Assembly: GCF_947499585.1 (NCBI RefSeq)
Contig: NZ_CANMOO010000003.1
Span: 1 to 64,000, forward strand
DNA length: 64,000 bases
Source: an uncultured Allomuricauda sp.
GTDB lineage: Bacteria > Bacteroidota > Bacteroidia > Flavobacteriales > Flavobacteriaceae
Direction of reading: 5' to 3'
The position numbers were made by a program, and so were the translations under genes. Below, in pieces: positions 1 through 64,000 of this stretch; positions within the stretch are counted from its first letter, which is position 1, and the number at the start of each line of letters is the position of its first letter. Under the pieces are notes generated by a model. The model saw only the letters and a program-made list of their open reading frames with translations. It was not told where the DNA came from and searched no databases.

Positions 1-296
1 AAATAGTTGCCCGTTGTGAGTGCCGGCAGTGTGAAGGAGTCACATACGGTGACATCGGCCAGTACGTCCACGGTGGGGGTGTTGTTGACGGTCACGGTGA
101 AGCTTGACTGATCGGAGCAGTTGGGTGTGGTGCCCGTCTCTTGGTATATGAACACGGTCTGTGTGGCGGTGATGTTGTCCCCTGGGAGCAGAGCGACTCC
201 GGTTCCTGCTGCGCCTGTGAAATAGTTGCCCGTTGTGAGTGCCGGCAGTGTGAAGGAGTCACATACGGTGACATCGGCCAGTACGTCCACGGTGGG
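1..296. repeat. Near-identical tandem repeat inside the giant surface protein
   Basis: Bases 1-77 recur essentially unchanged at 220-296, an offset of 219 bases or exactly 73 codons, so the reading frame is kept. The unit encodes the module containing ADVTVCDSFTLPALTTGNY. The block is visibly richer in GC than the rest of the window. Only one complete period plus the start of the next is visible; more copies probably lie to the left. Confidence 0.85.
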
Positions 297-2555
297 CTGC
301 TCAATATAAATCAGTTCAACAGTGTCTGTTGCATCACAACCTGCTGAATTAACGACTTCCAATTGTATGATTACGGTGGTGCCGATATCGTTTGCATGGG
401 GTTGGTAAGTCGGACTCAAAGTGTTGTCGTTAATCAATGATCCATCTCCTGAAGGGATAGACCAAGTAAAGCTGTCATGACCACTTGCACTTGCATTTTG
501 TATATCATGGTTTGTTAACCCACAGATGCTTGCATTATCACCGGCATTGACCGCGGGATCAACAATATTTACGGTCAGTGTCGCGGTTTCATCTGGGCAT
601 GACATAAGTGTATTGGAGATGGTGTAATTAAAATCATAGGTTCCTACTACAAGTGACGAGAAGTTTACGTTTGCTGGGTCTGTTATAACATCGTTTGCAC
701 CATTGCCGAACGTATTGTCCACATCGGTCCATGTGCCACCTGGGTCAGGAGTGCCATTAAGTTGAGCGGTAAGGTCATAGGGGATAACATCTCCCATACA
801 GATATCTATAGTAGTGTCGTCCCCAGCATCTAGTACTTCTATTCCTACAGTAAAAATCTCATCTGTAAGTTCTGAAAAGGTTATTCCATCAAAATAGGCA
901 TTATCTGCGTTATCAATACTGGTGGCTACTACCTTTCTTATGGTTCCTGTGGTAAAATCTCCATCTCCATCTTCATCTATTAGTAGTACAACACAGTCGC
1001 CAAAGCTTAAAATATCGGATCCCGACAAATCCAAGCGGATGCTTACATCGGAAATTTGACTTGAAGCGGTTCGTGTGAGTTGTACCATCCATTGTCTGTC
1101 AAGTTTGTGGGTAATTCCAATTCCTAAGGGGACACCAGAAGTGGTTGCATTTATGGACAAATCATTGTTTGCCCACAGTAAATAATTATGGTCAAGAGAA
1201 AATCCATCCCCAGAAATACGGGTACGGGTCAAATCTAAATTATCTGTACTAAAATCCGTGTTTGTGGAAACGGTAACTATGGCATCGCTATTAACACTCT
1301 TGGAAATTCGTTGATCTAGATTGTACCATAACCTGTAATCAGGTGCGCCAACACTTCCATGTCGATCAACACCAATCCCTGCAATATCATACATGTACGT
1401 GACATCCGAAGTCCAAATTATAGCACCATCAGCAGCAAGATAATCATATGTGCCGTTCCCAACTATGCTGCCTAATTGGTTATCGTCTGTTAGGGTAATT
1501 CCATATTTAACGGCCAAATAGCTTTCTACACGCTGTCTTATATTGTTAGTTATCGGATTCAGTGTTTCAACATCTAACACTAAAACCTCGGCAATATCGC
1601 CTGCAAGGTTATAATCGGAAGTACTGCTATTAAAATGTTTGCCCAGTCTGTTATAATCGAATAATGGATTATCGGCAAAAGTGTCGTTTCTGGTCAGATT
1701 TATATCCTGTATGCCATTTACATGGGTAACCAAGGTTTCTTGGTCGGCACCTATAGTTCTGGTGAAAGCTCCAATGGCAGGCTCACCCAAAAGATTAATT
1801 GTACCGCTTTGATAAAACGTTTGGTTATCCGCAATATCATAGTTATTTCTATCACCGGTGAACCAGTTTCTACCAATGGAGAAGCGGTTATTGTCCGCAA
1901 TTCCTAAGGAAAGGTTACCAGCCCATTGGTTTTGACTAGCCGAGGTATGCAAGGTATCCACTGCTCCCCCAAACAACAATCGTTGTGTTTCTGCGGAGTT
2001 TCCAGCTCCAACAGCTTTAAATACTATAAACACTGCTACATCTTCTCTGACAACGGAATGGAAATGCAGCGCTTGACCGTCCCCAGTTCCATCAAATTGA
2101 ACAACAGGATTAAAATTAATGTTGTCTGTCGCATTTCTACGAAATGTGGGCACTCCCGGCACTGTTCCCGTAGGGTGAAGGTGACCGGAACCTATAGAAT
2201 AATCAAACCCGGGATTAGCTGCGTTCCAGGCATTAGGGTAATCTCCGGGAGCTGCTGGATGTGGAATGGCATCTTGTGATACAAAGTCAACAATATCAAA
2301 CCAAGTAGTAACCGAAGTATTATTTCCAGGAGGTAGTGGATTATGATCATAGAAGTTAAAAGCACCGGGGTCACTGTTTACAGCTTTTCCTGCCCTAAAC
2401 CATGTATCATTTCTAGTTTGACCATGTATTTGGAATCCCAAACCAAAAAGAAATAATAGTACTAATGCATACTGAAAAAAGGGATAAATCCCTTGATAGG
2501 TCCATTTCGGTTTTTTTAAACCGCAAAATTTATTGAAGTGTAAATGTTTAGTCAT
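1..2555 (-). CDS. Giant secreted repeat protein, N-terminal part (runs off left edge)
   Basis: Reading the minus strand from the ATG at 2555 gives one uninterrupted frame of about 851 codons to the window edge. The N-terminus carries an extended leader with a hydrophobic stretch ending in IHGQ, a plausible signal peptidase I site near residue 45. The next 450 or so residues resemble the N-terminal part of flavobacterial surface proteins that carry an SYLAVKYGITL motif; that motif is present here. Later come Ig/PKD-like beta modules rich in Gly, Asp and Thr, with cysteines spaced as in such modules (SICG, CDATD, VCDSF). The final part is a 73-residue module that starts repeating at the edge. 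A large secreted adhesin or cell-surface protein is inferred. Its C-terminus, where a type IX sorting domain would sit, is outside the window. Confidence 0.8.
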   Translation of the reverse strand, partial: MTKHLHFNKFCGLKKPKWTYQGIYPFFQYALVLLFLFGLGFQIHGQTRNDTWFRAGKAVNSDPGAFNFYDHNPLPPGNNTSVTTWFDIVDFVSQDAIPHPAAPGDYPNAWNAANPGFDYSIGSGHLHPTGTVPGVPTFRRNATDNINFNPVVQFDGTGDGQALHFHSVVREDVAVFIVFKAVGAGNSAETQRLLFGGAVDTLHTSASQNQWAGNLSLGIADNNRFSIGRNWFTGDRNNYDIADNQTFYQSGTINLLGEPAIGAFTRTIGADQETLVTHVNGIQDINLTRNDTFADNPLFDYNRLGKHFNSSTSDYNLAGDIAEVLVLDVETLNPITNNIRQRVESYLAVKYGITLTDDNQLGSIVGNGTYDYLAADGAIIWTSDVTYMYDIAGIGVDRHGSVGAPDYRLWYNLDQRISKSVNSDAIVTVSTNTDFSTDNLDLTRTRISGDGFSLDHNYLLWANNDLSINATTSGVPLGIGITHKLDRQWMVQLTRTASSQISDVSIRLDLSGSDILSFGDCVVLLIDEDGDGDFTTGTIRKVVATSIDNADNAYFDGITFSELTDEIFTVGIEVLDAGDDTTIDICMGDVIPYDLTAQLNGTPDPGGTWTDVDNTFGNGANDVITDPANVNFSSLVVGTYDFNYTISNTLMSCPDETATLTVNIVDPAVNAGDNASICGLTNHDIQNASASGHDSFTWSIPSGDGSLINDNTLSPTYQPHANDIGTTVIIQLEVVNSAGCDATDTVELIYIEQPTVDVLADVTVCDSFTLPALTTGNYFTGAAGTGVALLPGDNITATQTVFIYQETGTTPNCSDQSSFTVTVNNTPTVDVLADVTVCDSFTLPALTTGNY

Positions 2556-2756
2556 AAGCAAGTAGGTTTACTCATGCTTTTCCACAGAAGAAAAAAACAG
2601 GACATTCTTGATAGCTATAAAGTAAATTACTTAATGGTAATGGAGGGGTAGATAATTAACCTATACGTGTTTACAATTGATGAAAGGCCTAAATGAGGAT
2701 ATATCTAAAAACAGATTGTTGTTAATTTGAGCGGGTTGTTTTTCTAAATTGTATAA

Positions 2757-2786
2757 AAACCACCGAGAATAGGTTCTCGGTGGTTT
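2757..2786 (-). terminator. Rho-independent terminator after the OmpA gene
   Basis: A perfect 13-bp stem (arms 2757-2769 and 2774-2786) with a 4-base loop is followed on the minus strand by a run of T. It lies about 85 bases past the stop of the OmpA-family gene and separates it from the giant surface protein, so the two genes probably form separate transcripts. The remaining non-coding bases between 2556 and 2869 show nothing else I can name. Confidence 0.85.
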
Positions 2787-2869
2787 AACCATCGCTGTTA
2801 TTTAAGAACACATTATGTTACACCAAACCTATATTCTTAATAAAACCATTGAAAATTAAAACAGGACAG

Positions 2870-5029
2870 TTATTTCATTAGGTTTATTTCCACCCTTCTA
2901 TTCTGTTTTCTGCCGTTTCTGTTGGCATTTGTTGCTATTGGTTTGTCTTCACCATATCCTTTAGCCGATAATCTATTTGAGGTGATTCCTTCTTTAATTA
3001 AGAAATCTCTAACCGAATTTGCCCTTGCTTCGGATAATCTTTGGTTGCTTGTAGCGCTTCCTACACTATCTGTATGACCCTCAACGGTGAAATTGGCGTT
3101 TGGATATTCTGTCAAAATCCTAATGATATCTACCATTACTGAAAGTGATTCTGATTTAATGGTTGATTTACCTGTATCAAACAAAATGGTTTTAGCATAA
3201 CTGTTCAGTTGTTTTTGAACTTCCGCAGTCACTTCTGGACAACCATTGTTACTAATCGGTCCTGCTGTATTGGGACATGAATCATCGATATCTACAAGGG
3301 TGTCTCCATCTGTATCTGGGCATCCTTTATTCTCAATTCTTCCAGCAATATTTGGACAACGGTCATCTTTATCGACGATACCATCCCCATCTGAATCTGG
3401 GCATCCTTTATTTTGCATGGTTCCTACTTCTTGTGGGCAGTCATCATCTTTATCCAAAACACCATCACCATCAGTATCTTTCCATGGGCATCCGTTATTT
3501 TCTTTTGGACCTACTTCTGCTGGACAATCGTCATCCTTGTCCAAAACACCATCACCATCTGTGTCTTTCCATGGACATCCATTGTTTTCTATGGGGCCTG
3601 CAACATCTGGACAATTATCTGATCTGTTTTCTATACCATCGTTGTCCTTGTCCCTTAACTTGTAGTGATAGATTGGAACTTTGATACCTGCATACAAATC
3701 CAAAGCCTTTGTTTTTTGACCTAAAAGCGTTGACATTATAGAACCTGAACCCATATAGATCGGTCCTGCTCTAAACCCAGCTCCCCATTGAAAACCGGCA
3801 CCTTGAACAATACTAAATGGAGAGTAAAAACCAAGCCATGCGCTTTCAAACCTTGGCGTTAATGAGACTTGGTTTAATATTCTATTGGTATTTATATTGT
3901 TTTTAATGGTTAAAGGAATATCCGCGTTTAGATTTAGATAAAATTTAGAATTGATATTCCAATCCGCATTGGTATGCAAAGCAGTAGGTAATTTAGAATT
4001 TGGAGATTGGATTCTTTCGCCTATCAAGTCAAAATTTTGAGCTAGTGCCTCTCCCAATGAAGCACCATCAAAGTTGTCTATATCTTGAGTTCTGTTAAGA
4101 TCATATGTTTGATCTACTCCATTTTTATTTCTTATTTCTCCAATATCAGTAACAGAGACTCCAAATTTTAATTTGTATTTATTGGCTTCTTTGTCAATAA
4201 TGGTATTTCCTTTGTTGTCCATTTTAGTGTTTCTGGCAGAATCAGGTCTCCATTCATATACAACTCCTATATCTGCTCCAAATCCGTTATCTCCGTCATT
4301 TTCATCTGAGTCAAATAGGCCATCTCCATTTCCTTGGTCATCCAACCCGCCAGTATTACCATAAATAAATTCACCTTGTGTTGCTACGGTTCGGGTATTT
4401 GAATCGTAGTCTATACCAAGATTTTTACTGCGGATATAGGTAGTACCAAAGCCTTTTAAATATTTTATAGTAAGCCCTCCTTTTAAAAAGTGTTGCTCTT
4501 TATCTATTAAAACCCTAGCATATGAAACCCCAATTTCTGTCCAGAAATTGGCAGCACCTGATAAGAAACCTTCCTGAATAGAAAAGTCTTCACTCTCATC
4601 AAAACCACCTTCTTTGTCCAAGGTTGAACCATCTATATCGATAACATTAAAAAAAGCTCTACCTCTGGTGAAGAATGCAATTGAATTTTTGTCATCGATA
4701 TTAAATAGTATTGAAGGTCCAAGAACATCAAAGTTAGATGAAAGGAAATTGTTCTGGGATGGGGATTTTTCTGCATTATCCAATGTTTTACTGAAATCAT
4801 TAAATGCATCTTTTAGACTAAGACCAAAATAGTCATTTCCAAAAAAGACACTTACCCCAACTAGATTAATATCCAATTTAAATCTGGAATCTACTATGTT
4901 AGCTGGATTGGAAATTACACTGTGGACTCCGCTGTAATTGTCTGTTAAAAAACCATTGTAAGACTGTGCTTTCAAAATGTTCACAATACAAAGGAACATA
5001 AGGCTGATCATAATTTTTCTTGAATGCAT
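2870..5029 (-). CDS. OmpA-family outer membrane protein with TSP3 calcium-binding repeats
   Basis: I chose the start at 5029 ([11 protein letters not shown]) because it gives a normal signal peptide ending in ILKAQ; the frame is open 33 codons further upstream, but that extension looks non-coding. The mature protein of about 700 residues has an N-terminal beta-barrel-like region (roughly 25-470), then five thrombospondin type-3 repeats of the form DxDGDGxxDxxDxCP, then a C-terminal OmpA domain with the [11 protein letters not shown] and RLSEARA motifs that bind peptidoglycan. It should anchor the outer membrane to the cell wall. It lies upstream of the giant secreted protein on the same strand, with a terminator between them. 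Family assignment of the C-terminal half is firm; the N-terminal barrel resembles DUF5723 proteins, which is less sure. Confidence 0.9.
3410..3600. repeat. TSP3-encoding tandem repeats
   Basis: Two successive repeats encode [15 protein letters not shown] and are nearly identical in DNA, with a period of 87 bases (29 codons). They are flanked by more diverged copies. These are coding repeats, not a separate element. Confidence 0.8.
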
Positions 5030-5300
5030 ATTTCTAAACTTTATTTTTTTAATTTTTTTGTAAATACCTGTATTTGGTTGGTTTACAAACAGGAACAAAG
5101 AGATGACAAATTTGTATTTGAGCAGCATGCTAATGAACGAACGCTCTTTTTCAATTGATAAATGAAGAAGTTGGACTAATCTCTAGACCAAAGGAAAAAA
5201 AGATTAGGTTTTACGTGTTGTTATTGATTTAGATATCTGAAAATCAATTTTTTACAGTTCCAATACATTGCACCAACTGTTTGATTTTGTTTTTTAAATA

Positions 5301-5330
5301 AAAAAAGAGCCATTGGGAGTGACTCTTTAA
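5301..5330 (-). terminator. Rho-independent terminator, minus strand
   Basis: Arms AAAGAG (5305-5310) and CTCTTT (5324-5329), extended by two more pairs across a mismatch, are followed on the minus strand by seven T. It lies about 270 bases upstream of the OmpA start and about 450 bases past the ROK kinase stop, so it more likely ends a short transcript starting near 5545 than the kinase mRNA. Confidence 0.65.
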
Positions 5331-5546
5331 TAAGCATATAGATTAAATAAATGGGGATATTTTACGAGTAGATTTAAATCCATTACGACCAAGAAATTAT
5401 TACAAGAATTCCTTGGCGTAATGGAAACCTCAACTAAACTAAACACTTTATGACCAAACAGACCAAAAGTGTGTTACTGTTTAAAATAATGTTGAAATGA
5501 GCAAGTATTTAACCAAACCTTCTCAAAGAATTTTCAACGCTTATTA
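5305..5546 (-). ncRNA. Candidate small structured RNA
   Basis: The 754-base gap 5030-5783 holds no convincing protein gene. On the minus strand a promoter candidate (5553-5581) is followed by a long imperfect inverted repeat at 5380-5424 (CCATTACG and CCAAG arms around an AT-rich loop) and then by the terminator at 5301-5330. That order defines a transcript of roughly 240 nt. The only short ORF I see inside (18 codons from an ATG in the inverted repeat) has no ribosome site and looks meaningless. A small regulatory RNA is inferred; no known family is recognised. Confidence 0.35.
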
Positions 5547-5552
5547 ATAGGA

Positions 5553-5581
5553 CAAACATACTATACAATTATAGTTGGCAA
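5553..5581 (-). promoter_or_regulatory. Candidate Bacteroidota promoter
   Basis: On the minus strand TTG (5579-5581) is followed after 18 bases by TATGTTTG (5553-5560). This matches the TTG / TAnnTTTG pattern of the Bacteroidota primary sigma factor. It points into the gene-free stretch that ends at the 5301-5330 terminator. Confidence 0.4.
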
Positions 5582-5783
5582 ACTAACAAGCTTATGGATG
5601 CGCTATTTCATTTAACCAATGAGTGTTTTGAACTAATGAGTAATTTAAAGCGAAATTAGAATGCCTTCAACTGTATCGCTTTTTTATTTAGCGCAGTGTG
5701 GTTTTACTAGAAGAATAAGGTTGAAAAAGAATAATTCTGATTGAGGTGATTTGGGACAGCCCGCATTTTTTAAGAAAAGTAGC

Positions 5784-6728
5784 CTATATTTTTGGCAGCT
5801 TACCTTTGACGCGCTTCCAGAAATTGGAATTGAATACTCGCGTGCATCCCATAATTGCACCCTTTTCCATATGGTGGGAGATCTTGATTGGAATGGTGAG
5901 ATTATTTTTTTTAAGAGATTCTTGCAAAGCTGTACCAAAACAGAAATAGGCTTTTGAAATATTGCCTCCTAGAACCAATACGTCCGTTTGAAAGGTTTTT
6001 AACCAAGGAGCCAGAAAATCCCCTAAATCGTTGCCAAAAGCATCAAAGACTTCTTTGATTTTTGCGTCAGTATCAAAATTATCCGCGAGTTCTTTTACCC
6101 CTGCTGCATTTTTGCCCGTGGCTTCGTGATAGGCTTTAATAATTCCTCGAGTTGAAAAATAATCATCGGCCATTCCGTCTTCATGCAGTATATTCCACAA
6201 ACACCCATTGGGAGGGACGGTGTTTCCGGTCACTATTGGGATTCCATTTTCAATAAACCCTGCTCCTAAACCGGTTCCAAGAGTAATGCACAACTGTTTT
6301 TTGTTTCCATCTGCTTCAGACAACCATGCTTCCCCCACCGCAAAAGAAGTGGCATCGTTTAAAAAACGCATGGGCAAGTAGCTACTGTGTGATAGTAAGG
6401 GATTAAGATTTTCTTCAATTTTGGTTTGATACAGAGAGCCATACTTGAATCCTTCGGGATACTTTGCCACACCCTCTTTATAATCAAAGGGACCTGGAAT
6501 AGCATAAGCGATACCCAGTAAAGGAATTTCTTGTGCTGCCTCTATAGTTTTGTTTAAGGTATTTGCCCAAGTTTGCATGATCGATTCCAAAGACTCTAAA
6601 TTGGCTACATGACTTGTGGCATATGTATGGTCAATGATTCTCTTTTCTTGAACAGCAACAACGGCGGAAGATATATGTGTGCCTCCAATATCCACTCCAA
6701 TAACATATGTTTCTTTTTGATGAGCCAT
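5784..6728 (-). CDS. ROK-family sugar kinase (likely mannokinase or glucokinase)
   Basis: This 314-residue cytoplasmic protein has the ATP-binding DIGGTH motif at residues 13-18, a second phosphate loop LGTGLGAGF in the middle, and an acidic catalytic pair in FLNDATSFAVGE. It is about the usual length of ROK kinases, but I do not see the CxCGxxGC zinc motif typical of many of them. The gene starts 2 bases after the stop of the MFS transporter and is the last gene of the carbohydrate locus. From that context it probably phosphorylates the hexose the transporter brings in, most likely mannose released by the GH92 enzymes. Substrate choice among mannose, glucose and fructose is inference. Confidence 0.85.
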   Translation of the reverse strand: MAHQKETYVIGVDIGGTHISSAVVAVQEKRIIDHTYATSHVANLESLESIMQTWANTLNKTIEAAQEIPLLGIAYAIPGPFDYKEGVAKYPEGFKYGSLYQTKIEENLNPLLSHSSYLPMRFLNDATSFAVGEAWLSEADGNKKQLCITLGTGLGAGFIENGIPIVTGNTVPPNGCLWNILHEDGMADDYFSTRGIIKAYHEATGKNAAGVKELADNFDTDAKIKEVFDAFGNDLGDFLAPWLKTFQTDVLVLGGNISKAYFCFGTALQESLKKNNLTIPIKISHHMEKGAIMGCTRVFNSNFWKRVKGKLPKI

Positions 6729-6730
6729 AA

Positions 6731-8173
6731 CTAAACAGTTAAAGGTTTTACTTGATATCCCTTTAGTCCATAAAATATGAGGTAGGCATAACAGAATATT
6801 GGAATGATAAAGGAGAGTTGAATGCCTATTTGGTCAGCGACAGCACCTTGAATTATAGGCATAATAGCTCCCCCTACTATCATCATAACCAATAGTGAAG
6901 ATGCCTGACTGGTATACTTGCCCAAATCTTTGATGGCCAATGTAAATATATTGGACCATAAAATGGAGTTGAACGCGCCAATGGCTATGGCACTCCAAAA
7001 TGCCACAGGCCCATCTGCAAGAATCATAATGGCCAGTAATATGATAACTACTGTAGCAAATAAAGTTAGTACTCTTGATGGTTTGGAACCACCTATTAAG
7101 AAAGCAAGGTAATTGATGATTAAAAAGAATACAAAGAATTGTATTTGGGCAAATGGAATCAATTCCAAAGAAAAGACCCCGTCATTATTTTGTACTCCAG
7201 TAATAAGATAAATAACCATAAAGGAAAGAATTGATACACATGCCATAATAAGATACTTTTTAACCTTATCGGTCATGCTTCCCATAGCAATAGATCCCAA
7301 AAACCTACCTATCATGGCACCTCCCCAATAATAGGATAAGAATACACCTCCTTGTGCTTCATCCATCCCAGCAATGCTGTTCAATTTAAAGAAGTTAATA
7401 AGGAAACTTCCAATGGTAACCTCACCGCCTACGTAAACAAAAATGGCTATCATTCCTAAAACCACATGTCTAAATTTTAATACGTGAAGCCCTTTCTCTA
7501 GGGTTTCTGTATTCTTAAACGAAGGAAGTTTTATGAATTTGATGATCAAAGCCAATAGGAAGAACAATCCCCCATAAATTAAGTATGGCATTTTAAGGGA
7601 GTCAACTGTAATTTCTCCATTGGAAAAGACTTTGTACAATAGCAAAGCACCTACCAAAGGGGCCAAAGTAGCCCCAAAAGAATTAAAGCCTTGCGCAAGA
7701 TTCAATCTACTGGAAGCTGTCTCTGGCTTTCCTAAAATTGCGGCATATGGATTGGCCGCTATTTGTAAAATAGTTACCCCTGAGGCCAATACGAATAATG
7801 CGCTAAGAAATATGCCGTAACGCTGAAAGACTGCTGCTGGGTAAAATAGGCAACAACCTATACCACAAAGTATTAGCCCTATAATTATCCCATTTTTATA
7901 TCCAATTCTTGAAATGGGATCTCCCTTGCTCACGGAAATAATAAAATAAATCAATGAAATAATGAAGAAAGCTCCAAAAAAAGCAAACTGAATTAACGCG
8001 GCTTGAAAATAACTCAGTTCAAAAACTTCTTTTAAATGAGGAATCAGAACATCGTTCATAACGGTTATGAACCCCCACATGAAAAACAAAAACGTGATGG
8101 TGAGAAAAGGTTTTCTATAATTCACGGATTTATTTGATCTAGCAATGTTGTTGCTATTGGGTATAATTGCCAT
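6731..8173 (-). CDS. FHS-family MFS sugar:H+ symporter (FucP/GluP/NagP-like)
   Basis: The 480-residue protein is a 12-segment inner-membrane carrier. Family signs are the N-terminal FLFFMWGFITVMNDVLIPHLK (residues about 28-48), the ANPY motif in LQIAANPYAAILG, and ARLNLAQ-like SRLNLAQGFNSFG. These match the fucose/glucose/galactose/GlcNAc branch of the major facilitator superfamily. It is followed 2 bases later by the ROK kinase, the usual pairing in which a free hexose is imported and then phosphorylated. With four alpha-mannosidases in the locus, mannose is the most likely substrate, but fucose released by GH29 cannot be excluded. Confidence 0.88.
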   Translation of the reverse strand: MAIIPNSNNIARSNKSVNYRKPFLTITFLFFMWGFITVMNDVLIPHLKEVFELSYFQAALIQFAFFGAFFIISLIYFIISVSKGDPISRIGYKNGIIIGLILCGIGCCLFYPAAVFQRYGIFLSALFVLASGVTILQIAANPYAAILGKPETASSRLNLAQGFNSFGATLAPLVGALLLYKVFSNGEITVDSLKMPYLIYGGLFFLLALIIKFIKLPSFKNTETLEKGLHVLKFRHVVLGMIAIFVYVGGEVTIGSFLINFFKLNSIAGMDEAQGGVFLSYYWGGAMIGRFLGSIAMGSMTDKVKKYLIMACVSILSFMVIYLITGVQNNDGVFSLELIPFAQIQFFVFFLIINYLAFLIGGSKPSRVLTLFATVVIILLAIMILADGPVAFWSAIAIGAFNSILWSNIFTLAIKDLGKYTSQASSLLVMMIVGGAIMPIIQGAVADQIGIQLSFIIPIFCYAYLIFYGLKGYQVKPLTV

Positions 8174-8310
8174 AAATTGGTTGGTTTAATTGGTCTTTTC
8201 TAATTTTGTTTTGAGAAGTATTTTTTGCCTTGGTTGGTAAGGGAATTATCTTCTATATAAGCTTTGATAGTAGAGCAATGATTATTTGATAAAATCCTGA
8301 TAAGGAATAT

Positions 8311-11300
8311 TTAATCCATTAAAATTTCAAGTAAGCCAAGTTCTTCGTTATTTTTTCCAACAATTATATGAGTTTTATCTTCAATATTTATGAAGTTTAA
8401 ATTTTTCACATCACTTGGTAAAAACAATCCAGATTCATTTGCATTGATTGGTTCAAATATTCCTTCGCCGGTATTTTTTAGTACGATTCCGTAACCGGCA
8501 TCATTTCTTGGAGTTTCTATTTCCGAACCAAATAGGTTTCCTGCCATTATTAAATCCTGAAAACCATCGTTGTTGGTATCAAAGTTTAGAATAGCATTGA
8601 TTGAGGAAATTTGGACAATTTCTGGGAACTCAATAAATTCAAAGTTTCCATCTCCGTTGTTCTTGAGTACACCGCTTTTAAAGTTATAAGAAACCAAATG
8701 CAGCGCTTCAGATAAATTTTTGTTCCCATAAATATCAGAAACTGTTGATTTACCAAATAGGTCATAAGAAGGGGTGATTTTTTTGATAGAAGGCATTTGT
8801 TGTGATGAACATTCTCTTCCTCTTACAGGATATAATTCTCCAAAATTATAATAGCCCAATACCAAGTCTTTTTTGCCATTTTCATCAAAATCATGATAAT
8901 AGACTTCAAAAGGGGCATCCTCACTGGCTTTGTACTTATAATTCTGACCTAGATTCCCCAAAACATAGTCTTCATCTCCATCATTGTCCATATCAAATGA
9001 CTTAATAGAAAAATACCAACCTGCAAGCCCTTGCAGGGATTTTAAATCCACCTTGATAAAATTACCGTTTCTATTTTCAAAAAAAGTAGGTTGCATCCAT
9101 TCTCCAACTATGCAAATATCCAAGTCATTATCTTGGTCATAATCTGTCCAGACAGCATCAGTCACTAAGCCAATATTTCTAAGCTCAGGCGCAACAGCTT
9201 CTGTGACATCAACAAATTTTCCTTTATTATTTTTTAAAAGATAACTACTAGCGGGTGAAGGATAATCATGTGGAACAAACCTTCCTCCAATAAATACATC
9301 CAAAAAACCATCATTATCATAATCTGCAACACGAATTTTCGAGCTACTTACCGGAATTATAGGGAGTAAATCTTTTCGTTCAATCAACTTACTGCTTTTG
9401 TTTTCATACAATCGGACTTCATAATTACTGGACTGCGGTTCAAATTCGTTACCACCTGAAACCACTAAAAGATCTTGGTCACCGTCATTGTCAAAATCAA
9501 AGAATTGGGCATCAACATCTTCATGAATAGCCTCTTTCTCTAAGGATTGATTTGTTTCAAAGGTTCCATTAGCCTTTTGTATATAAACAGCAGAAGATTT
9601 TCCGGTACTTTGCCCTAAAAAAAAATCCTCTTTTTGATCTCCATTAATATCTGCAACAGCTATAGCTGGACCAAAAGCTGACATTTTGTGCGGTAATAAG
9701 ACTTGTAGCTCATAATCATCAAAATAGTTTTCTTCATGAGCTACTCCTGAGAGTATATCTGTTGGCTCGAATATCTTTTTTGACAAAATGGATTTGTTTT
9801 GATGGTACTCTTCTTCTGGATTGTATACGATTGTATGTGTTGTGTTAATATTTGGTTTTATCAAACGTTGAATTTTGTTCCTAGACCAATACACCAATAA
9901 AGAATCTACAGCATCATGTTTTCCAATTCCGATATTGATTTTTGGTGGTACTGAAGATTGATAGCCCCTAACACTATAATTTTCATATACTTGTTCCTTG
10001 CCATTGCAATAGACTTTTACTTTAGCTCCAATGCCCATGGTATTTTGAGGTTGCCCATTCATCTGTATTTTCAAGTAGTTTACATTTCGTAAATCTGAGT
10101 TATTCCTTAAGACGGCTGCTTTTTCATCTACATTGTTAATAACCATATCTAAGTCTCCATCATTGTCAAGATCTGCATAAGCAGCACCATTTGAATAAGT
10201 TTTTTTAGGGCTTTTTAACCAGATTTTTGATGTGTTTTCAAAGGATAGATCACCATTGTTTCTATAAAAATAATTTTCATGTGGACGATGCGGTGTGCTA
10301 TTAATGAGAAATTTTATCTTCTCTGGATTGGAGAGCGCATCACGATTTTCCTTCATATAAGATTTTAAATCATTGTAAAAATCTTTGTTTCTGAAGTCCC
10401 GCTTAATTCCGTTAGATATGAAAATATCTTTATGTCCATCATTATCAAAATCTGCCATTAAAGGAGCCCAACTCCAATCGGTATTTGAAATTCCTGTAAT
10501 TTGCCCTACATCTGAGAAAAAAGGAGTGCCCAAACTATCTATATGGCTACTATGTTTTTGAAGGGCGTTGTACATGTATTGGTAATGCTTGCCAGAAGCC
10601 ACATTGTTATTAAACTTTTCTGGATTCATACTAGCCATACTTGTTTTCATCCCGTAATTGTCTTCCGAAACCATGTCTAGGGTTAATATATCTACAAAAC
10701 CGTCATTATCAAAGTCTGCCAAATCGTTGCCCATAGAAAAATTAGAGATGTGGTTTGTTGCTTTTTTAATAACTTCTTTAAAAGTTCCATTTTTCTGATT
10801 GATGTATAAATAATCTGGTTCATCATAATCATTGGATATGTATAGATCGGGCCATCCATCATTGTTTAAATCACTTGCGCCCACGCCAAGACCATAGGAT
10901 ATGTCATTGGAATAGATTCCCACCCTTTCAGTTATGTTCACATATTTACCATTCCTATTTTCATAGAACCTATCTCCAAGTTGAGAAAAGGTTTCCGTAG
11001 TGCCCCTGCCAAACGTATCTGGATTGTGGTTCATGAGATACATATCCAAATCACCATCAAGGTCATAATCTAAAAATGCTGATTGTATGGAATGTCCAAC
11101 ATCATCTAATCCAAATTGTGATGCAGACTCTTCAAAAACAGGAATTCCTATTTTGTTTGGTCCTTTGTTTATATAGAGTTCGTTTTGCAGTAATTCTTTT
11201 TTCCCATAGGGTCCTGATTTACAGACATAAATATCAAGTAGTCCATCGTTATTGATATCTACCATGTTTGTGCCCGTTGTCCACCCTCTATTTCCAGTAG

Positions 11301-11634
11301 TATTTGAAGGAACAGAGATATCTTTAAATTCAAGTGCTCCTTGATTTAAATAAAGTGCATTTTTGCCAAGGTTGGAAGTAAAATAGATATCTTCCAGACC
11401 ATCATTGTTAATATCGCCAACAGCAACCCCACCACCATTATAAACATACTCATAAACAAATGAGTTGGTCAATTCATTCTCCGTTATTCTATTAACAAAT
11501 TTAATTTTGGTTCTATCACTGTCCAAATCTTCAAAAAGAGATAGTGTACCTTCTTTTTCTATTGTACATGAACTGATAAATAAAAGTAACACTATGGATA
11601 GATGCTGAATTTGAATTGCTACTTTTTTTCTCAT
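8311..11634 (-). CDS. FG-GAP/VCBS and ASPIC-UnbV repeat lipoprotein
   Basis: A 1107-residue secreted lipoprotein with a leader ending in LFISSC (lipid Cys 23). The body is a series of calcium-binding beta-propeller repeats, each with a DxNxDGxxD or DxDxDGDxD core (for example DINNDGLEDIY, DYDLDGDLDMY, DFDNDGDQDLL). The middle holds an ASPIC/UnbV-like stretch, GIGAKVKVYCNGK followed by SYQSS-like and IGIGKHDAVDSLLVYW, near residues 530-600. Proteins of this family often sit beside SusC/SusD in marine Bacteroidota and probably bind glycan at the surface, but the role is not established. It lies downstream of SusD past a strong hairpin, so its expression may be lower than that of SusCD. Confidence 0.88.
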   Translation of the reverse strand: MRKKVAIQIQHLSIVLLLFISSCTIEKEGTLSLFEDLDSDRTKIKFVNRITENELTNSFVYEYVYNGGGVAVGDINNDGLEDIYFTSNLGKNALYLNQGALEFKDISVPSNTTGNRGWTTGTNMVDINNDGLLDIYVCKSGPYGKKELLQNELYINKGPNKIGIPVFEESASQFGLDDVGHSIQSAFLDYDLDGDLDMYLMNHNPDTFGRGTTETFSQLGDRFYENRNGKYVNITERVGIYSNDISYGLGVGASDLNNDGWPDLYISNDYDEPDYLYINQKNGTFKEVIKKATNHISNFSMGNDLADFDNDGFVDILTLDMVSEDNYGMKTSMASMNPEKFNNNVASGKHYQYMYNALQKHSSHIDSLGTPFFSDVGQITGISNTDWSWAPLMADFDNDGHKDIFISNGIKRDFRNKDFYNDLKSYMKENRDALSNPEKIKFLINSTPHRPHENYFYRNNGDLSFENTSKIWLKSPKKTYSNGAAYADLDNDGDLDMVINNVDEKAAVLRNNSDLRNVNYLKIQMNGQPQNTMGIGAKVKVYCNGKEQVYENYSVRGYQSSVPPKINIGIGKHDAVDSLLVYWSRNKIQRLIKPNINTTHTIVYNPEEEYHQNKSILSKKIFEPTDILSGVAHEENYFDDYELQVLLPHKMSAFGPAIAVADINGDQKEDFFLGQSTGKSSAVYIQKANGTFETNQSLEKEAIHEDVDAQFFDFDNDGDQDLLVVSGGNEFEPQSSNYEVRLYENKSSKLIERKDLLPIIPVSSSKIRVADYDNDGFLDVFIGGRFVPHDYPSPASSYLLKNNKGKFVDVTEAVAPELRNIGLVTDAVWTDYDQDNDLDICIVGEWMQPTFFENRNGNFIKVDLKSLQGLAGWYFSIKSFDMDNDGDEDYVLGNLGQNYKYKASEDAPFEVYYHDFDENGKKDLVLGYYNFGELYPVRGRECSSQQMPSIKKITPSYDLFGKSTVSDIYGNKNLSEALHLVSYNFKSGVLKNNGDGNFEFIEFPEIVQISSINAILNFDTNNDGFQDLIMAGNLFGSEIETPRNDAGYGIVLKNTGEGIFEPINANESGLFLPSDVKNLNFINIEDKTHIIVGKNNEELGLLEILMD

Positions 11635-11690
11635 AGATAAAAACAGTATATCATTAAAATGATTAATAATGATTTGAAAAAAATCTAAAA

Positions 11691-11721
11691 AAGTAAAGGA
11701 AGAATTACTCTTCCTTTACTT
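11691..11721 (-). terminator. Terminator/attenuator after SusD
   Basis: A perfect 13-bp stem (11691-11703 with 11709-11721) with a 5-base loop is followed on the minus strand by six T. It stands about 75 bases past the SusD stop and before the FG-GAP gene. It should end or attenuate SusCD transcription, giving high SusCD relative to downstream genes. Confidence 0.85.
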
Positions 11722-11793
11722 AAATAATTAACTATACTTAAAACTAACTCAAACTATGAAATAATCTACTTGATTACTTTATAGAAAAACTCA

Positions 11794-13476
11794 TTATTGT
11801 GCAAACCATAGTGTGGTTCCTTGCACGTCTGCTCCTTGTATACCATCTATAGCCGCAAAATTGGGATTATCCTGTGCTCCAGAACCATACCTCATTCTTT
11901 GCGGATATGCACCATTTAAGGTGCCCAGTCCAAAAATGGTCTGATTGGATACCCCAGCAGCCAATTCTGTAGGGTAACCCGTATCTCTTACTACTGCCCA
12001 TGCTTCAAAACCATCTGTATAACCTGCCAACCATCTTTGATGGGCGATTTTTTCCAGCCTCTCATCGGTGGTGCCACCTGTGATGTCCGCAGCAGCCTCT
12101 GTCGCAATATAGGTATCTGCATCCCCTTCTGAAATATTCCAAAGTTTCATGGCTTCCTTGATGCCTGTGGCAAACAAGGTCTGTGCATCCCCTCCAGATA
12201 ATCCTTTTACAACAGCTTCTGCTTGCAAGAAGTACGATTCCGCGCTGGTTAAAACAATTTCAGGGTAGGCGTCAACTTGAGCCCCCTTTTCCTGTATTAC
12301 CCTGTCACTTGGTGTGCTGAAAAGATCGTAACGCACATAGGGATAGGTATCACCATTGATTCTTGTGGGTTGGCCAATATATTGGCCAGGAGCAAGTTCA
12401 ATAGTGGTTTCATCTCCTGCAGTGGAAATGGTATAGTCTGCTCCTGCACGATCAAGAGAGGCAACAATAAAATCCAACCTATCTTGATAATTTGGATCCG
12501 GAGTTTCTGCGTTGTTAGCGAATAGAAAAGAACCTCCCACTGCAGGTTTGGCATAGACCGAAAGTCTTGGGTCATTATTGTCTTTTAACATGTTGATAAG
12601 TGTGGCTCCCACGGTCCAATCGGATCCGCCACCAAAGTTATGCCATACATCTCCATATGCCGCTGCTGCCCATTGACTGATTACAAAATCCTTGGTCATC
12701 ACAACACTTCCGTTGACATCATCCAAAAGTGGAGCTGCCAATGCTTCATTAATTGTCGCGGCAGCAAAACTTTCTCCAGGGGCGCCTAGTGCGCGCATAG
12801 CTATTCTTAGTTTTAAGGTGTTGGCCAAACGCTTCCATTGTTGTAGATCACCTCCACAATAGATATCGTTACTTCCAGCATCGTTTACACCAATTCCCGT
12901 TCTTTCGGTATCTCCTATGATGGACATGGCTTCATCCAAGTCTGCGATAATACCTTGGTAGATTACCGATTGCTCATCAAACTTAGGTGTTAAAACACCC
13001 TCTACACCTGCTTCTGTATATGGAACCATGCCAAAAGTATCTGTGTACATTTGATAATAGAGACCTTTGATGATTAAAGACATGGCAAACATAAATTCGT
13101 TTTCCAAATCTCCTCCTTCCTGAACAAATCTCTGGAACTCAACCACTCTTCCCAAGTAATTATTAAGCCAGTCAAAGGATGCATCCGTATATCCTGCGTT
13201 GTAATCATAGCATAGTTCATCTGACCACCAAGAGGAATTATGACCAAAAGTAAAATGTCCGGCATAACGATCCGCATGGATCAATTGAGCCCTCCAATAT
13301 GGAAAACGATCAGGTGAATACAAGCGGAACTGAACGTCCGTTAAAAAGAACTTGGCACTTACCTCATCAGCAAGAAAACCTTCCTGATCGGTATTCATTT
13401 CTTCAAAATTCTCAGTACACGAGCTAGCCAAAATAAGGCACAACAACATGTAGGATAATAATTCAATTTTTTTCAT
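11794..13476 (-). CDS. SusD/RagB-family surface glycan-binding lipoprotein
   Basis: A 560-residue lipoprotein with signal peptide and lipobox ending in LASSC (Cys 20), followed by NFEEMNTDQEG, the N-terminal signature of the SusD-like_2 group. Helical TPR-like segments follow, for example WKRLANTLKLRIAMRA, and the C-terminal YPQRMRYG motif is typical of SusD proteins. It lies 11 bases after the SusC gene on the same strand and will form the lid of the SusC transporter at the outer membrane. Its ligand is inferred, from the enzymes of the locus, to be a mannose-containing oligosaccharide. Confidence 0.92.
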   Translation of the reverse strand: MKKIELLSYMLLCLILASSCTENFEEMNTDQEGFLADEVSAKFFLTDVQFRLYSPDRFPYWRAQLIHADRYAGHFTFGHNSSWWSDELCYDYNAGYTDASFDWLNNYLGRVVEFQRFVQEGGDLENEFMFAMSLIIKGLYYQMYTDTFGMVPYTEAGVEGVLTPKFDEQSVIYQGIIADLDEAMSIIGDTERTGIGVNDAGSNDIYCGGDLQQWKRLANTLKLRIAMRALGAPGESFAAATINEALAAPLLDDVNGSVVMTKDFVISQWAAAAYGDVWHNFGGGSDWTVGATLINMLKDNNDPRLSVYAKPAVGGSFLFANNAETPDPNYQDRLDFIVASLDRAGADYTISTAGDETTIELAPGQYIGQPTRINGDTYPYVRYDLFSTPSDRVIQEKGAQVDAYPEIVLTSAESYFLQAEAVVKGLSGGDAQTLFATGIKEAMKLWNISEGDADTYIATEAAADITGGTTDERLEKIAHQRWLAGYTDGFEAWAVVRDTGYPTELAAGVSNQTIFGLGTLNGAYPQRMRYGSGAQDNPNFAAIDGIQGADVQGTTLWFAQ

Positions 13477-13487
13477 TACACAATTTT

Positions 13488-16400
13488 TTAAAAGTTGACA
13501 TTTAGGCTAAGTCCCAGACTTCTAGTAGTCGGAAGGGCATAAAACAATACTCCTTGGGCAAAATTGGATGTGGAATAACTTGATTCTGGATCGAAGTTAT
13601 CAGCTTTTTTGTATAAAAATAACAAATTTCTTCCTACTGCACTTAATGTTGCACTTTGTACAAAGGTGTTTTTCAGTAGTTTACTTGGGAATGTATAACT
13701 CAAACTCACCTCTCTTAACCTGAAGTTGGTTTGATCAAACACATACTCGGATCCAATACCACTAACAGCTCCCCAGTAATCCTGGGCACTAATTGTTGTT
13801 GTATTGGGAGTAAATGTTCCATCACCATTGTCGATAACTCCATCTACAAGAATACCACCTTCACGAAATTGTAAGGATCCTTCAGAAACTCCCGAAGCAT
13901 CCAAGGCTGAATCAGTAAAGGAATAGACTTCACCACCGATTCGGAAATCGATTAGGGTATTCAGTGTAAAGTCCTTGTAACGGAACGTATTTGAAAACCC
14001 ACCAGTTAAATCAGGTTGGTAATTCCCAAACTTTTCTCTATCCGTTGTAGCTTGAGGTCGACCCTCCGCAGTAACAATCAATTGTCCAGCATCATTTCTT
14101 AGCCAAGTGGTAGTTTCTATATCACCGAAACCTTCACCAACTCTAGCTACAACGGCAACGGTACCTCCGTTATCTCTACTAAACTCAAAAAAGTCCTGTC
14201 CCTCAACCAAGCTTTCCAACTTATTTCTATTTCTTGCTAGGTTTATGGAAGTGTCCCAAGAGAAATTCTGGGTTTGGAATGGGGTTCCTCCTACCAATAT
14301 TTCAAAACCTTTGTTGGAAATTTCACCTACATTAGTTCTAAAAAATTCAAACGCTGCACCGGTTCCTAGTGGAACATCAAAAATCAAGTCTTTTGATTTG
14401 ATATCATAATAAGAGATATCAGCATAAAGACGATTTTGAAAGCCTCTATATTCTATCCCGAGTTCTGTAGAAGTCACTTCCTCTGGGCGAAGACTTTCAC
14501 TGAAGAGTATGTTATCCCTACTAACAGTGATATTGCCCAAGAATCCATCAGCAGCAACATTAAATACATTGACCAATTGTTGTGGATCTGTATCGTTACC
14601 CACAGTAGCGATACTACCTCTCAATTTAAGCAAGTTAACCTTGCTTCCCAAGTCTAATGCTTCGTTAAGCAAAACACTCAAACTGGCAGAACTATAAAAA
14701 TATGAGTTATTACCGTCCGCTAATGCAGATGACCAATCGTTTCTACCTGTTAAGTCCAAATAAAGCGTGTTATCATACGATAACGAGGCAGAGCCATAAA
14801 CGGAATTGATATCTTTTGGCACTCTTTGACCTTGAGTTGCAAAAAGTTCCACGGTATTATCCAACAATGGCCTTCCAGGAATTTTAAAGTTTTCTCCCCG
14901 CGTCTCTGAGGTTATTGAATTGAAACGTAACGCATTTGCACCTACGTTAGCAGTCAAACTGAACTTCTCACTTAGGCTCTTGTTGAACATGACCAAGAAA
15001 TCATAATTCGTTTCGGTACGGTCGTTTTTTTGAAATCTAATTCTACCGTCTCCAAAGAAATGATGTCCTACCCTGGTTATATTTTCAACATCCTGAGTGA
15101 TATCATCCGTACCTACCCTAACAAAAGCAGATAACCAATCGGTGAATTCATATTGCAATTTTGCAAAAGCAGTAATTCTAGTTCTTCTATCCTCGTTGGA
15201 ATCGTTTTGTAGAATCCAGTATGGATTACCTCCGGAAGAAGTAGGCGCAATAACGCGATAGATATCGTCTGGATTAATTGGATTTTCAATATCCTGAAAA
15301 ACTTGAAGGTCTGAAAGTTGTACATTTCTTGCCAAGCCCCACAAATAAGCTGCAACACCTTCAGTACCTTGATTTGGTCTGTTTCGTGCCGTTTGCTTAA
15401 AATAAGTAATTCTTGTATCCAAACTTAGCTTATCAGACAAGTTGACAAACGCCCTTAAGTTAAAATTATCCCTATCAATTCCTGAATTGGGAAGAATAGA
15501 CTCAATATCCGAATTGGTATAGGAAAAACGGACAGAAGCATTTTCGCTACCACCGCTAAGTGCCACGGTGTTGATAAAACTTGTTCCGGTTTCAAAGAAA
15601 TTCTTAACGTTATTAGGTTGGGCAACATAAGCTCTTTGCTGACCATTATAGGCCAGTTGCTGTGAGCCGTCAAATCTTGGCCCCCAAGAACCTGATCCCG
15701 CAACGGTGTTTACCTGTGTCACCAATGGGTCGTCAGGATTGATTTGTGGAAAAGCGCCATCGGTGCCCCTTCCATATTGATTCTGATATTTGGGAAGTAC
15801 CAATGGGTCATCGAACAAGGCATTAGAAGTAAAAGAAACTCCCAATCCTTTGTTTAAATCTCCCTTTTTGGTAGTAATGATGATAACACCGTTACTTGCT
15901 CTGGCACCGTATAGTGCCGCGGCATTTGGACCTTTCAGTACAGACATGGACTCAATATCATCTGGATTGATATCGGAAATACCATCCCCTAGATTGTTAA
16001 TGTTAAACTGTCCAGAGCCATCAGGGGCTCCCAAAGCGGTATTGTCAATTGGCACCCCATCAACAACATAAAGCGGTTGGTTGTTACCCGTAATGGAATT
16101 GTTTCCCCTTATTACTACACGAGACCCACTACCTGCACCGGCGGTACCTTGTGAGATTACTACCCCCGCCACCTTACCTGCTAAGGCATTTATTACGTTT
16201 GGTTCTTTGGCCAGTGAGACAGCATCTCCTGAAACTTCCGTTACAGAGTATCCCAAGGATTTTTTCTCTCGGGAAATTCCAAGTGCTGTCACAACAACCT
16301 CTCCCAATTGCTCAACACTTTCTGTTAAGGTCATATTAATGGTAGATTGTCCACCAACAGCAATTTCTTTTTCGGTATATCCAATTGCTGAAAACACCAA

Positions 16401-16616
16401 AATTGCGGAATCATCAGGAACCGAAATAGAATAATTGCCATCGAAATCTGTAGAAGTACCATTTCTAGTACCTTTCTCAATAACATTAATTCCTGGAAGT
16501 GGACCTCCATTAACTGCATCTGTAACTGTTCCCGTAATTGTTTTCCCCTGTGCCATTATTCCTTGAATACATAGGAGCGACACAAGCATTAAGAAGTAAT
16601 GAATTTTTTTGTTCAT
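13488..16616 (-). CDS. SusC/RagA-family TonB-dependent outer membrane transporter
   Basis: The 1042-residue protein has a signal peptide ending in GIMAQ, a carboxypeptidase-regulatory-like N-terminal domain (about 25-100, GTVTDAVNGGPLPGINV), a TonB-box region EVVVTALG near 107, a plug domain with the VVIRG and LYVVDGVPID motifs, and a long beta-barrel ending in an aromatic-rich strand (LSLNVNF). Size and architecture are standard for SusC. It imports oligosaccharides across the outer membrane with the SusD partner encoded next. A 294-base gap upstream separates it from the last GH92 gene, so it may have its own promoter, although I could not find a clear one. Confidence 0.95.
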   Translation of the reverse strand: MNKKIHYFLMLVSLLCIQGIMAQGKTITGTVTDAVNGGPLPGINVIEKGTRNGTSTDFDGNYSISVPDDSAILVFSAIGYTEKEIAVGGQSTINMTLTESVEQLGEVVVTALGISREKKSLGYSVTEVSGDAVSLAKEPNVINALAGKVAGVVISQGTAGAGSGSRVVIRGNNSITGNNQPLYVVDGVPIDNTALGAPDGSGQFNINNLGDGISDINPDDIESMSVLKGPNAAALYGARASNGVIIITTKKGDLNKGLGVSFTSNALFDDPLVLPKYQNQYGRGTDGAFPQINPDDPLVTQVNTVAGSGSWGPRFDGSQQLAYNGQQRAYVAQPNNVKNFFETGTSFINTVALSGGSENASVRFSYTNSDIESILPNSGIDRDNFNLRAFVNLSDKLSLDTRITYFKQTARNRPNQGTEGVAAYLWGLARNVQLSDLQVFQDIENPINPDDIYRVIAPTSSGGNPYWILQNDSNEDRRTRITAFAKLQYEFTDWLSAFVRVGTDDITQDVENITRVGHHFFGDGRIRFQKNDRTETNYDFLVMFNKSLSEKFSLTANVGANALRFNSITSETRGENFKIPGRPLLDNTVELFATQGQRVPKDINSVYGSASLSYDNTLYLDLTGRNDWSSALADGNNSYFYSSASLSVLLNEALDLGSKVNLLKLRGSIATVGNDTDPQQLVNVFNVAADGFLGNITVSRDNILFSESLRPEEVTSTELGIEYRGFQNRLYADISYYDIKSKDLIFDVPLGTGAAFEFFRTNVGEISNKGFEILVGGTPFQTQNFSWDTSINLARNRNKLESLVEGQDFFEFSRDNGGTVAVVARVGEGFGDIETTTWLRNDAGQLIVTAEGRPQATTDREKFGNYQPDLTGGFSNTFRYKDFTLNTLIDFRIGGEVYSFTDSALDASGVSEGSLQFREGGILVDGVIDNGDGTFTPNTTTISAQDYWGAVSGIGSEYVFDQTNFRLREVSLSYTFPSKLLKNTFVQSATLSAVGRNLLFLYKKADNFDPESSYSTSNFAQGVLFYALPTTRSLGLSLNVNF

Positions 16617-16911
16617 ACTGTTTGAGTTTGGTTATAAGTTTCGTAAAGCTTAATAAAAGCTTAATGTTCACTTTATAAATGTTTAAATTCCTTATTTATA
16701 TATGAAAAAAATTCGACTAATAACGATGCTGAAAGGCTAAAGGACATGGAAGCGAAAACGATTGAGGTACATGAATTATTTAAAAAACCTGTTTTTCAAC
16801 CCTGTAGACCTTTAAAAATGGTCTTTCCCAGTAGAATCAATTTATAAAATTGCTTAGGTTTTTCTTTTGATATCAACTGTATTTTACTTTAAAAGGGCCG
16901 AACAACATTTT

Positions 16912-19143
16912 TTATTCCAAAACAAATTCAATTTTACTGGCCTTTGTCAAATCCTTATGTTGAACAAAGTAGCTCTTCAGTTTTTTTCCATCAATTAAAA
17001 TGGAATTGATTTTTTCTTTCTTGTCTGAAGGTTCGGAAGTAATAATCAATCTATCTTTTGAATAATAATTTGTATCAAGATGGATGGTGATTTTATCAAA
17101 TTTTGGAGTGGTGAGCGCATATATTGGATTAGAGGGGCTCACGGGATAGATGCCCATCATTGAAAACACGGCCCAAGCACTCATTGTTCCCGTATCATCA
17201 TTTCCGGGTAGGCCGTCCGGCGTATTTTTGAAATAGGTTTTCAGCAATTCAGAAACCTTATTTTGGGTCCGCCATTCTTGCCCCTTTACATAATTGAACA
17301 AATAGGGGTAGGCAATGTCAGGTTCATTGGCCATGTCAAACTGATTCTTGCCAAATACATCTTGCAAACGATTGGTAAAAGGTTTGGATCCTCCCATTAA
17401 TTTGATGAGACCTTTTACGTCATGAGATACCATAAAAGTATATTGCCAGGCATTTCCTTCTATAAAGCCCACATTCTTTTCAAAGTTGGCTCCAGTTTCT
17501 GGATTGTAAGGAGTCAACCAACTACCATCATCATTTTTGGGCCGTAAGAGATTGAACTCTTTGTCGAAAAGCTTCCTATAAGAAATGGAACGCTCTGAAA
17601 AGCGCTTGTAATCTTCTTTCTTGCCCAATGCTTTAGCCAGTTGGGCTATGGCAAAATCCGAAATATTATATTCCTGGGTAGTTGAGACGGAACCACTTTT
17701 GGTTGTTTTTGTGGTCAAGTATCCCTTTTCAATGTAATCCTGTATTCCAGGTCTAAGAGGGTTTGTTTTCAACTGGTCGGCGCTTTTAAGCATGGCCTCA
17801 TATGCTTTTTCAACATCAAAATCCCTAATTCCACGTAAATAGGAATCGGCAATTACAATACCAGCTGGGTCACCTACCATGGTTGTTGTTTCTGTAGCAT
17901 TTAGCTCCCATTTTGGTAGCCAACCAGATTCATCATAGATCTGCAACATGCTTTTAACCATGTTGGATTGTTGTTTGGGATATACCAAACTCATTAATTG
18001 GTGCAAATTTCTATAGGCATCCCAAAGCGAAAAAACAGTATAGCGCGAGCCTTCTGTTTTTAAGGTCTCGCGTGTTATCATCTTTGGGTATTCCCCATTA
18101 AAATCATTCAAGGTGCTTGGATGTATCAATGTATGATAAAGCGCTGTGTAAAAAATGGTCTTGTCTTCATCAGAATCGCCTTCAACTTCTATTTTGGAAA
18201 GGTATTGATTCCATTCATTTTTTGCGGATACCAATATTTCGTCAAAAGTCCTTCCCTGTGTTTCTTTTTCTAGGTTTTCACGGGCATTTTCTATACTTAC
18301 GTATGAAATACCTATTTTCATTTCAACTTGCGTGGGTGCTCCAAAATCATATTGCATGTAAGCTCCAATGCTATCACCAACTACCTCTTTGGTGTACCCT
18401 TTCATCAGTCGGGATTTTCCATTGTACCCCATCCATTCAGCTTCTGCTCCCTTGTATGTTGTGGGTTTTTTCCAAACGCCGAATTCTTTGGCCGGTTTTG
18501 AAAACTTTGCTACAAAATATACTGGATAGGCTTCTTCTGGTTTATAATAACAGAAGGACCCTACAGAACGGATTCCTTCAATCTGAGTGGGTGAAACCAC
18601 TTTTACCTGTGCTCCTTGTTCGTTGGTAAGTCCCAACCCCAAGTTCAATAATATGTTTGACTTACCCGCTGGGAAAGAATATTTGCTTATCCCTGTCCGG
18701 GTTGTGGCGGTTGCTTCAACTTTAATATTATACTTATCCAAAGTGTTTGAATAATATCCAACTTTGGAAATTTCATTGGAGTAAGTAGTTCCATATTCCA
18801 AATGGTTCGTTTTAATATCTCCGGTAGTTGGCATGGCAAGAATAACACCTAACTCTGGACAACCAACACCGCTCAGATTTACATGACTGAATCCTGTTAA
18901 AAAAGTATTCTCATGCACATATGGAGTGGATAACCAACGACTGTCCTTTTCCAAAGGAAGATTTTGAGAGCCTGCAACATTAAAAGGAGATACATTGGCC
19001 ATTCCCCTAACGGCAATAGGCCCAGGGTTTGTAGTCCCAAAATTGGAAGTTCCTATGAATGGGTTTACATATTCAACTGGGGTTTTCTGAGAAAAAGTTG
19101 CTCCGAACAACAAGCAAAAAAGGAATGTAATCTTAAATCTCAT
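16912..19143 (-). CDS. GH92 exo-alpha-mannosidase, divergent member
   Basis: A 743-residue secreted enzyme with a signal peptidase I leader ending in ATFSQ and no lipobox, so probably periplasmic. GH92 features are the N-terminal VNPFIGTSNFG, the IEGNAWQY motif with the probable catalytic acid Glu near 562, and the base motif GNDDTGTMSAW near 647 (GNED in most members). The loop that reads HGNEPSHH in alpha-1,2-mannosidases reads DMANEPDIAYP here. The opening NPGPIAVRGMANVSPFN also differs from the usual NTYPGATTPFGM. These changes suggest a different linkage specificity from the other GH92 enzymes in the locus. GH92 enzymes are calcium-dependent and invert configuration. The gene follows GH29 by 29 bases. 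Confidence 0.9.
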   Translation of the reverse strand: MRFKITFLFCLLFGATFSQKTPVEYVNPFIGTSNFGTTNPGPIAVRGMANVSPFNVAGSQNLPLEKDSRWLSTPYVHENTFLTGFSHVNLSGVGCPELGVILAMPTTGDIKTNHLEYGTTYSNEISKVGYYSNTLDKYNIKVEATATTRTGISKYSFPAGKSNILLNLGLGLTNEQGAQVKVVSPTQIEGIRSVGSFCYYKPEEAYPVYFVAKFSKPAKEFGVWKKPTTYKGAEAEWMGYNGKSRLMKGYTKEVVGDSIGAYMQYDFGAPTQVEMKIGISYVSIENARENLEKETQGRTFDEILVSAKNEWNQYLSKIEVEGDSDEDKTIFYTALYHTLIHPSTLNDFNGEYPKMITRETLKTEGSRYTVFSLWDAYRNLHQLMSLVYPKQQSNMVKSMLQIYDESGWLPKWELNATETTTMVGDPAGIVIADSYLRGIRDFDVEKAYEAMLKSADQLKTNPLRPGIQDYIEKGYLTTKTTKSGSVSTTQEYNISDFAIAQLAKALGKKEDYKRFSERSISYRKLFDKEFNLLRPKNDDGSWLTPYNPETGANFEKNVGFIEGNAWQYTFMVSHDVKGLIKLMGGSKPFTNRLQDVFGKNQFDMANEPDIAYPYLFNYVKGQEWRTQNKVSELLKTYFKNTPDGLPGNDDTGTMSAWAVFSMMGIYPVSPSNPIYALTTPKFDKITIHLDTNYYSKDRLIITSEPSDKKEKINSILIDGKKLKSYFVQHKDLTKASKIEFVLE

Positions 19144-19172
19144 GTTTAGACGATTGTTTTTGTGTTAACCAA

Positions 19173-20534
19173 TTAATCATTCAACTCTACGGCATTGCCA
19201 TGGCCTCGATACAGCTCCAATTCATCTTCTAAAGAAATCTCAATAATTGATACGTATTTATCAAGACTTTCACCTTTTGGGACAGCAATACGCAAAATAC
19301 CTGGTATGTTGTTCCAAGCTGCCCCCCCATTTCTTTTAAAGGTCAATTTTTCATTGCTCCCTAAGATTTTTATGGAAGTGACTTTGTTCTGAATTCCTTT
19401 CAGTTGGATATAGTTCTTTGGGTCATCAAATAAACAGAGGTATATTTTTTTTCGGTCTTTAGATACTAATGTAGGTCCATAAAAATGTCCATATGGAAGT
19501 CCTGCAGTCGTTTCAAAGACTGCCGGTTGGTGTTTATTGATCCACAGACCTAAACTTTCTAAGCGTTCTTTCTGTTCTTTCGCAATAGTGCCATCTGGCT
19601 TAGGTCCAATATTTAGCAATAAATTACCACCATTGGAAATGACCTCAACAAAAGTTCTTATAATCTGGGAAATAGGTTTGTAATTGGTGTCAGAAGGATA
19701 GTAGCCCCAATTATCATTCATGGTCATGCAAAACTCCCAAGGACCATCTGGCCTAACAACAGGAATACCCTGTTCAGGGGTTTTGTAATCACCATATTGA
19801 TTCAACCTTGAGTTCACGATAATATTTGGATTCCAATTTAAAAGGGAATCCTTTAAAGCTTTTGAACGCCACTGTTCTTCAGACTTTTCCCAATCACCAT
19901 CAAACCAGTATAAATCTGGATTAAATTGTGAACTTAGCTCCCTCAATTGTCCTTGATAGAAGAGAACAAATCTTTCCCAAGAAGCCATTTTCTTTTGCCC
20001 CTTCTGAGGATAATCTTTCTTAGTATTTGGTCTTGGGAATACTACGTCGTAATCTGGATGGGACCAATCGCAAAGTGAGTAGTACAACCCCACTTTAAGG
20101 CCATTTTCCCTTAGAGCCTTTACGTAAGGTGTTACCAAATCTCTTTTGGCCGGAGTTTTGTCAACCACATTAAGATGACTTAGCTTGGTATCCCATAACG
20201 CTACACCGTCATGATGCTTTGTGGTCATTACTACATATTGAGCCCCTATTTTTTTGAATAGTTCTGCCCATTCCTCTGGATTGTACTTATTGGCGGCGAA
20301 CTTTTCACCTTGTTGCATATAATCTTGATAGGATACTTTTTTATGATACATGGACCAAGATTCGGTAATGCCATTTACACCATAATAGCCCCAATGAATG
20401 AAGATGCCCAATTTGGCATTTTTGAACCAATCCAAACGAATATCCGATTCAATATTTTTAGTCTGTGCGGAGGCAATTCCACTAAAAATAAGAATTATGA
20501 ATATGAAGAATTTGAATTTCAATTTGTTAATCAA
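19173..20534 (-). CDS. GH29 alpha-L-fucosidase
   Basis: A 453-residue periplasmic enzyme with signal peptide ending in IASAQ. GH29 motifs are in order: FIHWG at 45-49, TTKHHDG at about 104-110, GLYYSLCDW at about 149-157, and DLYWFDGDW with the probable nucleophile Asp 212. A C-terminal beta domain follows, with NIGPKPDG before it. It should remove alpha-linked fucose from the glycan so that the mannosidases can act. The start overlaps the stop of the upstream GH92 gene by 8 bases, so the two are translationally coupled. The acid/base residue cannot be assigned confidently by eye because it varies in this family. Confidence 0.93.
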   Translation of the reverse strand: MINKLKFKFFIFIILIFSGIASAQTKNIESDIRLDWFKNAKLGIFIHWGYYGVNGITESWSMYHKKVSYQDYMQQGEKFAANKYNPEEWAELFKKIGAQYVVMTTKHHDGVALWDTKLSHLNVVDKTPAKRDLVTPYVKALRENGLKVGLYYSLCDWSHPDYDVVFPRPNTKKDYPQKGQKKMASWERFVLFYQGQLRELSSQFNPDLYWFDGDWEKSEEQWRSKALKDSLLNWNPNIIVNSRLNQYGDYKTPEQGIPVVRPDGPWEFCMTMNDNWGYYPSDTNYKPISQIIRTFVEVISNGGNLLLNIGPKPDGTIAKEQKERLESLGLWINKHQPAVFETTAGLPYGHFYGPTLVSKDRKKIYLCLFDDPKNYIQLKGIQNKVTSIKILGSNEKLTFKRNGGAAWNNIPGILRIAVPKGESLDKYVSIIEISLEDELELYRGHGNAVELND

Positions 20535-22872
20535 TATCGTTGGTTAATGAGTAGGGTAAAGAATCATCTGAAATAGCCCAATTTTTATTTGGTTCGGCAG
20601 CCATCTCAAAATGTAACCCACCTCCTTTTTGAATAGTTTCTGTAGCAATCCAAGTGTTATCGAAGCTTTTGTTATTTAAACTTGCACTTTGGATAAACGA
20701 ATTGTCTTTTCCATTACCATCTGCCGTAATAGTAAATGTATTTCCGTTTTGAAGATGCAATTTAGCTTCATCAAAAAGCGGGCTTCCAATTACATATTGG
20801 TTTGTGGCCGGGGCAACAGGATAAAAACCCAGAGCGCTGAACACATACCAAGCGGATGTTTGTCCGTTATCCTCATCACCACAATAGCCATCTGGGGCTG
20901 GGGTATAGAGTTTGGTCAATACTTCGCGTACTTTGCTCTGGGTTTTCCAAGGTTGCTTGGCATAATTATACAGATAGATCATGTGTTGGATGGGCTGGTT
21001 GCCATGGGCGTAGTTCCCCATATTCATAATCTGCATTTCTCGTATTTCGTGAATGGTAAATCCATAATAAGAATCATCATATTCAGGAGGCATATTAAAA
21101 ACGCCATCTAGCATTCCCACAAATTCTTTGCCACCACCCATTAAGTCCATGAGACCTTGTACATCATGAAAAACACTCCAAGTATAGTGTAGACTGTTTC
21201 CTTCTGTAAAAGCATCTCCCCACTTTAATGGATTGAAAGGCGTTTGAAATTGTCCATCCTTGTTCTTTCCTCTCATCAATTTTGAAGAGGGGTCGAACAA
21301 TTTTTTATAGTTCAAGGATTTCTTGTAATATGTATCGGCCAGTTCATTTTTCCCAAGGGATTTGGCCATTTGAGCAATGGTAAAATCAGCATAAGCATAT
21401 TCCAAAGTTCTTGCGGCATTTTCATTGATGCCAACATCATAGGGAACATAGCCCAATTCATTATAGTAATCCACTCCCGCTCTCCCAACACTGTTTACGG
21501 GTCTTCCTTCAGATATAGTTGCATTTTTAATTACGGCTTCTAAAAGCAAATCTTTATCAAAACCGGTAACTCCTGTCAAATGTGCATCAGCAATAATTGG
21601 GGCTGAATTGGAACCGATCATACAGTCCCTGTGACCAGGACTGGCCCATTCCGGAAGCCATCCAGATTCTTTGTACGTATTTGCCAATCCTTCCATAATG
21701 TTACTGTTCAATTCTGGATACATCATGTTAAAAAATGGAAACACTGCGCGGAAGGTATCCCAAAAACCATTGTCTGTAAACATATAGCCAGGCAATACCT
21801 GACCGTTGTAAGGACTATAATGCACCACTTGCTCATTGGCATCAAACTCATAGAACTTTCTTGGGAACAACAACACACGATACAAGCAGGAGTAAAAAGT
21901 GCGCAGGTGATCTATATTTTTGGTACTTACTTCTATTCTTCCCAATTCTTTTTCCCAAGCTTGGGTTGCTTCATTTCTGGTTTCTTTGAAGCTATTATTT
22001 CCAATTTCTCTATCCAAGTTCAATTGTGCTTGTTCTGGACTTATAAAGGATGAGGCCACCTTTACGTGTACTGCTTCACCTCTTTTTGTTTTGAAACCTA
22101 TGATGGCCCCAACATGGTCGCCTTTGTTTTCGGTTATATTCTCTTCTAATTTCCAATCATCACCCCAAGTGTTGGTGAGTTCAAAATCTTTATCAAATTC
22201 CGCTACAAAATAATTATGGAAATTTTCTGGAACGCCACCGCTATTGTTTCTGCAATACCCAATAATTTTTCGTTGCTCTGGTAAAATTTTCACCATGGAA
22301 CCTTTAAAAAAAGCATCCAGCATGATATAGGCGTTATCCGTCTCTGGAAAGGTAAATCTAAAATGTGCGGCACGTTCTGTAGGTGTCACTTCGGCTACTA
22401 CATCATAATCTGCTAAGTAAACACTGTAATAATCTGGTTTTACAGTTTCGGCCTTATGCGAAAAATGCGAAGCTCGTTCGTCTTCTTTATATTTCAAATC
22501 TCCGGTAACGGCCATTAAAGAAAATGCTGCATAATCATTAATCCAGGGACTGGGTTGATGCGTTTGTTTGATGCCCCGAATTGTTTTCTCGTCATATTTA
22601 TAGGTCCATCCATCTCCCATTTTTGAAGTCATGGGAGTCCAAAAATTCATTCCCCAAGGTGTTGCAATAGCTGGATAGGTATTTCCATTGGACAGGCTGA
22701 AATCTGAATCAGTCCCCATTAAAGGATTCACATATTGCAAGTATTCTTTTTTGTCTTCAGATTGATTTTGAGCGGACTCTTTATTTGCGTCTTGTCCGCA
22801 AGAGCTTACAACTAAAGCTATAGCAAAAATGAAAATCAATTTCTTGAATTGGTAAATTTTTCTCAATCTCAT
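20527..22872 (-). CDS. GH92 exo-alpha-mannosidase lipoprotein with HGNQP variant loop
   Basis: A 781-residue lipoprotein (lipobox VVSSC, Cys 25). GH92 signs are VNPLMGTDSDF, NTYPAIATPWGM, the TEGNSLHYTW motif with the probable acid Glu near 557, and GDEDNGQTSAWY with the base Asp near 668. The specificity loop reads HGNQPIQH, with Gln near 626 where alpha-1,2-specific relatives have Glu, and Ile-Gln in place of Ser-His. That suggests activity on another linkage (for example alpha-1,3, alpha-1,4 or alpha-1,6) or a decorated mannose. It is the longest GH92 here, starting 1 base after the stop of the next upstream GH92. Confidence 0.9.
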   Translation of the reverse strand: MRLRKIYQFKKLIFIFAIALVVSSCGQDANKESAQNQSEDKKEYLQYVNPLMGTDSDFSLSNGNTYPAIATPWGMNFWTPMTSKMGDGWTYKYDEKTIRGIKQTHQPSPWINDYAAFSLMAVTGDLKYKEDERASHFSHKAETVKPDYYSVYLADYDVVAEVTPTERAAHFRFTFPETDNAYIMLDAFFKGSMVKILPEQRKIIGYCRNNSGGVPENFHNYFVAEFDKDFELTNTWGDDWKLEENITENKGDHVGAIIGFKTKRGEAVHVKVASSFISPEQAQLNLDREIGNNSFKETRNEATQAWEKELGRIEVSTKNIDHLRTFYSCLYRVLLFPRKFYEFDANEQVVHYSPYNGQVLPGYMFTDNGFWDTFRAVFPFFNMMYPELNSNIMEGLANTYKESGWLPEWASPGHRDCMIGSNSAPIIADAHLTGVTGFDKDLLLEAVIKNATISEGRPVNSVGRAGVDYYNELGYVPYDVGINENAARTLEYAYADFTIAQMAKSLGKNELADTYYKKSLNYKKLFDPSSKLMRGKNKDGQFQTPFNPLKWGDAFTEGNSLHYTWSVFHDVQGLMDLMGGGKEFVGMLDGVFNMPPEYDDSYYGFTIHEIREMQIMNMGNYAHGNQPIQHMIYLYNYAKQPWKTQSKVREVLTKLYTPAPDGYCGDEDNGQTSAWYVFSALGFYPVAPATNQYVIGSPLFDEAKLHLQNGNTFTITADGNGKDNSFIQSASLNNKSFDNTWIATETIQKGGGLHFEMAAEPNKNWAISDDSLPYSLTNDID

Positions 22873-22873
22873 A

Positions 22874-25126
22874 CTAGTTGTATATTTTGTTGACTTCTGG
22901 TGTTTTCAGTTGATTTTTATCAGCCAATTTAGAATCATTGGTCATGGTGAATACCAATGTACCCCCATTCATAATTTCTTTATGGGTGATATAGCTTCTA
23001 TTTAATGTTTCGCCATTTAACGCCACACTTTGCACAAACTGATTTTCTTCTAAACCATCGGCGCTGACCGTAAAGGTTTTGCCATTCGCCACTTCCACGA
23101 TTGCTTCTTCAAACATGGGTGCTCCCAAATCATACACTCCTTTTGCTGGATTTACCGGATAGAACCCCAATGAACTAAGAATATACCAAGATGACATTTG
23201 TCCACAGTCTTCATTACCGCAATGCCCATTAGGTTCATTTTTATATTGATTTTCTAAAATCTCCCGAACCAATTTTTGCGCTTTGGAATGTTGGTTTAAA
23301 TAATTGTATAAGTAAGCAACATGATGACTGGGTTCATTACCGTGTGCATATTGACCAATCATTCCTGTGCTAAATACAGGCAATTTGTCCTCTGGACTTG
23401 GTGCATAACTGAACATGGAATCCAGTTTCTGTTCAAAACGTTCTTCTCCACCTGTTTTTTCAATAAGTCCTGCAATGTCTTGTGGAACGTACCAATAGTA
23501 ATGCCATGCATTGCTTTCACAGAAATAGGGAGAGTATTCCTTAGGTACAAAAGGTTCTATAAATTCTCCCTCGATATCTTTGGGTTGCAACCATGACCTT
23601 TTGGAATTATATAGGTTTTTCCAATTTTCTGAACGCTTCAAAAAGTATTCATAATCTTCTTGTTTGCCCAAGTCTTTTGCAAACATTGCAATACACCAAT
23701 CATCATAGGCATATTCCATGGTTTTGGAAACGGACCAATTTTCATGATGCTCATCAACAGGAATAAAACCTCTTTCCTTGTACACATCAATCTGACGTTC
23801 ATTTACCATGGCACTTTCTTTGCAAGCTTTATAGGCCAGGTCAACATCAAACTGAAACCCTTTAAAATAGGCATCTACAATTACCGGAACTGCATGGTAA
23901 CCAATCATCATGTTGGTTTCACTCCCCTGCATAGACCAAACAGGTAGAACACCCGTTTCAGTGTAATGGGCCAACAATGATTTAATCATGTCCGGCACTT
24001 TTTCGGGCTGAATCAATGTGTACAATGGATGGGCTGCTCTAAACGTATCCCATAACGAAAAGGTGTCATATCTATTGAAGCCATCAGCTTTTGCTATTGA
24101 ATCTGTTCCATCCTTTAGCTTTCCATTGGCATCATTGGCAGCCTTGTATTCACCATTGCTATCACTGTATAAAGTTGGGGCTAACATGGACTGATATAGC
24201 ATCGTATAAAAAATGGATTTTTTATCAGAATCCTCAGATACAATGCTGATTTTTTGAAGTTCTTTTTCCCATATTTCCTGTGTTTTTGTCTTGATAGTGT
24301 CAAAATCTTCCTGGGCTTCAACTCGAATGGCTTTTCCCGCAGCTTCTGAGCTTACTGAAGACAAACCGGTCTTTACTACGATTTGTTCCCCATCACTAGT
24401 CGCATAGTTCAAAATTATTTTTGAATTATTCTCCTTGTTACCGTCATCAATTTTGTATGAATCAAAAGGTTTTGAAAAGTGCATTTCAAAAAATAATCTT
24501 TGATTTCTAGCCCAGCCAGTGGACATTCTATGCCCTTGTAAAGTGGAATCATTGACAACTTTGATGAAAGTGTCCGTTGGTTTGTCCCAGTTGAGGGAGT
24601 ATCCCAAATCGACATGGATTTGGGTGTCCTTATCTTCTGGGAATGTGTATCTGTGTATTCCAACTCTACTTGTGGAGGTCATTTCCGCTTTGATGCCATA
24701 ATTCAATAAATCTACCCAATAATAACCAGGAGATGCACCTTCCTTTTGGTGATCAAATTTTGAATATGGTTTGAAGTTGTTCTCTGGAATGCTATCAGAG
24801 AACCTGCTGTTGGTAGGCATGACCAAAATGTCATAGAGGTCACCGGCTCCAGTCCCGGTAAGATGGGTATGGGAAAATCCGGATATAATAGAATCCTGAT
24901 AATAGTACCCTGCAATTCTGTCCCAACCAGGAATCCCAATATCAGGACTCAATTGTACCATTCCGAATGGGGTAGTGGCTCCAGGATAGGTGTTTCCGGG
25001 GCCATCGGTTCCAATAAACGGATTAACAAAGTCCGTAAGGTTTTCGGATGGGGCTTCTTTTGGAGAGTGGGTAGAACAACCAAAAGCCAAAATTAATAAA
25101 CCTATATATGCGAAATCCAACTTCAT
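22874..25126 (-). CDS. GH92 exo-alpha-mannosidase lipoprotein (alpha-1,2 type signature)
   Basis: A 750-residue lipoprotein (lipobox LAFGC, Cys 17). It has VNPFIGTDGPGNTYPGATTPFGM at the N-terminus, CESNAWHYYW with the probable catalytic acid Glu near 537, the canonical HGNEPSHH loop near 595, and GNEDCGQMSSWY near 637. The His-Glu pair of that loop has been linked to alpha-1,2-mannobiose specificity in Bacteroides GH92 enzymes, so the same is likely here. Ser replaces Gly in EGNAW, a small departure from the other copies. It is followed by another GH92 gene after a single base. Confidence 0.92.
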   Translation of the reverse strand: MKLDFAYIGLLILAFGCSTHSPKEAPSENLTDFVNPFIGTDGPGNTYPGATTPFGMVQLSPDIGIPGWDRIAGYYYQDSIISGFSHTHLTGTGAGDLYDILVMPTNSRFSDSIPENNFKPYSKFDHQKEGASPGYYWVDLLNYGIKAEMTSTSRVGIHRYTFPEDKDTQIHVDLGYSLNWDKPTDTFIKVVNDSTLQGHRMSTGWARNQRLFFEMHFSKPFDSYKIDDGNKENNSKIILNYATSDGEQIVVKTGLSSVSSEAAGKAIRVEAQEDFDTIKTKTQEIWEKELQKISIVSEDSDKKSIFYTMLYQSMLAPTLYSDSNGEYKAANDANGKLKDGTDSIAKADGFNRYDTFSLWDTFRAAHPLYTLIQPEKVPDMIKSLLAHYTETGVLPVWSMQGSETNMMIGYHAVPVIVDAYFKGFQFDVDLAYKACKESAMVNERQIDVYKERGFIPVDEHHENWSVSKTMEYAYDDWCIAMFAKDLGKQEDYEYFLKRSENWKNLYNSKRSWLQPKDIEGEFIEPFVPKEYSPYFCESNAWHYYWYVPQDIAGLIEKTGGEERFEQKLDSMFSYAPSPEDKLPVFSTGMIGQYAHGNEPSHHVAYLYNYLNQHSKAQKLVREILENQYKNEPNGHCGNEDCGQMSSWYILSSLGFYPVNPAKGVYDLGAPMFEEAIVEVANGKTFTVSADGLEENQFVQSVALNGETLNRSYITHKEIMNGGTLVFTMTNDSKLADKNQLKTPEVNKIYN

Positions 25127-25197
25127 TTTTAATCGTTCTTCTATAGTTTTATCAAATTGATTTCAATATTTATTGGTAAATGAAAGTGTTCAAGAAA

Positions 25198-26289
25198 CTA
25201 ATCTTCATAGGTTTCAAACTTGCCCTCTTTGGTTACGGTCAAGAGTTTTTGCGTAAACGGACTTTTTGCTGAAAGGATAAAACCTTTGGTATACCTTTCC
25301 AGTACTGGGACTATGTTTTCCCCAAAAAGCTGTTTTGAAGGACCATGGAAGGCATTTTCTGTTTTTTCCCATCTTATTTCTTGTTTATTTTCAGAAATTA
25401 AATCCCGGTATAATTCATACAAATACCATTTGATATGTTCATCCTTGGGAATCTCAAAATTGACAGACTTGGTTCCAACTATATTTTCTGAAAAATAGAC
25501 ATAACCCCACTTTTCCGGTTCATGCATATTGATTACATACTGGGGAGACCAAACCCAATTGTTTTCATGTAAGAATTCGCCAGTTTTTGGGTCTTTCTTG
25601 CGTCCATATTTTCCATTGGTAATGTCAAAATCCCAATTAACCCTGGAAAAACCTACTCTCCAAAATTGATTTTGAGGCACATTGTTCTGATAGTATCCCG
25701 TTCGCAAATCTCTTAATGGGATGGCAATTTCAATAGACCAACCCTTATCAATATCAGAAGGGTCGTTCAAAGTGCCTTGCACGGATATTGCAGATTGAAG
25801 CCCTAAGGCTTCCCATCCGTTAATGGTTTCGTTGCCCGCTCTATATGGAGCAGTTATATATTGGTCCCAAACCGTATTTAGCACATTCCACTCCAATTCG
25901 TAATAACCATGTACATCTGCTTCTGGGTCAAGAAAAATTTCGAAATCATTATTATGAAAAATCACGGCATCATGTTCAGAAATATCGCCCCACACATGAG
26001 GTTCTTCCAATTGAGCGAAAAAGTACACATTGTTTTCATCCCAGAGCATTTTCATTCTTGTGTCATACGTTGGTTTTTTAATTCCTTCGATGTCGATAAA
26101 CAAATCGGACCAAGGTGCTTTTGTCCATGAAGATTCATCCGCTTTTCCATCAATCAATATCGAATCCGTAGCCTTATAGGCCACATACGTTCTCGGCTTT
26201 TCTTGGGCGCACAATACTATACAGCCCATATAAACCAAAAAAAGTACTAGGCTTATTAATTTTTTATGTTTCCCAACATTATCCATCAT
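25198..26289 (-). CDS. Secreted CBM9-like carbohydrate-binding protein
   Basis: A 363-residue exported protein whose leader contains YMGCIVLCAQ, so it may be a lipoprotein (Cys 23 or 27) or a normal SPI substrate. The core, about 35-250, has the CBM9-like pattern DGKADESSWTKAPW, then MKMLWDENNVYFFAQLEEPHVWG and NDFEIFLDPEAD, as seen in family 9-like beta-sandwich domains. The remaining 100 residues contain HEPEKWGYVYF, a conserved tail in this group. No catalytic motif is recognised. It lies between GH130 and GH92 and probably binds the target glycan at the cell surface. Known relatives are often annotated simply as carbohydrate-binding family 9-like proteins. Confidence 0.8.
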   Translation of the reverse strand: MMDNVGKHKKLISLVLFLVYMGCIVLCAQEKPRTYVAYKATDSILIDGKADESSWTKAPWSDLFIDIEGIKKPTYDTRMKMLWDENNVYFFAQLEEPHVWGDISEHDAVIFHNNDFEIFLDPEADVHGYYELEWNVLNTVWDQYITAPYRAGNETINGWEALGLQSAISVQGTLNDPSDIDKGWSIEIAIPLRDLRTGYYQNNVPQNQFWRVGFSRVNWDFDITNGKYGRKKDPKTGEFLHENNWVWSPQYVINMHEPEKWGYVYFSENIVGTKSVNFEIPKDEHIKWYLYELYRDLISENKQEIRWEKTENAFHGPSKQLFGENIVPVLERYTKGFILSAKSPFTQKLLTVTKEGKFETYED

Positions 26290-26294
26290 ACATT

Positions 26295-27284
26295 TTATAA
26301 ACTGTTTTCTTTGGTAAATTTTACAATTTCGGAGATATGTCCGAAAGCTAATCCGACCACGGTATCGGCAGCGCCATAATAGATGGCGATTTTATCTTCT
26401 TCAGTGGAATGCAAAGTGGCGCATGGGAACACCACATTGGGTACATCACCCATACATTCGTATGAAGTTTGGGGAGACAGCAGATAGGGCTGTGTTCTAT
26501 ACTTTACCTGATCTGGATTGTTCTTGTCTAAAATGGCTGAGCCCATAGAATATCTAAATCCATTACAAGTATTAATTACACCATGGTAAATCATGAGCCA
26601 TCCTTCATCTACCAAAATGGGAACGGAACCGGCACCGATCTTTGCGCACTGCCATGCACTGTCTTCAAAGGGTGAAGCTTTCATTACACAACGATGCTCG
26701 CCCCAATATTTCATATCTGGACTGTAACTGATATAAATATCACCAAAAGGGGTATGACCGTTATCACTGGGCCTGCTCAACATGGCATATTTGCCATTGA
26801 CTTTCTCAGGGAAGAGCACTCCATTTCGATTAAAGGGTAAAAAAGCATTTTCGCATTGAAAAAACTCCTTGAAATCGAAAGTATATCCAATACCTATGGT
26901 TGGGCCGTGGTATCCGTTGCACCAAGTGATCCAATATCTATCTTCCAAGAAAGTGACACGAGGGTCATATTTGTAATCGGAGTCGATCATTTCGGTGTTT
27001 CCAGCACCGAAGACAATAGGTTCATGTTCAATGTCCCAGTTGATTCCATCTTTGCTAAAACCGGCAAAAATGTTCATTTGCACTGCTTTGTTGTCGCATC
27101 TAAAAACTCCGGCATAACCATCTTCAAAGGGCACAACGGCACTGTTGAACACACTGTTGGAGCTTGGAATGGCATCTCTTTGGATAATAGGATTTTCGGA
27201 ATACCTCCAAACAACATCCGATATGTTAGGTGGTTTTTCCTGCCACGGAATCGCATTTGTTTTTGTTGAAACTTGATTGCTCAT
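26295..27284 (-). CDS. GH130 beta-mannoside phosphorylase (or hydrolase)
   Basis: A 329-residue protein with no signal peptide, so cytoplasmic. It has the five-bladed propeller motifs of GH130: [10 protein letters not shown] near 31-40, [11 protein letters not shown] near 73-83, YDPRVTF with the probable proton donor Asp 107, GAGSVPI in the middle, and [14 protein letters not shown] near the end. Members use phosphate to split beta-1,4-mannosides such as Man-GlcNAc, Man-Glc or mannooligosaccharides; a few are hydrolases. Next to four alpha-mannosidases and an SSS symporter, the N-glycan core disaccharide Man-beta-1,4-GlcNAc is the most attractive substrate, but that is inference. It starts shortly after the symporter stop (23 bases) and ends 5 bases before the CBM9-like gene. 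Confidence 0.88.
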
Positions 27285-27307
27285 AGTCTATAAACTTTGG
27301 TTGTGAG

Positions 27308-29185
27308 TTAATTCGGTATTTTTTGAACCTTGTTCAACCAAGTGTACTTTAAAATTATGGAAGTTATTATAAATACCATCAAGGAAACTAGGGTTTTTGG
27401 GTAATCCCTAATCACCAAATAAATGGGCAATAAGATCATACTGGATTGCCAAATGATTCCAATGGCACAGTTCATCATATCCCACCAAAAATCATTGTTC
27501 TTCTCAAAAGAGGCATCTTCTTTTTTAATCTTATCGGACACAGGTTTCCACCAGCCCCAAGGCTTTACTTCCTTGTAAAAAGATTTTAGGACATCAGTTT
27601 CTGTAGGTTTTGATAAATAAGTTCCTAAAAATGAACCTAATAGTGAAAATCCAAAAATTAATGGGAAAAGATAAATAGCATGAATGTGTGATAGGTCATA
27701 CCAAAAAGTACCTTCCAAAAAATGAGTTTTATTCTGATCCAAGACAAACTGAAAGCTGGCAATTAGTAATCCTGCTACCATACCCCAAAAATATCCCCAG
27801 CCATTAAAGCGCCACCATACCCATTTTAAAAAGTTGGAAGCAACATATCCGCCGTATAAGGCACTACTAATCCATAATGTGAGAGAATTGATGGAATCCG
27901 CGAAAAAACCCATGCATATACCCAAGCCAACCACAAAGAATGAAGCAATATAACTAGCCTTAATGTAATGTCTATTAGATGCTTTTGGCTTAAAATACTT
28001 TTTATAAATATCATTGACAATATAGGCCGGGCTGGAATTTACGAAAGCTGAAAATGTAGACATAAAAGCAGCCAAAAGACCGGCTAACAATAATCCCTTA
28101 ACACCAACAGGTAAATGGTGGTTGATGACTTTGGGCAGAATGACTTCTAGATCTCCACCAACCAATCCTGGATTGGAACTCATTTCTGGTGCTAAGACTA
28201 CTAAGGCGATTACTACAATTCCTGTTACCAATAAGTACCTAGGAATGTATAAAACAAGATTGGTGAAACCACTCATATAAGCAGCTTCTTTAACTGTTCT
28301 AGTGGACAGAATACGCTGAAAATCATAACTTGGAACCGGTCCTGCGATACTAGCAAAGAAGCCTTTGAAAAGTGACATTCCAATAAAAGCTCCAAACATT
28401 TTGTATCCTTCAGTATTTATTAAATCATTGAATGCTTGAAATTTGGCACTCCAATGTGTTTCCAATTCACCACCAAAGAAAATGCTTCGCCATTCATCAG
28501 AAATTATCATGTTGATTTCAACATCGCTAATGGCAAAAAAGGTATACCCTGCAACAAGTATACCTGCTATAACCATAATGATGTATTGCAAAACTTCAGT
28601 TGCCACAACGGAAAACATACCCCCTTTAACCGTATAAATTGTCGTTAGGAAAATAATAATTAAGGCATAGGATTGTTCTGATGTCAATAAAAGAACATCC
28701 CCTAACTCCAAAGGAATATCCCATGGTAAAATAATGGTCAAAAACTTGCCGGTACCTTCAAAGAAATATGCTATGAATCCAACAGCCGAAACAACTGCGA
28801 ATATGGCTACAATACTATGGGATGCCCTTCCGGATCTTCCATCTCCAAATCGTGTTAAAATCCACTCAGACCCAGTCATTATGTTGGAGCGTCTTATCCA
28901 AACGGCTAAAAACATCATAAGAAAAACCTGGTTCCATACGGGCCACAACCACATGAACATAAAGCTCTTGGCACCATATAGAAACAATATGCCAACCATC
29001 CATGCAGTTCCGGAGACATCAAACATGCCAGATCCGTTACTAAGGCCTAAATAGTACCATTTAATATTGTTTCCGCCCAGAAAATAGGATTCAAGGCCAT
29101 TAGAAGCTTTTTTGGAAACCCAAATTCCAATAAAAAGGGTTAACAATACATAGATAACTATGATCGAAATGTCTATTACATCCAT
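27308..29185 (-). CDS. Sodium:solute symporter (SSS family), probable disaccharide importer
   Basis: I chose the ATG at 29185 (MDVIDISIIVIYV), 19 bases after the GH92 stop; the longer frame from 29245 would overlap that gene and adds a non-membrane extension. The product is about 625 residues with some 13-14 membrane segments. SSS signs are SKKASNGLESYFLGG near 30-45, the GLSNGSGMFDVSG sodium-site helix, and GLLLAGLLAAFMSTFSAFVNSSPAYIVNDIY near the middle. It lies directly upstream of GH130, and the usual logic of such pairs is import of the disaccharide the phosphorylase then cleaves. A monosaccharide substrate is the alternative. Confidence 0.9.
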   Translation of the reverse strand: MDVIDISIIVIYVLLTLFIGIWVSKKASNGLESYFLGGNNIKWYYLGLSNGSGMFDVSGTAWMVGILFLYGAKSFMFMWLWPVWNQVFLMMFLAVWIRRSNIMTGSEWILTRFGDGRSGRASHSIVAIFAVVSAVGFIAYFFEGTGKFLTIILPWDIPLELGDVLLLTSEQSYALIIIFLTTIYTVKGGMFSVVATEVLQYIIMVIAGILVAGYTFFAISDVEINMIISDEWRSIFFGGELETHWSAKFQAFNDLINTEGYKMFGAFIGMSLFKGFFASIAGPVPSYDFQRILSTRTVKEAAYMSGFTNLVLYIPRYLLVTGIVVIALVVLAPEMSSNPGLVGGDLEVILPKVINHHLPVGVKGLLLAGLLAAFMSTFSAFVNSSPAYIVNDIYKKYFKPKASNRHYIKASYIASFFVVGLGICMGFFADSINSLTLWISSALYGGYVASNFLKWVWWRFNGWGYFWGMVAGLLIASFQFVLDQNKTHFLEGTFWYDLSHIHAIYLFPLIFGFSLLGSFLGTYLSKPTETDVLKSFYKEVKPWGWWKPVSDKIKKEDASFEKNNDFWWDMMNCAIGIIWQSSMILLPIYLVIRDYPKTLVSLMVFIITSIILKYTWLNKVQKIPN

Positions 29186-29204
29186 ATAATTGTACTGGTC
29201 ATAT

Positions 29205-31451
29205 TTAAATACCCCAATTTTTATTGGGATCAGGACCCATTTCAAATTTCAAAGTGCCACCTGCCATTAATTCCGTATGTGTGATGTAGGTGCGTTGCAA
29301 CGATTCTCCATTTAGTTTAACCGCTTGAATGTATTTGTTGACTGGAGAGGTATTCTCTGCTAAAATGATAAAATTCTTTGTGTCGGATATTGAGATGGTA
29401 GCCTTTTCAAAAAGAGGGCTGCCAAACTCGTATTGTGCAGAGGCCGGATTCATAGGATAAAGCCCTAATGAGCTGAAAACATACCATGCCGACATTTGTC
29501 CACAATCTTCATTTCCACTTAATCCCTCAGGTTGTGCGGTGTATTGCGTATCTAATATTTGTCTTACCCAATATTGAGTTTTCCAAGGCTCTTTTGCACT
29601 ATTGAACATGTAGGCAATATGGTGGCTTGGTTCATTACCATGCGCATACTGACCAATTAACCCCGAAATATCTGCGGAAACATTTTCTCCTGAAATCTCT
29701 GAACTCTCTGTGAAAAGTTGTTCCAATTTTTTAGTGAAAGCTTGATTCCCCCCATGCAATTCTATAAAACCGGGAACATCATGCAAAACAAACCAACTGT
29801 GCTGCCAAGCATTACCTTCTGTATAATCCGTATGTTCCCTATGACTTGAAAATTTAGGGTCAAATGGCTCGTTCCAACTTTTCCCATCTACGGATTTACC
29901 TCTCATAAATCCAGTGTCTGTATCAAAAAGATATTTATATGCATTAGAGCGATTGCTGAAATATTGATAATCCTCCTCTTTTCCTAAATCCTTGGCCATT
30001 TGGGCAACACACCAATCATTATAGGCAAATTCAAGACTTATTGTAACTGACTCATCCAGCTCTGTATAAGGAATATATCCGTATTCTTTATAAGGGGCTA
30101 GCCCTCGAATCTCTCCCATCATTGTGTTACGAACAGCCTCGTATGCTTTATCAACATCGTACCCTCGTATTCCTTTCAGATACGTATCTACTATAACTGA
30201 TACTCCATGGTTTCCAGTCATAGTGTTCGTTTCGTTTCCATATAAAGTCCATACAGGTAATCTACCCTGCTCATCATAATAGGCAAGCATAGACTGTACT
30301 ATATCATTCGCCTTTTCTGGTTGCAAAATATTCAGCAATGGATTTTCTGCCCTAAATGTGTCCCATAATGAGAGGGTTGAATAGGCATTCCAATTTTGGG
30401 TATGATCAATACTGTCATTTTGCAATCGGAATTCACCATTAACATCACTAAAGAGTACCGGAGCTATCTGAGTGTGATATAAGGCAGTATAAAAAATGGT
30501 CTTTAAAGAATCTTGAGGCGTCTCTATCTTAATTTTGGATAATAATTCTTCCCATTTGTTATTTGTTTGACTTTTTACTTCATCAAAAGAAATAGTACTA
30601 CCATGACGGGTCAGATTTTCCTTCGCATTTGCAATACTTACTGAAGAAACCGCGACTTTTATCTCAACAATCTTTGTTGAATCTTTGTTAAAAAAGAATT
30701 GCCCTCCTGTTTTTGTTCCTTTTGCTTCACTTCTACTATCCAGAGTTTCACTATTGGACATAAAATGAGCGTTTATAATTGGCTCAGAGGTTTCTACTAC
30801 AAAGAATACTTTTTGGTTTTTTGCCCAACCTGTGCTGTGCCTGTATCCCACAATTTGGGTTTCACTTTCCAATGCAATGGAGCTTTCCGTTGGAGTATCC
30901 CAATTTACAGCATAGCCTAGGTCAAGAACAAAAGAAGGAACGTTATCGTTTTGATAGGTATACTTATGGAAAGAAACGTATTCATTGGCGGTAAGTTCTA
31001 CTTGAATATTATTGTTTTCCAAGTCAACCTTATAATATCCTGGAGAAGCAATTTCACTGGAATGGGAAAAGCGAGAGGTATATGGCAAACTATCTCTTCT
31101 GGCACCAAATAAGGATACGTCCAGAGTTTTGTTTGTTGGCATTAACAACAAATCTGCCAAATCACCTATTCCTGTACCACTAAGGTGTAATTGTCCAAAG
31201 CCAGAAATAATAGAGTCTGTAATATGGTAGCCTGAACACCAATCCCAACCTGTAGTGCCATTATCTGGACTGGGTTGCACCATTCCAAAAGGGGCGGTGG
31301 CACCAGGAAAAGTATGGCCATGGGCACCGGTGCCGATAAAAGGATTTACAAATTCAGTAAAATTTTCAGCAGTGTCATTTTGTCTTTCTTCTTTGCATGA
31401 TGAGCCTATAAGGAGTGCTATCAAAAAGAAAGGAAAAGAGAATTTGCTCAT
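29205..31451 (-). CDS. GH92 exo-alpha-mannosidase lipoprotein (alpha-1,2 type signature)
   Basis: A 748-residue lipoprotein (lipobox LIGSSC, Cys 19) and the first gene of the locus. It has VNPFIGTGAHGHTFPGATAPFGM, TEGNAWQHSW with the probable acid Glu near 545, HGNEPSHH near 605 and GNEDCGQMSAWY near 647. The intact HGNEPSHH loop suggests alpha-1,2-mannosidase activity, as in the copy at 22874-25126. It resembles that copy more than the other two, consistent with a duplication. The promoter should lie in the 229-base divergent gap shared with the LytS gene. Confidence 0.92.
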   Translation of the reverse strand: MSKFSFPFFLIALLIGSSCKEERQNDTAENFTEFVNPFIGTGAHGHTFPGATAPFGMVQPSPDNGTTGWDWCSGYHITDSIISGFGQLHLSGTGIGDLADLLLMPTNKTLDVSLFGARRDSLPYTSRFSHSSEIASPGYYKVDLENNNIQVELTANEYVSFHKYTYQNDNVPSFVLDLGYAVNWDTPTESSIALESETQIVGYRHSTGWAKNQKVFFVVETSEPIINAHFMSNSETLDSRSEAKGTKTGGQFFFNKDSTKIVEIKVAVSSVSIANAKENLTRHGSTISFDEVKSQTNNKWEELLSKIKIETPQDSLKTIFYTALYHTQIAPVLFSDVNGEFRLQNDSIDHTQNWNAYSTLSLWDTFRAENPLLNILQPEKANDIVQSMLAYYDEQGRLPVWTLYGNETNTMTGNHGVSVIVDTYLKGIRGYDVDKAYEAVRNTMMGEIRGLAPYKEYGYIPYTELDESVTISLEFAYNDWCVAQMAKDLGKEEDYQYFSNRSNAYKYLFDTDTGFMRGKSVDGKSWNEPFDPKFSSHREHTDYTEGNAWQHSWFVLHDVPGFIELHGGNQAFTKKLEQLFTESSEISGENVSADISGLIGQYAHGNEPSHHIAYMFNSAKEPWKTQYWVRQILDTQYTAQPEGLSGNEDCGQMSAWYVFSSLGLYPMNPASAQYEFGSPLFEKATISISDTKNFIILAENTSPVNKYIQAVKLNGESLQRTYITHTELMAGGTLKFEMGPDPNKNWGI

Positions 31452-31680
31452 CTGCTAATTATATTAATATTGATATTTTTTATACTTTTCCTCAAAATAT
31501 ATTTGGCTTTCTTATGGTAATAAGGGAGTAGTGTAGATAAAGTCAATGGTCGTGTTTGGTTGTGCAATTGTATTCCTAAATATTTGCAATTTTATTTTGA
31601 GGAAGAATAAAATTAGACCAACAACCTGCGCCAAAAGCTAAACAGCAGAAATACCGTACAAACAAAATACATCGAAATCC
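31452..31680. promoter_or_regulatory. Divergent intergenic region between the PUL and the LytS/LytR pair
   Basis: This 229-base AT-rich gap must hold promoters for both directions. On the plus strand TATATTTG at 31498-31505 matches the TAnnTTTG -7 pattern, but its nearest TTG is about 25 bases upstream, longer than normal. On the minus strand no clean match was found. The position makes it the natural place for control of the carbohydrate locus by the adjacent regulator. Confidence 0.3.
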
Positions 31681-32772
31681 ATGTACATAAATGATAAATT
31701 GGATGAGCTATTAAAAGCTGAATCTCCACAACCGTATCGCATTACTTATATGCACCATATCATTTTTTGGGCAATTTATTTTGGGCTCAATACATTGCGT
31801 TGGGGAAGTATGCATGATGATTTTGAATATTCCATTAAAACTAACTTGATAGGTTTCCCAATTCATATAGCGCTTTCTTATTTCAATGTTTATTTTTTAA
31901 TGCCCAAGTATGTTTACAGAAGAAAGTACATTACCTATACTACCATTGTATTACTGTCTCTATTTATAATGTTGCTTGTAAAATACAACCTTACTTATTA
32001 TTTGGTGAGCACAAATGTATGGCCAGAAGGACCGGCCGAAATAGCAGGAGAAGGCTTAACCTTAAATTATGCCATTCAGACCATGCTTGGGGAACTATAC
32101 GTGGTATCTTTTGCTACTGCCATAAAAATTACAGTGGATTGGTTGCGAGAAAACAGTAAGTTTCATGATCTTGAAAAAAGACAGTTGACAACCGAGCTTA
32201 AATTTTTAAGGTCACAAGTTTCTCCGCATTTCTTCTTTAATACCTTAAACAATATTTATTCGCTTACGCTTGAAAAGTCGGATAAAGCACCAGAAGTCAT
32301 TTTAAAACTTTCTGGACTGATGCGTTATTTACTCTACGCTACAAGAAAAAGAAAGCAAGATTTAAAAAGTGAAATAGACTGTATTCAAAATTATATAGAC
32401 TTAGAGCGAATACGTTTTAATGACTCATTGCAGATTGACATTGGAATTTCGGGAGATCTGGAAAATAAGATGATTGCACCAATGCTACTTGTTCCGCTAA
32501 TTGAAAACTGCTTTAAACATGGGGCAAGTAAAAATATTGGCGACATGCATATTACCATAGATATTAATGTTGCAGATGATTTTTTGTATTTTAATGTATC
32601 CAACACAATTCCTAAAAATGACATGGATAGCAAAGTGGCAACCAGAGGTGGGGGCATAGGATTGTCCAATGTAAAGAAACGTTTGGAATTAGGTTATGAT
32701 CCAAAGGATTATGACCTTTCTATTTTTGAGAAGGAGAATATGTTTCATGTAGACTTAAAACTAAAAGTATGA
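31681..32772 (+). CDS. LytS/YehU-type sensor histidine kinase
   Basis: A 363-residue inner-membrane kinase with an N-terminal region of about four membrane segments (roughly 28-160) and no recognised sensory domain. The kinase part has LRSQVSPHFFFNTLNN with the phospho-acceptor His 183 and a C-terminal ATPase with LIENCFKHG and GGGIGLSNVKKRLEL. Its stop overlaps the response regulator start by 4 bases (ATGA), so the pair is co-translated. It is divergent from the mannan locus and upstream of the cytochrome-domain operon, and could control either. The signal it senses is unknown. Confidence 0.92.
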   Translation: MYINDKLDELLKAESPQPYRITYMHHIIFWAIYFGLNTLRWGSMHDDFEYSIKTNLIGFPIHIALSYFNVYFLMPKYVYRRKYITYTTIVLLSLFIMLLVKYNLTYYLVSTNVWPEGPAEIAGEGLTLNYAIQTMLGELYVVSFATAIKITVDWLRENSKFHDLEKRQLTTELKFLRSQVSPHFFFNTLNNIYSLTLEKSDKAPEVILKLSGLMRYLLYATRKRKQDLKSEIDCIQNYIDLERIRFNDSLQIDIGISGDLENKMIAPMLLVPLIENCFKHGASKNIGDMHITIDINVADDFLYFNVSNTIPKNDMDSKVATRGGGIGLSNVKKRLELGYDPKDYDLSIFEKENMFHVDLKLKV

Positions 32773-33488
32773 CGGCCTTAAGAGTTATTATTATTGATGA
32801 TGAGCCATTGGCAATTAATGTATTGAAGAATTATGCTGAACAGATAAAACAACTGCAACTTGTCAATACTTTTTCAAACGCTATAGACGCTACATCGTTT
32901 CTACAAGAAAATGAGGTTGACATTATTTTCTTGGATATCAACATGCCCATTTTAGATGGACTCAATTTTTTGGAATCGTTACACGTATCTCCAATGATTG
33001 TTATTACAACTGCACATGAGGAATATGCATTAAAGAGCTTTGAACTTGAAGTTATAGATTATCTCGTAAAACCTATTCCTTTCCCAAGATTTCTGAAAAC
33101 TGTAAACCGTATTATAAGTTTAAAACAAGGAGCATCCAATACTGGTAGCCAGTCAACAAACGAAAAGCCAAGTATTTTCGTCAAAGTAGACAAAAAGAAA
33201 TTACAAAAGATTTTTCTGGATGAAATTGTTGTTGTGGAAAGTCTTAAAGACTACATTCGGATTAAAACCACATCGGCAAAATATATCATCCACAAGACCT
33301 TAGGTAGTTTTACGGATGAGTTGCCCTCTGATAAATTTTTAAGAATCCACAGATCTTACACTATTGCCATAGACAAAGTTGAGGCTATTGAAGGCAATAG
33401 TCTCGAAGTTGATGGTATCAGATATACCATTGGGAGAAGCTACTTAAACGATGCTAAAAGTCGTATTTTAAACGATTCAATTACATAG
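32769..33488 (+). CDS. LytTR-family response regulator
   Basis: A 239-residue protein with a receiver domain (1-120; acidic pair in IIDDEP, phospho-acceptor Asp 56 in FLDINMP, Lys in LVKPIPF) and a C-terminal LytTR DNA-binding domain (about 135-237; FVKVDKKKLQKIF, FLRIHRSYTIAIDKV). Partner of the kinase encoded 4 bases upstream. The 250-base gap that follows separates it from the next operon, with no clear terminator. LytTR regulators usually bind direct repeats two helix turns apart. Confidence 0.93.
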   Translation: MTALRVIIIDDEPLAINVLKNYAEQIKQLQLVNTFSNAIDATSFLQENEVDIIFLDINMPILDGLNFLESLHVSPMIVITTAHEEYALKSFELEVIDYLVKPIPFPRFLKTVNRIISLKQGASNTGSQSTNEKPSIFVKVDKKKLQKIFLDEIVVVESLKDYIRIKTTSAKYIIHKTLGSFTDELPSDKFLRIHRSYTIAIDKVEAIEGNSLEVDGIRYTIGRSYLNDAKSRILNDSIT

Positions 33489-33738
33489 GGGTAAGGTTAA
33501 TGTAAGAGTGGTTCGGGCTTTTCTTTTTTTATGTTTTTTGTCAAACTTGTTTTTCAATTGAATCTCTTAATCTAATAAACTTGGGTTTTTTGCAGTTTTT
33601 CAATTATCCAATGAATTCTAATTTAAATATATTAATACAACTTCATTAGTCCTTTCTGCTTTGCCATTGGTCGAATTTTTTAAGTGCATTTCCAGTTATC
33701 TAATTAGCTTCAAAAGCAACAATCAAAATCATAATTAT

Positions 33739-36096
33739 ATGCCTTCCATCAGGACATTAAGAAAGAAGATGCTCCTAGCTGCATATTTCGTTATCCTATC
33801 TTTTTTTGTAATAAGTTGTCAGAGTAAAAAAGGAGAGTATGCAACCATATCCCAAGAGCAGTCCGTAGGGCAAATTCCAGATAGTATTGATTTCTCATTT
33901 CATATAAAACCAATTCTTTCTGATAGATGCTTTGCATGTCATGGGCCAGATAAAAATGCTGTTGAGGGAGGTCTTTCCTTAAATAAGCCTGAAGATGCTT
34001 ATGCTGCAATTGGTGAGGATAAGGATAGATATGCAATTGTTCCTGGCGATTTGGAGAAAAGTGAATTGATAAAACGGATTTTTCAAGAAGATCCAGCTCT
34101 TAAAATGCCTCCACCGGAGTCAAACCTTTCATTATCTGATTATGAAAAGGAATTACTTAAAAAATGGGTAGAACAAGGTGCAGAATACAAGAAACATTGG
34201 GCATTTGTGCCACCAGTTAGTCCAGCAGTACCAATAATTGAGAATGATGAATGGAGTCAAAACGAGATAGATAAGTTTGTTCAAGAAAAATTGAATCTCA
34301 AAGGATTTATGCCTTCAAAAAAAGCAGCTAAAGAACAACTCATTCGTCGCGCATTTTTTAGTATTGCGGGATTACCTCCAAGTGTGGATCAGGTCAATGC
34401 TTTCTTGAAAGATAACGCTCAAAACGCTTATGAGAAAGTTGTGGATTCCTTGCTAAATACTGCAGCTTATGCGGAATATATGGCAGCAGACTGGATGGAT
34501 GTTGCAAGGTATGCGGATACTCATGGCTATCAAGATGATTTTGAACGTACTATGTGGCCTTGGCGAGATTGGGTCATCCATGCTTTTGAAAAGAATATGC
34601 CTTATGACGAATTCGTGACCTACCAGTTGGCGGGAGACATGCTTTCCAATGCGACTAAAGAATCCATTTTGGCTACGGGCTTTAACAGAAACCATAAAAT
34701 AACGGCGGAAGGTGGGGTCATCCCAGAGGAATATCGCATAGAATATGTAGAAGACAGAACCAATACGTTTAGCACTGCCTTTTTAGGTATGACGATGGAA
34801 TGTGCTCGCTGCCATGATCATAAATATGACCCTTTGAGCCAAAAGGAACATTTTCAGCTTTTCGGATTTTTTAATAATATAGATGAGAAGGGGCTTATGG
34901 CAAATGCCCAAGAAATACCAAAACCATATATAACGGTTTCAAAAGAAGATATGGAAGGGGTATTGAATTTCGTGAACATGACTAAGAGCCCAGAGGCAAA
35001 GGTGGAAGTAATGGTTATGAAAGATATGCCTGGGCAGAGAGAAACTTTTGTTTTGAATAGAGGGGTCTACGATCAACCTTCAGAACAAGTCTTTCCTTCA
35101 ACACCAGAAGCAATTTTGCCGTTTCCCGAAGAATTTCCAAAGAATAGACTTGGACTTTCCAAATGGCTGTTTCATGAAGAAAACCCATTAACAGCACGCG
35201 TTGCTGTAAATCGAATATGGCAAAGAATATTTGGAAAAGGTTTGGTGGAAAGTTCTTATGATTTCGGAAATCAAGGAGCATTGCCCTCCCATCCAGAATT
35301 ATTAGATTTTTTGGCGGTTAAATTCATGAAAGAAGGATGGGATGTTAAGCAAATTATTAAATATATGGTACTCTCTTCTACCTATCAACAGAGTAGTCAT
35401 ATTACAGAAGAAATGCAAGAATTAGATCCCGAAAACACCTATTTGGCAAGAGCTTCTAGGTTAAGATTGAGTGCTGAGATGATTAGGGACCAAGCATTAA
35501 AAATTAGTGGATTACTGAATGCGGAGGTTGGTGGACCAAGCGTAAAACCTTATCAGCCAGATGGTATTTGGGAAGAGACCACTGGAGGAGGGGGAGGAAG
35601 TACTTCAACTTATGTTCAGAGTGAAGGCAAAGATTTGTACAGAAAAAGTTTATATACCTTTTGGAAGCGAACAGTTCCGCCGCCCAGTATGATGACGTTT
35701 GATGCCTCTTCAAGAGATCTTTGTACCGTTCAGCGCCAAGAAACGAACACTCCTTTACAGGCCCTTGTACTTTTAAATGACCCACAGCTTATTGAGGCAG
35801 CCAGAGCATTGGCTTATAAAGCCATAGACACAAGTGGCAAGGAACCAATGAATCAAATACAATATGTTTTTCAAAATGCTACTTCTAGAAAACCAAATGA
35901 GGAAGAATTGAAAATCTTATATGACCTTTATTTGGATGCACTTGAAAAGATAGAGACTGGCGAAGTTATTACAGATGAATATTTATCTATAGGGGAATTT
36001 TCTATGGATACGGACACTGCTCCAAACCATCTTGCAGCATTGGCCTTAACAGCGCATACAATATTAAACTTAGACGAAACCATTTCAAGAGGATAA
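33739..36096 (+). CDS. Planctomycete-type cytochrome protein (PSCyt1-DUF1549-DUF1553) lipoprotein
   Basis: The ATG at 33739 gives a good lipoprotein leader (FFVISC, Cys 27); the frame is open upstream to a TTG at 33661, but that extension would spoil the leader. The 785-residue product has a PSCyt1-like heme domain with CFACHG (Cys 64, Cys 67, His 68) and MPPPESNLS, then a DUF1549-like region with MDVARYADTHGYQDDFERTMWPWRDWVI, a second CxxCH (CARCHDHKYDP, near 355), and a DUF1553-like part with NRIWQRIFGKGLVES and RQETNTPLQALVLLNDP. Known from planctomycetes, with no assigned reaction. First gene of a five-gene operon; it is followed by DUF1501 after 1 base. Confidence 0.88.
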   Translation: MPSIRTLRKKMLLAAYFVILSFFVISCQSKKGEYATISQEQSVGQIPDSIDFSFHIKPILSDRCFACHGPDKNAVEGGLSLNKPEDAYAAIGEDKDRYAIVPGDLEKSELIKRIFQEDPALKMPPPESNLSLSDYEKELLKKWVEQGAEYKKHWAFVPPVSPAVPIIENDEWSQNEIDKFVQEKLNLKGFMPSKKAAKEQLIRRAFFSIAGLPPSVDQVNAFLKDNAQNAYEKVVDSLLNTAAYAEYMAADWMDVARYADTHGYQDDFERTMWPWRDWVIHAFEKNMPYDEFVTYQLAGDMLSNATKESILATGFNRNHKITAEGGVIPEEYRIEYVEDRTNTFSTAFLGMTMECARCHDHKYDPLSQKEHFQLFGFFNNIDEKGLMANAQEIPKPYITVSKEDMEGVLNFVNMTKSPEAKVEVMVMKDMPGQRETFVLNRGVYDQPSEQVFPSTPEAILPFPEEFPKNRLGLSKWLFHEENPLTARVAVNRIWQRIFGKGLVESSYDFGNQGALPSHPELLDFLAVKFMKEGWDVKQIIKYMVLSSTYQQSSHITEEMQELDPENTYLARASRLRLSAEMIRDQALKISGLLNAEVGGPSVKPYQPDGIWEETTGGGGGSTSTYVQSEGKDLYRKSLYTFWKRTVPPPSMMTFDASSRDLCTVQRQETNTPLQALVLLNDPQLIEAARALAYKAIDTSGKEPMNQIQYVFQNATSRKPNEEELKILYDLYLDALEKIETGEVITDEYLSIGEFSMDTDTAPNHLAALALTAHTILNLDETISRG

Positions 36097-36097
36097 T

Positions 36098-37588
36098 ATG
36101 AGTGAAAAGAAAATAATAGCAGATAATGCCATTAATATGAACAGGAGATCTTTCCTTGGAAAGTCTGCCTTGGGAGTTGGTGGAATGGCATTAGGTTCTC
36201 TTCTTGGTTGTAATTTTTATCAAAAAGAAGGTAGCCTGATTACGAAAACGGATAATCCAATGGGAATAAAAGGGATTCTTAATTCCCCTCATCATCCCGC
36301 AAAAATAAAACGTGTCATATATCTATTTCAAAGTGGAGGACCTTCACAATTAGAGCTTTTTGATTACAAACCACTGCTTAACCAAAGAAGAGGTGAGGAT
36401 TTGCCTGAATCGATTCGTAACGGGCAACGTTTGACTGGAATGACATCAGGGCAAGACAAGTTTCCTTTGGTAGGTTCAAATTTTGGCTTTCAGCAGCATG
36501 GTAAGAATGGAACATGGATTAGTGATTTATTGCCCTACACCGCCAAAATGGTGGATGAGCTATGCATTGTAAAATCGATGTATACCGAAGCAATTAACCA
36601 TGATCCCGCTGTTACTTTTTTTCAAACTGGTTCACAGCAACCTGGTAGGCCCAGTATCGGTTCCTGGTTAAGCTACGGACTAGGAAGTGAAAATGAAAAC
36701 CTACCTTCATTCACAGTATTATTATCAAGGGGTACGGGAAGACCAAATGGGCAGCCATTGTACACCCGATTGTGGGGCAATGGTTTTCTTCATTCATTAC
36801 ATCAAGGGGTGCAGTTCAGGGCAGCAAAAGATCCAGTTCTTTATTTGAATGACCCAAAAGGCATATCCAAAGAAACCAAACGCTCCATACTGGATAATTT
36901 AGCTGCCCTAAATGAAAAACAGTATCAGGAATTTGGGGATGATGAAATACAGAGTAGGATAGCCCAATATGAAATGGCCTATAGAATGCAAACGTCTGTT
37001 CCAGAAGTAATGAATACGGAAAACGAACCAGATTACATTTATAAAATGTATGGAGCTGATGCCAAAATACCGGGCACTTATGCCGCCAATTGTTTGCTGG
37101 CAAGAAGATTGGCAGAGCAAGATGTTCGTTTTATACAATTGTACCATATGGGTTGGGATCAGCATGATAATTTGCCTTCTGCTATTGAAAAACAAGCAAA
37201 AGATGTAGATCAAGCTTCTGCGGCACTTGTGGCTGACCTTAAACAAAGGGGAATGCTAGAAGACACATTGGTCGTATGGGGAGGTGAATTTGGAAGGACC
37301 AATTACTCACAAGGCTTATTGACCGATACCAATTATGGAAGGGATCATCATCCAAGATGTTTTACCATGTGGATGGCAGGCGGCGGCATTAAGCCAGGAT
37401 TTGTATACGGTGAAACAGATGAGTTTGGTTATAATATAGTTAACAATCCTGTTCATGTTCATGATTTTCAGGCAACATTACTCCATTTGTTAGGGATTGA
37501 CCATGAAAGACTTACCTATAAATATCAAGGGCGAAGATTTAGACTTACTGATGTTGAAGGACACCTGGTAAAGGATATATTAGCATGA
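36098..37588 (+). CDS. DUF1501-family protein with Tat signal
   Basis: A 496-residue protein with a twin-arginine leader, NRRSFLGKSALG (Arg 16-17) followed by a hydrophobic segment and a lipobox-like SLLGC, so it is exported folded and perhaps lipid-anchored. The core is DUF1501, an alkaline-phosphatase/sulfatase-like fold: YLFQSGGPSQLELFDYKP near the start, SMYTEAINHDPA, and the C-terminal VWGGEFGRTNYSQG and GRDHHPRCFTMWMAGGGI. DUF1501 genes are regularly paired with DUF1549/DUF1553 genes, as here. Its catalytic activity is unknown. It overlaps the next gene by 4 bases. Confidence 0.9.
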   Translation: MSEKKIIADNAINMNRRSFLGKSALGVGGMALGSLLGCNFYQKEGSLITKTDNPMGIKGILNSPHHPAKIKRVIYLFQSGGPSQLELFDYKPLLNQRRGEDLPESIRNGQRLTGMTSGQDKFPLVGSNFGFQQHGKNGTWISDLLPYTAKMVDELCIVKSMYTEAINHDPAVTFFQTGSQQPGRPSIGSWLSYGLGSENENLPSFTVLLSRGTGRPNGQPLYTRLWGNGFLHSLHQGVQFRAAKDPVLYLNDPKGISKETKRSILDNLAALNEKQYQEFGDDEIQSRIAQYEMAYRMQTSVPEVMNTENEPDYIYKMYGADAKIPGTYAANCLLARRLAEQDVRFIQLYHMGWDQHDNLPSAIEKQAKDVDQASAALVADLKQRGMLEDTLVVWGGEFGRTNYSQGLLTDTNYGRDHHPRCFTMWMAGGGIKPGFVYGETDEFGYNIVNNPVHVHDFQATLLHLLGIDHERLTYKYQGRRFRLTDVEGHLVKDILA

Positions 37589-38622
37589 TGAATAGGAGAG
37601 GGTTTATTGAAAAAGGAGGCTTGGCCTCTTTAGGTTTAGCATCCATAGGGACTATGTCATTTTCGGAAAACACTTTAAAAGAAGCAATTATTGGTCATGG
37701 AAGTCACCAATATAAGATAGATCTAAACTGGGGAAAACTTAATAGTAAGAACTTTCCAGTGAAGGACTGTCATGAGATGGTGCAAGATGCTAAGGGAAGA
37801 ATCATCCTGTTGACCAATCACACCAAAAACAATGTTCTCATCTATGATAAGTCTGGAAAATTATTGGATACCTGGGGAAATGAATATCCTGGTGCACATG
37901 GATTAACCATTCATGATGAAAATGGAACAGAGTTTCTATACATCTCTGATAATGATAGGCACGAGGTTATTAAAACGACATTGGATGGGAAAGTAATTCA
38001 GGTTTTTCCATTCCCAAAAGAAAGTGGAAAGTATCAAAAAAAGGAAGCGTATATTCCAACTGAAACTGCCATTACGGAAAATGGGGATATCTATGTTGCA
38101 GATGGGTATGGTGCTCAATTCATAACGCACTATGATTCCAAAGGAAACATAAAAAACATATTCGGTGGTAGAGGTGATGAAGACCACCTTTTCAATAATG
38201 CACATGGTATTTGTATTGACAATCGTGACGCAAAAAACCCAACCTTGTTGATCACCGCACGCCAACAGAACAAATTAAAGCGTTTCTCATTGGATGGAAC
38301 CTATCTCAATTCAATTGATTTGCCTGGAGCATATATATGCAGGCCGGTAATACACAATAAGCATATTTATCTGGCTACCATATGGTCTGGAGATGGGTCT
38401 GAGAACACTGGCTTTATTTCAATATTGGATGAAAACAATAAATTGATTTCTGCTCCTGGAGGAAGTATTCCCGAATATGAAAATGATATCCTGAATCCCA
38501 TGCATCAAGCTTTAAAGATTTTTAGGCACCCGCATGATGTCTGTATTGATGAAGATGAGAACATTTATGTTGCCCAATGGAACTCCTCGGCTACCTATCC
38601 TATAAAACTATATCGAGTATGA
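37585..38622 (+). CDS. Secreted NHL-type six-bladed beta-propeller protein
   Basis: A 345-residue protein with a Tat-like leader (MNRRGFIEKGGLASLGLASIG). The body shows NHL-type repeats, for example GKLLDTWGNEYPGAHGLTIHD, DNDRHEVIKTTLDGKVIQVF, GDIYVADGYGAQFITHYDSKG and RHPHDVCIDEDENIYVAQW. Such propellers bind proteins or small ligands, and some relatives are lyases or lactonases. No catalytic residues can be assigned by eye. The ATG overlaps the DUF1501 stop, and an alternative ATG 3 bases downstream exists. Twin Arg residues in both this protein and its upstream neighbour suggest they are exported by the same route and may act together. Confidence 0.85.
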   Translation: MMNRRGFIEKGGLASLGLASIGTMSFSENTLKEAIIGHGSHQYKIDLNWGKLNSKNFPVKDCHEMVQDAKGRIILLTNHTKNNVLIYDKSGKLLDTWGNEYPGAHGLTIHDENGTEFLYISDNDRHEVIKTTLDGKVIQVFPFPKESGKYQKKEAYIPTETAITENGDIYVADGYGAQFITHYDSKGNIKNIFGGRGDEDHLFNNAHGICIDNRDAKNPTLLITARQQNKLKRFSLDGTYLNSIDLPGAYICRPVIHNKHIYLATIWSGDGSENTGFISILDENNKLISAPGGSIPEYENDILNPMHQALKIFRHPHDVCIDEDENIYVAQWNSSATYPIKLYRV

Positions 38623-39473
38623 CGGTTTTCGTTTTCAACTTAACGAGAGCAATTGGTGCTTTTAGTAAGATTGTGAAAGGAGCAACTTTGATGTTCGTTT
38701 TCAGTTGCACAATAGCATCTTGCCAATCTAAAAAGCCTGTTTTTTTAAATGAATCTGCTATTCAGTTGGCACCTCCAATGGTGCATGTGGATTCTTTACT
38801 TTTTAGAAACTCAGCATTGATGAACATAGATTTGGCTTATGACAATACAATTCTTCGATATACAACGGATAGAAGCGGTGTCACAGAAAATTCTCCCCGT
38901 TACAAATCGCCTTTAAAATTAAAGGCTACAACCCATTTAAAGGTAAAGGCTTTTCATGAGGATTTTAAACCAAGCGATGAACAAGAGTTGGTTGTCCGAA
39001 AAATGAGCAAAGATATTTCAAAGGCTAAAGTAAATATTAGCCCAGAACCGAATGAAAATTATAAGGGAAGCGGGGCAAATTCCTTGATTGATGGCCTTAA
39101 AGGAACCGTCAACTTCAGAAATGGAGGAAAATGGTTAGGTTTTCAGGAAAATGAAATTGTTGTTGACCTTAATTTCCCAGAACCCACGTTCGTGGAAAAT
39201 GTAATTGTAAGTGTGCTACAAGATCAAGGGTCATGGATTTTTTCACCAGCATCCATCAGTATTAAATCTGCAAAGGGAGACATTGGAGCTATTGAATTGG
39301 AGAGTAGTGCTGAAGCGAACAGCAAGACAATGGATTTTATTGAGATCCCCGTCCAAAAAGAGAAATATAACGAATTGACCATAACCATTTCATCTTTAAA
39401 GGAAATCCCTGATTGGCATCAAGGTAAAGGAACGCTGCCCTGGGTATTTGTAGATGAGATTATTGTTGAATAA
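38619..39473 (+). CDS. Lipoprotein with Fn3-like and discoidin-like domains
   Basis: I chose the ATG at 38619, which overlaps the NHL stop as ATGA; the frame is open to 38577 but that would overlap further. The 284-residue product has an extended leader with a lipobox at VFSC or IASC. Residues about 55-130 look like a chitobiase-C-terminal/Fn3-associated domain (LRYTTDRSG, LKATTHLKVKAFHEDF). The rest looks like a discoidin-type binding domain (GTVNFRNGGKWLGFQENEIVVDLNF, ending WVFVDEIIVE). The same two-domain module closes the next gene. Binding to a polymer or to a partner of the operon is inferred. Confidence 0.75.
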   Translation: MTVFVFNLTRAIGAFSKIVKGATLMFVFSCTIASCQSKKPVFLNESAIQLAPPMVHVDSLLFRNSALMNIDLAYDNTILRYTTDRSGVTENSPRYKSPLKLKATTHLKVKAFHEDFKPSDEQELVVRKMSKDISKAKVNISPEPNENYKGSGANSLIDGLKGTVNFRNGGKWLGFQENEIVVDLNFPEPTFVENVIVSVLQDQGSWIFSPASISIKSAKGDIGAIELESSAEANSKTMDFIEIPVQKEKYNELTITISSLKEIPDWHQGKGTLPWVFVDEIIVE

Positions 39474-39486
39474 ATAAAAGCTAATA

Positions 39487-41532
39487 ATGCAGTTAGGAAA
39501 TTTACATCCCTTATTTGTCCATTTGCCCATAGGGATTTTGGTCTTGGCATTCTTAATGGAGCTCTATTACTATAAAAAACCGGCTCCAAAAGATAATGGG
39601 ACCATTCTATTTGCTTTGGGCATTGGTGCTTTGAGCGCATTATTTTCTATAGGGTCTGGCTGGCTGTTGGGTGATAATGGAGGATATGATGAAGAGCTAC
39701 TTTTTAGACACAGGTGGATTGCTGTAGCTTTTTCTGTAGGAGCTTTGTTACTGTTTTTCCTCAAAAAATCTGTTAGTAGCTTAGCTAAAAAATCATATTT
39801 TCCAGTTTTTGTTTTAGTGTTGATTCTTTTGACGTTGACAGGGCATTTTGGCGGAAGTCTTACTCATGGCGAAGACTTTTTATTTGAGGAAGCTTATGAG
39901 GAACCTGTAATAGAAGATATAGAACAAGCGGCCGTGTTCTCCGAGGTTATTCAACCTATTTTTCAACAAAAATGCGTTAGTTGCCATAATAGTGGAAAGG
40001 CAAAAGGAGGATTGTTGCTTACCTCAAAAAAGGAACTATTGGCAGGTGGAGATTCAGGATCACTTCTCGATTCGTTAGAACAAGAAAAGATGTCTTTGCT
40101 AATGCATCGTCTTCATCTTCCTATTGCTGATAAAGAACATATGCCACCAAAAGGGAAAGTACAACTTACTGCTGAAGAAGTGCTTTTATTGAATTGGTGG
40201 ATGAAGAACGAGAATTGTTTTGATTGTGTGGTAAAGAATTTACCTGCTGATGAAAAGTTGGATGCCGTATTGGCTTCATTGGAAAAGGATACCTCTGTAA
40301 AAGCATTAATTGCTGAAAAAGTGGATAATGTGCCTTTGGAGTTCATCAGCACCTTATCTCAAAATAATATTTCTGCACAATTGGCTTCAGAGGAAGTTCC
40401 CCTATTATCCGTTAATTTTTTAAAACGGAAAAATCTTAGCGAGGAGGACTTTGATCTGCTTAAACCATATAGGGATAATATTGTCGAAATCAATTTAGGG
40501 CATACCAATTTAACCGATGAATTGGCCAAGAAACTAAAACAGTTTAAACACCTTACCAAGCTTCAGTTGCAGAATACGGAAATAACCAATGCAATTGTGC
40601 CCATGCTCAGTGGTTTCGAATTTCTAGAATCGCTAAATCTTTATGGTTCGGAGCTAGATGATTCAGCTCTTAGCGCATTTACAGCTTTGCCCAATTTAAA
40701 AAGCCTTTATGTATGGCAAACCAAGATGACCAAAGATGGGCTTTCTGAGTTTCAGAAACAGAATGAAGCAATTTTGGTACAAAGTCAGGTAGCAGATAGT
40801 GTTTTTGCATCAAGTACTTTGACTCCGCCCACCATCCTTGCGGATCAAGAAATTTTTAAGGACTCTGTAAAAGTATCCATTGAGCAATATTTTGAAGGAG
40901 CCAAGGTGTATTACATAACAGAAAATTCAAAAAACGACACTATACCAAAGGAATATTCAGAGCCATTTTATCTTACAGAAACTTCTACTTTAAAAACATA
41001 TGCCACTTCTGACAATTGGGAGCCTAGTTTGGTAAGTACGGCACATTTCTTAAAAAACCAGGTGGAAGTCAGTAATATCACATTAGCTGGAACCCCACAT
41101 CCAAAATATAAAGCTCAAGGTGGTAAAACACTTATGAATCTAAAACGAGGGACAACTAATTTTGTTGACGGTAATTGGGTGGGATATGAAAGTCAGCATA
41201 TTACTGCAACCATAGAATTTAAAGAACAGACCACAGTATCGAATATCTCCGTAGGGAGTCTTTCCATACCAACTAGTTGGATTTTCTTTCCTGTAGGCTA
41301 TACCGTTTGGGGTTCAACAGATGGGAATAATTTTAGAAAAATAAAGACCATAAAACTGCCAAAGCCAGAACCTAGCATTGATATTGAACGCATGGCTTAC
41401 AATATTGCCTTTGATCCTATTTCACTAAAAAAGATGAAGCTTTTTGTTGAAAGTCCATTGAAGAATCCTGATTGGCATATTGAACCTGGAGGCAATAGTT
41501 TTATTTTCTTGGATGAATTAGTCTTTAATTAG
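39487..41532 (+). CDS. Membrane protein: DUF2231-like, c-type cytochrome, LRR and discoidin-like module
   Basis: A 681-residue mosaic. Residues 1-125 form about four membrane helices with HPLFVHLPIGILVLAFLMEL, typical of DUF2231. A PSCyt1-like heme segment follows with CVSCHN (Cys 163 to His 167) and HMPPKGKVQLT. Next comes a short leucine-rich-repeat stretch (about 280-440: VEINLGHTNLTDELAKKL, LTKLQLQNTEITN, LESLNLYGSELDD). The end repeats the Fn3-like plus discoidin-like module of the preceding gene (GTTNFVDGNWVGYESQ, ending FIFLDELVFN). It probably places a heme and binding modules on the outer face of the inner membrane and could pass electrons to the operon's other cytochrome. Last gene of the operon. 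Confidence 0.85.
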   Translation: MQLGNLHPLFVHLPIGILVLAFLMELYYYKKPAPKDNGTILFALGIGALSALFSIGSGWLLGDNGGYDEELLFRHRWIAVAFSVGALLLFFLKKSVSSLAKKSYFPVFVLVLILLTLTGHFGGSLTHGEDFLFEEAYEEPVIEDIEQAAVFSEVIQPIFQQKCVSCHNSGKAKGGLLLTSKKELLAGGDSGSLLDSLEQEKMSLLMHRLHLPIADKEHMPPKGKVQLTAEEVLLLNWWMKNENCFDCVVKNLPADEKLDAVLASLEKDTSVKALIAEKVDNVPLEFISTLSQNNISAQLASEEVPLLSVNFLKRKNLSEEDFDLLKPYRDNIVEINLGHTNLTDELAKKLKQFKHLTKLQLQNTEITNAIVPMLSGFEFLESLNLYGSELDDSALSAFTALPNLKSLYVWQTKMTKDGLSEFQKQNEAILVQSQVADSVFASSTLTPPTILADQEIFKDSVKVSIEQYFEGAKVYYITENSKNDTIPKEYSEPFYLTETSTLKTYATSDNWEPSLVSTAHFLKNQVEVSNITLAGTPHPKYKAQGGKTLMNLKRGTTNFVDGNWVGYESQHITATIEFKEQTTVSNISVGSLSIPTSWIFFPVGYTVWGSTDGNNFRKIKTIKLPKPEPSIDIERMAYNIAFDPISLKKMKLFVESPLKNPDWHIEPGGNSFIFLDELVFN

Positions 41533-41560
41533 CTTGGTTACATGTAAACTTTATAAATAG

Positions 41561-41591
41561 AAAACGGCCCAATAGGGCCGTTTTGTTTTTT
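41561..41591. terminator. Bidirectional terminator between convergent genes
   Basis: A perfect 10-bp stem AAAACGGCCC / GGGCCGTTTT (41561-41570 with 41575-41584), a 4-base loop, and a T-rich tail on the plus strand. It ends the five-gene operon. On the minus strand the tail is weaker but still T-rich, so it may also serve the YegP-like gene. Confidence 0.88.
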
Positions 41592-41626
41592 ATATCAGAT
41601 ATGATATAAGAGATGTTATAAAACAA

Positions 41627-41956
41627 CTATGAATTGTCCTCAACCGAAGCATCGGGAGCATTACTTTTTACGGAAGCAACCCCATTCTCCATGGCAGATA
41701 CGCTGGAGTACATTTCACTTGCTCCAATAACTTGTCCGTTAGAAGCTTTTAAATTAAAATAAGGGCTACCGTCTTTTGCTGTTTTTTTGTCAAACCTATT
41801 GTCGTCTTGAGAATTGGTTCTTACAGACGCAATACCATTCTCGCAAGCAGGCTTGGTAGTATATGCCTCGCTACTTAAAATAACTTGACCATTGTTGGCC
41901 TTTAAATTAAATCTGAACTGTCCAGATTTGTCTTTCTTTATTTCAAATTTACCCAT
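41627..41956 (-). CDS. YegP-family protein with two DUF1508 repeats
   Basis: I chose the ATG at 41956 (MGKFEIKKDKSG), which gives 109 residues, the usual length of this family; the frame remains open to 42079, but the extra hydrophobic stretch is not part of known relatives. Two tandem DUF1508 units are seen: FRFNLKANNGQVILSSEAY with ENGIASVRTN, and YFNLKASNGQVIGASEMY with ENGVASVKSN. The protein is small, cytoplasmic and of unknown function. It converges on the five-gene operon over a shared terminator. Confidence 0.88.
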   Translation of the reverse strand: MGKFEIKKDKSGQFRFNLKANNGQVILSSEAYTTKPACENGIASVRTNSQDDNRFDKKTAKDGSPYFNLKASNGQVIGASEMYSSVSAMENGVASVKSNAPDASVEDNS

Positions 41957-42142
41957 GGGATTATGTTTTAATTGCACTAAAACTAAGTTTTTTATTAAAA
42001 ATATGCTAATCATGCATAGTAAATAATAAGAAACAACGGTAAATAAAAAGGCACTCAATACTTTTGAGAACTCTTCCATAATCTAAGTAGGCCAAACGTT
42101 TTACAAAATTATTCTGGTTTCCAACGCCTGTAAAATTGACGC

Positions 42143-42174
42143 ATGTTACATATACGAAAGCTTATGTTACATAT
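42143..42174. promoter_or_regulatory. Pair of 11-bp direct repeats, candidate regulator site
   Basis: ATGTTACATAT occurs at 42143-42153 and again at 42164-42174, a spacing of exactly 21 bp or two helix turns, on the same face of the DNA. It lies about 130 bases before the collagen-like gene, in the 346-base gap between that gene and the YegP-like gene. Direct repeats at this spacing are characteristic of LytTR-type regulators, and two LytTR pairs lie in this window. A second symmetric element, GTTCTA / TAGAAC, sits downstream near 42223-42242. Regulator identity is inference. Confidence 0.4.
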
Positions 42175-42302
42175 CAAATAAAGACCCAAAACACCTCAGA
42201 CTACTTTTACCCTGTTCTGTGATTGTTCTATTTCCGAGTAGAACAATAAATAGTAGGAAACTCCCCCATTAATCTATAATTGTTAATGTTAAAACACTAA
42301 TT

Positions 42303-42932
42303 ATGAAAAAATTGAATGGAATTTCAAAATTGTTATTACTCGCTTTATTGATTGGGTTGGGAGGATGCTCCGCAGAGGATGGCGCTGTTGGGCCACAAGG
42401 ACCCCAAGGTGCTTCAGGTGAAAATGGGTCTCAAGGAATTCAGGGAGAACAAGGGGTTCAAGGAGAGCAAGGAATACAAGGTGCAGATGGAGAGGATGGC
42501 AATGCCAATGTAATCTATTCCGATTGGTTCTTTCCTGATTGGAATGAATTTGATGCTCCAAGAGCTAAGCGAATGATAGTTACGGATCCTGAATTTGGGC
42601 AGAATTATGATGATGGTGTAATTCTCTTTTATTGGATTACCAATAACGGATCTACATTTCTTGTTCCTTGGAATTCATATAGTACAATTACTGGAGCTTT
42701 AAATATTTCACGATCAATGAATGTTAGAGGTACATCTGGCGATGTATGGATAACCATTAGAAGATATGATCGAGATTTTGAAACCAGGGATACGTTTGGG
42801 CAGTTTGAGGGCATTATCTATAATCGACTCCGCTATGTCATAATCCCGGGCAATATAAATGTAAGTGGAAAATCAGCATTGGACTACAACGATTATGAAG
42901 CTGTAAAAGCATTTTACAACCTTCCAGATTAA
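42303..42932 (+). CDS. Collagen-like (Gly-X-Y) lipoprotein
   Basis: A 209-residue lipoprotein with lipobox GLGGC (Cys 22). Residues 27-66 are about 14 uninterrupted Gly-X-Y triplets rich in Gln, Glu and Pro (GPQGPQGASG, GEQGVQGEQGIQG), a collagen-like triple-helix stalk. A globular C-terminal part of about 140 residues has no recognised domain (SDWFFPDWNEFD, NISRSMNVRG). A trimeric stalk holding a C-terminal head away from the outer membrane is the natural reading. It precedes the papain-like gene by 26 bases and is probably co-transcribed with it and with the lipocalin-like gene. Confidence 0.88.
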   Translation: MKKLNGISKLLLLALLIGLGGCSAEDGAVGPQGPQGASGENGSQGIQGEQGVQGEQGIQGADGEDGNANVIYSDWFFPDWNEFDAPRAKRMIVTDPEFGQNYDDGVILFYWITNNGSTFLVPWNSYSTITGALNISRSMNVRGTSGDVWITIRRYDRDFETRDTFGQFEGIIYNRLRYVIIPGNINVSGKSALDYNDYEAVKAFYNLPD

Positions 42933-42958
42933 TAACCAAAACCAAAAAAATAGATCAG

Positions 42959-44545
42959 ATGAAAAATCTCATTATAATATTTGGATCAATTGTATTTGGA
43001 TTCCAGGGCATAGGTCAAACTAAAAAGATGACCTCGTTTAAACCTGAACAGCATGGATTCAAATTCAACAATACTTTTAAAAACATTTTTGTAGACGCTC
43101 TAGATTGGAGAACGGGAGGGTTATGTGGAGGTATGGTATACTCAGCTTTGGATTATTACAATACTCGGGGTAGATCAATTCCTAAAACTAGTTACAGGCC
43201 TACAGAAGGAAGTCCCTTGCAACGCTACTTGTATGATCGCCAAGTGACATCGCTTACTTCTAACCTAGATAAATGGGGCGAACTTGGTTTTAATCCTGAC
43301 GGCGCTCGCAACAGTGAGTTTTTCAATTGGGGCATTGAGAATAAAAGAGGCAGTAGAATTAATGAATTACGCTCTTATATAGACCGCGGTATTCCTGTGC
43401 CTTTAGGAATGCAAAGTGTGGGAGAGGAGGAGTCAGATCCGGGCAATCATCAGATATTGGCCATTGGTTACGATTTTGGCTCAGCGCAAGATATTGCCAA
43501 TGGCAGTTATAAACGTAAAATGAAAATTTATGTTTATGATCCAAACTTTAAAGGGAGCATAAAAACCATGGTTCCCAACTTTGAAGAGGAAACATTTTAT
43601 TACCTAGAAAACCCCAAAAAGAGATGGCGAACTTATTTTGTCGATAGAAATTATCGTGCTAAATCTCCAGCACGAATCTCACTTACAGATTATCCAAACG
43701 ACAGAAAAATACATGAGCTTGTAATTGAATTTGGCGTGGGAGGAGATGATTTACGAGGGGGCAATGACAATCTGAACCTTACTATTAATTATCACGGTGC
43801 TTCACCCCAAAGGATATACAATGTCAACAAAGGGAATAAATGGATAGATAATTATTCCCAGTATATCACAATTCCTCTTAAAACCCCTGTTGCTTCAAAT
43901 AAGATAAAATCGGTACAGTTGAATACCATATCCGGGAGCGATAATTTCAATCTAAATGGTTTAAAAGTAAATGCCAGAGGATATAATGTGAACAAACGAA
44001 TCTATGAAAAGTTAGGTGCTCCACTAAAACGCTTTACAGGGAAAGACAAAGTTTTTAGAGCAATTATCAATCCTAACCCTCCCACAATTGCGCGTACTGC
44101 ATCTAACCCTAGAACTGGTGGAACCGGAGGTAAACTTCCCCCTATTAGTAGAAAGAAAATCGATAAACTAAGATTGTGGCTACGAACAGGTGATGACGAT
44201 TTAAGAGGGGGTAATGACAATCTGAATATTGTGGTTCATTATAGGAATGGAAGAAAGCAAGTTGTGAACAATGTAAATAAAGGAACGCGATGGCCAGACA
44301 AAAGTTTAAACTCGGTAGATGTTACCCTTAATAATAACATCTTCAATTTATCGGAAATCTCGCAAGTAGTGCTGCAAACTACATTTAGGGGAGGTTCTGG
44401 AGGGGATAATTGGAATCTCAACGCCATACGAATAGAAGCACGTAAAGGAGGAGAAGCCATAGGAGATTACTATAAAAGAGGGAATGATAAGACCACATTG
44501 CACAGGTTTACAGACAAGAAAAGAACCTTTACCGCAAGGAGATAA
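42959..44545 (+). CDS. Secreted protein with papain-like N-terminus and two DLRGGNDN domains
   Basis: A 528-residue exported protein with signal peptide ending in QGIGQ. Residues 40-230 have the order Cys 56 (GLCGGM), His 164 (GNHQILAIGYD) and Asp 194 (YVYDPN), as in papain-like or C39-like cysteine peptidases. The second half holds two copies of a roughly 120-residue domain (about 250-369 and 402-527). Each starts with a beta strand and GxDDLRGGNDNLN, has NVNKGxxW in the middle, NLNxxxxxAR after it, and ends KRFT or HRFT then a basic strand. I do not recognise this domain. An exported peptidase, toxin-like enzyme or peptidase-fold binder is possible; activity is untested. It lies between the collagen-like and lipocalin-like genes. 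Confidence 0.8.
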   Translation: MKNLIIIFGSIVFGFQGIGQTKKMTSFKPEQHGFKFNNTFKNIFVDALDWRTGGLCGGMVYSALDYYNTRGRSIPKTSYRPTEGSPLQRYLYDRQVTSLTSNLDKWGELGFNPDGARNSEFFNWGIENKRGSRINELRSYIDRGIPVPLGMQSVGEEESDPGNHQILAIGYDFGSAQDIANGSYKRKMKIYVYDPNFKGSIKTMVPNFEEETFYYLENPKKRWRTYFVDRNYRAKSPARISLTDYPNDRKIHELVIEFGVGGDDLRGGNDNLNLTINYHGASPQRIYNVNKGNKWIDNYSQYITIPLKTPVASNKIKSVQLNTISGSDNFNLNGLKVNARGYNVNKRIYEKLGAPLKRFTGKDKVFRAIINPNPPTIARTASNPRTGGTGGKLPPISRKKIDKLRLWLRTGDDDLRGGNDNLNIVVHYRNGRKQVVNNVNKGTRWPDKSLNSVDVTLNNNIFNLSEISQVVLQTTFRGGSGGDNWNLNAIRIEARKGGEAIGDYYKRGNDKTTLHRFTDKKRTFTARR

Positions 44546-44574
44546 TTCAAAACATAACCATTAAGAAATATATT

Positions 44575-44988
44575 ATGAAAACAATAAAAACAATTAGTAT
44601 TCTAGGCCTTTTATTTTTGTCGTTCGCCTGCAGCGATAATAATGATGATGACGATTTATCGGAAATGCAGAAAACAGAAAATTTACTGACTTCGGGCAAA
44701 TGGTATCTAGAATCAAAAACACCTGATGATTTTTCAGCCTGTGAAAAAAATGGCTCCCTTCAATTTAATGATGATGGTTCAATAGTACAGGAAAACTTTG
44801 AAGAAAATTCGGGGACTTGTGAGTTAGAAGAAACTGCCACAGCTACTTATACCTTAAGTGGCTCGTCTTTGGAAATTACGTTTGGTTCTGATGTTATTTC
44901 AGCAACTATTAATAGTATTACTGCAAGTGAGTTATCACTAACAGACTCAAGTGGAGATATCATTATACTTGATAAAACACAGGGTTGA
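44575..44988 (+). CDS. Lipocalin-like lipoprotein
   Basis: A 137-residue lipoprotein with lipobox SFAC (Cys 19), followed by an Asp/Asn-rich linker. The remainder resembles the lipocalin-like domain of Bacteroidota: LLTSGKWYLES, then beta strands with SLQFNDDGSIVQ and ATYTLSGSSLEI, ending SLTDSSGDIIIL. Such proteins probably bind a small hydrophobic ligand, but none is known here. It follows the papain-like gene by 29 bases and is likely the last gene of that operon. Confidence 0.8.
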   Translation: MKTIKTISILGLLFLSFACSDNNDDDDLSEMQKTENLLTSGKWYLESKTPDDFSACEKNGSLQFNDDGSIVQENFEENSGTCELEETATATYTLSGSSLEITFGSDVISATINSITASELSLTDSSGDIIILDKTQG

Positions 44989-45122
44989 TTTATTGGCAAC
45001 GTTAAAATTTGCAGTATACCTGTTTAGAGGGATATAAAAACAAATTGGATTTTTAAGATGTTTCTATTTACGTGATGAAAAATCAAATTTTGTATCTTTT
45101 TGGAGTAACCTCACTAAGCAGT

Positions 45123-48083
45123 ATGAAAACCAACCTTTGCTTTTTAATTACCTTCTTGTTGTATTCCTTGAGTTGGGGTCAGGAAACTCCTCAAATAGAT
45201 TCGTTAAAGAGACTTCTAAAACAAAAGATAGGGCCGGCAGAAACCGTTGAGATTACAAATGAACTCTTTGAGTTGTATTTGTATACTTCTTTGGATTCTG
45301 CCGACTTTTATCGCAAGCGTATTGGAGAGGTTTCCATAAAAAATTCTTATCAAGAGGGGAGCTATTTTTATAATTCCCAAAGCGGAAGGTTCTATTTTGC
45401 AAAGTCAGATTTAGATAGTGCTTTTTTTTACATCAAAGCAGCTGCTAGCATAGCAGAAAAATTGGGAAATAAAGCCTACATGGCTGATAATTATAAAAAA
45501 ATATCTATTATTTATGATGTTTGGCGAAATGATTCCCTTTCTCTAAAATTCATCAATAAAGCTTTGGCAAGTGCTAAGGAGACAGACGATTGGCGTCTGC
45601 TATCCTCTATATACGTAGCACTTGGAAATAGAAGTTTTCAATTCACACAATACCCTGAAGCACTATCCTATTACCTAAAATTGGATTCTATCTACACTGC
45701 CCAAAATAGCTTAGATAAATCCTTGGCTGCGGCATACTCTAATATTGGTCTCATTTATTCAGAACTTAAAGACTCACGTGCAGTAAGGTACATGAAAAAG
45801 AGTATTGAGGTGTACCAAAAATTAGGACATGAAGAAGGAGTACATTATGGAGAAGCGGCTTTGGGCATTCATTATGAACTTCAGGGTAATTGTAAAACAT
45901 CAATACAACATTTGTTAAGGGCAAAAGACTTTTATGAGGAATATGAGGATGCCAACATGCTTGCAGAAATATACATGAGACTGGGCAGCTGTTATTTGGA
46001 GGAAGATATAGAGAAAGCTGAAGAATATCTTTTAAAAAGTAATGTGCTTTCAGAAGACGCGCAACGGATTACATTTTTGGCTACCAATAATACGGCGTTG
46101 GGCGACCTTTATAGTGCCAGAAAAGAATATCGTAAAGCAATATCGCACTATAATAAAACAATTGAAATAGGAAGTGGTTTAGAGAATAACAAATCAGAGG
46201 GACTTAATGTTTTGGCGGCGTATAAAGGTTTGATAGCTACTTATACGAAAATGAAGGATTTTGAGGCAGCCGTTGTAGCCTATGAAAAAAGAGCCGTTTT
46301 AGAGGATAGTATCAGAAGGTATCAAAATCATTTGGTGGTTGAAGAACTAGAGAAGAAATACCAAACAGAAAAAAAGGAACAGGAAATAGAGTTGCTTACT
46401 TCACAAGCGGAATTGGAAAATCAAAAATCTAAAAATGAGAAAAGTCTTTTTATTGCGGGCATATTAATATTGGGGCTCGCGGTTATTGCTTTATTTATTC
46501 TTTTTCGGAACAAGAAGCGTACAAATGATAAGCTTAGGCAGTTGGAGGCTGCCAAATCTAGGTTTTTTGCAAATATTTCCCATGAATTTCGTACCCCTCT
46601 TACCCTTATCTCTGGGCCGGTAGCACATCAATTGTCAAAAGAACGATTATCATCTGATGATAAAACAGACTTGGGTTTAATTCAACGAAATGCAAATAGA
46701 TTGTTGAGTTTGGTCGATCAGCTTTTGGATTTGTCCAAGATTGAGGCTGGACGTAGAAAACTAAAATTATCAAAAGGAAATCTGGATTTATTTCTTAAAC
46801 ATCTTGTTGAGCCTTTCAGTTACCAATCTGCTCGTAAAAACCTAACCTTTAATACTGACATTAATCTTCCTGATCAAGCTTGGTTTGATCGAGATTTAGT
46901 AGAAAAAATAGTGGGAAACCTCCTGTCAAACGCACTTAAATACAGCGATAAAAATGGTAACATTGATTTTAAAGCAGAGGTTGTTAACGATGAGGTGCGA
47001 ATCAGTGTTATCAACGAAAATGAAAACTTGACCGAAAAAGAATTACCTAAGTTGTTTGATCGTTTCTATCAGAATAGCTCGATCAATCAAGGTTTCGGCA
47101 TAGGGTTATCTTTGGTAAAGGAGTTGTCCCATTTATCTCATGGAGAAGTTAAGGCAGATAAACCTAGTCCGGGAACTTTAAGGTTTAGTGTGACTTTACC
47201 CATATCCAAGAATGCATTTACCAAAGAAGAATTAGCCTCGGCAAGTGATCTTTTAGAAAAGTCTAGAACCGAAATCAATACAGAAATCATTCCCCAACCT
47301 GAAGAAGAAGTACAATCTAATGATGAATCCCTGCCGTTGCTACTAATAGTTGATGATAATGAAGAGATTAGACTTTTTATACAATCATTATTGAAAAACG
47401 ATTATCGTGTACTGCAGGCAGAAAATGGAAAAGAAGGAGTGGATGTGGCATTTGAGACAATACCAGATTTGATAGTTTCTGATATTATGATGCCTGTAGA
47501 AGATGGAATTTATTTAAGTAACAGTCTAAAATCGGATGAGCGAACCTCTCATATCCCAATTGTTCTACTAACAGCCAAATCAGCTGAAGAAGATGAACTG
47601 GCAGGACTTAAAACTGGTGCAGATGCTTATATGATAAAACCCTTCAAGGAAGAAAAATTAAGAGTAGTCATTGAAAAATTGATTGCTTCCAGAACAGCCA
47701 TTCAGGAAAAATTCAGTCAGCAAGTGTTTCTTAAACCACACGAAATTGAACTAACGTCTATAGATGCTCAATTGCTTAAAAGAATTCAAACCATACTTGA
47801 TGACCAATTGACAGATCCAGATTTTAGCGCGAAAGTGTTTTCTGATCAGATAGGGTTAAGTCGAATGCATTTGCATAGGAAATTAAAAGCTCTAACAGGA
47901 TTTTCCACCACAGAATTTATTAGAGCCCAACGGCTGAAACTTGCAGCTCAACTTCTAAAAGATGGAGGTGTAAATATCTCAGAAATTGGATACACTGTTG
48001 GGTTTAATCAACCAGCATATTTCTCCACTTGTTTTAAACAGTATTTTGGGTGCTCACCTTCAGAGTATACCGAGGCCAAGTAA
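45123..48083 (+). CDS. TPR hybrid histidine kinase with receiver and AraC domains
   Basis: I chose the ATG at 45123 (MKTNLCFLITFLLYSLSWGQ), a good signal peptide; the frame is open 17 codons further. The 986-residue product starts with periplasmic TPR repeats (about 40-400), then a short coiled coil and one membrane segment (about 440-460). Next are a HisKA domain with His 487 (NISHEFRTPLTL), an ATPase with NLLSNALKYS and GFGIGLSLVKEL, a receiver with Asp 787 (VSDIMMPVEDG), and a C-terminal AraC domain ending in GFNQPAYFSTCFKQYFGCSP. Sensor, kinase and DNA-binding parts are in one chain, as in hybrid two-component systems. By position it probably controls the GntP/RidA/dipeptidase genes that follow. 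Confidence 0.92.
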   Translation: MKTNLCFLITFLLYSLSWGQETPQIDSLKRLLKQKIGPAETVEITNELFELYLYTSLDSADFYRKRIGEVSIKNSYQEGSYFYNSQSGRFYFAKSDLDSAFFYIKAAASIAEKLGNKAYMADNYKKISIIYDVWRNDSLSLKFINKALASAKETDDWRLLSSIYVALGNRSFQFTQYPEALSYYLKLDSIYTAQNSLDKSLAAAYSNIGLIYSELKDSRAVRYMKKSIEVYQKLGHEEGVHYGEAALGIHYELQGNCKTSIQHLLRAKDFYEEYEDANMLAEIYMRLGSCYLEEDIEKAEEYLLKSNVLSEDAQRITFLATNNTALGDLYSARKEYRKAISHYNKTIEIGSGLENNKSEGLNVLAAYKGLIATYTKMKDFEAAVVAYEKRAVLEDSIRRYQNHLVVEELEKKYQTEKKEQEIELLTSQAELENQKSKNEKSLFIAGILILGLAVIALFILFRNKKRTNDKLRQLEAAKSRFFANISHEFRTPLTLISGPVAHQLSKERLSSDDKTDLGLIQRNANRLLSLVDQLLDLSKIEAGRRKLKLSKGNLDLFLKHLVEPFSYQSARKNLTFNTDINLPDQAWFDRDLVEKIVGNLLSNALKYSDKNGNIDFKAEVVNDEVRISVINENENLTEKELPKLFDRFYQNSSINQGFGIGLSLVKELSHLSHGEVKADKPSPGTLRFSVTLPISKNAFTKEELASASDLLEKSRTEINTEIIPQPEEEVQSNDESLPLLLIVDDNEEIRLFIQSLLKNDYRVLQAENGKEGVDVAFETIPDLIVSDIMMPVEDGIYLSNSLKSDERTSHIPIVLLTAKSAEEDELAGLKTGADAYMIKPFKEEKLRVVIEKLIASRTAIQEKFSQQVFLKPHEIELTSIDAQLLKRIQTILDDQLTDPDFSAKVFSDQIGLSRMHLHRKLKALTGFSTTEFIRAQRLKLAAQLLKDGGVNISEIGYTVGFNQPAYFSTCFKQYFGCSPSEYTEAK

Positions 48084-48320
48084 TAAAACCATTAAAGACG
48101 CTTTTTTCGGTTTGGGCGGAATAAGGTCTTGTTTTTTAAAGCTTATGATATAGACTTTTAGCTAATTTTATTAATCGGTTGATGTTTTGTAAACGCTGAA
48201 AACTGATATTTTATGGTAACATCACAATATTCGCCTTTTTTGATAGTAATCCGCGTTAGATTATTGGTGGTTTTTTGCTCCTGAATTCTTACATTTATAA
48301 TCGACCAATAACCAAAATTT

Positions 48321-49634
48321 ATGCCCATTGTTTTTGTTGTATTAGGAATACTTCTATTATTTCTACTCATTGCAAAATTTAAACTCAACGCTTTTCTTTC
48401 CTTTATAATTGTATCCTTATTTGTAGGAATATCCCAAAATATGGACTTGGAAGGTCTTGTTAAATCCATCCAGACGGGCATTGGGAATACGCTTGGTTTT
48501 TTGGTGTTGATTTTAGGTCTAGGTGCTATGTTAGGGAAACTGGTGGCGGATAGTGGCGCAGCCCAGCAAATTACCACAAAATTAGTAGAAGCTTTCGGGG
48601 TTAAATATGTACAATGGGCGGTAGTCTTAACTGGATTTATTGTGGGTATTCCCATGTTTTATTCTGTTGGCTTTGTAATATTGATTCCTTTGGTATTTAC
48701 CATTGCAATGTCAACAGGTCTTCCATTATTATATGTTGGGTTACCTATGCTCACATCTTTGTCTGTAACCCATGGATATCTGCCACCGCATCCAGCTCCA
48801 TCGGCTATTGCTGCAATGTTTAATGCCAGTATCGGGAAAACCATGATTTATGGTATTATTATAGCAATTCCCGCAATTGTAATAGCAGGCCCTCTTTTTG
48901 CTCGAACAATAAAAAAAATAGAGGCTAAACCTTTGAAAGAATTTTACAATCCTGTTATCATAAAAGATGAGTATTTACCAAGTGTAGCGGTTAGTATAAT
49001 GACTGCTTTATTACCTATAATATTAATTGGTTTCTCCATTGCGGTAGATCAATTTATGCAAGAAAGTATCATTAAGACTATTCTTGTCTTCTTGGGGAAC
49101 CCGGTCATTGCGATGTTAATCTCCGTGTTGGTAGCGATTTATACATTGGGCTTGGCAAGAGGTAAAAAGATGATAGCGGTGATGGATTCTCTATCCAGCT
49201 CAGTATCCAGTATCACTATGATTCTGTTGATTATTGCAGGGGCAGGTGCTCTTAAAGAAGTACTGGTAGATAGTGGCGTGAGCGATTACATTGCGGATTT
49301 ATTAAAAGGATCTAGTGTATCTCCTTTGATTTTAGCTTGGCTGATTACAACAGCCATACGGGTTTGTGTTGGTTCTGCAACAGTTGCTGGATTGACAGCG
49401 GCCGGCATTGTACTTCCATTGGCATCAGGAACAGGTGTAAATACAGAACTTATGGTATTGGCCATTGGCTCGGGAAGTCTAATGTTATCCCATGTGAACG
49501 ATACTGGTTTTTGGTTGTTCAAAGAATATTTCAACCTAACGGTCAAAGAAACACTATCTACGTGGACGGTAATGGAAACTTTGGTTGGTGTAATTGGGCT
49601 ATTGGGAGTATTAACACTGAATATGTTTATTTAA
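48321..49634 (+). CDS. GntP-family permease
   Basis: A 437-residue inner-membrane carrier with about 12 segments. GntP signs are LGLGAMLGKLVADSGAAQQIT near 70-90, GIPMFYSVGFVILIPLVF, and HGYLPPHPAPSAIA, which is strongly conserved in this family, with GSGSLMLSHVNDTGFWLFKEYF near the end. Members carry gluconate, other sugar acids, or D-serine (DsdX). The next two genes encode RidA and an M19 dipeptidase rather than a gluconate kinase, so an amino-acid or peptide-like substrate is more likely than gluconate. It precedes RidA by 11 bases. Confidence 0.92.
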   Translation: MPIVFVVLGILLLFLLIAKFKLNAFLSFIIVSLFVGISQNMDLEGLVKSIQTGIGNTLGFLVLILGLGAMLGKLVADSGAAQQITTKLVEAFGVKYVQWAVVLTGFIVGIPMFYSVGFVILIPLVFTIAMSTGLPLLYVGLPMLTSLSVTHGYLPPHPAPSAIAAMFNASIGKTMIYGIIIAIPAIVIAGPLFARTIKKIEAKPLKEFYNPVIIKDEYLPSVAVSIMTALLPIILIGFSIAVDQFMQESIIKTILVFLGNPVIAMLISVLVAIYTLGLARGKKMIAVMDSLSSSVSSITMILLIIAGAGALKEVLVDSGVSDYIADLLKGSSVSPLILAWLITTAIRVCVGSATVAGLTAAGIVLPLASGTGVNTELMVLAIGSGSLMLSHVNDTGFWLFKEYFNLTVKETLSTWTVMETLVGVIGLLGVLTLNMFI

Positions 49635-49645
49635 TTTTTAAAATA

Positions 49646-50110
49646 ATGGATAATTTACCTTCAGAAAGAATAAAAGAATTAGGACTTCAATTTCCGCCTG
49701 CTCCTAAACCCCTTGGAGTTTATAAGCCACTGTTGGTAGTGGACAACTTTCTATACATTTCTGGACAAGGCCCCATTAATCTAGATGGTACTTTAATGGT
49801 GGGTCGCGCTGGAGATGACCTAAACGAAGATGAAGCTAAATTGGCAGCTCGCCAAGTTGGACTAACCATGTTATCTACCATTCAAACACATTTTGGCAGT
49901 TTGGATAAAATAAAACGGGTGGTCAAAGTTTTAGGAATGGTTAATTCTACTCCAAATTTTGGAAGGCAACCCTATGTTGTAAATGGGTTCAGTGAACTTA
50001 TGGCTGATGTGTTCGGAAAAGAAAACGGCATTGGAGTCAGAAGTGCAGTTGGCATGATGTTGCCAGACAATATTCCCGTTGAAGTAGAGGCTATGTTCCA
50101 GTTGCATTAA
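49646..50110 (+). CDS. RidA/YjgF-family enamine deaminase
   Basis: I chose the ATG at 49646 (MDNLPSERIK); the frame is open far upstream, but that part overlaps the permease in another frame and is a shadow. The 154-residue protein carries SGQGPINLDG near 39-48 and VRSAVGMMLP near 131-140, where Arg 132 matches the arginine that binds the carboxylate in RidA. The longer-than-usual N-terminus fits the subgroup found with amino-acid catabolism genes. RidA proteins hydrolyse reactive enamine/imine intermediates to ketoacids. Its place between a GntP carrier and a dipeptidase supports degradation of an amino-acid derivative. Confidence 0.9.
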   Translation: MDNLPSERIKELGLQFPPAPKPLGVYKPLLVVDNFLYISGQGPINLDGTLMVGRAGDDLNEDEAKLAARQVGLTMLSTIQTHFGSLDKIKRVVKVLGMVNSTPNFGRQPYVVNGFSELMADVFGKENGIGVRSAVGMMLPDNIPVEVEAMFQLH

Positions 50111-50158
50111 AGCAACAAAAGAAGGGCTGCGTAATATTTTTACTATAAATACCCAACT

Positions 50159-51229
50159 ATGTTCGTATTCGATGCTCATTTAGATTTGGCCATGAACGCT
50201 TTGGAGTGGAACAGGGATTTGACCTGGACTGTTGAAGACATTAGAAAGAGCGAAGCAGGAATGATCGATAAACCCGATAGAGGAAAAAACACGGTCTCCT
50301 TGCCGGCAATGCGAAAAAGCAATGTTGGTCTCTGCGTAGCAACACAAATTGCTCGTTACGTAAAAAGAGGAAGTCCATTACCAGGTTGGAACTCACCGCA
50401 CCAAGCTTGGGCACAAACCCAGGGTCAATTTGCCTGGTACAAGGCTATGGAAGAAATTGGTGAGATGGTGCAAATTACCAATATAAAAGAGTTAAAAACG
50501 CATATGGCACTTTGGGAACGTGGTGCTAGTGACTCCAAAAAACCAATTGGATACATACTTAGCTTGGAAGGCGCAGATTCAATTGTTACCATAGACCATC
50601 TAGAAAAATCCCATGAAATGGGGTTAAGGGCTATTGGTCCTGCGCATTATGGGCCAGGGACATATGCACATGGCACTGACTCCATCGGAGGAATTGGCAC
50701 TAAAGGGAAAGAACTTCTCAAAAAAATTGAAGAACTCAATCTTATTTTAGATGCTACCCACCTATGTGATATGAGTTTTTGGGAAACGATGAAAATTTAC
50801 AATGGGCCAGTTTGGGCAAGCCATAACAATTGCCGAAAATTTGTGAACCACAATAGGCAGTTTTCAGATGAGCAAATCAATGAACTTATTCGTAGAAAAG
50901 CGGTCATAGGCATTGCTCTTGATGCATGGATGATGGTTCCAAATTGGATAAGGGGAAAATCTACCCCAAAAGATATGGGGGTTACTTTGAACCAAATGGT
51001 AGATAATATTGATCACATATGCCAATTGGCCGGGAATTCGTTGCATGTAGGCATCGGAACCGATCTTGATGGAGCATTTGGCAAAGAACAAACTCCAGAT
51101 GACCTTAATACTATAGCTGATTTGCAGAAAATTCCTGTTTTACTATCCAAAAGAGGTTATTCAGATGGTGATGTCAAAAATATAATGCACCTCAATTTCA
51201 TAAAATTCCTTGAAAGAGCTTGGAATTAA
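50159..51229 (+). CDS. Membrane-dipeptidase family (M19) zinc hydrolase
   Basis: A 356-residue protein with no obvious signal peptide. M19 metal-ligand motifs are in order: DAHLDLAMN near the start (His-x-Asp), LSLEGADSI with the bridging Glu, DATHLCDMSFW and ASHNNCRKFVNHNRQFSD with the two His, and GTDLDGAFG near 300, which holds the Asp at the end of the barrel. Renal dipeptidase relatives cleave dipeptides, often with a D-residue. Given the RidA and GntP neighbours, a D-amino-acid dipeptide or an N-acyl amino acid is plausible; the substrate is not settled by sequence. It follows RidA by 48 bases. Confidence 0.9.
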   Translation: MFVFDAHLDLAMNALEWNRDLTWTVEDIRKSEAGMIDKPDRGKNTVSLPAMRKSNVGLCVATQIARYVKRGSPLPGWNSPHQAWAQTQGQFAWYKAMEEIGEMVQITNIKELKTHMALWERGASDSKKPIGYILSLEGADSIVTIDHLEKSHEMGLRAIGPAHYGPGTYAHGTDSIGGIGTKGKELLKKIEELNLILDATHLCDMSFWETMKIYNGPVWASHNNCRKFVNHNRQFSDEQINELIRRKAVIGIALDAWMMVPNWIRGKSTPKDMGVTLNQMVDNIDHICQLAGNSLHVGIGTDLDGAFGKEQTPDDLNTIADLQKIPVLLSKRGYSDGDVKNIMHLNFIKFLERAWN

Positions 51230-51385
51230 TCCATCACAAGATATTCGAACTGGTTTAATGGAGGCACATGAAAACAATTAGTCATTTTGCTATGCTTTAG
51301 GTTTTTCTGTTATTTTAAGCATCATTTTTGATTAAAGAAAACAAATATGGATAGCTTAGACCTGAAAATATTAAGTAATTGCTAA

Positions 51386-52519
51386 ATGATCAAATTCCAT
51401 GTAAACATTATACAGCTTCTTAGTTTTACAGCAATAATCACTGGCTTAGTTTTTTCCTTTTTATTACTTGTAAAGAAAGATAATAGAACAGCCAATAAAT
51501 TTCTTTTGTTACTCCTCATTTCTTTGAGCAGTACATTGCTGACTAGTCTATTTCTGGAATTTAATCTTTATAGAACTAATGAATGGCTTCATTACCTACC
51601 TTTTACAATGACATATTGGATAGGCCCTGCCTTTTATTTTTACATTAGATGTCTTATTCAACCAGACTCAAGATTTCATCCTAAACATCTATGGCATTTT
51701 GCACCACTCTTCCTAAATTATATGCATGGATTTTACCACATTTCATTCGAAAATGTAGACTACAGCCAAAAACTACACAACTTTACAGAATCAATAGGGT
51801 TTTATGCCATACCGGTAATTTTTATCTATTTAGCAATAGCGTATAAGAGTCTTGGAAAATACAACTCATCCTTGCTGAATCATGTGTCCACTATAGATAA
51901 TCTAACCCTTAGCTGGATAAAACAGCTCATTAGAGTTTTGTCATTTTCTTTTTTGGCAATAATACTATTTCAGTTGGTGGACTATGAAGTGCTCATAGAT
52001 TATACAGTGGAATACAATCAAGGACGTTTATTTTCCTATCGCTGGGTTACCCAGCTCATTTTGATATTTACAATCTATTGGTTAAGCATAAGGGGTTTTG
52101 GGCAAGCTCAAATTTATAATCCGCTTATAAAAGCTGATTTTATTGTTGATGATAAAGACTATTCCAAACCCGTAGCCGTTTTGAAAAGTCTAATGAAAAA
52201 CGAAAAACTTTTTTTGAACCCTGAATTAAACTTAGCAATGTTGAGCTCCCAATCTGGACTTACCGAAAAAGAGATATCACTTGCCTTAAATAGAAAGTTG
52301 AAAAAGAACTTTTATTACTTTGTAAATGAATATAGGGTAGATGAGGTAAAAAAACGTCTTGGAAATTCTAAGTATGAGAATCTTAAAATCATGAGCATTG
52401 CCTATGATTGCGGATTTAATTCTAAGGCAACTTTTAATAGGATTTTTAAGAAATTTACAAAAGAATCTCCCAAAGCCTTTCGAAACAGCTATCAAAATTT
52501 TATTCCGCTTCAAGATTAA
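51386..52519 (+). CDS. Membrane-bound AraC-family regulator
   Basis: A 377-residue protein with a seven-segment membrane half (about 1-245) and a cytoplasmic AraC helix-turn-helix domain at the C-terminus (about 290-373; SQSGLTEKEISLALNRKL, then IMSIAYDCGFNSKATFNRIFKKFTKESPKAFR). This 7TM-AraC design is common in Flavobacteriaceae and resembles the gene at 58697-59824. The membrane half could sense a lipophilic or envelope signal. No target is evident; the nearest neighbours are the dipeptidase cluster before it and the beta-lactamase-like gene after it. Confidence 0.9.
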   Translation: MIKFHVNIIQLLSFTAIITGLVFSFLLLVKKDNRTANKFLLLLLISLSSTLLTSLFLEFNLYRTNEWLHYLPFTMTYWIGPAFYFYIRCLIQPDSRFHPKHLWHFAPLFLNYMHGFYHISFENVDYSQKLHNFTESIGFYAIPVIFIYLAIAYKSLGKYNSSLLNHVSTIDNLTLSWIKQLIRVLSFSFLAIILFQLVDYEVLIDYTVEYNQGRLFSYRWVTQLILIFTIYWLSIRGFGQAQIYNPLIKADFIVDDKDYSKPVAVLKSLMKNEKLFLNPELNLAMLSSQSGLTEKEISLALNRKLKKNFYYFVNEYRVDEVKKRLGNSKYENLKIMSIAYDCGFNSKATFNRIFKKFTKESPKAFRNSYQNFIPLQD

Positions 52520-52547
52520 GTCTCAATAAGTTTTGTGAGACGTTTTT
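52520..52547 (+). terminator. Terminator after the AraC regulator
   Basis: Arms GTCTCA (52520-52525) and TGAGAC (52536-52541) with a 10-base loop, then GTTTTT. It begins at the base after the regulator's stop. Confidence 0.7.
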
Positions 52548-52753
52548 GCTGTTGATCTTTTTTACTTTGGATCATTTGAAATACGGAAATGTCATAGAAC
52601 TCTTTTGTATTCCCGAAACATTTTCTAACAAAAAAAATAAAGATGAACCTGAAATAGGTCGATATAACAAGTACTCACTATTTAGATTTTGAAGATGAGG
52701 TGATTATTAAAATGATAACGGAAAAATTAAAGAATTGACTAAAGAAATTTAAA

Positions 52754-53947
52754 ATGAAAAAACTGAAAAAAATTGGGATTGGCACTATTTTGATAATCAC
52801 CATCTTTTTGTCCACACTTTTAATATATCAATATGATCTCTTCAAAAGGTTATTGGAGAGAGGTCCCGGCTATACTTATGCCGAAGCTTCAAATTGTAAT
52901 GGACAGGACTCTGGAATTATTGCCAATGGCCTTTATTCCAAATCTGTGTCCATGGCTAAAGATAGTTTGAGAATTCTAAAAAGAAAATATAGGATTCCTG
53001 GATTGGCTATTTGTGTTGCCGTCAACAATGAAATTATTTGGAATGAGGGATTTGGATGTGAAAACGTGGAATATAACTTTCCTGTGACAACTTCCTCTTT
53101 ATTCAGAATCGGAAGTATATCCAAAAGTATGACAGGAATTGCGTTGGGAAAATTATTGGATGATCAAAAGCTAGACCTAAATGAAACTTTAAGTAATGTT
53201 TTGCCTTCTTTTCCCAAGAAAAAATATGAAATAAGAATTAAGGATTTAGCCTCGCACCAAAGTGGTGTTCGCGGATATAAAGGTTTGGAGATGTTGTCCA
53301 ATAAGTCTTACAAAAATGTATATGAAGCAATGAATATATTCAAAGAGGATGATTTACTTTTTGAGCCAAGAACCAAATATGAATACAGTACCTATAATTA
53401 TTCGATTCTAAGCGGAGTTGTAGAAAAAATTGCGGGCAAAGAGTATTTAGAATTTATGGAGGAAGAAATTTTTATGCCGTTGGGGATGAAAGATACTAAA
53501 CCTGATAAAAAATATCTCAATAGTATAGGTTATAGTTCTTCAATTACAAAAAATGAAATAAGGAAAGCCATAGGGGTAGATTTAAGTAATAAATGGGCAG
53601 GTGGTGGCTTTCTGTCCACTCCTAGAGATTTGACCTTGATGTTTACGAAATTGGACACTCTGTTAACACGGTCATCTCAAAATATACTTTTTGAGTCGCA
53701 AAAGTTAAAGAATGGGAAAGACACAGGATATGGATTAGGTTATAGAAAAACATACTTTACCAAATCAAAAAAAACAGTAATTCATCATGGCGGAAGTTCA
53801 GTTGGTGGTCGTTCTTTTGTATTAAAGGTACTTGAGGATAATATCGTTGTTGCAATTTGCGCCAATAGTGATACTGGTTTATTGCGCCCAAATAATTATG
53901 GGTTGATAGAGGTATTTAACATTGCAAAACTTTTTCATAGCGATTAG
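52754..53947 (+). CDS. Serine hydrolase of the beta-lactamase/penicillin-binding family
   Basis: A 397-residue protein with one N-terminal membrane segment (about 8-27) anchoring a periplasmic domain. The class C beta-lactamase-like motifs are present: SISK at 121-124 (Ser nucleophile and Lys), STYNYS (Tyr-x-Asn type), and HHGGSSVGG near the C-terminus in place of KTG. Such proteins include esterases, peptidases and D-aminopeptidases as well as beta-lactamases, and antibiotic resistance cannot be inferred. It converges with the LytTR regulator gene, with only 3 bases between the stops. Confidence 0.88.
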   Translation: MKKLKKIGIGTILIITIFLSTLLIYQYDLFKRLLERGPGYTYAEASNCNGQDSGIIANGLYSKSVSMAKDSLRILKRKYRIPGLAICVAVNNEIIWNEGFGCENVEYNFPVTTSSLFRIGSISKSMTGIALGKLLDDQKLDLNETLSNVLPSFPKKKYEIRIKDLASHQSGVRGYKGLEMLSNKSYKNVYEAMNIFKEDDLLFEPRTKYEYSTYNYSILSGVVEKIAGKEYLEFMEEEIFMPLGMKDTKPDKKYLNSIGYSSSITKNEIRKAIGVDLSNKWAGGGFLSTPRDLTLMFTKLDTLLTRSSQNILFESQKLKNGKDTGYGLGYRKTYFTKSKKTVIHHGGSSVGGRSFVLKVLEDNIVVAICANSDTGLLRPNNYGLIEVFNIAKLFHSD

Positions 53948-53950
53948 ACA

Positions 53951-54640
53951 TTATTTCATATTTAAAATAGAGATCAACTTTTCTTTATACTTTTTCCCAA
54001 TAGGTATTTTTTCTCCCTTTATAAGGAGATGATTTGACTCTATTGATTCTATGCTGTTTAGTGAAATGATAAAAGATCTGTGTATTTGTATAAAATAGTG
54101 AGGAAGTTTGTTAAGAGCATCAGAGATACTTTCTCTTACCATGATTCTTTTTCCTTCATTTATATTGTAAAACATGTAGTTGCCCTGTTTTTCTAGATAT
54201 AGAATATTTCCAGGATTAACCCTGTGCATTATATGTCCACTCTTAAGATTAATGCTTTTATTTTCGAAAAGTGACAAAGGTTCTTTGTTATCGGTATTTT
54301 TTATTTTTACAATGGCCTTTAAGAATCTTTCAAAGGATATTGGCTTGAGTAAATAATCTAAAGCATTTAACTCATAACTTTCTACTGCATACTCCGAATA
54401 GGCAGTGGTGAATATTATCTTAGTGCTTGGTTTTATTGTCTTAGCTAGCGATATGCCCGATAATTTTGGCATGTTTATGTCCAATAATAAAAGGTCTACT
54501 TGGTTATATTGTATAAAACCTAATCCGTCAAGTGGATTTCTGAATGATTCAAGGCAATTAAGAAAGGGCAGTCTTTCAATATAATTTTTTAATAATTCAA
54601 TCGCCTTAGGCTCATCGTCAATGATAACAACTTGTAACAT
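53951..54640 (-). CDS. LytTR-family response regulator (second pair)
   Basis: A 229-residue protein with a receiver domain (acidic IIDDEP, Asp 54 in LLLDINMP, Lys in LLKPISF) and a LytTR DNA-binding domain (about 135-228; MHRVNPGNILYLEKQGNYMF, PHYFIQIHRSFIISLNSI). It follows its kinase by 2 bases. The pair is not obviously linked to a target operon; the DinB-like gene divergent from the kinase and the regulators around it are candidates. Confidence 0.92.
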   Translation of the reverse strand: MLQVVIIDDEPKAIELLKNYIERLPFLNCLESFRNPLDGLGFIQYNQVDLLLLDINMPKLSGISLAKTIKPSTKIIFTTAYSEYAVESYELNALDYLLKPISFERFLKAIVKIKNTDNKEPLSLFENKSINLKSGHIMHRVNPGNILYLEKQGNYMFYNINEGKRIMVRESISDALNKLPHYFIQIHRSFIISLNSIESIESNHLLIKGEKIPIGKKYKEKLISILNMK

Positions 54641-54642
54641 AA

Positions 54643-55707
54643 TTATAAAATAATCTCAAGATTTATTGCAAACATTTCTTTTGGTTCATATATTTTTAAG
54701 ATGTGCATTTTTGGGTAAAGTATTTCCAATCTCCTGCAAACATTTGTTAATCCGATTCCAGAACTGTTAGTTTCAAATTCATTCAAGGAATCATTTACAT
54801 GTAAAGAATTTTCAACTCGGAAATAGAGGGTTTTGTTTTCAATTTCAAGCTTGATTTTGACATATGACTTTTCGTAAATATTGATTCCATGCTTAAATGC
54901 ATTTTCAACAAAGGGAATTAGCAGTGCAGGGTAAATTTTGATGTTTTCAACATCACCCTTTACTTCAAATCTTATTTCAATTGAATCAGTGTGGTCAAAT
55001 CTAAGTTTGTTCAAACTTATATAATTATGAATGAACTCAATTTCTTTACTAAGTAAAATAGTTTCTGAACTGCTATCATATAGCATAAATCTTAATAACT
55101 CCGATAACTGAGATATTCCATTTGAAACATCTTTTTGATTTTCCCTTTCGGCTATGGAGAGAAGATTGTTTAAAGAATTGAAAAGGAAATGGGGATTTAT
55201 TTGAGAACGCAATAGATTGAGCTCCGCTGTTTTTTTTTGTTCTAACAAATCTATTTTGATGTTTTGGTCCTTTTTCCATTGAGCCAAAAAACTATATATG
55301 ATGGATGCAACGGCAAAGAATAGGTAAAGACTTATTCCAATTTTTAAATATCTTGAAAAGCATAATTTATCACAGAATATTAATAATATCAATTTCTCCA
55401 ATAACAGAAATAGAACAATTAAGAATAGTGTAAGTCCAAAGAACTTAAAATACTTTTTTTCGAAAATCAATCCTGAGAAAAAGAAAGAAATAAGATAGAA
55501 GTAAAGTGCTTTAAAAATTATAGTTGCTAGTAGTCCATATTGCAACTTATAATTATAAACCTTGGTAACGGATTGAATTCCGCCTCGGTATTCAACAATG
55601 CTATCTGTTTCTAAGCTAAATGTACGAGCAATAAAATAGGTGGCAAAAATCCATACGACGATATGAACAAGTATGTGCATTGCTCTTTTGACCAATAATG
55701 TTTGCAT
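54643..55707 (-). CDS. LytS-type sensor histidine kinase (second pair)
   Basis: I prefer the ATG at 55707 (MQTLLVKRAMHILVH), just before the first membrane segment; the frame is open to 55809. The 354-residue protein has about four membrane helices, a kinase part with LLRSQINPHFLFNSLNN (phospho-acceptor His in NPH) and an ATPase with VENAFKHG and SGIGLTNVCRRLEIL. It is the partner of the regulator encoded next. A signal-binding domain is not seen. The 121-base gap upstream is shared with the divergent DinB-like gene. Confidence 0.88.
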   Translation of the reverse strand: MQTLLVKRAMHILVHIVVWIFATYFIARTFSLETDSIVEYRGGIQSVTKVYNYKLQYGLLATIIFKALYFYLISFFFSGLIFEKKYFKFFGLTLFLIVLFLLLEKLILLIFCDKLCFSRYLKIGISLYLFFAVASIIYSFLAQWKKDQNIKIDLLEQKKTAELNLLRSQINPHFLFNSLNNLLSIAERENQKDVSNGISQLSELLRFMLYDSSSETILLSKEIEFIHNYISLNKLRFDHTDSIEIRFEVKGDVENIKIYPALLIPFVENAFKHGINIYEKSYVKIKLEIENKTLYFRVENSLHVNDSLNEFETNSSGIGLTNVCRRLEILYPKMHILKIYEPKEMFAINLEIIL

Positions 55708-55930
55708 TGAGGTAATATAGTTAAAATTGGCACTAGGTTTAAGATAGTTGTTATGAACGTATGGTATCATGTTACCAAAGCTCAGAAGTTGCAATAAACG
55801 TTTATGCAATCAGATTTTGGTGATCTACACCTATTATCAATTAATTAATAACAATAAGTTGCAAGCGGAAAACTTCAATTATACATTCATTTAAATATTT
55901 AGAATTAAAGATGACTTAAGTTTTTATAAA

Positions 55931-56470
55931 ATGAAAAATGTCAAAAGAATAGCTTATGTATTTGTTTTTTTAGCCTCACAATGGGTAACTGGTCAAAAAA
56001 TGACAGTGGTCGATTATGAAAAGGCGTGGGACAATATGTCTAAAATATTAATAGATACAGCCGAGAGAATGCCCGAATCTTTATATGATCAGAAACCAAA
56101 TGAAAAAATCAGAAGTTTTGGCGAACAAATCAACCATTTGACAAGATCAAATATTGGATTAGGAATGATGGTCTTTGGAAAAAGACCTGAATTTTCTTTT
56201 GACAAAAATAATCCTCCGAATGATAAAAATGATATAATCGATCTTTTCAAAAAATCATCTGACTATTTCAAGCAAAACTTACAATCGTTAAATGATGGCA
56301 CACTTGGCAATATAATCGAATGGGGAAGACCTGGGAGTGGAAGAAAAATTACTAAACATCAAGGACTTTTAATGATATATAGTCACTTTCAACTTGAGTA
56401 TGGTAAAATAACAATATATGCAAGACTAAATAATATAGAACCGGCGCCGTCTTCTGGATGGAGTTTCTAA
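55931..56470 (+). CDS. DinB-like four-helix-bundle protein
   Basis: A 179-residue exported protein with signal peptide ending in WVTGQ. The mature part resembles the DinB/YfiT-like fold, with AWDNMSKILIDTAERMPESLYDQKPNE near the start, EQINHLTRSNIG, and the closing HFQLEYGKITIYARLN. DinB-type folds are usually metal-binding and some act as thiol-dependent transferases, but the reaction here is not known. An exported DinB-like protein is unusual compared with the cytoplasmic members, though they do occur in Bacteroidota. The gene is divergent from the LytS kinase and lies before a hypothetical lipoprotein. Confidence 0.8.
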   Translation: MKNVKRIAYVFVFLASQWVTGQKMTVVDYEKAWDNMSKILIDTAERMPESLYDQKPNEKIRSFGEQINHLTRSNIGLGMMVFGKRPEFSFDKNNPPNDKNDIIDLFKKSSDYFKQNLQSLNDGTLGNIIEWGRPGSGRKITKHQGLLMIYSHFQLEYGKITIYARLNNIEPAPSSGWSF

Positions 56471-56479
56471 ATTTTGTAT

Positions 56480-57250
56480 ATGTTTTTGGTCTTAAAGGTT
56501 TTTTTCCACAAAGAAGTCAATTGTAGGTGGGTTTGGTTACTAGCGCTTACTGTTTTGTATTCATGTTCCAAGAATAAACAGAGTGAAAACATTCCTTTAT
56601 ATCAGAAGGTTTTGCCTGGAAGTGAAGAACTAGAAATTTCTAAAAATGATTTACACTCGCATAAATATTCCAAACCTTGGGGAACAATGGTTTATGACAT
56701 AGAAGAAATTCTTATTGACAATAATAAGTATTGGCAGCTAAACATTGATTTCATGGTTAATGGCAAAGCTTCCCCAGATACAATTTATTTTGATGCTAAA
56801 ACCTTGGCTTTTTTTAAAAAATCCTTTAAAAATGCCTTTTCAGAATATACTGGTAACTTAAAGTTTGAGAACAATAAACTTATAGGAAAGCTTGCGCCAT
56901 ATACAGAGGATTCCCAATTAAAAACTCCTTTGCTGTACGATAAGGTATTTCCACATGAAGTGTTTGAGCCGGCCATGCTAAATTATTTATTGGAAGTTCT
57001 TCCTTTAAAAAAAGGATACAAAGTATCGTTGCCTATGTTAGATTTAAATAATGGATCCTCAATAATTTGGGCAAATGTTGAAGTCATCGGAAAGGAGAAT
57101 GTCCGTATTAGAGGAAAAACATATGAAACATGGAAGGTTTTGTCCAAGGGCAGTAGGGAAAAAACATTTTGGATTGATATCGAAAAAAAAGCTATGGTAA
57201 AAATGGAAAACAAAGGGGTTTGGTTTCAATGGAAGCTAAATGAACCCTGA
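56480..57250 (+). CDS. Hypothetical lipoprotein resembling DUF3108
   Basis: The ATG at 56480 is used; a TTG 6 bases earlier is also in frame. The 256-residue product has a lipobox at VLYSC (Cys near 29). The body is all-beta with conserved-looking SPDTIYFDAKTLAFFKKSF and a closing KVLSKGSREKTFWIDIEKKAMVKMENKG, a pattern reminiscent of DUF3108 proteins that end in a strand reporting on a modified surface. It begins 9 bases after the DinB-like gene and is probably co-transcribed with it. Function is not recognised. Confidence 0.7.
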   Translation: MFLVLKVFFHKEVNCRWVWLLALTVLYSCSKNKQSENIPLYQKVLPGSEELEISKNDLHSHKYSKPWGTMVYDIEEILIDNNKYWQLNIDFMVNGKASPDTIYFDAKTLAFFKKSFKNAFSEYTGNLKFENNKLIGKLAPYTEDSQLKTPLLYDKVFPHEVFEPAMLNYLLEVLPLKKGYKVSLPMLDLNNGSSIIWANVEVIGKENVRIRGKTYETWKVLSKGSREKTFWIDIEKKAMVKMENKGVWFQWKLNEP

Positions 57251-57436
57251 ATAGAAGGAGAGGTTATTAGGTTGAAAGTTAATGAGTAAGTCAGGTCTAT
57301 AACCGTTTATGAATCTTTTTTCTGAGCCTATTTCTAAATAATATATGACTTTCATAGTAATTAATTATTGAAAAAAAATGGGAATTGATTGTATAGTATA
57401 ATTATGTAAAAATGAGTGAGAAAAATAAATAACGAT

Positions 57437-58024
57437 ATGAGGAGGGCGTTTGTTTTAATTTGTATTCTAATTGCTTTGATGGGATGCAATCGAATTGATA
57501 ATAAGAAAACTGAGCTAACAACAAATTTTGAGAGCTACGGTAAAATAAACCCAAATGCCCCAAAAGAAACAGGGCAATGGGGTCAATTAGCAGGTGAATG
57601 GGACTGCATTTCAATGGACTTGGATACAAGAAACAAAACTGAAGCTAAGTGGTATTCCAACAGAGCCACTTGGAAATGGGAATATGTACTTGGAGGTCAT
57701 GCGGTACTTAATCAATGGTGGCAAGAGGATACTTCACCAAACCCAATTACTAAAGAGTATTTTGCTACTGGCATGTTTATTTTTAATCCAAAGACTACAA
57801 AGTGGGAAGCTGTTGTTATGAATTCAAGGCCCCATAAAATCTCACCAAAGTTTGAGGCTGAATATAGAGATGGGACAATTCAAATGCATGATGGAACAGG
57901 GAAATGGCTAGTTACTTTTTACGATATACAAGAAAATTCTTTTCAATGGAAATATGAAATTCTTTCAGACAATGGTGAATGGGAACCAATTAGCAAAATA
58001 AGCGCAAAACGAAAGAAAATATAA
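57437..58024 (+). CDS. Hypothetical lipoprotein, DUF1579-like
   Basis: I chose the ATG at 57437 (MRRAFVLICILIALMGC), which gives a normal lipoprotein leader (Cys 17); an upstream in-frame Met at 57416 would lengthen the n-region without help. The 195-residue product has a beta-rich domain with QLAGEWDC, WKWEYVLGGHAVLNQWW, and WEAVVMNSRPHKISPKFE, similar to the DUF1579 group of lipocalin-like folds. The tryptophan content is high. Function is unknown. It is followed by the DUF1272 and GNAT genes, a possible small operon. Confidence 0.72.
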   Translation: MRRAFVLICILIALMGCNRIDNKKTELTTNFESYGKINPNAPKETGQWGQLAGEWDCISMDLDTRNKTEAKWYSNRATWKWEYVLGGHAVLNQWWQEDTSPNPITKEYFATGMFIFNPKTTKWEAVVMNSRPHKISPKFEAEYRDGTIQMHDGTGKWLVTFYDIQENSFQWKYEILSDNGEWEPISKISAKRKKI

Positions 58025-58056
58025 GCTTTGCTAAAAGTTTTGTTAAAACAATAGAT

Positions 58057-58230
58057 ATGGAAATGCGGAATAAATGTGAAAAGTGTGGTGCCATATTAAA
58101 TCATAAGTCGGAGGCATACATATGTAGTTATGAATGTACATTTTGTAGCACTTGTTCTATTGGTATGGAGTACAACTGTATTAATTGTAATGGAGAATTG
58201 GTTATTCGTCCAAAAAGAAAAGTGAAATGA
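58057..58230 (+). CDS. DUF1272-family small zinc-binding protein
   Basis: A 57-residue protein from the ATG at 58057 (MEMRNKCEKCG); a second ATG follows at 58063. Eight cysteines are arranged CxxC, then CxxxCxxCxxC, then CxxC, with the conserved ICSYECTFCSTC and the tail NCNGELVIRPKRK, which match DUF1272. Two zinc sites are likely. Its stop overlaps the GNAT start by 4 bases (ATGA), so the two are co-translated. It is often found near acetyltransferases, but its role is unknown. Confidence 0.85.
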   Translation: MEMRNKCEKCGAILNHKSEAYICSYECTFCSTCSIGMEYNCINCNGELVIRPKRKVK

Positions 58231-58670
58231 AGTTCAGAAAAGCTATATTAAGAGATATACCCAACTTAGCTAAACTATTTGAAGAATATAGGGTCTTTTA
58301 TGGAGAAGAATCCAACTTGGAACTTGCCGCCAGTTTTATTGGACAACGCATTAAGAATGGTGAATCAATAGTATTTATTGGTGAAAATGCTGACAATCAA
58401 ATTGTTGGTTTTGCTCAATTATATCCTCTTTTTTCTTCCACACGGCTAAAGAAAATATGGTTGTTGAATGATTTATTTGTTGATAGCAATTTTAGAGGTC
58501 GTGGAATTTCAAAAAACCTGCTGGATTGTGCTAAAGATCTATGTAGGGAAACGGGTGCTTGTGAACTTACTCTAGAAACACAAAGGAATAATATTATTGC
58601 CAATCGACTGTATAAAAAAACAGGCTTTTTATTGGACATTGAGCATAACTTTTATGCATGGTCTGGATAG
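58227..58670 (+). CDS. GNAT-family N-acetyltransferase
   Basis: A 147-residue cytoplasmic enzyme of standard GNAT length. It has KFRKAILRDIPNLAKLFEEY at the start, IVGFAQLYPLFSS, LNDLFVDSNFRGRGISKNLLD with the acetyl-CoA pyrophosphate loop (RGRGIS), and ANRLYKKTGFL near the end. The acceptor substrate is not predictable. It is translationally coupled to the DUF1272 gene. Confidence 0.92.
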   Translation: MKFRKAILRDIPNLAKLFEEYRVFYGEESNLELAASFIGQRIKNGESIVFIGENADNQIVGFAQLYPLFSSTRLKKIWLLNDLFVDSNFRGRGISKNLLDCAKDLCRETGACELTLETQRNNIIANRLYKKTGFLLDIEHNFYAWSG

Positions 58671-58696
58671 AACCATATTCTTAATACGCCTATAAA

Positions 58697-59824
58697 ATGC
58701 TTTTTGATTGGAAAAGTGCGCTGCTATTCGTTGGTGCTGGACAGGGTTTAATAGTAGGGCTAATTTTACTATTTGAAAAAACGGAAAATTACAAGCGGAT
58801 TTTTGGCCTAACTACTATTTTGTTCGCAATACATTTAATTGAATATAGCATTTTTAGATCACCCAACAGTTTCGATAAATTAGTAGAATTCTTTGGTTAT
58901 AGGTTTCCAATCAGGTTATGTGTTGGCCCACTTTTTTTATTCTATACAATAAGATTGACCCAGATAAAAAAATTAAGTTTTTTTGCTATTACTTTCCATT
59001 TTGTCCCTGCTCTTGTTTCATTATTATTATTGATTCCTTTTTTTATTTTGCCACATTATACAAAGATTTTACTTCTTAACAGTTTTGTCCCTTTCGGAAA
59101 TCAATATTATGATAAACTGATATCACTCCTATGGATAGTGTCTATTTTTTCAATGTTTATTTATCTCTTTTTTAGTTTAATCAAGATTATAAAATATCGC
59201 AGCAGAAGTGCTGAACATCATAGTAATGAAGAAAAATTTTGGGTTTTATCCTTTTATAGGTTCACTTTCTTATGTGTAATGGTGCTGGTCGGATATTTAT
59301 TTGCGGTGGCACTTCGCTTGTTTGAAGCCCTAGACACTTCTATGCTTTATTCGATAATGTCATTCATACTTATGACAAATCTTGTCATTTTATCAATAGC
59401 GGTTATGAAACAAAAAAGGATCATTCCAGTTGAGGCAATGGGGCCAAAAAAAGGCTTTGATGTTATAAGAAAGGTTAATAAGGTAACAGAGGAGGAGCTA
59501 TTTGAAATGGATGCGGTGGTTTTAGGCAATAGTCTTTTTCTAAACCCTAACTTAACAATTAATGATTTAGCATCTGTATTACGGATACCTTCACATATAG
59601 TCTCACACAGAATAAATAAAGGTCATAGGAAATCGTTCTTTACTTATATAAATGAATACAGGATTGAACACTCTAAGAACCTTCTTTCCCAAACAGATGC
59701 GAAAATACTAGCAGTTGCTCTTGATTCTGGTTTTTCAAATAAAACCAGTTTTCATAGAACTTTTAAACGAATAGAGGGCATAACACCAGAAGCTTTTCGT
59801 TTTAAAAATAGAATGTTACAATAA
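58697..59824 (+). CDS. Membrane-bound AraC-family regulator
   Basis: A 375-residue protein with seven membrane segments in the first 240 residues and a C-terminal AraC domain (about 290-372; NDLASVLRIPSHIVSHRINKG, ILAVALDSGFSNKTSFHRTFKRIEGITPEAFR). It has the same architecture as 51386-52519 but the sequences are clearly diverged. No target is evident; the next gene is a hypothetical exported protein. Confidence 0.9.
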   Translation: MLFDWKSALLFVGAGQGLIVGLILLFEKTENYKRIFGLTTILFAIHLIEYSIFRSPNSFDKLVEFFGYRFPIRLCVGPLFLFYTIRLTQIKKLSFFAITFHFVPALVSLLLLIPFFILPHYTKILLLNSFVPFGNQYYDKLISLLWIVSIFSMFIYLFFSLIKIIKYRSRSAEHHSNEEKFWVLSFYRFTFLCVMVLVGYLFAVALRLFEALDTSMLYSIMSFILMTNLVILSIAVMKQKRIIPVEAMGPKKGFDVIRKVNKVTEEELFEMDAVVLGNSLFLNPNLTINDLASVLRIPSHIVSHRINKGHRKSFFTYINEYRIEHSKNLLSQTDAKILAVALDSGFSNKTSFHRTFKRIEGITPEAFRFKNRMLQ

Positions 59825-59916
59825 CACTTTTCAAAAATGTTACCCTATTTGGCAAAAATTTGGATATGGCATCCTCAATTTTTGATTTGTTTTATGTCAA
59901 CTAATTTAATTTGTAA

Positions 59917-60615
59917 ATGATGAAAACTACTAAATTATTGACAATACTTTTATTAAGTATTTGTGTTTTAAACGCCCAAAGTGAAAATTTTTCAGAAGAG
60001 ATGCAAAAAGGCTTTGATACGTACTCCAATGGAGAAACTTTTTTAGATTGGAAAAAAGGAGCCGAAATTTTGGAAAAAGTAAGTGAGAGCTACAAAGACC
60101 AATGGCTTCCAAACTATTGGGCCAGTTATTTCTATACGCAACTTGTAAGAAACATACCAAAAGATAATCGACCAGAAGGAGTAACTGAAGAGCTTCTGCT
60201 CAAAAAATCACAAGAAAATATTGATAAGGCATATGGTAGAATCAAAAAGATGAACAAGGAAATAAAATCCGACTTCCATGCATTACAATCATTAATTTAC
60301 AATTTCAGTGAATGGACCTCGGGTAATGAGGCATTGAAAAAAGAATTTCGCGAAAAAGCTGAAACAGAATTGAAAAAAGCGATTAGCGCCAATTCCAATA
60401 ATCCTTTAGCAGATGTTATTGTAGCAACAAATCTTGTAAAAAAGGGAGATTATCAATCTGTTTATGCCGGAAGAGTACTTTTATTAACTGCTAAAAGGAA
60501 GTATGACATGAGAATTGAGCCTAGATATATGTCTTCTCATTGGAATGAGCAATGGATTGGTTATTGGCTCGGCTCGGCTAATAAGGGAGTAGAATTTTTG
60601 ACAAAAACCGAATAA
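59917..60615 (+). CDS. Hypothetical exported helical (TPR-like) protein
   Basis: A 232-residue protein with signal peptide ending in VLNAQ. The mature part is mostly helical, with AEILEKVSESYKDQWLPNYWASYFYTQL, DFHALQSLIYNF, and AKKTELKKAISANSNNPLADVI-like helices typical of TPR proteins. Start ATG at 59917, with a second ATG next to it. Such proteins are widespread in Flavobacteriaceae next to diverse genes; function is not known. It ends in a strong terminator. Confidence 0.78.
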   Translation: MMKTTKLLTILLLSICVLNAQSENFSEEMQKGFDTYSNGETFLDWKKGAEILEKVSESYKDQWLPNYWASYFYTQLVRNIPKDNRPEGVTEELLLKKSQENIDKAYGRIKKMNKEIKSDFHALQSLIYNFSEWTSGNEALKKEFREKAETELKKAISANSNNPLADVIVATNLVKKGDYQSVYAGRVLLLTAKRKYDMRIEPRYMSSHWNEQWIGYWLGSANKGVEFLTKTE

Positions 60616-60658
60616 CAACAATTTGGTAGAATCGTTTTTTGGTTTCATTTTTATTAAT

Positions 60659-60692
60659 AAAACCCCAATAATCAAAAGATTATTGGGGTTTT
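60659..60692 (+). terminator. Terminator after the TPR-like gene
   Basis: A perfect 15-bp stem AAAACCCCAATAATC / GATTATTGGGGTTTT (60659-60673 with 60678-60692) with an AAAA loop, and T-rich ends in either direction. It ends the 59917-60615 gene. Confidence 0.88.
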
Positions 60693-60718
60693 AACTTTCT
60701 GTTTCTGCATATTAGAAA

Positions 60719-60960
60719 AAGAGAGTTCAATGGGAACCCAATAAACAACACCAGACGTGTAGAGAGGGTTCTTAAACTCATAAAGTTCCTCTCCGAGTTA
60801 GAACCATCAGGGAGATAAACAAACACCTCAGCATTCACGAAAAGAGCGTACAGCGATATTTGAACTTAATGGTGCAGTTAGGCTTTGATGTTGAGGTAAA
60901 GATGGGCAAGTGCCATTCATATCGTATTACCAACACTCAGGAGTATTTTGAGGTAGCGTA
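60719..60960 (+). pseudogene. Frameshifted remnant of a WYL/HTH-type regulator
   Basis: Two frames together read as one helix-turn-helix. Frame A gives TRRVERVLKLIKFLSE, then, after a shift near 60795-60810, frame B gives VRTIREINKHLSIHEKSVQRYLNLMVQLGF, and ends RITNTQEYFEVA and a stop at 60960. This is the DNA-binding head of a WYL/DeoR-type regulator, with no start codon in frame and no C-terminal domain. It is decaying rather than functional; one frameshift plus lack of a start argue against a working gene. Confidence 0.55.
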
Positions 60961-60974
60961 ATGGAAGACTTTTT

Positions 60975-61890
60975 GATGGTCACTACGCGCGGGTATTAAT
61001 GAGTCTTTGATTTTGAAAAAGTTTGATTAATTAATTATTTGAAATCAATGAATTCTTTTCCTTTCAGTTCTCCAATAGAGTGCATGGGTTCTTCATAATA
61101 CTTCACCGGATGGCTAAATGGTTTGAAATGATGTCCAATGGCAAACCCAATCTGAACACAGAAATTTTCTTCTGTGGTCAAATAAACGTTATCATATTCA
61201 TCATCGGATTTTGGTATGAACAACATTACCTTTTTATTGTCAATGGGCCTTTGAACCCACTCCTCTGTTTCCTTGGTAGTGGTCCAACCTCTTATAACAG
61301 GACTATATTCAATGTTATTGGGGTAGTGCAAATAGTTCACAAACACACAAAAAGTAGCGAAATCAATGTCATAAGGAAAGGTGACAACAAACTCATCCTC
61401 TCCAATCGTAAATAGCCTGGGCAGTGCCCTAAAACCTTCCTGATTGTACATATTACAGAACTGCTCAATTGCTTTCTCCAAATCCTTTTTCTTTAAACTC
61501 TTAATACTGATAAGTTTATCATTAATGACTTCCTCAACAGGTAACAAATTTTGATTGGGCCTACTAGATTTAACAGATGGGAGGCAAGATTTGATTAAAA
61601 GAGCCACTGCTGCAACTGCAATAATTATAATTAAGGTTCTGTTCATGGAAACAATATTTAAATGAGATAAACTTATGAATTTACCTATTTCCATCCTACT
61701 GGAACTTTTTAGCGACGGCTTAAATTTTACCGGCAATTAATATATTGGAGTTACATAATGGAAGAATAATTTGGGGTCACTACGCGCGCGCGTATTGCTT
61801 ACTTTTTGATTTTTAAAGAATATTTGGGTATCTGTCGCGCATGTATTGAATTAGACTTCGTGACTATCTGTTCGTGTATTAGGAACTTAG
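60975..61890. repeat. Dispersed GC-rich repeat GGTCACTACGCGCGnGTATT, four degenerate copies
   Basis: Near 60977-60997 and 61767-61795 the sequence reads GGTCACTACGCGCG then GTATT. Two more diverged copies, TCTGTCGCGCATGTATTG near 61831-61852 and GTGACTATCTGTTCGTGTATT near 61860-61882, follow directly. The CG-rich core is striking in an AT-rich stretch. The copies flank the hypothetical gene at 61035-61646. The nature of the repeat (palindromic element, remnant of an insertion, or regulatory motif) is not recognised. The rest of the 61647-62104 gap shows only a promoter candidate. Confidence 0.5.
61035..61646 (-). CDS. Hypothetical membrane-anchored or exported protein
   Basis: I chose the ATG at 61646 (MNRTLIIIIAVAAVALLIKSC), which gives an N-terminal hydrophobic segment that may act as an anchor or lipoprotein leader; the longer frame to 61736 adds a polar extension. 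The 203-residue product has no recognised domain. Visible segments are PYDIDFATFCVFVNYLHYP, RGWTTTKETEEWVQRP and FIPKSDDEYDNVYLTTEENFCVQIGFAIG. It lies between two copies of the GC-rich repeat, a sign of an accessory gene. Function unknown. Confidence 0.65.
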   Translation of the reverse strand: MNRTLIIIIAVAAVALLIKSCLPSVKSSRPNQNLLPVEEVINDKLISIKSLKKKDLEKAIEQFCNMYNQEGFRALPRLFTIGEDEFVVTFPYDIDFATFCVFVNYLHYPNNIEYSPVIRGWTTTKETEEWVQRPIDNKKVMLFIPKSDDEYDNVYLTTEENFCVQIGFAIGHHFKPFSHPVKYYEEPMHSIGELKGKEFIDFK

Positions 61891-62056
61891 CAAAACCCAA
61901 CATTCAAAACAACGATGTAGCAACGAGGGAAGGACTTAAAAACGACGAGGATAATTTCAATTGATATTGATTAATCAATTTTTTTCAAACGGGTGTGTAA
62001 TGGTATTTGCAATCAATTAACTGATTTAAACTGAATTATTAATAATCTTTTTTAAT

Positions 62057-62086
62057 TTGTGAGTTGCCAATAAAAATTCATCTTTG
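62057..62086 (+). promoter_or_regulatory. Candidate Bacteroidota promoter
   Basis: TTG at 62057-62059, then 19 bases, then CATCTTTG at 62079-62086, one base from the TAnnTTTG pattern. It would start transcription near 62093 and leave a short leader before the ATG at 62105, which supports that start over the upstream ATG at 62084. Confidence 0.35.
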
Positions 62087-62104
62087 AACAGTAAATATCA
62101 TAAT

Positions 62105-62675
62105 ATGAAAAAAACACTTGCCCTATTTTTACTATTACTACCATTTCAATTAACTTATTCTCAAATACATGGAGGAAGTGAGCGAACTTTATTTTTCAGA
62201 AATGGCGACAGCCTTATTTGCAAAGGTTATTACAACTTAAAAAAGCAGCAATTTGTTATCCCAGATAGCATAACAAAAAAAAAGGTTAAGTATGATTATA
62301 GAACTATTTCTCATGTTAAGTGGATAGATGGAAGTATAGGGTATTTTAAAATTATTTCTGGGAAAAACATCCCACAGTTAATGGGATTAGAAAAAAAAAG
62401 GCAAACTCAATTTATATGGTATTACTTATAGTACTTATGGGTCTGTTCATGGAGGTTACTCCAGTGGAGGTATAATTTACTATATCGGCAAAGACGAAAG
62501 TAGTAATGCGACAAATTTAAGAGATAAACCAAATGGCTTTAGATTACCTTTTAAAAAATATGCCTCAGAATATTTTTCCGATTGTCCTGAGTTAGTTGAA
62601 AAAATTTCAAATGGTGAATTTAAACACAAACATCTTCCAGAAATAGTGGATTTTTATAATGCTCATTGCAACTAA
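62105..62675 (+). pseudogene. Exported hypothetical protein interrupted by a frameshift in a run of nine A
   Basis: From the ATG at 62105 (MKKTLALFLLLLPFQLTYSQ, a clean signal peptide) the frame runs to residue about 96 and then a stop at 62431. The run of nine A at 62391-62399 is the likely shift. If it had eight A the frame would continue through NLYGITYSTYGSVHGGYSSGG, IIYYIGKDESSNATNL and SDCPELVEKISNGEFKHKHLP to a stop at 62673-62675, a sensible protein of about 190 residues. Either a real one-base insertion, a sequencing slip, or slippage-based phase variation can explain it. No known domain is recognised. Confidence 0.65.
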
Positions 62676-62779
62676 TGATATGGAAAGAATATTTTCCTGA
62701 CTAACTACTCACTTGATTATAGACAACTTTACTGGGTTTGGGACAAAAAATGGGATAAAAAAACTTTCATAAAACAAAA

Positions 62780-62808
62780 AACCCAGCAAGAATAGTACTT
62801 ACTGGGTT
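62780..62808 (-). terminator. Minus-strand hairpin terminator, tRNA type
   Basis: Arms AACCCAGCAAG (62780-62790) and CTTACTGGGTT (62798-62808), one mismatch, with a T-rich tail on the minus strand. No minus-strand gene lies upstream except the tRNA-like relic that starts 8 bases away. The spacing (7 bases between hairpin and tRNA 3' end) equals that of the intact tRNA-Asp and its terminator at 63609-63645. Confidence 0.6.
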
Positions 62809-62815
62809 ATTACTG

Positions 62816-62829
62816 CTCTCCCTCTTGGA
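62816..62829 (-). pseudogene. Apparent 3'-end relic of a tRNA
   Basis: On the minus strand the bases read as the 3' part of a T arm (CCAAG), an acceptor strand (AGGGAGA) and a discriminator G, followed by CAG. The intact tRNA-Asp nearby has the same discriminator and CAG flank and its terminator at the same distance. The rest of the tRNA is missing. Its 5' acceptor would have been TCTCCCT, so it was not a second Asp copy; tRNA-Asn is possible but cannot be shown. Such 3' fragments are left when an element inserts into a tRNA gene. The match is short. Confidence 0.35.
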
Positions 62830-62884
62830 GAAATATTAAAGTTAAATGAATAAAATTGGTACTATATCTGCTGCCTTTCGAACG

Positions 62885-63547
62885 ATGAGGTATTTAGTCT
62901 ACATCTTTTGCTTAACCTTTGTGTCTGGATGTGAAGACCACATTAACAATACATCAGATGATATAGCCAAGTTTGAGGCACAATTCTATTCAAAAGACTT
63001 CCTTGAGCATAAATTAGAAAAGGACTTTGAAATATTGAAACTTGACTCCTTTGAGAACTTCGGAGAACTTCTAGCATCAATGGAGTTGCTTTCGTGTGAA
63101 GATAAATGGATTGGGCTTGAATTCAATCATGAAAATATTTACTACCATATAACAGGATATACTGAATGCCCAACAAGTGGAATAATATCTTGCCATTTCA
63201 ATCAAAACATGATCTTTGTTAAAAATGATTCATTGCGTCTTTCTGGGTTTGGAGAAGGAAAGTTTCATATTAATGAATTGAAGACCCAAATAATCAAATT
63301 CAATGATTATTCAGAATACCACGGTATTTTTGGAAAAAGAAGGTTGAAGCCTGCACTTGTGTTTCTAAACGTCCAAAACAACTTACCAATAGTAAAGACA
63401 AAGGAAGTAATTAAGGAAATAGCAGAACAGTTCAAAAAAATCAATGAAGAGTTAGGGACAGAAAAATATTTCTACCAACTGAATTTTGAAAGGTATTCCT
63501 ACTTGGATATTCCCCCTCCGCCACCGCCACCCATGGTGGAAGAATAG
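62885..63547 (+). CDS. Hypothetical lipoprotein with polyproline C-terminus
   Basis: I chose the ATG at 62885 (MRYLVYIFCLTFVSGC, lipobox Cys 16); a frame from 62846 gives an extra polar N-terminus. The 220-residue product has no recognised domain. It contains ECPTSGIISCHF, a candidate disulfide pair, and ends IPPPPPPPMVEE, a run of seven prolines unlike the rest. It sits between the tRNA relic and the intact tRNA-Asp, so it may be a recent arrival. Confidence 0.65.
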   Translation: MRYLVYIFCLTFVSGCEDHINNTSDDIAKFEAQFYSKDFLEHKLEKDFEILKLDSFENFGELLASMELLSCEDKWIGLEFNHENIYYHITGYTECPTSGIISCHFNQNMIFVKNDSLRLSGFGEGKFHINELKTQIIKFNDYSEYHGIFGKRRLKPALVFLNVQNNLPIVKTKEVIKEIAEQFKKINEELGTEKYFYQLNFERYSYLDIPPPPPPPMVEE

Positions 63548-63608
63548 ATGTTTAAAAAACACTGGGATAAAATTTAACGTACATAAATCGTACATTATTT
63601 TAATGAAA

Positions 63609-63645
63609 AAATCCCAAAACATTGATAAACAATGAATTGGGATTT
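63609..63645 (-). terminator. Terminator of tRNA-Asp
   Basis: Outer stem AAATCCCAA (63609-63617) with TTGGGATTT (63637-63645), an inner CATTG/CAATG stem, and a T tract beyond on the minus strand. It follows the tRNA 3' end by 7 bases. Confidence 0.88.
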
Positions 63646-63652
63646 AACTCTG

Positions 63653-63726
63653 CGGTCTGGACGGGACTCGAACCCGCGACCCCCTGCGTGACAGGCAGGT
63701 ATTCTAACCAACTGAACTACCAGACC
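63653..63726 (-). tRNA. tRNA-Asp (GTC anticodon)
   Basis: A full cloverleaf on the minus strand: acceptor GGTCTGG with CCAGACC, D arm with GTTCAGTTGGTTAGAAT, anticodon stem CCTGC/GCAGG around CTGTCAC giving anticodon GTC, T arm CGGGTTCGAGTCCCG, and discriminator G. The 3' CCA is not encoded. Length 74 bases. Its terminator follows immediately. An inverted repeat TCTGAC / GTCAGA sits just upstream at 63749-63764. Confidence 0.97.
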
Positions 63727-63860
63727 AATGATTTTATCTAAAATAGACTCTGACGACAGTCAGATTCAAACCTTGTTATTATTGCTTTTTGTGAAGCGAG
63801 TGCAAATATACATCCCTGTTTTCGATTCAACAAAAGAATTTTCAAAAATAAAATGAAGAA

Positions 63861-64000
63861 CTATACAAACGTTTGTCGCTCTATCATAAAGGTATTTAGT
63901 ACTTGTGAAAAATTGGAGCCTATATCTACGCCCACATATTTTATTCTGTATTGCGCACACTTCAATTTTAAGTCTTCTTGATATTGCTTTGCTTTTTCGT
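63861..64000 (-). CDS. C-terminal end of a protein, possibly DUF58 family (runs off right edge)
   Basis: Reading leftward, an open frame of about 46 codons ends with a stop at 63861: EKAKQYQEDLKLKCAQY, then IKYVGVDIGSNFSQVLNTFMIERQTFV. The closing segment resembles the C-terminus I associate with DUF58-type proteins, but the piece is too short for certainty. It is the minus-strand gene upstream of tRNA-Asp. Confidence 0.45.
   Translation of the reverse strand, partial: EKAKQYQEDLKLKCAQYRIKYVGVDIGSNFSQVLNTFMIERQTFV

Follow-up and report, generated by a model that had tools for sequence, protein, structure and literature searches.

In the tRNA-targeted islands catalogued by Islander, as described in the published account, the target tRNA gene is restored, a displaced 3′ fragment of it is present, a tyrosine integrase is encoded, and crossover takes place at the anticodon loop, the T loop or the T-acceptor junction, the last two being counted together (PMC4383910). 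A related case is Salmonella genomic island 1, for which integration at a secondary site has been reported (PMC2297512). Site-specific islands driven by characterised integrases have likewise been described in Riemerella anatipestifer (PMC6764341, PMC9745183), a species of the Flavobacteriaceae (PMC9745183). Among the papers listed in a literature search, none dealt with the Flagellimonas elements reported below.

Here we analyzed a 64,000-nucleotide stretch (positions 1 to 64,000 of contig NZ_CANMOO010000003.1, referred to as the window) from an uncultured Allomuricauda sp., in which a tRNA 3′-end relic had been predicted 0.8 kb from an intact tRNA-Asp gene. The genome (G000) is assembled in 14 contigs, and the relic (contig C3) and its closest counterpart (contig C2) lie on separate contigs; comparisons were made with a genus set of 71 Flagellimonas genomes, the genus name being taken from the record of the relative G035 and from a kinship label. 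The C2 element resembles the Islander islands in tRNA restoration, displaced 3′ fragment, tyrosine integrase and T-loop/junction crossover. The window copy, in contrast, lacks both an integrase and a neighbouring cognate tRNA, and the filters described for Islander would reject it (PMC4383910). We put at roughly 0.8 the probability that the relic is one attachment-site end of a second, defunct copy of an element that integrates at tRNA-Asn.

Results

The predicted tRNA 3′ end with its own terminator proved to be real. On the minus strand, window positions 62828-62813 read CCAAGAGGGAGAGCAG, compared with CCAAGAGGGGGAGCAG for the same stretch of the intact tRNA-Asn (G000:C2:1026334-1026408), with one mismatch between them. 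The relic thus comprises the last 14 nt of tRNA-Asn(GTT) (nt 62-75) followed by the next two bases, AG, at an identity of 15/16 (13/14 for the core alone), and its hairpin terminator (62780-62808) is oriented in the tRNA sense. Folding of 62776-62840 gave a z of −4.6, and 0 of 200 shuffles were equally stable. The fragment had been likened in layout to the nearby tRNA-Asp, but its parent is tRNA-Asn on another contig: a whole-genome search with 161 bases around the relic matched one other place, C2:1026395-1026485, where the intact tRNA-Asn(GTT) ends and its 3′ flank begins (91 bp block, 91% identity, E 8.9e-31). ARAGORN identified a single tRNA in the window, the tRNA-Asp gene, which is unrelated to the relic in sequence. 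The expected intact tRNA with the same acceptor was found in part, as the exact 3′ end occurs in no tRNA and tRNA-Asn is the nearest, with AGGGGGA versus AGGGAGA in the relic. The exact 17-mer CTGCTCTCCCTCTTGGA was found in the window only in a genome-wide search, and scanning of the whole window revealed no other site within ≤3 mismatches of the relic 16-mer. The feature is also larger than first described, with the attachment block extending to ~62738 and a copied segment to ~60711 (Table 1).

The flank upstream of the relic (TTTAATATTTCT) is unlike tRNA-Asn and unlike a P arm. The five bases at its end form a mirror image of the right half of the relic (TCTCC-AAGAG-GGAGA, 62817-62831); they would fit a recombinase secondary site, although so few bases are suggestive only. 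The stretch TGGGACAAAAAATGGGATAAAAAA, which reads as a short open frame, was considered as an integrase C-terminal tail and this reading was rejected, because conservation does not extend past the second word and because complete elements have such pairs at both ends, outside the integrase gene.

Table 1. Coordinates of the features in the window and of the element cores in related genomes. Plain numbers are window positions.
Feature	Coordinates	Strand	Remarks
Displaced tRNA-Asp-type terminator with GCAG (60705-60708)	60653..60708	-	Far edge of the slot
Truncated copy of the 95 aa gene L031:10031-10318	60711..60961	+	Right limit computed from alignment
Copied part	60711-61683		vs L031 10282-9309, 90.7%
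Putative gene-conversion tract	60795..61296	-	2 differences/502 bp vs C2 copy; strong divergence on both sides
203 aa cargo gene	61035..61646	-	C2 element paralogue 84% aa; G035 tRNA-Asn element counterpart 85% aa
Copied part	61749-61897		vs L031 7242-7095
Spacer repeats	61749..62057	-	Common to C2:1033077-1033441 and C2:1035408-1035498
Copied part	61967-62057		vs L031 6951-6878
Cargo ORF in two frames	62105..62675	+	108 aa, then second frame
Copied part	62738-62828		vs L031 286-196
Whole attachment-site block	62738..62828	-	91% to C2:1026395-1026485 behind intact tRNA-Asn
Tandem word pair TATCCCATTTTTTGTCCCA	62739..62757	-	Candidate integrase arm-type sites (P' arm)
tRNA-Asn-type terminator hairpin	62780..62808	-	T-run toward lower coordinates
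Attachment core	62813..62828	-	tRNA-Asn nt 62-75 (T-stem 3′ strand, acceptor 3′ strand, discriminator) plus AG
Inverted half-sites TCTCC-AAGAG-GGAGA	62817-62831		At the attachment core
233 aa orphan gene	62846..63547	+	Between relic and tRNA-Asp
Word pair TGTACGATTTATGTACG	63578..63594	-	Behind the tRNA-Asp terminator
Intact tRNA-Asp(GTC)	63652..63726	-	Owner of the slot
Element cores, G035	L054 12418 and 6846
Element cores, G065	L118 1670 and 8034
Element cores, G059	L119 1681 and 13486
Element cores, G017	L078, L122

The relic falls in with a class of elements at tRNA-Asn whose displaced fragments begin in the T loop, found in five genomes: G000 (on C2), G065, G059, G017 and G035. In each of them the core CCAAGAGGGGGAGC stands at both element ends. 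The cores of the C2 element, at L031 196 (within tRNA-Asn) and 17290, are 17,094 bp apart (17.1 kb). In G059, the tRNA gene and its displaced fragment share sequence from nt 62 onward, and in G000, G065, G035 and G017 from nt 61. The relic, starting at nt 62, agrees with G059 and begins one base later than the other four. Next to the far core of the C2 element, which looks intact, lies a tyrosine recombinase of 444 aa (C2:1041975-1043306) with Phage_int_SAM_5 and Phage_integrase domains (67% identity to that of G065), and the recombinases at the far core in G065, G017 and G059 share 64-67% identity with it, those of G065 and G059 (445 and 441 aa) being 84% identical to each other. Matches to this recombinase at E ≤ 1e-60 were present in 5 of the 71 genus genomes, with the core alongside in four of them (G000, G065, G017 and G059); the fifth match, in G022 (37% identity), had no core within its locus. 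In G035, both cores and the far word pair are present, the near pair is decayed, and a search for an integrase of the class found none. The C2 element also carries a 90 aa excisionase-like gene that scores below the model cut-off.

Word pairs accompany these cores. TATCCCA-variant pairs occur at both ends of the C2 element, the pair TATCCCACTTTATATCCCA lying ~120-140 bases before the second core, and in G065 and G059 each end of the element behind tRNA-Asn has a pair, the two pairs being on the same strand; the far ends there comprise the recombinase, the word pair and the displaced tRNA fragment CCAAGAGGGGGAGC. When TATCC[C/A]A pairs were searched for as a degenerate pattern in the 71 genus genomes, with a reversed-pattern control, 20 matches were obtained in 15 genomes against 8 for the control; 10 matches lay at tRNA-Asn-type attachment sites (relic included), and the remaining 10 fell within other open reading frames. 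By itself, the pattern is not diagnostic. A second test compared 43 single flanks with 100 mononucleotide shuffles of each; the pair at the relic reached a p of about 0.05 and those at the C2 tRNA-Asn and the window tRNA-Asp 0.08. The weight of the word pairs comes instead from their recurrence at both ends of elements. As a separate observation, 13 of 41 tRNA-Asn/tRNA-Asp 3′ flanks (e.g. L011, L019, L048 and L051) in genus genomes had, past the terminator, a tandem pair of an 8-base word at 10-13 bp spacing (p ≤ 0.03 by shuffling), with words that vary between islands. The pair TTTGCACGC was found at both island ends, and such candidate arm-type sites could make an easy marker of island ends.

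Beyond the attachment block, window positions 60711-62828 reproduce, inverted and in shortened form, the 10 kb of the C2 element nearest to tRNA-Asn (L031 10282-196). The copied parts keep their order, with internal gaps; 61785-61874 additionally match L031 9299-9209, a repeat within C2. The C2 genes missing from the window copy include Jacalin, SRAP, a DinB-type polymerase and a homologue of DNA polymerase III alpha, the last three of which, at L031 1806-6887, are cargo resembling an SOS mutagenesis cassette. On the left, homology to the C2 element stops at 60711, inside the 95 aa gene and beside the tRNA-Asp scar. The cargo open reading frame at 62105-62675 has an apparent frameshift at a poly-A run near 62390-62400, either a pseudogene or a sequencing error, and a scan of its first frame (108 aa) gave no Pfam match. 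A counterpart of the 203 aa gene stands ~4.5 kb behind tRNA-Asn in G035. Its close form (84% aa or more) was found in 2 of the 71 genus genomes, twice in G000, and weak matches (31-33%) in four other genus genomes. The window protein differs in residue from that of C2 at 33 of 204 codons and from that of G035 at 31 of 204, and is about equally distant from the two. A third partial copy of the 60729-61040 region was seen at L056 5818-6123 (G000:C4, 79%), ~1.6 kb past the 3′ end of a tRNA-Leu that neighbours a tRNA-Gly.

The window copy therefore shares with the T-loop class the core, the terminator with the TATCC[C/A]A word pair, and the order of the shared cargo. The far-end integrase and the P arm are absent from it, and its left end is not joined to a tRNA-Asn 5′ part, the upstream flank not being tRNA. 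None of the genome's six PF00589 matches is on C3, so there is no integrase in the window copy. No second core was found in the window, the left junction at 60709 included, and no direct repeat bounds the copied segment. Since integrase and second core are lacking, the window copy is a remnant, and since the upstream flank is not tRNA, it is ectopic or displaced. The original prediction had placed the relic at the far side of an integrated element, and an element it does mark; it is not the far side of one at tRNA-Asp, however, and is best read as a tRNA-proximal end.

One part of the cargo is far more alike in the two copies than the rest. Outside the tract given in Table 1, which was compared with G000:C2:1035508-1036481, the window and C2 differ by 98 substitutions in 61297-61871 and by 11 in 60794-60716. 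In the cargo-region alignment the window copy is closer to G035 (84-89%) than to C2 (72-82%) in columns 200-500, and closer to C2 in columns 0-100 and 500-600. The simplest account would be that two older copies, already diverged, recently underwent gene conversion; the window copy would then not be a recent duplicate.

The copied segment lies in an island slot behind tRNA-Asp, which spans ~60709-63650 and of which the segment fills 60711-62828. This follows from a comparison with the nearest relative, Flagellimonas aquimarina ECD12 (G035, NZ_QGEG01000001.1), because the flanks match (57468-60708 at 88.5% and 63599-71472 at 86.9%), different DNA lies between them (4.9 kb in G035), and a tRNA-Asp scar is found at the far edge. 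In G035 this edge holds a displaced, decayed tRNA-Asp 3′ end (GTTCGGGTTCCTTCCAGACCGCAG) with a terminator, longer than the GCAG of this genome; it is located at L055 ~12735-12760, about 5 kb from the intact tRNA-Asp. No second copy of the remainder of the slot, the 233 aa gene included, was detected in this genome. The nearest homologue of that gene (55%) lies behind a tRNA-Leu in G071 (L060 1531-2181), convergent as in the window, and upstream of it no alignable sequence for an uninterrupted site was found. Matches, some of them weak, to the 233 aa family, which has a proline run at its C terminus, occur in 13 of the 71 genomes. The TGTACGATTTATGTACG pair may represent arm sites of a separate tRNA-Asp element, a suggestion that is weak alone (p about 0.08).

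Other islands at tRNA-Asn have a longer displaced 3′ half that starts at the anticodon loop. Such fragments begin at tRNA nt 29-33 and were found in at least 12 places in at least 10 of the 36 same-genus genomes searched. A displaced end of an island of this kind was rejected for the relic, which starts at nt 62 and not at nt 29-33. The pair TTTGCACGCAATTTGCACGC had 59 matches in 29 of the 71 genomes and none with the reversed control, often as two matches on the same strand, some 7-24 kb apart; in G024 they are 18.6 kb apart, at the two ends of a tRNA-Asn island whose integrase, the only one of this class scanned, has an Arm-DNA-bind_5 domain. Because the word pairs recur at both island ends, they are candidate integrase arm sites. 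Both classes stand in tandem behind one tRNA-Asn in G065 (G065:C1:1786885-1812533; L117 and L118), an anticodon-loop island (~19 kb) and, after it, a T-loop element (6.4 kb).

Discussion

The identity of the relic can be stated with high confidence, and we rate integration at a secondary site as the likeliest of several routes by which it could have arrived. The element would target tRNA-Asn, with crossover in the T-loop/T-stem region, and would itself bear the tRNA 3′ fragment, so no tRNA-Asn need ever have stood at this locus. The copy most likely entered the tRNA-Asp island slot at a secondary site resembling TTTCTCC-AAGAG, and a later deletion, reaching as far as the tRNA-Asp scar at 60705-60708, may have taken its integrase half. 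The uninterrupted secondary site beside the 233 aa gene would read TTTCTCCAAGAG into host sequence; no relative with such a site was found. The integration event itself cannot be shown, because an integrase and a second core are both missing from the copy in the window; the single mismatch in the core is a further point against the preferred reading. Secondary-site integration has a precedent in Salmonella genomic island 1 (PMC2297512), but the event here is read from one surviving end rather than observed. The fuller account, in which the integrase of the tRNA-Asn element used the non-tRNA site TTTCTCC-AAGAG in the slot of another tRNA, the island thereby moved between tRNA slots of one genome and the copies remained coupled by gene conversion of cargo, is offered tentatively.

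A chance breakpoint in the T loop combined with illegitimate recombination would give a similar picture. Illegitimate or homology-assisted recombination could have moved a fragment of the tRNA-Asn locus, from this genome or from a donor, into the tRNA-Asp slot, and the origin of the segment would then be the same as in the preferred reading and only the route different. There is no direct repeat around the segment, the integrase end is missing, and copies within this genome do exchange DNA, all of which agrees with such a route. We nevertheless regard it as unlikely, since the relic ends within ≤1 base of the fragment starts of five elements, a coincidence not expected of a random break.

It is less probable still that the relic is a genuine attR, left on the far side of an element at tRNA-Asn and later relocated to the tRNA-Asp slot together with the junction to its native flank. 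In G012, G024 and G065, displaced tRNA-Asn 3′ halves with such terminators do lie on the far side of islands, and the similarity of the window copy to G035 in columns 200-500 of the cargo alignment (84-89%, compared with 72-82% to C2) would suit this origin. The displaced halves in those three genomes, however, start at the anticodon loop and not at the T loop, the upstream flank of the relic has neither the P-arm words nor the integrase that stand at the far end in the four T-loop elements with an integrase, and columns 0-100 and 500-600 are nearer to C2.

A tandem Asn-Asp tRNA array broken by insertion of the gene at 62846-63547, the other origin that had been suggested, is not supported and very unlikely: two tRNA sequences stand close together in the same orientation, but the syntenic 16 kb of G035, the sole relative read across the whole slot, hold only tRNA-Asp, tRNA-Asn sits in both G000 and G035 behind a gene that we take to be rseP-like, and the cargo beyond the relic matches the tRNA-Asn element. 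A single element reaching from C2 to C3 was also rejected, as tRNA-Asn is ~181 kb from its contig end and the relic 62.8 kb into C3; even with adjacent contigs, the strands found make the gap larger.

For the preferred reading, a dead second copy, the principle is already known, and the locus is a tidy local case of a known type of genome scar. Islander looks for a cognate tRNA gene and a correctly oriented fragment with an integrase between them (PMC4383910), and here tRNA-Asn is on the other contig. A lone tRNA 3′ fragment can belong to a mobile element and not to a lost tRNA gene, and the two can be told apart by comparing the start of the fragment with the crossover point and by looking for recurring word pairs past the terminator. 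In Flagellimonas, two integrase classes use one tRNA gene, and a copy of one element lies in the slot of another tRNA.
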